From positions 1 to 24,787 of the IMG/VR virus record IMGVR_UViG_3300031578_000313: 24,787 nt of DNA; one strand, given 5' to 3'. The notes under the pieces were generated by a model. It saw nothing but the letters and a program-made list of their open reading frames with translations. It made no database searches and had not been told where the DNA came from. This document shows, one piece after another, positions 1 to 24,787 of this stretch. This stretch comes from a virus. Position numbers and translations under genes: made by a program. How positions within the stretch are numbered: position 1 is the first letter of the stretch; each line of letters opens with the position of its first letter.

Positions 1-1000
1 TCGCCGCCTTACCACCCGTTGCTTTCATCCAACCGCTTCTCAAGGCGTTCAGGAACTTACTTCCAAACTTTGTTTTGCCTAACAACTTTACTGGTACGCC
101 CGTAATAGCTTGCCCCGCCGTCTCTGAAGCGGCCTCGATAGTAATATCACCCCATGCCTTAGCGAAAGATGTGGCCCACCCTTCCTGCTCCGCACCGAGA
201 ACCTGGGCTTGTACTTGTCTTGTCGCCGCCTTCTCCACTACCCTGGGAGTCAGTCCTAAAGTTGCCCTAGTAATCGCACCACCCGTCCAGCCCATACCCT
301 TAAGGGCTATTCGACCGACCTTAGTCTTTGCGTATTTTTGCAACAGCTTCGTACCTGCCTGCTGAGCAGCTTCGCTCCCGATACTCGCCAGGCCGCCCGT
401 CATTGCAAACTCCGCCATCCACGTAGGAAGGTTCAAAAGCCCCTTGGCTACTTTGCCGCCGAATGTATATCCCTTCTCTTGTTGTTCCTGAGTGCGTATC
501 CACAAATCTTCGATAAGTTTAGCATCTGCTTCTTTTGTAGTGAATGACGGCGGCCTAATCCCTTGAGCACCAGGAGCAAGCCCCCCTGGTCGGGTCGGCT
601 GTTTATAATCAAACCCGCTCCGTAGTCGCTGTGCAGCATCAAGGTATAGTAATTGCTCCGCAGCCCCAACAATTCCACCGACACCGGGTATATATTGAGC
701 ACCTTTCGCCGGACGGGTAAATTCTTCTTTGGCTGACTCCATAAATCCAATAGGTTTTTCCCAACCTCCGGTTGCACCTTTTCCTCGGAATGTACCACCC
801 TTGCCACCTGGAAAGAGTACCTTGCTCTCCGTTACCTCTTTATGCTCTCCGGCGATAAGTGAATCTACGAAGTCCTGGTTAATACTGCTTTTTTTGGGGG
901 GAGTGAAATAATCTTGTGGGACTGGCGGGCCTACAAGTTCAGGCTCTAAGGTGGCAACGTTCCCATTAAGCTCTTTTATAAAATCACGATTTATCGCCAT
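1..1000 (-). CDS. Large virion/ejection-type protein, N-terminal 333 residues (C-terminus outside window)
   Basis: An uninterrupted reading frame opens with ATG at 998-1000, one base after the stop of the upstream gene, and is still open at base 2, so at least 333 residues are encoded. The SD is weak, which suggests translational coupling. The N-terminus is polar with a QDYFTPP motif (residues 29-35) resembling motifs in the two upstream proteins. From about residue 175 it becomes Ala/Gly-rich with amphipathic helical stretches (GGKVAKGLLNLPTWMAEFAM and similar) that could insert in or span a membrane. Position after the tail hub and two other internal-type proteins fits a large ejection or internal virion protein. 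No catalytic motif is visible in this part; an enzymatic domain further on cannot be excluded. The function is inferred from position and composition, not homology. Confidence 0.8.
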   Translation of the reverse strand, partial: MAINRDFIKELNGNVATLEPELVGPPVPQDYFTPPKKSSINQDFVDSLIAGEHKEVTESKVLFPGGKGGTFRGKGATGGWEKPIGFMESAKEEFTRPAKGAQYIPGVGGIVGAAEQLLYLDAAQRLRSGFDYKQPTRPGGLAPGAQGIRPPSFTTKEADAKLIEDLWIRTQEQQEKGYTFGGKVAKGLLNLPTWMAEFAMTGGLASIGSEAAQQAGTKLLQKYAKTKVGRIALKGMGWTGGAITRATLGLTPRVVEKAATRQVQAQVLGAEQEGWATSFAKAWGDITIEAASETAGQAITGVPVKLLGKTKFGSKFLNALRSGWMKATGGKAA

Positions 1001-1001
1001 A

Positions 1002-1886
1002 TCATGCTAACCCGAGCGCCTGCTGAGCGGTCTGCTGAATCATTGAAAAGGCTTTGTGAAGATTAGATTTATTGAGTTTCTTTGTTTTCCACAACTCTAT
1101 TATCTTTTTCATAAGTTCCGGGTCGCCCTCGTATTCTTCTCTCATATCCACATCCGGCAATGCCTTCTGCATCTCCTCAAGTGTGGCCATATCATCGACA
1201 TTCGATATTCCCATTTGTGGATAAGACTTTTTCACGTTTGATTCCGGCACGACCTCGGTGGGGGCCTGGAAGTAATCCCCAAGGCGGTCGAACATTCCCT
1301 CGTCAGGCTTTGGGGGCAAAAAATCCTCAAACCTGTCGTGTTCTAAAGGCTGGAAATACTCCGTCGCCGATTTGGATGTCTCTACTTCAGGCTTAGTTCT
1401 TCCGGCAGTTCCCTTTCTACCTAAGATTTCCGGGACCTCTTTCGTCCGGAGATATTCAGTTGGGGCTTCGTATTCTTTTGTCGGAGTTGACTTCATCCTA
1501 CCAAGTACCGACTTTTCAGCAGCATCGAAATAAGCGGCTGTTTCCGGAGTCATTTCTTCTTCTAAGAATTTATCTTTAGCAGCTCGTATCTTGCCCAGGT
1601 CTTCAGAACCCTTGACGTAAGGGTCTTCACCGCGGCCACCATAATAACCTTCCCCTCTATCCAGTGAATCTTTTCGCGCCCTTGCGAGTTGCCTTTGAAC
1701 TCTCTCGCTTTTGACAAACTGCTCCATCTTCTGTCTATTTGCTTGCATATCCGCTTGATGTTGTTCTTCGGCAAGTTGCATTTGCTTGGCTCTGCCAGGT
1801 TGCAAAGCTGTTACGCCACCTGATATAAAGTCGCCAACAGGCTTGAATATTGAAGTTGCAATATCTCGAAAAAAATCTTTTGCCAT
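1002..1886 (-). CDS. Putative internal virion / DNA-ejection protein
   Basis: 294 residues from the ATG at 1884-1886, chosen because AGGAG sits 7 bases upstream; the longer frame to 1973 runs back into the previous gene. Residues 1-30 hold a short amphipathic stretch (FFRDIATSIFKPVGDFISGG), residues 33-75 are a charged Gln/Lys/Arg-rich probable coiled coil, and the rest is acidic and low in hydrophobic core. Three related motifs TEYL (143-146), TEYF (175-178) and GDYF (203-206) punctuate the disordered-looking middle. It starts 19 bases after the preceding gene and ends one base before the next start. Small helical proteins placed after the tail genes in podoviruses are often ejected with the DNA; that role is an inference here. 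Confidence 0.82.
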   Translation of the reverse strand: MAKDFFRDIATSIFKPVGDFISGGVTALQPGRAKQMQLAEEQHQADMQANRQKMEQFVKSERVQRQLARARKDSLDRGEGYYGGRGEDPYVKGSEDLGKIRAAKDKFLEEEMTPETAAYFDAAEKSVLGRMKSTPTKEYEAPTEYLRTKEVPEILGRKGTAGRTKPEVETSKSATEYFQPLEHDRFEDFLPPKPDEGMFDRLGDYFQAPTEVVPESNVKKSYPQMGISNVDDMATLEEMQKALPDVDMREEYEGDPELMKKIIELWKTKKLNKSNLHKAFSMIQQTAQQALGLA

Positions 1887-1905
1887 TATGTATCTCCTAT
1901 TTTGT

Positions 1906-2796
1906 TTATGGGCTTGGGGTAGCCATTCCCTGACCAAGTCCACTAAAGAAACTGGATGCCGCAGAATACCCAAGTCCCGGACCCGTGCTCATTCCTGAGC
2001 TTGAGCTGTAATTCATGTTTAGAAGCGATAATAGGATTTGTAAATTTTCGGGGTCCGTGAGTTGGTTGGCCTCGGCAAACTTCATAATCTCATCTTGCAA
2101 TTCCATCTGTGCCTGGGTCTGCTCGGCTTGCCCGAACCCGAATATTTGACTTAGACCACTGACTTTGGAAGCAGCTATTGCGAGATTATTCTTAATCTCC
2201 TGGGCCGGGATCTGCCCGAAGGCCATTGCCGGAGAAAGTGTCGCCAAGCTCCTGTCCGCCTTACCTTCGGCGAGGGCCTGGTTACTCTGAAGAACGTCCC
2301 ACTCAAGACCTGACCTTTGAGTACCGAGCCAGTCGGCGGTGTCCTTGCGGGCCTTGGATTGTTCCTGGCTCCTCGCCGAGCCGAAGAACCCCGGTCCCGC
2401 AAAGTCCTCCGAAATACCCGGTATGGTATCTTCGCGTAAGGTCTTCATTGTCGGGTCGTAAACCGCACCCCTGAAGTAATCCGCAGTTTCCTCTCGGCCA
2501 ATAGGTTTGGCCCCCATCTCTCCCGACAAGAGCCCCTTGGCCGCCGCGCCGGTTTCAGCGAATAGTGGAGTGCCCACCGTCTCAGGTGTGGAGAAATAGT
2601 CAACGAACTTTCCCGCGCCCGTTAAGGACTCCTGCTGTAAAGTCGAAAACGGAGTAACCCTCGATTCGGGATACACCTCCGTACCTTTGCCAAGCGTAGG
2701 CAGGTATGTTTCCAGCGCTTTGTCAATACCTGCTCGTTGTTTTGCAGTCTTGGTATCACTCGTCTGCTTGCTGCCACCCGAATCGAAACAACCCAT
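1906..2796 (-). CDS. Putative ejection / internal virion protein
   Basis: 296 residues, ATG at 2794-2796 with AAGGAG 7 bases upstream, one base after the GNAT stop codon. The N-terminus (MGCFDSGGSKQ) has the short hydrophilic Gly/Ser-Cys start often seen in podovirus DNA-transfer or internal proteins. The body is Ala/Gly/Gln-rich and predicted helical (about residues 135-255), ending in a Gly/Ser-rich tail (SSSSGMSTGPGLGYSAASSF). DYF motifs occur at 66-68 (VDYFSTPE) and 106-108 (ADYFRG). No enzyme motif is seen. Order (tail hub, small proteins, GNAT, this, another helical protein, giant protein) fits the ejection-protein block of podovirus genomes. Confident as a gene, moderate on function. 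Confidence 0.83.
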   Translation of the reverse strand: MGCFDSGGSKQTSDTKTAKQRAGIDKALETYLPTLGKGTEVYPESRVTPFSTLQQESLTGAGKFVDYFSTPETVGTPLFAETGAAAKGLLSGEMGAKPIGREETADYFRGAVYDPTMKTLREDTIPGISEDFAGPGFFGSARSQEQSKARKDTADWLGTQRSGLEWDVLQSNQALAEGKADRSLATLSPAMAFGQIPAQEIKNNLAIAASKVSGLSQIFGFGQAEQTQAQMELQDEIMKFAEANQLTDPENLQILLSLLNMNYSSSSGMSTGPGLGYSAASSFFSGLGQGMATPSP

Positions 2797-2797
2797 C

Positions 2798-3262
2798 TTA
2801 TAACTCCTTTATATATGAAGTCTCGAACTTCCTAAATCCAATTTTCTCATAGAACCGGCATAGGCGGTCGTGCATATCCGATGCCAAACAGCTTGCGTTA
2901 AAAATTATATGACTGCAACCGTGTTGTTTCGCCCATTGCCTGGCCGCCCTAATCAAGAGCATAGTGCCGTGCCCCCTTTTATTATCCGACACAAACCAAT
3001 AATGTTCTTCTGCTATCCTTTGATTACCGAGTGGACTGTCAAAGCTAAAGATTCCCATATAGCCCACCACTTTGTTTCTTTTCATTAAGAGTAACAAATC
3101 TGCATCGTCCTTCTCAATCAAACCGGCCAAATCCGAATAATGTATTTGAGGAACCAGCTCTATCCCAAAGCCCTCTCCCTTACATTCTTCTTTCCATTTC
3201 AAAGCTAATAGCTTTAACTCTTCAATATCATCAATTACATTTGTGGCCTTACGAACTTTCAT
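2798..3262 (-). CDS. GNAT-family N-acetyltransferase
   Basis: 154 residues from the ATG at 3260-3262, preceded by AAAGGA; a TTG at 3292 would give 164 residues but has no SD. The acetyl-CoA pyrophosphate-binding signature of the GNAT fold is clear: NKRGHGTMLL at about 94-103 (R/Q-x-x-G-x-G/A), preceded by the beta-4 strand HYWFVSD, and followed by a C-terminal FYEKIGF strand (137-143) typical of motif B. Length is normal for a single-domain GNAT. It overlaps the F5/8C-like gene by 14 bases and is followed after one base by the first ejection protein, so it is co-expressed with virion genes. Phage GNATs at this position are known, but the substrate (virion protein, host protein or small molecule) cannot be told from the sequence. 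Confidence 0.88.
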   Translation of the reverse strand: MKVRKATNVIDDIEELKLLALKWKEECKGEGFGIELVPQIHYSDLAGLIEKDDADLLLLMKRNKVVGYMGIFSFDSPLGNQRIAEEHYWFVSDNKRGHGTMLLIRAARQWAKQHGCSHIIFNASCLASDMHDRLCRFYEKIGFRKFETSYIKEL

Positions 3263-4052
3263 TTTTCCTTTGGAGTTGCTCATATCTATCAACGTCTGTT
3301 GTCATTGCGAACAGGGTCTGTATATCTTGATAATGCTGGTCTAAAATCTTCTTTATGGCCCTGCCCATGTCCTTTTCAGGTATCCTGGGGACAGCCCTGC
3401 TCACCATTCCGGCCAGCTCACTCTCCGACCTGAGCGGCCCTGTAGTATAGACCGACCCTACCCCGTGAAGAGTCGCTGTCATCGCCAAAGTAGCAGGTGT
3501 AACTGTTATATAGTCAACTACTACCGTAGGAGCGTGCAGAGTAGCTGTCATAGCTAAAGTGGCAGGTTTGACTGTTACATCCTGCGTTGCTTCCCCGTAA
3601 ACATCGAAGATAGGGTAGTAATCTGGGTAGGAATATAATCCAAAGTTAAGATGATTCCATGAAGCATCCTCAGTGTCAATTATCTCAACTTTTACAAATC
3701 GCCCACTTTTATCTGTAGTATCGACCTCTACCCAAGCGTAATCGCTTTTATCTTGCCAAGTGCTAATTCCAGAAGCTACTGCGGCTCCCCAAGCTTCAAT
3801 ATTATCAGAAACATATATATTTAAGTCAATGGGGTCATCACTTGAATATGAACGGCCTCTCACTTTCTGGACATTATAAGTCTGCCCTAAGTCAACTATG
3901 AAAAAATGTGTATGGGTAGTATAACATTCCCAAAGATTCGTTCCACCAAGGGCACCAGCCACCTGGCCAGCTGCTTCTTCATAGCAAAAAGCGACACCAG
4001 CCCCACCAGCCATCAAATGAGAACTGTTTATCCCTAACCAATCAGCGGCCAT
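3249..4052 (-). CDS. F5/8C (discoidin)-like virion protein with duplicated C-terminal repeat
   Basis: 267 residues, ATG at 4050-4052 with GGGAGA upstream. Residues ~15-155 look like an F5/8 type C/discoidin (CBM32-like) jelly-roll: FFIVDLGQTYNVQKVR (50-65), a strand with NIYVSDN (78-84), then GRFVKVEI (117-124) and the closing FDVYGEA strand (149-155). Such folds bind carbohydrates, and in a phage tail locus they suggest a receptor-binding or virion-decorating role. Two tandem 23-residue repeats follow, each with PATLAMTATLH (163-173 and 186-196). The C-terminus is a charged helical tail (RIPEKDMGRAIKKILDQHYQ). It overlaps the GNAT gene. The domain call is from pattern recognition only. Confidence 0.82.
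   Translation of the reverse strand: MAADWLGINSSHLMAGGAGVAFCYEEAAGQVAGALGGTNLWECYTTHTHFFIVDLGQTYNVQKVRGRSYSSDDPIDLNIYVSDNIEAWGAAVASGISTWQDKSDYAWVEVDTTDKSGRFVKVEIIDTEDASWNHLNFGLYSYPDYYPIFDVYGEATQDVTVKPATLAMTATLHAPTVVVDYITVTPATLAMTATLHGVGSVYTTGPLRSESELAGMVSRAVPRIPEKDMGRAIKKILDQHYQDIQTLFAMTTDVDRYEQLQRKNESS
3465..3602 (-). repeat. Tandem 69-bp imperfect repeat coding PATLAMTATLH units
   Basis: Two in-frame units of 69 bases (3465-3533 and 3534-3602) encode the 23-residue repeats of the F5/8C-like protein. The PATLAMTATLH core is identical in protein but differs at several synonymous positions in DNA, pointing to an old duplication kept by selection on the peptide rather than a recent slip. Confidence 0.8.
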
Positions 4053-4103
4053 CGGGGTTCTCCCTGCTCAATAGATACTTTACATAAATGATAATCTTCA
4101 TGT

Positions 4104-4517
4104 TTAAACCGTGGCCAGTGTGACGATTCCGCTCGCGTGCCATTGTAGAGTGAAAGTGCCAGCCGTTACCGATTTCTCAGCACCGAAATCAATCGAAAAA
4201 CACAAATCGTCAGTAGCAACGGTATCGTCCCAAATAACTGCGTGCCAGGCCGAGAAGGTCGCAGTTGTCCACGCAAGGTCGGTCGCATCGAACTTGGTAG
4301 TCGCACCCTGCGTTACCCCCTTACCGGCCAAAGTCCCGCCACCAGCAGTGTAGCCCGTCCCGGATATTTGGTTGGTATCCACGTCACCGATAACATTGTG
4401 CGTAGTCGTAAACGAATGGCTGTCGTCAAGGAGCATTACCTTGATAGTGTCGGCCTCCATATCGACTATCTTGTTCATCAGGTTGGCTTTCCACCTGTCG
4501 TAAATTCCACTTGCCAT
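4104..4517 (-). CDS. Small phage structural protein (tail/virion-associated type)
   Basis: 137 residues, ATG at 4515-4517 with AAGGAAGG upstream. The composition and order of segments (an N-terminal helix, TIKVMLLDDSHSFT, the GTGYTAGGGTLAGKGVT turn-rich strand, DLAWTTATFSAWHAVIWDDT, then a beta C-terminus) match a widespread family of small beta-rich phage proteins found near tail genes. I recognise the pattern but know no assigned biochemical role. It lies 15 bases after a 59-aa gene and 51 bases before the F5/8C-like gene, inside the tail block. A structural or assembly role is inferred from this setting. Confidence 0.83.
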   Translation of the reverse strand: MASGIYDRWKANLMNKIVDMEADTIKVMLLDDSHSFTTTHNVIGDVDTNQISGTGYTAGGGTLAGKGVTQGATTKFDATDLAWTTATFSAWHAVIWDDTVATDDLCFSIDFGAEKSVTAGTFTLQWHASGIVTLATV

Positions 4518-4532
4518 AAATATTTCCTTCCT

Positions 4533-4712
4533 TTATCCCAATTTCGGTTTCGGTGCCGCTATTTGCAGGCATGGTACGTGAACGGTGCAATCCATACCGC
4601 CGTTTGCGTTTGGTGTTTCTTCCGACCAGCACTCGCCGACCATGTGACCGTCCTCGTCAACATCAATCAGTTTATCTCCGACCTGCACATAGTTTTTGCC
4701 GTCAATTATCAT
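4533..4712 (-). CDS. Small hypothetical protein (59 aa)
   Basis: A 59-residue frame starts at ATG 4710-4712, sharing one base with the tail-hub stop (TAATG), with AGGGGAAG upstream, and ends at TAA 4533-4535. The protein begins MIIDGKNYVQVGDKLIDVDE and ends with a Lys/Pro-rich tail (AAPKPKLG); it has two acidic beta-like segments and three Cys. No family is recognised. It fills the gap between the hub and the 137-aa structural gene exactly and has its own SD, so it is probably real. Translation is likely coupled to the hub gene. Confidence 0.72.
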   Translation of the reverse strand: MIIDGKNYVQVGDKLIDVDEDGHMVGECWSEETPNANGGMDCTVHVPCLQIAAPKPKLG

Positions 4713-6400
4713 TACACTTCCCCTTCTAATTGAGGTTCTATCAACTCATAATTTGAATATTGGAAATCGTCACCGTCCGCATTAGTGAGCCTGAACTGTA
4801 TTTTCTTTGAAGTAACCCATATAGTGAACTCGTATGTAACGAACTCGCTCGTAAGGACTTGTTCGGCGAAGGCCGTCCAGCCGGTAGATGTCGTCTCGAA
4901 ACTGGCCGTTCTGTAGGATACGACAATCCCAGTACCCTTAGCCGTTACTCTTATACCCGGCCAGAGCTTATTCTTTGAAGGAACTTCGAGGTCATAGACT
5001 TCGGTGATGTGCCTCGCCGGAACAGCAACTGTGTCGTCTGTGGTTAAATCCGAATCGAATTGATAGACGTATCCCGCCGAGTCGCCCAATACCAGACTTT
5101 CATCCGTTAATTCTTCCTGTAGAATCTGGCGATAAGTCGTGCCCGCAGTAACGGCAGCGGCGTAAGTGGTAGTTAAGGTTTGGGCCTCTCGATAAGAAGC
5201 ACCGGCGAAATAGCTCGAAGCCCCTATCAAGGAAACCGAAGTAATCCCCCCCGTTGTCGTAGGCCACTTATGAAGGAAGTCCCGCTTCATCCATGACCCG
5301 GTTTTTATATCAACACCATAGCCCTGGGTAATGTACTCTTCGCCGTTCGGTACTATGTAAATCCAGAGTCGTGAATTTTCAGCACCCATATAAATCCAGC
5401 AGCGGTTCTTAAAAACGGGGTCAAGGTCTCTCTGAAGGTAATGCTGAATGTTCTTACCTATCATCTCGATATTTGAACCGCCCCCGTAAGCGTAGATGTT
5501 ATAGTCATTTCCTACAAAGTAATGGACGTTGTTCTTCGAGTAGAGAAGGTGGGCGGCCAAAAGACCCAAATTCGGCAACTCAATATCAAGCTCGAAGACC
5601 CTCGTGCCTCCTACATGAGTCAATGACCATATAGAGTTGTTCTGATATTGAATCCACTGAGCGCCTAACAGGGCTCCCCAGATATTATGCCCACCGGCAT
5701 CTAAAAGGTCTCTATAACCTGAACCCGTCCCCTTCCAGGTTTCGAGCTTACCGGCCATCGGCCAGCGAATGCGCTGGTTACAATCTATTAGATTTCCGTT
5801 GGCGTCCGCCTCTTTTGCACTTATGAGTATAGGCCGGTTATAAAACGCACCCACCTGTAAGGCGTAATGCTTGGTAATACCACTATCGACGTGATGGTAG
5901 CCGTCCGCTCCCACAAGGTCGGCGAAGTACGTCTCGTATTTACCCGCCCATCTCTGAATAGGAGAAATTCCCGTATTGACAAGGCAGTGATGATACCAGT
6001 CGTCACCCGTCCCGTTAAGGGCAATGCCGTCCGTATGAAGGATTGCCACCATACCCATTGGGTTGTGGATATTGCCCTGCAAGGCCACGCCGGATTGTGT
6101 AATATCGTCCCACTCGCCATTTACATAGTCCCGCTTAAAAATCTTGTCCTTCGTTACAGCCAAGAAATGCTGGGTCTTGTCAAGCTCGGTATAGCTACCT
6201 AATAAGAGGATGGCATTGCCACTATCAAGCGGCAAAGAGTCTGCTTCTACCTGACTAAAGCCATAAGGCGTCTTAACAGTACCTCTCGAATACAAGACGT
6301 TCTGGGAGCCGTCCGCCGCCGAACCTCTCAGTAACTCGGTGGCATCCCGTTTGGTCGCGTCAAAGCCCCGGTCAACTTGTTTTGTTAAAATATCTGGCAT
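4712..6400 (-). CDS. Tail hub / DNA-stabilisation protein (P22 gp10-like beta-propeller)
   Basis: 562 residues, ATG at 6398-6400 overlapping the upstream stop by one base (TAATG). The sequence is a succession of beta-strand blades with aromatic-Gly turns, e.g. LLGAQWIQYQNNSIWSLTHV, YFVGNDYNIYAYGGGSN, RLWIYIVPNGEEY, and a GVDIKTGSWMKRDF blade, followed by a C-terminal beta domain from ~residue 465. This layout and the N-terminal part (DILTKQVDRGFDATKRDATELLRG) resemble the gp10-type tail-hub proteins of short-tailed phages, which plug the tail below the adaptor and keep packaged DNA in. P22 gp10 itself is slightly shorter. Its place two genes after the adaptor supports this. Homology search would settle the family. 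Confidence 0.8.
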   Translation of the reverse strand: MPDILTKQVDRGFDATKRDATELLRGSAADGSQNVLYSRGTVKTPYGFSQVEADSLPLDSGNAILLLGSYTELDKTQHFLAVTKDKIFKRDYVNGEWDDITQSGVALQGNIHNPMGMVAILHTDGIALNGTGDDWYHHCLVNTGISPIQRWAGKYETYFADLVGADGYHHVDSGITKHYALQVGAFYNRPILISAKEADANGNLIDCNQRIRWPMAGKLETWKGTGSGYRDLLDAGGHNIWGALLGAQWIQYQNNSIWSLTHVGGTRVFELDIELPNLGLLAAHLLYSKNNVHYFVGNDYNIYAYGGGSNIEMIGKNIQHYLQRDLDPVFKNRCWIYMGAENSRLWIYIVPNGEEYITQGYGVDIKTGSWMKRDFLHKWPTTTGGITSVSLIGASSYFAGASYREAQTLTTTYAAAVTAGTTYRQILQEELTDESLVLGDSAGYVYQFDSDLTTDDTVAVPARHITEVYDLEVPSKNKLWPGIRVTAKGTGIVVSYRTASFETTSTGWTAFAEQVLTSEFVTYEFTIWVTSKKIQFRLTNADGDDFQYSNYELIEPQLEGEV

Positions 6401-7458
6401 TATAATATATAATCAATCTTAATTCTGTAAATCTGTCCTTGGAAGTTAGCTCCCACACTGGCAAATACTACATTTGTATCATTAAAGCTGACAGATATTG
6501 AATTGTCTGCTGAGGAAGCAGCATAAGATTCAAAAACCTGAGCACCTCCACCACTATTCTTCATCGCCACAGAACAAGCCAAGATTTTTGTTGCTCCTGA
6601 TGTTACACTATGAGCTACAGATGTAGAGGCATCAGCATCAAGTGTTCCGGTAAAAAACTTTGTAAACACTGCGGTTCCAGTACCATTAACAGTAGGATAA
6701 CCATGAGCTTTTCCGAACGCTTTAATACTTTGCTGACTTGCCACTTTAGTAGCAGAATCCGAATCCATCGCATCTTCGTCAAGAAAACCGCCGTTAGTCG
6801 TTTCGTAACTCGTAGGGTCGATATTGCCGGTAACGTCAAGTGTGCCGCCCACAGTGCCCGTACCGCCAATAACAGTGTTTCCGGTAGCCCCTGCTACGGT
6901 AAACTTATTGGTGTTAATCGTAATATCGGAAGTGGATGAGCCGATTAAATCGTCATCTGCTCCGAGATTGACATGGTTGTTAAATGTGCTCTCCCCTGTT
7001 ACTGCAAGAGTACCGGCAAATGTGCGATTGGACGCTAATAGTACCGCAATTATTTCAGTTGATATTGGTGTCCACGTTGGAGTAGTTGCCGTTAGGACGT
7101 TAAACTGGTTATCCGGGTCAGCATTTGAATCAAACCACAAAGACCCTAAATCGCCGGAATCGAAAGCATCTCCGTTTACCTGTGTAGTCGGCTCAGCGTC
7201 TTGAAAGAAAGCCCTGGCCGAACCCTGCTTATGCACTCCGCCCGCCGAGCTGGTAGCAAGTGTTTCGTGCTCCTTGTTTATACGCGCAGCCACACCTTTT
7301 CTAAGGTCGTAAATCTCCTTGTAGGCGTTGCCGTGGGGCTGGTCGATGTCAGGTGATGCAACGTCCCACTTGGTTCCGTCCCAGGGGTCATGGGTTCCCG
7401 CAAAGCACAAAACAACACAAAGCAGAATCGTAATAATCACAATCGTTTTTTTAACCAT
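6400..7458 (-). CDS. Tail-fibre-like protein with N-terminal signal-type segment
   Basis: 352 residues from ATG 7456-7458, chosen because GAGGAG lies 7 bases upstream; a TTG further up has no SD. Residues 1-20 form a textbook signal-like sequence (MVKK then a run of I/L/V/C, ending FAG before THDPW), with no lipobox. After a charged linker with coiled-coil character (about 45-70) comes a fibre-like region of Thr/Ser/Gly-rich beta repeats (NRTFAGTLAVTGESTFNNHV, TNKFTVAGATGNTVIGGTGT) of the kind found in phage side fibres, then DSDSATKVASQQSIKAF, a common fibre neck motif, and a beta C-terminal domain. It overlaps the adaptor gene by 8 bases. The signal-like start is unusual for a virion protein assembled in the cytoplasm. 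Confidence 0.83.
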   Translation of the reverse strand: MVKKTIVIITILLCVVLCFAGTHDPWDGTKWDVASPDIDQPHGNAYKEIYDLRKGVAARINKEHETLATSSAGGVHKQGSARAFFQDAEPTTQVNGDAFDSGDLGSLWFDSNADPDNQFNVLTATTPTWTPISTEIIAVLLASNRTFAGTLAVTGESTFNNHVNLGADDDLIGSSTSDITINTNKFTVAGATGNTVIGGTGTVGGTLDVTGNIDPTSYETTNGGFLDEDAMDSDSATKVASQQSIKAFGKAHGYPTVNGTGTAVFTKFFTGTLDADASTSVAHSVTSGATKILACSVAMKNSGGGAQVFESYAASSADNSISVSFNDTNVVFASVGANFQGQIYRIKIDYIL

Positions 7459-8362
7459 TGTAAAGCTCCTCAAATATCATTTCCTGGTAGTCTTGAAATT
7501 CCTCAAGCCACTTATCGAATAGCACCCTCGTCTTTAAGGCCTTGGACTCGAACCTCGGCTGACCTAAAGCCAGCTCATCGTATATCTCGGCTAAAGAGAA
7601 TAGAATCAGTCCCTTATCCGCGCCGGTTATCACCGAGGCCACCTCATCATTAGCCAAGTCGGTCGCCCAGTCGGTATAGTCAATTCTCAAATTCAATCCC
7701 TGGTAGTCTCTCTCTATCGGGCAGTTGAAAATTATGTTATCACCCTGCCTTGTGTACTCGATGGGTTCTGACGGTGACTCCTCAGAGACGGGTTCGTACT
7801 TGTTCCTGAACTCATTAAGAGGTCGGTACTTTAAGCCCGCCTGACGGGTACTGGCACCGTTGAGAATCCAAATCCCTCCTATGTGGGCGGGGTCGAGTGT
7901 GCTAATGTCGTAGGTGGGCTTGGCGGCAAGTTTGGTAATAGTCCCGACAGTAGATGCTGTTTCGTCTGCAAGATTAGAGAAGTAGGTAACATGAGTAGTG
8001 TCGGCAACGGACAGTATCTCGAAGTTGCCGTTGAAACTCGTATCAGTCCCGGACGTACCCGCAACAGTTGCTATATCACCTACCTCAAGGTCGTGGACAG
8101 TTGCGGACGTAATCGTAACAACGCCCGTGGCCGCCCTGACAGCGGTAGAGATAACGTGTGCGGTTGTCGCCCATCTATCTAATCGGTATGTGGTACTATC
8201 GGATTTATCAAGGCCAATGATTCTCGGAGTCTTGCGGACGATATGGAGTTGGGCTTCGAGCAGGGTATCTAAGACAAAATCTTCCGTAATAAGAACCGAG
8301 TCGTTATTTCGACCCGACCGCAACCGTATAGTGTCGATTAACTCCGCTCCCGTTTTTGCCAT
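7451..8362 (-). CDS. Head-tail adaptor (gp4-like) with beta insertion domain
   Basis: 303 residues, ATG at 8360-8362 with GGGAGAG upstream. The helical N-terminus (AKTGAELIDTIRLRSGRNND..LITEDFVLDTLLEAQLHIVRK) and helical C-terminus (DKGLILFSLAEIYDELALGQ, then a basic/acidic helix) match the adaptor architecture of short-tailed phages. The middle (about residues 70-145) is a beta insertion with HDLEVGDIATVAGTSGTDTS, FNGNFEILSVADTTHVTYFS and TVGTITKL, a small barrel-like domain recurrent in phage proteins. The adaptor ring binds the portal and the tail hub. Position between the capsid region and the fibre/hub genes agrees. The insertion makes it longer than P22 gp4. Confidence 0.78.
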   Translation of the reverse strand: MAKTGAELIDTIRLRSGRNNDSVLITEDFVLDTLLEAQLHIVRKTPRIIGLDKSDSTTYRLDRWATTAHVISTAVRAATGVVTITSATVHDLEVGDIATVAGTSGTDTSFNGNFEILSVADTTHVTYFSNLADETASTVGTITKLAAKPTYDISTLDPAHIGGIWILNGASTRQAGLKYRPLNEFRNKYEPVSEESPSEPIEYTRQGDNIIFNCPIERDYQGLNLRIDYTDWATDLANDEVASVITGADKGLILFSLAEIYDELALGQPRFESKALKTRVLFDKWLEEFQDYQEMIFEELYNG

Positions 8363-8382
8363 TTATCAACTCTCCCAATTGG

Positions 8383-9669
8383 TCATTTCTGTGTTATTGT
8401 GCATTTATTGAGATTCACCAGTTTTACGCTCATCCCGCAATATGGACATCTTGTTATCCTGGAAATAGTCATTACGGCAAAGTAAAAGTTTTTACAGCAG
8501 GGACAACACCATTTTCGGTCGCCTTCCTCTTGTTTCAAATGGATACCTTCATCTTGATACCTTGCATCTTTCGGCCATTGGTCGGGGATATGGGTCTTGA
8601 TTTTTAGGTCTTTGATGTAGTTGTGAATATGGTCTGCCGCCCGCTCACAAGCCCTGCCGTCAATCTTGCCGTAAAGATGTTCCTGCAACTGGTTAAAAAC
8701 GTCTTGGTTGATATTATGTTGCTGTATATCAACAGTTCTCAAGAATTGTTCAAGCTCCCCGCAAGTCTCAACCTTCGGACAGACCGAAGCCAGTAGTTCA
8801 TCGGGATTGATATTGTGAAAATTAACCGATGGTATTTTCAAAAGATGTGCCTCGATAGCCATTGTAGAGCCGCTATGAACAAGAATATCCGCACAACGTA
8901 AAGCATCAATCGCCGGATAGCTTTCGGGATAAATCTTAACTGTACCATCGAATGCCCCCCTATATTCATCTATCCTTTCGCCTGGCCGGACTTTTAATTC
9001 AAAACTAAACTCTTTTTTGGGGAGATTTTGTTTCAGTTTTCTTATTGCGTCAATCCACAAATCCCTTCCTTCTCTGTGTCTTTTGTATAGAACATTCTGA
9101 TATTCGGAACCATCCGGCAAACCGCATTCCACGAGGTTGGGCATACCATCCGCACAAGACCAGCCGGTTGCGAAAAGAACTGTTTTATAGATTGTCCAAT
9201 TCACCGCACGCCAATATTGCGGTTGGAAATACAGGTCGAACGCAAACGCCCCACAGACTTTCAACTTATCTTCCGGCATCTTGCCGTGTTCAACCAGAAT
9301 ATCCTTGAACTCCTGACCCCATACCAACTCCAAATCAACGTATGGAGAATAGTCTTCCAAGCCAATAGTTATTATCTGCCTGTCTTTGTCCATCTTGGCA
9401 AGTGATTCTCTGCTTGCGCCAGCTTCGCCACGCCGAACAATGTTGATACAGCCCCATTCCCTGCTATATTTCATAAAATTGAGTTTGTAGTCAGCACCAG
9501 CCATAGGATATATAATCACATCCGGTTTTAGATATGTTACAGATTGAGTGGCGGCACTTGCGTAATTGTGGACATAGACTTCGTGGCCCTTGGACCGCAG
9601 AAAGTCCGCTATACGCTTGTCAACGAGATTGTCTCTCTGTCCAGTCAGTGAAAAGAATACTATTATCAT
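8383..9669 (-). CDS. GT-B-like glycosyltransferase / surface-carbohydrate protein with C-terminal zinc ribbon
   Basis: 428 residues, ATG at 9667-9669 in an ATGA overlap with the upstream gene, SD AGAAGAAGGAG. Two Rossmann-like halves are visible: residues 1-150 (VFFSLTGQRDNLVDKRIADF, DVIIYPMAGADYK) and ~160-330 (KTVLFATGW, FELKVRPGER, DALRCADILVHSGSTMAIEA 255-274, LLKIPSVNF). The HSGSTMAIEA..LLKIPSV block is the donor-site signature of GT-B folds, as in CDP-glycerol or surface-polysaccharide transferases. The last ~45 residues add a zinc ribbon: CCPCC (388-392) and CPYC (408-411). Donor and acceptor are unknown. It is the last gene of the MTase-rSAM-Cys cassette. A non-transferase relative such as a UDP-sugar epimerase fold is the main alternative. 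Confidence 0.78.
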   Translation of the reverse strand: MIIVFFSLTGQRDNLVDKRIADFLRSKGHEVYVHNYASAATQSVTYLKPDVIIYPMAGADYKLNFMKYSREWGCINIVRRGEAGASRESLAKMDKDRQIITIGLEDYSPYVDLELVWGQEFKDILVEHGKMPEDKLKVCGAFAFDLYFQPQYWRAVNWTIYKTVLFATGWSCADGMPNLVECGLPDGSEYQNVLYKRHREGRDLWIDAIRKLKQNLPKKEFSFELKVRPGERIDEYRGAFDGTVKIYPESYPAIDALRCADILVHSGSTMAIEAHLLKIPSVNFHNINPDELLASVCPKVETCGELEQFLRTVDIQQHNINQDVFNQLQEHLYGKIDGRACERAADHIHNYIKDLKIKTHIPDQWPKDARYQDEGIHLKQEEGDRKWCCPCCKNFYFAVMTISRITRCPYCGMSVKLVNLNKCTITQK

Positions 9670-9854
9670 TTTGTTACTCCTTCTTCTATTTTTTTCAATT
9701 CTTTCTCTTTTAAGAGCTTTTTATAAGCACAATGAAAACACAGTCCATAACAAGGGTCATTCGGAACTAATATCTCAGCCTTATTTATACACTTAGAGAA
9801 TTGGTATCCCCCATTAGGTAGAATTATTTCTTCTTCGAAACTACATTGAATCAT
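9666..9854 (-). CDS. 62-aa Cys-rich, probable metal-binding protein
   Basis: 62 residues, ATG at 9852-9854, overlapping the radical SAM stop (ATGA), SD AGAAGAAGGAG at 9862-9872. Cysteines at 4, 22, 35, 39 and 42 plus H41 give C..C..CxxxCHC, which looks like a zinc or Fe-S binding knuckle followed by a basic/acidic helix (AYKKLLKEKELKKIEEG). It lies between the radical SAM and the glycosyltransferase genes with overlaps on both sides, so it must be co-translated with them. It could be a partner or metal carrier of one of the enzymes, or an unrelated small zinc protein like others in this genome. The family is not recognised. Confidence 0.78.
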   Translation of the reverse strand: MIQCSFEEEIILPNGGYQFSKCINKAEILVPNDPCYGLCFHCAYKKLLKEKELKKIEEGVTK

Positions 9855-10918
9855 TTCAATACTCCTTCTTCTGTAATTCCTGCAAGTTTGGGTTCCCCGC
9901 CTCTCGTGCGCCAGTCGCCCTCAAGGGGATTTTCTCCGTTATAAAAGTGTGTGCCGGGAAACGGCTGAAATCTATAATTACCCGAAATTACCAGTTTGCC
10001 CTTGTTCCTCTCAATAAACTCGCCCGTTAAGTTTCTGTCCTCAATCCTTTCGCCGGGCGTGTAATTCATAATGGAGCAGCAGACCGGCAAATCCGTCCGA
10101 TTGCATATATCAATACATCTTTGATGGTCTTCAATGGTCTCTTGTTTATTAAGGATTTTTAACATTCTATTACTACCCGACTCGGCACCAAAACGAACAG
10201 ACCTAAAACCCATACCTTTCATCCTTTTGGCAATGTCCATATTCATACGATTCGACCGGACAAAACCATGTAGCTTGAACCTCTTATTCAGTCTTTTAGC
10301 CATCCATAAACGGTATATTTCGTTGAACCTGCCTATATTGACTATGAACAAATCGTCCATTATGTAGAGCAGTATCGAGCTGGGATAAACCTTGTCGATG
10401 AAATCGACCTCATCAATAAAGTATTCCGCCGAATGAAACCTTGCCTTGCCCCAGTAGTTTTGAGATGAACAAAAATAACAATGCCAGGGACAGCCCCGGC
10501 TTGAAAGAATGGGAACATTAAGTCCGCATTTGCCCCTGTATGGAAAACACAAGGTGTCAAGATTGGGTATGTTCGTCATCCGCATAATTCTATCTGTGGC
10601 CTTACCGTCTAAAATCTGTTGAAGTGCTTCCTCGCCTTCACCAATAACGATATGCTTAAACGGATAATCCCTTAATCCTTCCCACATTGTACCCTGTCCG
10701 CCGATAATTACGGGAATGTCCGTATTCATTACAATATCCACCGCTTCCATCAGACCGCCTGCGGTAGAGCTCAGGCCGATTAAATCGCAGTCTTTCAGAT
10801 CATCTCTGCTTTTGACTATGGTTATATCGCCGCAACAGTTCGACTTCAAATAACCGAGTCCCAATGGAAACTCGCTTATAGGCTCTTCACCGCCACAAAG
10901 ATAGAGCTTAACCTTCAC
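9851..10918 (-). CDS. Radical SAM enzyme with degenerate B12-binding-like N-terminal domain
   Basis: I prefer the GTG start at 10916-10918 (SD GAGAGG 8 bases upstream), giving 355 residues; an ATG at 10969 would overlap the methyltransferase by 62 bases and has no usable spacing. Residues 1-105 look like the cobalamin-binding-type Rossmann domain found in this superfamily (VKLYLCGGEEP, CDLIGLSSTAGG, VIIGGQGTMW, VIGEGEEALQQIL) but I see no DxHxxG. The 4Fe-4S site is C143-x3-C147-x2-C150 (SSRGCPWHCYFCSS), followed by a TIM-barrel-like region with FRSVRFGAESGSNRML. It starts inside the methyltransferase 3' end and overlaps the Cys-rich gene by 4 bases. The family performs methylations, rearrangements and C-S/C-C chemistry; the substrate is unknown here. 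Confidence 0.86.
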   Translation of the reverse strand: MKVKLYLCGGEEPISEFPLGLGYLKSNCCGDITIVKSRDDLKDCDLIGLSSTAGGLMEAVDIVMNTDIPVIIGGQGTMWEGLRDYPFKHIVIGEGEEALQQILDGKATDRIMRMTNIPNLDTLCFPYRGKCGLNVPILSSRGCPWHCYFCSSQNYWGKARFHSAEYFIDEVDFIDKVYPSSILLYIMDDLFIVNIGRFNEIYRLWMAKRLNKRFKLHGFVRSNRMNMDIAKRMKGMGFRSVRFGAESGSNRMLKILNKQETIEDHQRCIDICNRTDLPVCCSIMNYTPGERIEDRNLTGEFIERNKGKLVISGNYRFQPFPGTHFYNGENPLEGDWRTRGGEPKLAGITEEGVLK

Positions 10919-11594
10919 TAATCGGTCCTCTCTTTCCGTAAAACAACGGGGCGTAAGTAATAAAGCCATCTCCTCTTATTGGCCGCACATCGGTTACTTG
11001 TTCGACAAAGTATCTATTACCCTCTATGTCCTGACAGATACGCTCATAGTTCCTTAATAAGCGCCAGGAAAAATCGGGGCAGGATTCTATCAACTGATTC
11101 AACCACCAGCCGGGACTCTTGACCGTAATGTGAAGCGGTGGTTTTCCGCTACACGCTATCTTTACGAGAATACCATGACTTATCCTTCCCATTTCTCTTA
11201 AAACATCAGATACTTTATCCTCCGGCAAATGCTCCATAACGTCAAAACTCAGACAATAATCAAACTCGTTATCCCCGAAAGGATAGGGAAATTCAGTCAA
11301 GTCGTGTTTGATAAATCTGTATTTAGACCTGTCGTAGATGCCTTCGCATCCGGCAACATCAACTCCTGTAACGTCTAAATTCATGCCCGACAATAAATCA
11401 CATAGCTTGCCGTTCCCGCAACCGAGCTCAAGAATAGAAATAGGTTTATCCGTCCAGGGATTATGAGATTCGCCCCTTTTATCCCTAATCAAATGGAGCC
11501 ATTCGCACATCACTTTTACGGCCTGGTTGACATCCCTGTAGCTGGGACGAGAATAGTGCATCGTTCGATAAAAACTTTCCTGCTTACTTAACAT
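10908..11594 (-). CDS. Class I SAM-dependent methyltransferase
   Basis: 228 residues from ATG 11592-11594 with SD AGGAG 5 bases upstream (AGGAGAAGAAATG); the longer GTG frame has none. Motif I is ISILELGCGNGKLCDLL (about 52-68), the acidic second strand is LDVTGVDVAGC (73-83), and the post-motif FDYCLSFDVMEHLPED (111-126) is the classical strand-4 signature of Methyltransf_11/23-type enzymes. The C-terminal 90 residues form a variable substrate part with paired Trp (SPGWWLNQLIES). It is the first gene of the four-gene enzyme cassette and overlaps the radical SAM gene by 11 bases. It lacks N6-adenine or C5-cytosine DNA methylase motifs, so a small molecule, sugar or protein target is more likely than DNA. 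Confidence 0.88.
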   Translation of the reverse strand: MLSKQESFYRTMHYSRPSYRDVNQAVKVMCEWLHLIRDKRGESHNPWTDKPISILELGCGNGKLCDLLSGMNLDVTGVDVAGCEGIYDRSKYRFIKHDLTEFPYPFGDNEFDYCLSFDVMEHLPEDKVSDVLREMGRISHGILVKIACSGKPPLHITVKSPGWWLNQLIESCPDFSWRLLRNYERICQDIEGNRYFVEQVTDVRPIRGDGFITYAPLFYGKRGPISEG

Positions 11595-11604
11595 TTCTTC
11601 TCCT

Positions 11605-11647
11605 AAAAATCTCCTACCGAGGCAGAGTCTAAGCTCCACCCCGGTAG
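11605..11647 (-). promoter_or_regulatory. Stem-loop ahead of the enzyme cassette (possible attenuator)
   Basis: On the transcript, CTACCGGGG (11639-11647) can pair with CCTCGGTAG (11614-11622), nine pairs with one G-U, and GAG/CTC can extend the stem inside the loop. A T5 run (11605-11609) follows four bases later, and the SD of the methyltransferase comes right after. It could be a weak terminator, attenuator or RNA-processing site setting lower cassette expression than capsid genes. Confidence 0.4.
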
Positions 11648-11659
11648 AAGAAGAAGCAT

Positions 11660-11962
11660 TTAGTATCCGAATAGTTGATAATCAATGGTATCAGGTGAAT
11701 CACCCGCAGCCGTTCCCGTTGCAAGGGAAATGGGTCCGCGTCTGGTGAATGTGACCTGACCATTCGTAGGTGCGCCAATAGTTGCTACAGCGGTTATGCC
11801 GTCCTTGAGCATACAACCGTGTCCGTGCAAGACCTTTTTGAGCTTAGTTGCTATCGTGAAGGTCTGACCGGATGCACTTGCTATGGAAACAGCGTTACCG
11901 ATTTCCATACGAACACCGGCTAAAGTTACCATCTTTTGAATTTTGTTATCAAAAGCTGCCAT
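11660..11962 (-). CDS. Small virion-type protein (100 aa)
   Basis: 100 residues, ATG at 11960-11962 with GGAGG 9 bases upstream. The protein has a helical start (DNKIQKMVTLAGVRMEIGNA), a beta-rich middle with AVSIASASGQTFTIATKLKKV and a Gly/Thr-rich end (TGTAAGDSPDTIDYQLFGY). No named family is recognised. It follows the 189-aa protein by 40 bases and belongs to the capsid-downstream set; small beta proteins here are often head-completion or decoration factors. That role is an inference from order only. Confidence 0.78.
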   Translation of the reverse strand: MAAFDNKIQKMVTLAGVRMEIGNAVSIASASGQTFTIATKLKKVLHGHGCMLKDGITAVATIGAPTNGQVTFTRRGPISLATGTAAGDSPDTIDYQLFGY

Positions 11963-12002
11963 AATTAAAACCTCCTAAAAAGGTTAATATTGAAGGTTTC
12001 AA

Positions 12003-12572
12003 TTACCCTGTGGTGTCGGCGGCCAGAGCAAATGCCGAACACAGTCCCAAACCATTCGAGCCGGTATTCGCATCCACAAGTGTAAATGTGAGCAGCGAGC
12101 TCGCAGCAACAAGCTGCATACCCTGACAGGCCGCAACAGAACCCGAAGTAGTATATACCCCGTCAAGACCTGAAATGGTATCCACAGGACAAACACCACC
12201 GCACCAGAACCAGCCATAGTAGGCATCGGTACAAGTGCCAAGTGCAATGCAGATTGGCCCGATATTGGTTGTCGTGGAATCGCCTGTATTGGTGACGTTG
12301 TACCACGCTCCGGCAGTAGCGACATCCGTAATATACGGCGCGCAAATACTCTTTACCGCAGCCACGGCAGCAGAACCCTTTTGGAACCGCAGATAAATCA
12401 AGGTTGACCAGCCGTGGTTTGTGTCGTCATAAACCAAGCGCTTTGTTCCAACCGCAAAAGCTGCCGTTGCAGCATAGGTCGTCCAGCTTGAAGGGTTCGG
12501 GCCATTCGTAGGCTCACCCGGCCAGTTGTCGATCAGGTAAAATTTCCCGTCATCTAATCTGTTAGCTGTCAT
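12003..12572 (-). CDS. Putative capsid-associated protein (189 aa)
   Basis: 189 residues, ATG at 12570-12572 with AAGGAG 9 bases upstream, the SD starting only a few bases after a terminator hairpin. The sequence is rich in beta-forming and small residues (TTYAATAAFAVGTKRLVYDD, HGWSTLIYLRFQKGSAAVAA, ASSLLTFTLVDANTGSNGLG) with several Cys (ICAP, CIALGTC, WFWCGGVCP) and no enzyme motifs. This protein type commonly follows the major capsid gene in environmental phages and is probably a virion surface or decoration protein. Direct evidence for that is absent. The Cys pairs might be structural. Confidence 0.8.
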   Translation of the reverse strand: MTANRLDDGKFYLIDNWPGEPTNGPNPSSWTTYAATAAFAVGTKRLVYDDTNHGWSTLIYLRFQKGSAAVAAVKSICAPYITDVATAGAWYNVTNTGDSTTTNIGPICIALGTCTDAYYGWFWCGGVCPVDTISGLDGVYTTSGSVAACQGMQLVAASSLLTFTLVDANTGSNGLGLCSAFALAADTTG

Positions 12573-12589
12573 TGAAAAATCTCCTTAAT

Positions 12590-12612
12590 AAAAAAGGCCG
12601 GTTTTTCCGGCC
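12590..12612 (-). terminator. Intrinsic terminator after the major capsid gene
   Basis: On the minus-strand transcript GGCCGG-AAAAA-CCGGCC (12596-12612) is a perfect 6-bp GC stem followed by six T (12590-12595). It sits between the capsid protein stop (12665) and the SD of the next gene, so it should make capsid mRNA more abundant than downstream messages, with partial read-through feeding the rest of the operon. Confidence 0.88.
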
Positions 12613-12664
12613 ATCTACTGTTTAGAAAAACATTTCACTCCATAACACCACGTTCTAAGTTATG

Positions 12665-13741
12665 TTACGGGGTCACTAATTCGTAATAAAGCTGGCTACT
12701 TGGATGCCAGCAGACAAGGTTGCCCTTGAACAGAATCCGGGCCAACTTCATATCCGTGCCTCCGACAAGTTTCTTCTGGTCGAAGAACTCAGTCATCTTG
12801 AAAGCGGAGTCCGGATGGATGTAGAAGTCCCAGTCCTTGAGGTTAAGGCCGTAAACTCTGCATTCGAGAGCCTGTGCCGCTGCGGTCGTCTCGCCCATTG
12901 CCGTATTGTTGGCAGTCTTGAGGAACGGGTCCTTGATTATCCTGCGACTATCGAGAACCATTTCCTTGAAGCCCTGCCGGGCGGTACGATTGTCCTCGAT
13001 TTTATAAGGCATTGACCTGGCCTCGGCCTCAGCTTGCAAGCTCAGCCAGAGCGTCCCGCCGAGTATGGTAACAAGGTCGGTATTGTCGCTCTCCAAGTCC
13101 TCAAGGGGCTCGAACCACGTCCGCATCTGCGAGATACTGATTGCCACAGAAGTCGCCTGGACAGCCGAAGTGATTACTCCGCCCATCGGCTGAAAATAGA
13201 AGCCGGCATCGGCACTCGTACCTGCACTATACGTCCTGGTAATCGTCCCGTATGTGGAATCGACCTCAAGAGCATTGTTCAAACCCTGCATGTACTTATT
13301 TGTGTCTGAACTTGCTTTGGTCTGGCTCATTGCCATATACAACTTTTTCCGCAAGTGGATACGCATACCCTCGTTACACTTCTTGACGCGGTATTTAGCC
13401 AGGTTTTGAAGTTGCGTACCGTCCTTTGTTTGACGGGCGTTTTCCATTTCCTCGTCAACATCAATCTGGATGGGAAGCTGTATCTTCTTTTTGCGGAAAT
13501 AAGCGGTCTGGGTCGTGTCCTTGACGCCGTGCGTTAAGGTATCATTGACTGTGTAGTCTTGCGCGAGGTCTTCGTGCGTCCCGGTGTCCAAATTCTTGTA
13601 GTAACGAGCACCTCCGCTGAACTTCATATTCTTGCGCTCCAAAAGGAGTGCAAGAATCGGGTTCTTTTTCATGTACTCTGTCTCCCACGTGGCATCGTGC
13701 AAATCACGTGTGAGATTGTCTAAATCTTGGTGAAATGACAT
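12665..13741 (-). CDS. Major capsid protein
   Basis: 358 residues, ATG at 13739-13741 with AAGGAG and 7 bases spacing. Assignment rests on position (directly after a scaffold-like gene, terminator right after it), size, and composition: an N-terminal helical arm, a basic strand TAYFRKKKIQLPIQIDVDEE, the long helix region MENARQTKDGTQLQNLAKYRVK, and a C-terminal part with RQGFKEMVLDSRRIIKDPFL and LKDWDFYIHPDSAFKM, the Arg-x-Gly-Phe..D and W-x-F-Y-I..P arrangement of HK97-fold capsid proteins of environmental phages. It forms the icosahedral shell around the scaffold and portal. No protease domain is fused. Search against HK97-fold profiles would confirm it. Confidence 0.85.
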   Translation of the reverse strand: MSFHQDLDNLTRDLHDATWETEYMKKNPILALLLERKNMKFSGGARYYKNLDTGTHEDLAQDYTVNDTLTHGVKDTTQTAYFRKKKIQLPIQIDVDEEMENARQTKDGTQLQNLAKYRVKKCNEGMRIHLRKKLYMAMSQTKASSDTNKYMQGLNNALEVDSTYGTITRTYSAGTSADAGFYFQPMGGVITSAVQATSVAISISQMRTWFEPLEDLESDNTDLVTILGGTLWLSLQAEAEARSMPYKIEDNRTARQGFKEMVLDSRRIIKDPFLKTANNTAMGETTAAAQALECRVYGLNLKDWDFYIHPDSAFKMTEFFDQKKLVGGTDMKLARILFKGNLVCWHPSSQLYYELVTP

Positions 13742-13752
13742 TGAAAATCTCC

Positions 13753-14505
13753 TTACATATTAGCAGCAGCCGCAAGGTGCTCCGTAGCATCATCAAGCGA
13801 CAAGCCGCTTGGTATCTTAGCTCCTGACAGACTCGGAGAACTTCCGCCCCCTGAGCCTGTGTCGAGTGGTAAAGAAGATTTTTTCTTATCTTTAGAGTCT
13901 TTTGATTTGGCCGACTTGACCTCTTTGTAGCACTTTTCCATTGCCCTGGTCGCTTTGATGGGATTGCCTTTGGGAACATCGCCCTTGGCAATCATCTCGT
14001 TGAACATCTTAACGGCTTCATTGCGGCAGTCCGCGCCGTACTCGGTATCAAGCCCGCCAAGAAGTTCTTCGTAAGCAGTGTCTCTTGCCGCTTGGACCTG
14101 GTTCTCCCTGTCCCGCTTCTCGTAACCAGCCGCCTTCTTATTCAATTCGCTTATCTCTTTGTCTTTGGCGTCAACTTTCTGGTTAAGGGCTTTTATGGCC
14201 CTTACGAGATTCAGGTCGGTTCCCTCGTATTCGGATTCTTCAAGCTCAACATCCTTAATACCGGCCCGGGCTGCTTTGGCTTCGGCTTGCTCAAGCTGTT
14301 CTTTGAGGGATTCGTTCTCTGATTGTGCGGTCTCAAGCACAGACCGCGTATTAGAGAGTTCTTCTCTTGCCTTCTTTGCGTTAGCGGCCTCCTGGTCGGC
14401 CCTTTGTTGCTGCTCGTCCCATTTGGCTTTTTCCGCTATTTCTGCATCAGCTTTGGCTTTTGCCTCAGACTCTAATTTTTCTTTTTCCTCTTTTTCACTC
14501 AACAT
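13753..14505 (-). CDS. Scaffolding protein
   Basis: 250 residues, ATG at 14503-14505 with AAAGGAG upstream. The N-terminal ~140 residues are almost entirely charged coiled coil (EKEEKEKLESEAKAKADAEI, then QQRADQEAANAKK), followed by a short helical domain (~150-190, AYEELLGGLDTEYGADCRNE) and a Lys/Ser/Gly-rich low-complexity tail. This make-up and its place just before the capsid gene are characteristic of phage scaffolds, which nucleate procapsid assembly and leave before or during packaging. No protease catalytic residues are seen, so capsid maturation by proteolysis is not evident. First gene after the tandem terminators, so it probably has its own late promoter. Confidence 0.83.
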   Translation of the reverse strand: MLSEKEEKEKLESEAKAKADAEIAEKAKWDEQQQRADQEAANAKKAREELSNTRSVLETAQSENESLKEQLEQAEAKAARAGIKDVELEESEYEGTDLNLVRAIKALNQKVDAKDKEISELNKKAAGYEKRDRENQVQAARDTAYEELLGGLDTEYGADCRNEAVKMFNEMIAKGDVPKGNPIKATRAMEKCYKEVKSAKSKDSKDKKKSSLPLDTGSGGGSSPSLSGAKIPSGLSLDDATEHLAAAANM

Positions 14506-14523
14506 TTTATTCTCCTTTGTTTG

Positions 14524-14579
14524 AGCACTTGTCTCGTCTCGGATTTCTCTATTGCAGGCTGGCCCTTTAGCACTTGTCT
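14524..14579 (-). promoter_or_regulatory. Direct repeat upstream of scaffold gene (possible promoter/operator element)
   Basis: AGACAAGTGCT (minus-strand sense) occurs exactly twice, at 14569-14579 and 14524-14534, 45 bases apart, between the tandem terminators and the scaffold start. No convincing sigma-70 pair is visible in this gap (14506-14633), so the repeated element is the best candidate for a late-promoter or activator-binding signal. Seen as sequence; function inferred. Confidence 0.45.
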
Positions 14580-14633
14580 GTTTGGCTGTCTGCGTCTAAC
14601 AGGATTGCAACGAGCAACCCTGATTTTCCCAAT

Positions 14634-14655
14634 AAAAAAAGCCGCATATAGCGGC
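14634..14655 (-). terminator. Intrinsic terminator, distal of a tandem pair
   Basis: The transcript contains GCCGC-TATAT-GCGGC (14641-14655), a perfect 5-bp GC stem, followed directly by a T7 tract (14634-14640). It is the second of two terminators ending the portal transcript before the scaffold-capsid unit. Confidence 0.85.
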
Positions 14656-14658
14656 GTT

Positions 14659-14680
14659 AAAAAAGCCCCATTTCTGGGGC
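14659..14680 (-). terminator. Intrinsic terminator, proximal of a tandem pair
   Basis: The transcript contains GCCCC-AGAAAT-GGGGC (14665-14680) followed by T6 (14659-14664). It comes 21 bases after the stop of the 64-aa gene and three bases before the next hairpin, so the two together should stop almost all transcription from the TerL-portal unit. Confidence 0.85.
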
Positions 14681-14701
14681 GTTCACTTAGTTAAGTTATA
14701 G

Positions 14702-14896
14702 TTAAACTACTTTATCACTCCCACTATTCATTTTCTCTTCCAACTCTGGCAACTCCAATACATATTGGTCGCCTTTCTTTACTATCACTCCTTCAGCCCC
14801 ACCCCAAACAGAAGCAGGATACAATCTTGCATCTATTGAAATAATACTACCTATTGGCAAATCAACTGTCGTTACTGCAACTCGTTCCGTTTCCAT
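14702..14896 (-). CDS. Small hypothetical protein (64 aa)
   Basis: 64 residues from ATG 14894-14896, chosen because AAGGAG lies 11-12 bases upstream within a purine run; a TTG nine codons earlier lacks an SD. METERVAVTTVDLPIGSIIS begins a compact beta-like domain (SIDARLYPASVWGGAEGVIV, KKGDQYVLELPELEEK) with no membrane segment. The VTTVDLPIGSI..KKGDQYVLEL pattern hints at a small barrel, but no family is recognised. It is the last gene before the tandem terminators and may be a head-joining or decoration accessory. Confidence 0.74.
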   Translation of the reverse strand: METERVAVTTVDLPIGSIISIDARLYPASVWGGAEGVIVKKGDQYVLELPELEEKMNSGSDKVV

Positions 14897-14909
14897 AATC
14901 TTCTTCTCC

Positions 14910-15113
14910 TTAATCATGTCCAAAAGCTCTTACATATCCTACTTCGTATCTTCTTATATTCTTACCCCTCTGCCTGGCAAGGCCGAATCGCTTCGGGTCT
15001 TCCTTCATCGCTTCGCGCTCGCCTCTTTTCTCGCCGGATTTTACAGCGTCCTTTTCTTCGCCGCTCATACCAGTCGAAAAGATAGTTGTCTCTGCGCCGG
15101 ATAATTCAATCAT
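14910..15113 (-). CDS. Small charged hypothetical protein (67 aa)
   Basis: 67 residues, ATG at 15111-15113 in an ATGA overlap with the 46-aa upstream gene and with the SD AGAAGAAGGAG at 15121-15131. The middle is dominated by Glu, Lys and Arg (GEEKDAVKSGEKRGEREAMK) and the C-terminus is basic (RFGLARQRGKNIRRYEVGYV), so it is likely a helical or disordered nucleic-acid or protein-binding peptide. No family is recognised. It sits in the portal-to-scaffold interval. Confidence 0.72.
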   Translation of the reverse strand: MIELSGAETTIFSTGMSGEEKDAVKSGEKRGEREAMKEDPKRFGLARQRGKNIRRYEVGYVRAFGHD

Positions 15114-15250
15114 TTCGGTTCTCCTTCTTCTTTGGTTTGCCTTTCGATAGCTTTCCTAACTATCCAAGGGGTCAAGAACTTAACTGATAACCACCCACCA
15201 ATCGAAATGCCGATTAAAGTTGATAGCGTGATAAATAGCTCTTCATTCAT
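15110..15250 (-). CDS. Small membrane protein (46 aa)
   Basis: A 46-residue frame from ATG 15248-15250 to TGA 15110-15112, with a perfect SD (AGAAGAAGGAG at 15258-15268) and ATGA overlap with the next gene. Residues 5-30 (LFITLSTLIGISIGGWLSVK) form one probable membrane helix with a Gly-rich face, followed by a basic/polar tail (RKAIERQTKEEGEPK). It could be holin-like, spanin-related or another phage membrane factor; length alone cannot decide. It sits immediately after the portal gene. The reading frame, SD and both junctions make it convincing as a gene. Confidence 0.75.
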   Translation of the reverse strand: MNEELFITLSTLIGISIGGWLSVKFLTPWIVRKAIERQTKEEGEPK

Positions 15251-15266
15251 TTCAGTTCTCCTTCTT

Positions 15267-17330
15267 CTACGCTACACCTTTAATCTGCAACTGCCCCGCC
15301 TGCATCAATAACTGGGCTAACTGCTGAAGCTCCGGCACGCCCGAAGCCTCGATGAACTGCTGTACTTTTTCAGGTTCCATTTCACCTAATATTTGACCCA
15401 TCATAATAAACTTATAAAACAGTTGCAAGCCCTGATACCGCTCTAAAATTTCTTTTCTTTTCGAGATATTCAAGACCCTCAGCATGTCCTCTATCATAGG
15501 ATTCGGTACGGGATTTGCAAGTAAATCATAGGCCAATTTATATTCCGCCTGCTTCTTTTCTTCATCGAATGGCAGTGTCGAACCAGGCTCGATATTCACA
15601 TCGAACCTTACGTCAAGGGCAGCCTGTTCGGCCTTCATCCCGCTCTTAACGTCATCTGCTATCATCTTCATCAGCCTATCGGGTTCGTAGTTTCCCTGGC
15701 AGATTTCAGCTATTAACGTGGCCGAGTTATCAATCCAAATATCGAGAAATACCCCCTGCAAGCCAACATAGTCCAGAGAGTTCTGATTAAGCCTCACAAT
15801 TTCAGCCTTGGTCTGCTGGCCTTTCTGGGCAGCTCCACGCGCGACATCCTGCATGAACATCTGGTCGTCAATGTCTTTCTTTAAGAGTTCAGCCAGTATT
15901 GGTACGGAAGCGTCAAGGGGCGGCTCCTGGAGGTTCATTATCGACTTGATTTTGCCTTTCGCAGCTATGACAATCCTGCCGAGTCCTGTGATAGCATCTA
16001 CCTTACTCCTTACCTTGCCATCCCTGCCTATCGCTAATGCCCCGGCCTCGATGACCTTTGTGGGGTCTGCCGTTCTCCTGACCTGATTGACCATTGAGCT
16101 TACCGTGATATTGAGGAAGTCGTTATTGTTCCTGCTCATTTCTACGGCGTTTCCACCCTGCCACATGTGAGGTAATATATGGTAGGGCATTACATTGAAC
16201 GGCCATCGGCTCTCTTTATGAACCTGGTCTTCTTCTTTAGGATTGAGAATAGTACACCCTATCCTTAGAACGAATCGGCCGTTCGGATATTTGGGCTCAT
16301 CGTATTCCTGCGTGACTTGCGTAGGCCATTTAGCAAGAGGTTTCTTGGTCTTGGGGTCTAAGAATAAGCCTGTGGTTGGCTCTATTGCAATCTTGCCCTG
16401 CCGCTCTAAGTCCGTTGCGGGAATATTATCTTCAATCTTTTCGTGCTTTTCCTCGTAATCCCGCCAGTAGATTTCCTCAATATCGACATATCTCTGCTTG
16501 TCACCGGCTATCACTTCATTTGCTGACGTATCTCCTGTGGCTCCACCTTGATTAAGAATGAAACTAACGAGCTTTGATAACATATTCTGGCGTGAAAGCG
16601 AAAGACTTGAACCCTTCTGACTCTTATAGGAAATCATATCGCCTGCGGTGTACTTGGGGTCGCTTGCGGTATAAGCCTCCGCCTCAATCTCATCTTTGAC
16701 ATTCGGCCATCTATTCTGTGCCCATTCGAGCTTCACTCGTCTCTTTGAGCCGCAATTCTCGGCATTTTCCAAACTCTCGGTCGATGGATCGCACCAGAAT
16801 AATGCCGGGTGAATAAAAACCTCCGCCGCCTTACCCATCCAGCTCTTAGATTTATCGTCCCAGCCACCTCTGGGTTTCGGCTCCCACATAGTCTTGCCGA
16901 CCATATAACCGAACACGGCACAATCCAAAAGCCCCATAATCAGTTTCGGACGCATGGCGAGTTCATACGGGGATTGCCAGAGATATTGAAGATGTCCCGC
17001 CCACTTCTCGGCGTATTCGGTTGCGCCCTCCTGCTCATCGTCCCAGGCGTGGGTAAGGATTTTGGGGTGATTATTGGCCAACTTCGCAATAGTCTGGAAC
17101 ATCAAGGGATAAATACGGTTTACGACAATATATTCCCAATCCTCTTTGAGTTTCCAGCCCTGAAGCTGCTGGCCCCAGGCGTATTGAATGGCGGTGAACC
17201 AGATGGTCATCCACTTTTTTGTTACCGCCATTCCCGCATCGCGCATGTCATCGAGCAATGCGTTCAGGTCAGGATGTTTATCGCCGCCTGTGTGAGCCGG
17301 GCCGTGCGTAGTTGACTCGTGTGGGTCCAT
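15267..17330 (-). CDS. Portal protein (P22-like size)
   Basis: 687 residues from ATG 17328-17330. A TTG at 17384 would add 18 residues but overlaps the upstream gene; the SD AGAAGAAGGAG (17345-17355) is 14 bases from this ATG, unusually far. The protein has the portal pattern: wing/clip start with RIYPLMFQTIAKLANNHPKI, HPALFWCDPST, VEEIYWRDYEEKH-type strands, PYHILPHMWQGGNAVEMSRN and the long stem helices MVNQVRRTADPTK and KKDIDDQMFMQDVARGAAQK, ending in a helical C-terminal barrel (about 590-687). Twelve copies form the DNA channel at one capsid vertex. At ~690 residues it is in the range of podovirus portals (P22 gp1 725). Confidence 0.87.
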   Translation of the reverse strand: MDPHESTTHGPAHTGGDKHPDLNALLDDMRDAGMAVTKKWMTIWFTAIQYAWGQQLQGWKLKEDWEYIVVNRIYPLMFQTIAKLANNHPKILTHAWDDEQEGATEYAEKWAGHLQYLWQSPYELAMRPKLIMGLLDCAVFGYMVGKTMWEPKPRGGWDDKSKSWMGKAAEVFIHPALFWCDPSTESLENAENCGSKRRVKLEWAQNRWPNVKDEIEAEAYTASDPKYTAGDMISYKSQKGSSLSLSRQNMLSKLVSFILNQGGATGDTSANEVIAGDKQRYVDIEEIYWRDYEEKHEKIEDNIPATDLERQGKIAIEPTTGLFLDPKTKKPLAKWPTQVTQEYDEPKYPNGRFVLRIGCTILNPKEEDQVHKESRWPFNVMPYHILPHMWQGGNAVEMSRNNNDFLNITVSSMVNQVRRTADPTKVIEAGALAIGRDGKVRSKVDAITGLGRIVIAAKGKIKSIMNLQEPPLDASVPILAELLKKDIDDQMFMQDVARGAAQKGQQTKAEIVRLNQNSLDYVGLQGVFLDIWIDNSATLIAEICQGNYEPDRLMKMIADDVKSGMKAEQAALDVRFDVNIEPGSTLPFDEEKKQAEYKLAYDLLANPVPNPMIEDMLRVLNISKRKEILERYQGLQLFYKFIMMGQILGEMEPEKVQQFIEASGVPELQQLAQLLMQAGQLQIKGVA

Positions 17331-17335
17331 ATATT

Positions 17336-17355
17336 CATTTCCGGCTCCTTCTTCT
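17336..17355 (-). promoter_or_regulatory. Portal ribosome-binding site with an out-of-frame ATG at the expected spacing
   Basis: The module AGAAGAAGGAG is followed six bases later by ATG (17336-17338), the spacing used at sister junctions, but that ATG opens a 24-codon frame different from the portal. The portal ATG lies 8 bases further on. The start of the portal is therefore uncertain and may be re-initiation or tuned down. Confidence 0.55.
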
Positions 17356-17362
17356 AAAAGAG

Positions 17363-17593
17363 TTATTCTTGTATTTTCCAGCAAGTCTCCATTTGTGTCG
17401 GTTTTATGTCAACGAGCTTGCCTTTGACAATGCAGATAATCTCAAAATCACTGTCTTTTTTCTTTCTTGTTACAAATTGTTCAACTTCGGTATAGTCGTC
17501 AATGAATACTTCAACGTCTTTACCAATGTAAGTTTCTTCATAGAACACAAAATAATAATATAAATTCTTGTATGGGATTTCTGGAATCTTCAT
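17363..17593 (-). CDS. Small hypothetical protein (76 aa)
   Basis: 76 residues from ATG 17591-17593 in an ATGA overlap with the Cys-rich gene, SD AAAGGAG five bases upstream; a longer frame to 17677 lacks support. The protein starts MKIPEIPYKNLYYYFVFYEE and continues as alternating charged and aliphatic beta-like strands (KDVEVFIDDYTEVEQFV, DFEIICIVKGKLVDI). No recognised family; the rhythm suggests a small beta-barrel or sheet protein. It lies just ahead of the portal gene. Confidence 0.75.
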   Translation of the reverse strand: MKIPEIPYKNLYYYFVFYEETYIGKDVEVFIDDYTEVEQFVTRKKKDSDFEIICIVKGKLVDIKPTQMETCWKIQE

Positions 17594-17814
17594 CGATTCT
17601 CCTTTGATGTGGAAACATCTAACTTGAAATCTTTTGTTTTCTTGATTAGGTTTTCGGCCTGAAGGCATAACCAACAAGGTGATTTTTCACTACATTTGCA
17701 ACGCCCTCTCAGGTTTGATGCTAAGGCTTCAGCACCCAATACAATCTGATACAATTCTTTTCTATATCCCTTAATTGATTTCTGAATTTCATCAATGTAT
17801 CTTTTTTCGCTCAT
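17590..17814 (-). CDS. 74-aa protein with Cys-rich motif
   Basis: 74 residues, ATG at 17812-17814, SD AGAAGAAGGAG at 17823-17833. An N-terminal basic helix (SEKRYIDEIQKSIKGYRKEL) is followed by CKC (39-41) and CWLC (47-50), a compact CxC-x5-CxxC site likely to bind zinc, then another helix. One of several unrelated small Cys-rich proteins in this genome. No family recognised and no function claimed. Confidence 0.78.
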   Translation of the reverse strand: MSEKRYIDEIQKSIKGYRKELYQIVLGAEALASNLRGRCKCSEKSPCWLCLQAENLIKKTKDFKLDVSTSKENR

Positions 17815-17844
17815 GGTTTAATCTCCTTCTTCTAAAAGGTTTAT

Positions 17845-18360
17845 TTAATAGCCAGTGAGAATCGCGTAAAAGGCATTGATAGTGCTGAGGTCGATTTCCA
17901 TATAGATTTCGTCAATGAATGTCTGGTCGAATTTCAGACCTGCTATCCTGTTGTTGCCTGAATCCAGAATCTCTACCATACCGCTAAACAAGCCGCCCGT
18001 AACAGTGATGGTATCCACCCAAAGGCCACTGGTGACAGCAGCGGAAGTAATCGGGTGCGTGGTTGCAACCGTTGTGCCGAGTGTCATTACCCCCGTAAGT
18101 AAAGTGTAAATCGGGCCATTCTGCCGGGCAACGCCTAATAACTTATAGCTTGTCAGAACATCGTCTGCCGTGTCCGTTCCGAAGGCGGAGATTATCAAGC
18201 CGTTGGCATCGTGGAGCGGCGGGTCTTTGAGCTTTATCGGGCCATTGTTCGCCGTTACAGTCGGCCAGTTGCTACGCTTAAAGACTGTTATCGCGGTATC
18301 ATCGCTTGCAACGGCGTCCCTCAAGGAAACAAAGGGTATTCTTGCTGTGTTTAAGAGCAT
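17845..18360 (-). CDS. Putative virion protein (171 aa)
   Basis: 171 residues, ATG at 18358-18360 with AAGGAG upstream. Mostly beta, with turn-rich stretches (DDTAITVFKRSNWPTVTANN, GLIISAFGTDTADDVLTSYK, LWVDTITVTGGLFSGMVEIL) and an acidic C-terminal helix-strand (FDQTFIDEIYMEIDLSTINA). No enzyme motif. The style matches small beta structural proteins near capsid genes. It follows the fibre-type domain protein by nine bases. Assignment is by style and neighbourhood only. Confidence 0.76.
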   Translation of the reverse strand: MLLNTARIPFVSLRDAVASDDTAITVFKRSNWPTVTANNGPIKLKDPPLHDANGLIISAFGTDTADDVLTSYKLLGVARQNGPIYTLLTGVMTLGTTVATTHPITSAAVTSGLWVDTITVTGGLFSGMVEILDSGNNRIAGLKFDQTFIDEIYMEIDLSTINAFYAILTGY

Positions 18361-18369
18361 AATTTCTCC

Positions 18370-18789
18370 TTATGGATTAGAGGCTGGTGTCATAATAACG
18401 AAATTCGTGCCATCATAGCACAACGGTACTATCTGGGCTGCGTCTATATGACCATCGGCAGGGTCGGCACCTAATACAGTCTTCAAAGACTTCGCGCCGA
18501 GAGAATTTATATTAAGCGTGCAGGCCCCTGTGTTGTCGGTTACGGGATTGAGCCATATCACCATTCCTGCATTGTAAGAGGTAATCCCCTCTATTGTGGC
18601 AAGGTAGGTATCATTCGCGGCTGTATCCACGGCGTAATTGAAAGCCTTACTTATCGCTACCGTTCCCTGGTCGTAAGCAATCCCACCGGAGACCGCCCGC
18701 CAGAACGCAGGGCCGTATCTCGACCGAGCACCCATTACAAACAACAAAAGGCTAACCAGTAATACGGTTATCAGTGTTTTAGCCTTCAT
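18370..18789 (-). CDS. Fibre-type domain protein with signal-peptide-like N-terminus
   Basis: 139 residues, ATG at 18787-18789 in a 4-base overlap with the upstream gene. Residues 1-20 (MKAKTLITVLLVSLLLFVMG) are a typical signal or anchor sequence without a Cys lipobox. The rest is a compact beta domain common in phage fibre and virion proteins: ISKAFNYAVDTAANDTYLAT, GMVIWLNPVTDNTGACTLNI, LGAKSLKTVLGADPADGHID, and a closing CYDGTNFVIMTPASN. The NTGACTLNINxLGAK..YDGTNF pattern is recurrent in phage fibre-like proteins. The combination with an export signal is unexpected in a virion operon and may mark an inner-membrane or periplasmic role. Confidence 0.8.
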   Translation of the reverse strand: MKAKTLITVLLVSLLLFVMGARSRYGPAFWRAVSGGIAYDQGTVAISKAFNYAVDTAANDTYLATIEGITSYNAGMVIWLNPVTDNTGACTLNINSLGAKSLKTVLGADPADGHIDAAQIVPLCYDGTNFVIMTPASNP

Positions 18790-18992
18790 TCTTTTTCCCT
18801 TTCGATAATCTTTATGGTCTTGATTCGCTTGCAGCCACAGATTTCACACGCGCATTGATGATGTAATTCTTTCGCCTTACCGAAGTACCCTTTGATTCTC
18901 GCCCATGCCTTATTCCTGAGCGTTACCGGAGAGTACCAGGTATGACGGCAACTGTTCCTCTTGCATTTGTGCAGCCATAGTTTTTCTTTCAT
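18786..18992 (-). CDS. 68-aa zinc-finger-like protein
   Basis: 68 residues, ATG at 18990-18992 sharing one base with the previous stop (TAATG). Cys at 10, 15, 47, 49, 52 and 54 (C..C..CAC-x2-CGC) with a very basic surface (KRNSCRHTWY, KKI/KTIKII) suggests a small treble-clef or ribbon that may bind nucleic acid. The gene overlaps its downstream neighbour by four bases. No family recognised. Confidence 0.78.
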   Translation of the reverse strand: MKEKLWLHKCKRNSCRHTWYSPVTLRNKAWARIKGYFGKAKELHHQCACEICGCKRIKTIKIIEREKE

Positions 18993-19930
18993 TACAATCT
19001 CCCCCTGCCTGCGTGGTGCAATCTCTGGCCTGTAGTCCCCTGCGCCATGTGGCCTGAGTTCAATTCATCCCATACCGCATCAGTTATGTCGTCTATGTTC
19101 TGCTGAGTTACTGACCCAGCCGAGGCCGTTGACGTATAAGCAGGATAGAATTTAACTTTATCACCAGCGGCCAGATTAAATTTACATACTCTGTCGAGGA
19201 TTATTTGTTTGGCAACGCCACCATAATCAGCAACCTTCCTTAATTCTTTAGCCGTGCCAGTGACATCCGTTATGACTACAGAGGCATCGTTCCAGGCGTC
19301 ATCGTCCGCAGAAGTATCACCATCCAAGCCTGATGCGGTCAAAACAAAGGTCTTATCATCAGTAGTTGAGGCGATGGTCGTTTCGTGAATAATCAATTCA
19401 TCTATTATAGCCTTGATTGCATCTAAGAGTAAATCAAGTCTTCCACCATTTATCCAGTCCGTCAGTGCAGCCAATCTTGCCTCAGTACATACACTTGCTA
19501 AAGCAGCACTGTCTGTTCCCCGCATATCCGTATTTGTGGTGCAGGTTCCTATGGTCGAAGAAGCTAACGCTGTATTCAAGTCAATATCCGTAAGATGAAT
19601 AGTAACAGGCAGAACAACCATTCCCGTAACAGTTCCAAACACTACTACACGGTCTATCCCAGCAGCAGACGCCAGAGCAGCATCTGGTAAATCCAGTCTA
19701 TAAACACCGTTCCCAATCTCTAAAAAACCGCCTGTCTCCCAAGTATCAGTAAGCGCAGGTGTAGTCAATGCAGCTTCCGTTATGCTAACAACAGCAGCAT
19801 CTTTCCTACGGTATTTAAGGTCAATACCGGTATTCCATAATACACCCGTCTCCGGCGTACCGTCCGTAGAATCAATGATATATATTTCTATTGATTGACT
19901 CGTAGCACCTTTCTTGAATAAGTAACTCAT
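18992..19930 (-). CDS. Putative tail-associated/fibre-like structural protein (312 aa)
   Basis: 312 residues, ATG at 19928-19930, ATGA overlap with the LamG-like gene. The N-terminal ~115 residues are a beta domain (SQSIEIYIIDSTDGTPETGV, NGVYRLDLPDAALASAAG, DRVVVFGTVTGMVVLPVTIH) of the sort found at the start of phage baseplate or fibre proteins. The centre is a helical Ala-rich spacer (about 116-190), followed by a second beta segment (~200-275) and a terminal DDITDAVWDELNSGHMAQGT motif, which recurs at the ends of environmental phage structural proteins. Function likely host contact or virion decoration; no receptor domain can be named. Confidence 0.78.
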   Translation of the reverse strand: MSYLFKKGATSQSIEIYIIDSTDGTPETGVLWNTGIDLKYRRKDAAVVSITEAALTTPALTDTWETGGFLEIGNGVYRLDLPDAALASAAGIDRVVVFGTVTGMVVLPVTIHLTDIDLNTALASSTIGTCTTNTDMRGTDSAALASVCTEARLAALTDWINGGRLDLLLDAIKAIIDELIIHETTIASTTDDKTFVLTASGLDGDTSADDDAWNDASVVITDVTGTAKELRKVADYGGVAKQIILDRVCKFNLAAGDKVKFYPAYTSTASAGSVTQQNIDDITDAVWDELNSGHMAQGTTGQRLHHAGRGRL

Positions 19931-20718
19931 GCCGAAATCCTCATATAAGCAGTTGTTATTAGAGGAAGAATTGTTCCTGATGGCACCGCCTGATAACCGC
20001 CTAAAAGAGCAATCTCGGCAGGGTCTTTGAACATGCAGAACGGCTCTCGGTCGAGCAAAGCAATTTCATGAGCAAACAAGGCACGGTTGTAAAAATAAAG
20101 ATATTCAAGATTGGCCTGTATTTTTGAAGAGTAATATCCTATCTTTGGATAGTGAGTGGCTCCATAGTGGATATTAGCACAAGCCGTATCGTCCTTCCAA
20201 ACACCATCTACATACAGACTGATATTTACACCGTCATATCTACCCACAACCTGATAATCGACTCCCGTACTGAGAGCAGAAGGAAGTTCAGCATACACCC
20301 AATCACCACCTCCGGTATTATCTACGTACAGCCGTAATTTCCCTGGGTCGCCCTGATAACCAAAAATGAATCCTTCATCCCCCGTATCTGCTTGGTCATT
20401 GTTTGAAAATATTACAGGTTGATTTGTAAAGCTGCTGTACTTTACACCTGCCACAATCGTAAATTGCGTTGGTTTCAAAAGAGCCGAATCGGTTAAAGTG
20501 CCGTGGTCATCTCCACTAAATGTTACAACAGAACCGTATTTGCCTGCACCCCAAACAGGCGTACCATTAAGCGTAACATTTTGTTTGTTGCCGCTCAAAT
20601 CAAAGACTTTATTGCCTGAGCCTTCGAGCATAGGCCAAAAGCCAGCATCGGGGATAAGACCGCTATCGTAATCTAACGGCCATCCCATCGGTGGTTTTTG
20701 TTGATAAGGCCATCCCAT
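19927..20718 (-). CDS. LamG-like (concanavalin A-fold) virion protein
   Basis: 263 residues, ATG at 20716-20718 three bases after the upstream stop; the SD is weak (GGGG), so coupling is likely. Residues ~25-215 form a LamG/ConA-like sandwich: FWPMLEGSGNKVFDLSGNKQ, TPVWGAGKYGSVVTFSGDDH, TIVAGVKYSS, DYQVVGRYDGVNISLYVDGV and the signature final strand LEYLYFYNRALFAHEIALLD. Such domains bind carbohydrates or proteins and in phages are usually receptor-binding or virion surface parts. N-terminal Pro/Trp repeats (MGWPYQQKPPMGWP) may anchor it. Its placement between terminase and portal is unusual. Confidence 0.84.
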   Translation of the reverse strand: MGWPYQQKPPMGWPLDYDSGLIPDAGFWPMLEGSGNKVFDLSGNKQNVTLNGTPVWGAGKYGSVVTFSGDDHGTLTDSALLKPTQFTIVAGVKYSSFTNQPVIFSNNDQADTGDEGFIFGYQGDPGKLRLYVDNTGGGDWVYAELPSALSTGVDYQVVGRYDGVNISLYVDGVWKDDTACANIHYGATHYPKIGYYSSKIQANLEYLYFYNRALFAHEIALLDREPFCMFKDPAEIALLGGYQAVPSGTILPLITTAYMRISA

Positions 20719-20721
20719 TTA

Positions 20722-21354
20722 TTAGTCCCCTGAATTAGCTGTCTGGTAAACTATCTCACAATCAGCGGCAACAACATTTTCTATGAACTTGAATTTGCCA
20801 TCGTTATCCATATTGTTTGTAACGGGGTCTGTCACGGCAATAGTTGTCTCGGCAGCGGGTTCTGTTGCTGCGAAAGCAATAGCAATAGCCGTGCCAATAG
20901 GCCCGACAAATCTTGTAACTTCTGACCAAGCATCATCTACAGCCGCTTCGGAAGCCATTTGAACTATAATCTCAGTTCCCGTATGAGCCGTAGTACTCGA
21001 AAGGGCAATGTCTATGTGCAGTACACTATCCCAAGAAGCACTAACATCTATCGTACCTGATTCAAGAACAGTATTCTGTGCAATCTCCTGCCATTCCAAA
21101 CTCTGTGTATTCTCAGTCTTAGTAGGAGTCGTAATAGATGTTGTCTTAGTCAGTCTTACTCTGACAAAAATTGTTGAACCATCAGGGTCATAAGCATTAT
21201 TGAATATCACACGACATTGACTTGCTGACAATGGTATATGAACAGCGTAAGACTTCACGCACTCATTTGTTGCGTGGTCTATATCATAAAGAATAGACGT
21301 TGTTTGGTCTTGTTCGTGGGCCAATCCATCTAAAATCGTAATTGTATCTGCCAT
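20722..21354 (-). CDS. Putative virion structural protein (210 aa)
   Basis: 210 residues, ATG at 21352-21354 with a one-base overlap with the previous stop (TAATG). All-beta character, with Thr/Ser-rich strands (CVKSYAVHIPLSASQCRVIF, GSTIFVRVRLTKTTSITTPT, WDSVLHIDIALSSTTAHTGT), no catalytic motif and no export signal. The size and setting suit a virion decoration or fibre-associated protein immediately upstream of the LamG-like protein. The family is not recognised. Confidence 0.76.
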   Translation of the reverse strand: MADTITILDGLAHEQDQTTSILYDIDHATNECVKSYAVHIPLSASQCRVIFNNAYDPDGSTIFVRVRLTKTTSITTPTKTENTQSLEWQEIAQNTVLESGTIDVSASWDSVLHIDIALSSTTAHTGTEIIVQMASEAAVDDAWSEVTRFVGPIGTAIAIAFAATEPAAETTIAVTDPVTNNMDNDGKFKFIENVVAADCEIVYQTANSGD

Positions 21355-21626
21355 TACTCAAGTTCCTCTAAATACTGTTTACCAGCCGCCTCTGTCTCAG
21401 CTACAAAAGCCTCAACAGCAGCAGTAGCGGCCAAAGCTGCCAAATGTTTTGCCCGTATCTCCTGACCAACGGCAAGTTGTTCCGCAGGTGTTTGTATTTT
21501 GGCTCTGTGTACAATATAAACCTTTGGGTTATCAATGTCCTCGCTATCAGTCCTTGTGGCCACAATAGAGGCTTCAAAGGTTGATATGTTTATTGGCGTT
21601 ATTTCTAAGTCCCATGTTATCGCCAT
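21354..21626 (-). CDS. Small hypothetical protein (90 aa)
   Basis: 90 residues, ATG at 21624-21626 overlapping the upstream stop by one base (TAATG). The first half is beta-like (MAITWDLEITPINISTFEAS, NPKVYIVHRAKIQTPAEQ), the second half an Ala/Glu-rich helix (RAKHLAALAATAAVEAFVAE). A short strand-then-helix phage protein of this type is common in tail regions; I cannot name a function. It is translationally coupled to neighbours on both sides. Confidence 0.76.
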   Translation of the reverse strand: MAITWDLEITPINISTFEASIVATRTDSEDIDNPKVYIVHRAKIQTPAEQLAVGQEIRAKHLAALAATAAVEAFVAETEAAGKQYLEELE

Positions 21627-21823
21627 TATGTTTCTTCCTTTATCAAATCAAACTCAGGTGGGTCTTTCTTCTGCTTGAACAACCCCTTGTCTTCCTCTGG
21701 ATAGTCCTTGCTCTGCCTTATCTCGAACGAGGCCCGGAAGCCCAGCTTGAAGCCGATATAAGTCAGTACGGCCCCCGCAACTGTACCGGCTATGAAACAG
21801 ATTATGGGGATGTAGTTAGTCAT
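21626..21823 (-). CDS. Small membrane protein (65 aa)
   Basis: 65 residues, ATG at 21821-21823 overlapping the previous gene by 8 bases. Residues 4-28 (YIPIICFIAGTVAGAVLTYI) are one predicted membrane helix with a GxxxG-like face, followed by a charged cytoplasmic tail (RQSKDYPEEDKGLFKQKKDP). Candidate holin or spanin-like membrane factor, but no gene of the known lysis set (endolysin) lies nearby in the window, so this is only a possibility. Confidence 0.76.
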   Translation of the reverse strand: MTNYIPIICFIAGTVAGAVLTYIGFKLGFRASFEIRQSKDYPEEDKGLFKQKKDPPEFDLIKEET

Positions 21824-22058
21824 ATATTCTTCTTTTAGGCATCTTGATAAAGTCTAAATAACATACAGAAATCACATCTTTTTCCAAACTAACCCAAAAT
21901 TTACATAGTCCAGGTACAAAAAGGTAGAGTAGAAATAATGGCCTCGCTCTCATGTCAAAAGATGCCTTCCCGCCACGCTTTACTCGAAACAAACCTACCT
22001 TTAACCATATAGGCCAAGTGAACCTATCACCCCGACTTAATGCCCGCTCTATGTTCAC
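21816..22058 (-). CDS. Hypothetical protein (80 aa), GTG start
   Basis: 80 residues from GTG 22056-22058 in a GTGA overlap with the SEC-C gene stop, with GGGGAGG seven bases upstream, a strong SD that decides this start. The N-terminus is basic (NIERALSRGDRFTWPIWLKV), the middle has a hydrophobic stretch (RPLFLLYLFVPGLCKFWVSL) that may contact membrane, and the C-terminus is basic (MPKRRIYD). Family not recognised. The GTG start and overlap suggest tight coupling with the SEC-C gene. Confidence 0.72.
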   Translation of the reverse strand: MNIERALSRGDRFTWPIWLKVGLFRVKRGGKASFDMRARPLFLLYLFVPGLCKFWVSLEKDVISVCYLDFIKMPKRRIYD

Positions 22059-22714
22059 ACCGCTTCCTCCCCAAGTGTGGGTGTTCCATCTTCGTCAACA
22101 CTTTCCCCGGCCTGCTCAATAGAGATGGTAAATTCGTCCTCGGCCTCGGCATCATCATCCACAGTAGCCTTGTCGCTGGGGTGTAAATTTATTAGAGGCC
22201 CATCCTTTTTGTGAAGTTCGGCGGCTATAGCAACTGTTTCTTCTGTTTCTGCAAACAGCTCCTCTAAAGCCAATAGCGAAAGAGTCAGAGACTTTGGCAA
22301 TCTCATCTTCTCATGTTTATCTTCCATGGCTGTAACCTGCTCGCCAATGTCTTTCATAACAAGCTCTCTGTATGGCGATTTCGGCAAAGCCAAAAGAACC
22401 ATACGAAAGATTTTTGACCTTGTAATGGATACCTCAAAGTGCTTCCGGTCAGCCTCAACCGACTCCTCGCGGAACCTAAGCTCTTTGAGCAATACTACCT
22501 GGTCTCTGGTAACAAGCTCCGCTTCCGAGATACCGGCATAAGGGTCTCGGACTACATCTAGATTCGCAATACTTGTGATGTAACTTTCGTTTTTATCAAA
22601 ATGTTCAGAATGTTCAGACATAACTTGTTCTCCTTCTATTTTTCCACAGCATTTCTTATACTTTAGCCCCGAACCACAACGGCAAGGGGCGTTACGTTTT
22701 TGCTTCGTTTGCAT
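22055..22714 (-). CDS. SEC-C motif (zinc) protein
   Basis: 219 residues, ATG at 22712-22714. The N-terminus carries a SEC-C motif: C11-R-C13 ... C22-C23 in NAPCRCGSGLKYKKCCG, the zinc site first known from the C-terminus of SecA and found in many unrelated proteins as a binding adaptor. The rest is helical and acidic, ending in an Asp/Glu-rich tail (TVDDDAEAEDEFTISIEQAG). An internal ATG (22619-22621, residue 32) has a better SD (AAGGAG, 8 bases), so a form lacking the motif may also be made. It follows the terminase genes; its role is unknown, protein-protein binding is likely. Confidence 0.84.
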   Translation of the reverse strand: MQTKQKRNAPCRCGSGLKYKKCCGKIEGEQVMSEHSEHFDKNESYITSIANLDVVRDPYAGISEAELVTRDQVVLLKELRFREESVEADRKHFEVSITRSKIFRMVLLALPKSPYRELVMKDIGEQVTAMEDKHEKMRLPKSLTLSLLALEELFAETEETVAIAAELHKKDGPLINLHPSDKATVDDDAEAEDEFTISIEQAGESVDEDGTPTLGEEAV

Positions 22715-22763
22715 TTTCTTCTGCTCGCATCTCGTCGGTCATGTCAATATCTACTATGAGCAT
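22692..22763 (-). CDS. Possible micro-ORF (23 aa) overlapping the SEC-C start
   Basis: ATG at 22761-22763 with SD AGGAG four bases upstream, reading MLIVDIDMTDEMRAEENANE and ending at TAA 22692-22694 inside the SEC-C gene (23-base overlap). Its start overlaps the stop of the 47-aa ORF. It has an SD and a reading frame but is tiny and acidic; it may act mainly as a coupling leader for the SEC-C gene rather than encode a functional peptide. Confidence 0.4.
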   Translation of the reverse strand: MLIVDIDMTDEMRAEENANEAKT

Positions 22764-22897
22764 TCTTCTCCTGTGGCTTGGCTCTTAGCCTTTACAAACT
22801 TACAATAAACCAAGCCTTCCTTTCTTGTGCCGAGAGGATACTTCTGTTTAATATGTTTGGCTCTTAGCATTCTTCTCTGTATTCTGGTTAGATTCAT
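22754..22897 (-). CDS. Small basic hypothetical protein (47 aa)
   Basis: 47 residues from ATG 22895-22897 to TAG 22754-22756, with GGAAGGA upstream. Strongly basic (MNLTRIQRRMLRAKHIKQKY, KEGLVYCKFVKAKSQATGEE), helix-prone start, two Cys (32 and 46). It fills the gap between terminase and the SEC-C gene, its SD is good, and its basic composition suggests nucleic-acid or packaging-complex contact. No family recognised. Confidence 0.7.
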   Translation of the reverse strand: MNLTRIQRRMLRAKHIKQKYPLGTRKEGLVYCKFVKAKSQATGEECS

Positions 22898-22909
22898 ACT
22901 TCGTCCTTC

Positions 22910-24694
22910 CTATTCAAACTCGCTCATATCTTCATAAAGCAGACCAAACTCATCCTCGTCATCTTCGACCTCGACCGCTCCCATTACCGCAATGTTTCTC
23001 TCAGGCTTAGTTTCCTGCCTGTCCCAGGACAAGTCCTCGTTCAATGGGCATCGCTGGTGGAGCTGCAACAATCCACCTAAAGTAATCACGCAGTCATCAT
23101 GCTCCCCTGTCTCGGCTTGCGGCTTTCCCTGCGGGTTCCATATAAAAACTCTCATTTCTTCAACGAATCGAATGTCGAAGACCTGTAGTTCATGCTCTTG
23201 AGTCGCCTTCTGCAAGTCGGCTATCATTGGCTTTCTGGTCTTGAGTGTGGTCTTCCAGCCGAGGTTCTTAGAGTCCTCTCGCTGTACGGTTTCCTCCTTG
23301 TGTTCCCGCCAGTAGATGAATGGATAGTCCGCTCTCTTGAACGCATCAAGTACGCTTTGACCTATCGAGTTCATCTCTGGCGAGGCCCAGGCATAGTTGT
23401 AGAACTTTGCGGCCATAATCATCTGGTCGCCAAACTCTATCGTGTCCGGCCGGCCATAATATGTTATGGGCATTTTGAAATGGTTACGATCCAGAATACC
23501 GGCCACCGAACGGTCAGGGTCGCTCTTTTTGTCATTGGGGTCTGATAACACTCCCTCTGCAACATCGCCAAAACAGGCGTAGCTATGGTGCTTTATAGGC
23601 CACTCCCACACGCTCCAACAGTTCTGCCTGCGATTGACGTGCCGATATTTGACCTTACCATCTTGCTCATAGAACTCTATTGTAGCTACCGGGGGACGGC
23701 ACCAATTCTCCATAATATCAAGGTCGGTAGGCTTGAATACCATCCGACCGGTTGCTCGCTCTGCTTCCCTTGCCGTCCGGGGATATTCCTGCTTAAACAA
23801 ATCATAATCACCACCACATTTATTCTGGACCTTGAGTAGAGCAAAATATACCTGCTCCTGGGTTAGCGTAATGCCCATCTCTAACCCCTCTTTGATATAC
23901 TCATCCATTTCAGGGGTCATATTCGGTACAGTTTTGCAGCCCTTAGGTAATGGCTCTTGATATTCTTCCTCGTCTTGCCAGCTCAAGAATATAGGCAGAT
24001 AGCCTCGAAGTACCGTTGGGTCAATCTCTTTTGTGCCGTCCTCGTTGTTCTTATACAAGCCCCTCATTCGCTTGACGGCAGCCCAATATAGCTTTGAAAA
24101 TGCGTTGGTTGTCCCATTAGCTGTAGTCTCTAAGACTATCATTGTATTGGGCTCATCCGGCACTTCCTGTAAAATACCAAGTAATTGCTTTTCTGCGTTC
24201 TTCCAGAATGTTACCTCGGTCAAGTGAACACCCTGTGTAGTCCCACCCCTCCCTAATACATCTTTGCCAGCAGTTTGACACAATATCGAGGACCTGTGGG
24301 GAGCTGAATATTTAATCTCTTTTCGATTTGAGTGTACGGTAGTCCTTCTGACATCAAGAGGTACTTCCTGTTGAAATATTTTAGTCATATTAAAGACTTT
24401 ATCTGTACCATCCAGGTCCATTGAAACCAGGCAGGCGTGCCAATTCTCCTGGCGATTAGCCTTCTCAAATATGCAAGCCTCAATGAATGTCGATATTCCT
24501 CGCTGCCTGCATTTGTAGATGAGCAGCATTATTGGCAATCCATACTTGGCTTGAAGGGCCATCGCATTATTGACTTTGAGCTGGGCTTTATTATGAATCA
24601 AAGGTACGAGCTTGGTCTTCTTATCGACTATCTTCAGGTTCTCCTGCTGCCAGCCCAATGAAGTCGCTTTGTATTCTTCAAGCAGAGTCGCCAT
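22910..24694 (-). CDS. terL: Terminase large subunit
   Basis: 594 residues, ATG at 24692-24694 with AAGGAG upstream. The ATPase motor shows Walker A KCRQRGIST (61-69), the Walker B-type strand QGVHLTEVTFW with E160, and motif III LETTANG (188-194). The RNase H-like nuclease carries GDVAEG with D377 (376-381), ASPEMNSIG (437-445), the family loop LGWKTT (478-483) and EHDDCV with D533/D534 (531-536). TerL docks on the portal, drives DNA into the procapsid and cuts it. The gene overlaps the preceding frame by 17 bases, and its length is normal. An acidic C-terminal tail (EVEDDEDEFG) may be the portal-binding part. The clearest assignment in the window. Confidence 0.95.
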   Translation of the reverse strand: MATLLEEYKATSLGWQQENLKIVDKKTKLVPLIHNKAQLKVNNAMALQAKYGLPIMLLIYKCRQRGISTFIEACIFEKANRQENWHACLVSMDLDGTDKVFNMTKIFQQEVPLDVRRTTVHSNRKEIKYSAPHRSSILCQTAGKDVLGRGGTTQGVHLTEVTFWKNAEKQLLGILQEVPDEPNTMIVLETTANGTTNAFSKLYWAAVKRMRGLYKNNEDGTKEIDPTVLRGYLPIFLSWQDEEEYQEPLPKGCKTVPNMTPEMDEYIKEGLEMGITLTQEQVYFALLKVQNKCGGDYDLFKQEYPRTAREAERATGRMVFKPTDLDIMENWCRPPVATIEFYEQDGKVKYRHVNRRQNCWSVWEWPIKHHSYACFGDVAEGVLSDPNDKKSDPDRSVAGILDRNHFKMPITYYGRPDTIEFGDQMIMAAKFYNYAWASPEMNSIGQSVLDAFKRADYPFIYWREHKEETVQREDSKNLGWKTTLKTRKPMIADLQKATQEHELQVFDIRFVEEMRVFIWNPQGKPQAETGEHDDCVITLGGLLQLHQRCPLNEDLSWDRQETKPERNIAVMGAVEVEDDEDEFGLLYEDMSEFE

Positions 24695-24787
24695 TACTAC
24701 CCTCTATACTCCTTTGGTCTATCCCTGTCCCTGCTTCCTCGGCCTCGATGATTCGCTTTTTCATTTCTTCGATAGTTAAAGGCTTTG
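24678..24787 (-). CDS. C-terminal 35 residues of a gene in the terminase-small-subunit position (partial)
   Basis: The open frame from the right edge reads KPLTIEEMKKRIIEAEEAGT then a short polar tail, ending at TGA 24678-24680, inside the terminase gene (17-base overlap). Helical, acidic; too short to classify. Its location directly ahead of TerL makes a terminase small subunit the first guess, but the visible part carries no diagnostic motif. Confidence 0.6.
   Translation of the reverse strand, partial: KPLTIEEMKKRIIEAEEAGTGIDQRSIEGSNGDSA

Follow-up and report, generated by a model that had tools for sequence, protein, structure and literature searches.

A methyltransferase and glycosyltransferase-like gene pair with variable radical SAM partners in the late operon of an uncultured tailed-phage lineage: a candidate glycan-tailoring cassette

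The stretch of DNA analysed here (the window) is the entire 24.8-kb IMG/VR virus record IMGVR_UViG_3300031578_000313 (24,787 nt), which is indicated to derive from a tailed phage by profile matches to head protein, portal and terminase. The initial annotation had described four overlapping genes within its virion operon, and these were confirmed at that place, all on the minus strand and with overlaps of 11, 4 and 4 bases (Table 1). They encode a methyltransferase (MT), a radical SAM protein, a Cys-rich protein and a GT-B glycosyltransferase-like protein (GT). The last two overlaps (radical SAM/Cys-rich and Cys-rich/GT) are ATGA, and a Shine-Dalgarno-like sequence was found at each start (AGGAG for MT, GAGAGG for the radical SAM gene, and AAGGAG for both the Cys-rich gene and GT).

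Table 1. Features of the cassette and its surroundings in the window
Feature	Position	Strand	Remarks
g10	7451..8362	-	conserved downstream neighbour; no named adaptor family match
GT-B glycosyltransferase-like protein (GT), 428 aa	8383..9669	-	constant member; GT-B domain ~residues 5-353
GT C-terminal zinc ribbon (C389, C392, C408, C411)	8437..8505	-	CxxC...CxxC
Cys-rich protein, 62 aa	9666..9854	-	ATGA overlaps at both ends
Radical SAM protein, 355 aa, truncated B12-binding-like N-terminus	9851..10918	-	optional member; GTG start backed by homologues
4Fe-4S motif of radical SAM (C143-x3-C147-x2-C150)	10492-10469	-	
Class I SAM-dependent methyltransferase (MT), 228 aa	10908..11594	-	constant member
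18-pair hairpin followed by TTTTT	11610..11651	-	between g15 and MT; terminator-like
g15, small conserved late-operon protein	11660..11962	-	upstream neighbour; no family match; candidate acceptor
g16, small conserved late-operon protein	12003..12572	-	upstream neighbour; no family match; candidate acceptor
Major head protein	12665..13741	-	phrog_9953, 8e-9; defines the phage lineage; candidate acceptor

None of 50,697 isolated-phage records matched the head protein of the window, and the window terminase reached 24-28% identity at most among the matches listed; the lineage is therefore called uncultured, as far as the data searched go. Its host is perhaps planctomycete-like, a guess prompted by the signal-peptide-like N-termini of some late-operon proteins (see below). 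Related contigs were collected by scanning IMG/VR with the head protein, MT, radical SAM protein and GT. Patterns derived from an alignment of GT proteins recovered seven loci in viral contigs, and patterns built from a single GT protein recovered no relative there. Among the isolated-phage records, no relative of GT, the head protein or the Cys-rich protein was found, and MT and the radical SAM protein gave remote matches only; a search of genome contigs with the window radical SAM protein likewise returned only matches of 23-27% identity. The B12-radical SAM gene of Streptomyces phage SF3 adjoins thymidylate kinase and NUDIX genes and not glycan genes.

Gene maps of the IMG/VR contigs covered the site in seven distinct phages, the window included; contigs L006 and L017 are fragments of one phage that closely resembles L007, and L004 and L009 stop short of the site and are uninformative on its content. 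MT and GT occupy the same position between g15 and g10 in all seven phages, and no empty site was seen, both genes being present in every contig that reaches it. The cobalamin-type radical SAM gene is present in four of the seven: the window (MT-radical SAM-Cys-GT), L003 (MT-radical SAM-GT, with two antisense HNH-like ORFs inserted), L005 (MT-radical SAM-GT, with GT cut by the contig end) and L013 (MT-radical SAM-GT-second radical SAM, the contig beginning at MT). A second, SPASM-like radical SAM gene is present in three, namely L013 and the MT-GT-second radical SAM arrangements of L007 and L008, and L018 carries MT and GT only. The fixed unit is the MT-GT pair, not the four-gene set. The earlier view of the four genes as a complete small pathway was thus not supported, the radical SAM gene being optional or replaced and the Cys-rich gene private to the window.

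The antisense ORFs of L003 (L003:14426-15046 and L003:12041-12556, both on the minus strand) were read from the sequence as HNH-endonuclease-like, and the second of them precedes MT; the two suggest that homing elements target the cassette site. A 222-aa ORF between the radical SAM gene and GT of L003 was rejected as a cassette member, because its opposite strand carries an HNH-like ORF.

Pairwise protein identities among the relatives are 34-71% for MT, 70-76% for the radical SAM protein and 44-65% for GT, and the proteins can be aligned end to end. For most pairs, synonymous sites approach saturation, and because the proteins are conserved nonetheless, the three genes are judged to be under purifying selection. 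These data bear on the improbable reading that the cassette is a loose set of morons, with unrelated roles and a shared, tolerated insertion site. The varying radical SAM and Cys-rich members would suit such a set, as would a site that accepts insertions like those in L003, but MT and GT are constant across seven phages and conserved against near-saturated synonymous sites, and the genes of the window overlap, each with its own ribosome-binding site. This reading is already weakened. In the closest pair, the window and L003, the head proteins are 90% identical, whereas the GTs are only 52% identical. Identity at fourfold sites is 0.37 for g16 to GT, compared with 0.59 for the head and scaffold genes (p 4e-6); the same comparison with g10 and g9 gave only p 0.05, and that with TerL gave no difference. 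It is only suggestive, then, that the g16-to-GT block recombined as a unit and has had a separate history in these two phages.

The cassette had been placed between two small virion genes and a head-tail adaptor; the small conserved genes g15 and g16 do lie upstream, but the name given to g10 comes from its position only. The hairpin between g15 and MT has a minimum free energy of -33.3 kcal/mol (z -5.0). A hairpin is found 3′ of the g15 stop codon in every contig covering this junction (L003, L005, L006, L007, L008 and L018), with z-scores of -3.0 to -4.9 in the relatives, at the same position and with different stem sequences; most have a U-rich tail, and that of L008 is without a U-run. Ahead of the cassette, the element probably works as a partial terminator or as an attenuator; in the former case, the enzymes would be made in smaller amounts than the proteins encoded before it. 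A further terminator-like site, a perfect 6-bp GC stem with a U-run, lies just 3′ of the head protein gene (window 12596-12612, minus strand), and was seen less clearly in L005 and L007.

The assignment of MT to the class I methyltransferases was upheld by matches to Methyltransf_25 (43.8 bits, cut-off 27) and Methyltransf_11 (41.1 bits, gathering score 21.2), which characterize it as a generic member of the class. Its neighbour can be placed firmly in the radical SAM superfamily, as had been proposed, by a PF04055 score of 57.7 bits against a gathering score of 29.5, and C143, C147 and C150 of the CxxxCxxC motif are invariant in four homologues. The cobalamin-domain-like N-terminus stood in part: it is B12-like, but under the Pfam cut-off (20.7 versus 32.1 bits), and it resembles the profiles of B12-binding radical SAM families with scores far under their cut-offs. 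A structure model (pLDDT 48) gave TsrM, MgmA and OxsB as best fold matches at low TM, and is too poor to serve as more than a hint. The window enzyme resembles the cobalamin-dependent radical SAM enzymes (TsrM, MgmA, OxsB and the PhpK family) in its cysteine motif, its B12-like N-terminus and its best, though weak, structural and profile matches, and differs from them in that its B12 domain is short and its model of low confidence.

No homologue of the Cys-rich protein was found in the relatives' contigs or the isolated-phage records, and it is present in one of the seven phages, the window; the ORF is marked as a gene only by its start site and by the overlaps that couple it to its neighbours. 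Its C-terminus (EEGVTK) is close to that of the radical SAM protein (EEGVLK), and both genes end in an identical AAGGAG-ATGA junction, through duplication of which the Cys-rich gene may have been added.

For GT, the proposed GT-B fold and surface-glycan transferase signatures were borne out by a structure model (pTM 0.67), Foldseek and family profiles. GT matches NF046086, the BFO_1060 family, to which we take GtfS of Tannerella forsythia to belong, over profile positions 4-365 of 365 (98.1 bits, E 5.4e-28), which is under the curated cut-off (98 versus 200 bits); four full-length phage GT relatives score 76-99 bits. The match to TIGR04396 (surface carbohydrate biosynthesis) covers nearly the whole domain at 82.7 bits (E 3e-23), below the cut-off of 125. 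By these profiles, GT is a remote relative of the BFO_1060/TIGR04396 surface-glycan transferases. Foldseek matches of the model were to UDP-GlcNAc 2-epimerase, capsule polymerases and teichoic acid polymerases. With the epimerases on top, PseG also matched and the His of an active-site motif replaced by Arg (see below), the protein might instead be a nucleotide-sugar 2-epimerase or a hydrolase-like GT-B enzyme, and the cassette product a modified nucleotide sugar or small molecule. There is little to recommend this: the TM-scores to the epimerases are only ~0.5 at 12-15% identity, which is typical between GT-B enzymes generally, the families matched over the full domain are transferases, and no epimerase profile in Pfam or NCBIfam matched up to E 1.

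Searching 395 genomes of one phylum and 396 of a second gave four cellular matches to GT. The best two (E 2e-68 and 1.5e-54) lie inside nonulosonic-acid clusters with PseB, PseC/LegC-like, NeuB/PseI-like and WbuX proteins. The zinc ribbon that had been noted as GT's own was found in six of six phage GTs, and is absent from all four cellular relatives aligned. In bacterial sialyltransferases, a His-Pro motif is described as having an important part in catalysis and in the binding of CMP-sugars, and the T. forsythia nonulosonate transferases have it too (PMC6388019). The motif is retained in the four aligned cellular relatives, and is Arg-Pro (R228-P229) in all six phage GTs. Since the Arg-Pro swap and the added ribbon are common to them, the phage GTs are considered a distinct offshoot. 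Because of the His-to-Arg change, the phage GTs may use a donor other than a CMP-nonulosonate or have a different activity, so a CMP-nonulosonate donor should be regarded as a lead and not as a finding.

The gene cluster in which the characterized T. forsythia transferase GtfS works encodes glycan methyltransferases as well (PMC6388019; PMC6120980). The phage cassette is like the T. forsythia nonulosonate transferases GtfS and TFUB4_00887 in its GT-B domain, in having a methyltransferase in the same kind of cluster, and in matching the same profile families as cellular relatives from nonulosonate clusters. Unlike them, the phage GT falls under the family cut-offs, has Arg for the His of the motif and bears the extra ribbon, and its cassette lies in a late operon without donor-synthesis genes.

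The second radical SAM protein (L007, L008 and L013) has as its nearest solved structure by profile BtrN, an aminocyclitol dehydrogenase (PDB match, 1.6e-12). It is alike over the radical SAM core, but the match is limited to residues 12-124; judged by eye, the C-terminal cysteines resemble those of SPASM proteins, no SPASM profile in Pfam matched the copies from this lineage, and the gene is absent from the window. Its wider family includes 54 other viral loci, which reduce to 19 distinct ones in unrelated viral contigs. Sugar-nucleotide or glycosyltransferase genes, as judged with a narrow query set, lie near eight of these 19. In large-phage glycan clusters (e.g., L033 and L066), a related SPASM-like radical SAM gene lies beside sugar-nucleotide and glycosyltransferase genes; these clusters differ in being big, multi-gene and without a relative of the window's GT-MT pair. 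In a further unrelated phage contig (L071:3-2702), a capsule-type glycosyltransferase fragment, a B12-type radical SAM gene and a SPASM radical SAM gene are adjacent, upstream of a probable terminase gene. It is chiefly on such independent associations of radical SAM and glycan genes that a shared glycan chemistry of the cassette enzymes is based.

A glycan target, already favoured by the initial annotation, remains favoured. The reading we put first, with confidence just short of even, is that the cassette is a phage module for glycan transfer and tailoring, most likely acting on a particle protein from its own operon. The cassette would be expressed late, behind the partial terminator, and GT would transfer a sugar, probably acidic and nonulosonate-like or of another surface type, onto its acceptor. 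No sugar-nucleotide synthesis genes were noticed on inspection elsewhere in the relatives' contigs, so that the nucleotide donor would come from the host. MT would O-methylate the sugar (or its acceptor), and the cobalamin-type radical SAM enzyme would add a C-methyl group or a similar radical modification to the same glycan, in a presumed order of steps. Relatives would replace or supplement the C-methyl step with the SPASM-like enzyme; L018 has neither radical SAM gene, and these steps are therefore dispensable. The head protein, g15 or g16 would most likely be the acceptor, giving the virion a coat of modified sugars; what ties the product to the particle is gene position alone. A fuller version is rather doubtful: the virion glycan would be tailored by interchangeable radical SAM enzymes (cobalamin-type C-methylation or SPASM-type oxidation) after transfer by a ribbon-bearing GT with an altered donor site, and their swapping would diversify the sugar coat.

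The main rival is that the same chemistry modifies the surface of the infected host (lipopolysaccharide, capsule or S-layer), with superinfection exclusion or the release of progeny from receptors among the possible benefits. The relatives of GT in surface-polysaccharide and protein O-glycan families and clusters agree with it, and such a role was proposed for the glycosyltransferases of pelagimyophages, in which the host-recognition region of the genome also contains radical SAM genes (PMC7029224). However, the cassette has a constant place in the late operon, with g10 on one side and the same small late genes on the other in all relatives, no membrane, flippase or integrase gene was noticed in the contigs inspected, and late expression in a lytic-looking phage would leave little time for superinfection exclusion. 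Host-surface modification is considered unlikely, and less likely than virion decoration. A role in DNA hypermodification, with the enzymes making a methylated or glycosylated base in the phage genome, is very improbable: DNA-modifying phage glycosyltransferases are known from work cited in PMC12619734, but PF00303 (thymidylate synthase/hydroxymethylase) was found in none of six incomplete records, as against 9 of 14 control genomes, and the cassette belongs to the virion operon rather than to the replication genes.

Under the preferred reading of virion decoration, the nearest precedent is found in mycobacteriophages (Che8 and relatives; Freeman et al. 2023), whose own glycosyltransferases glycosylate virions, as cited in PMC11256854 and PMC12619734. 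Phage-encoded glycosyltransferases are common to both. By these citing accounts, a capsid or tail protein acceptor was shown in the mycobacteriophages, whereas here, in another phage group where MT and optional radical SAM genes share the GT site, the acceptors are candidates from genes alone. Phage virion glycosylation has been documented in few systems, and literature searches, in agreement with the earlier remark, found no described phage system of this exact composition and no description of radical SAM chemistry on virus glycans. On the best reading, the cassette would be a form of phage-encoded glycosylation, its glycan chemistry being deduced from the genes. Its constant MT-GT core and swappable radical SAM partners make a small, defined enzyme set with a directly testable acceptor, and point to an offshoot of the nonulosonate transferases with a changed active-site motif.

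Several other features of the late operons were observed. A second small SAM-methyltransferase-like protein, recognized by eye and without a Pfam or NCBIfam match, is encoded in L008 (L008:18871-19485), and a GNAT acetyltransferase gene lies among the late genes of the window (2798-3292) and in the relative contig 39149_000003. Late-operon proteins of the window (6400-7458 and 18370-18789) have signal-peptide-like hydrophobic N-termini, as do a beta-helix protein (L003:504-2699) and a LamG protein with a weak dockerin match (L009:1365-2981), which hints at exported phage proteins.
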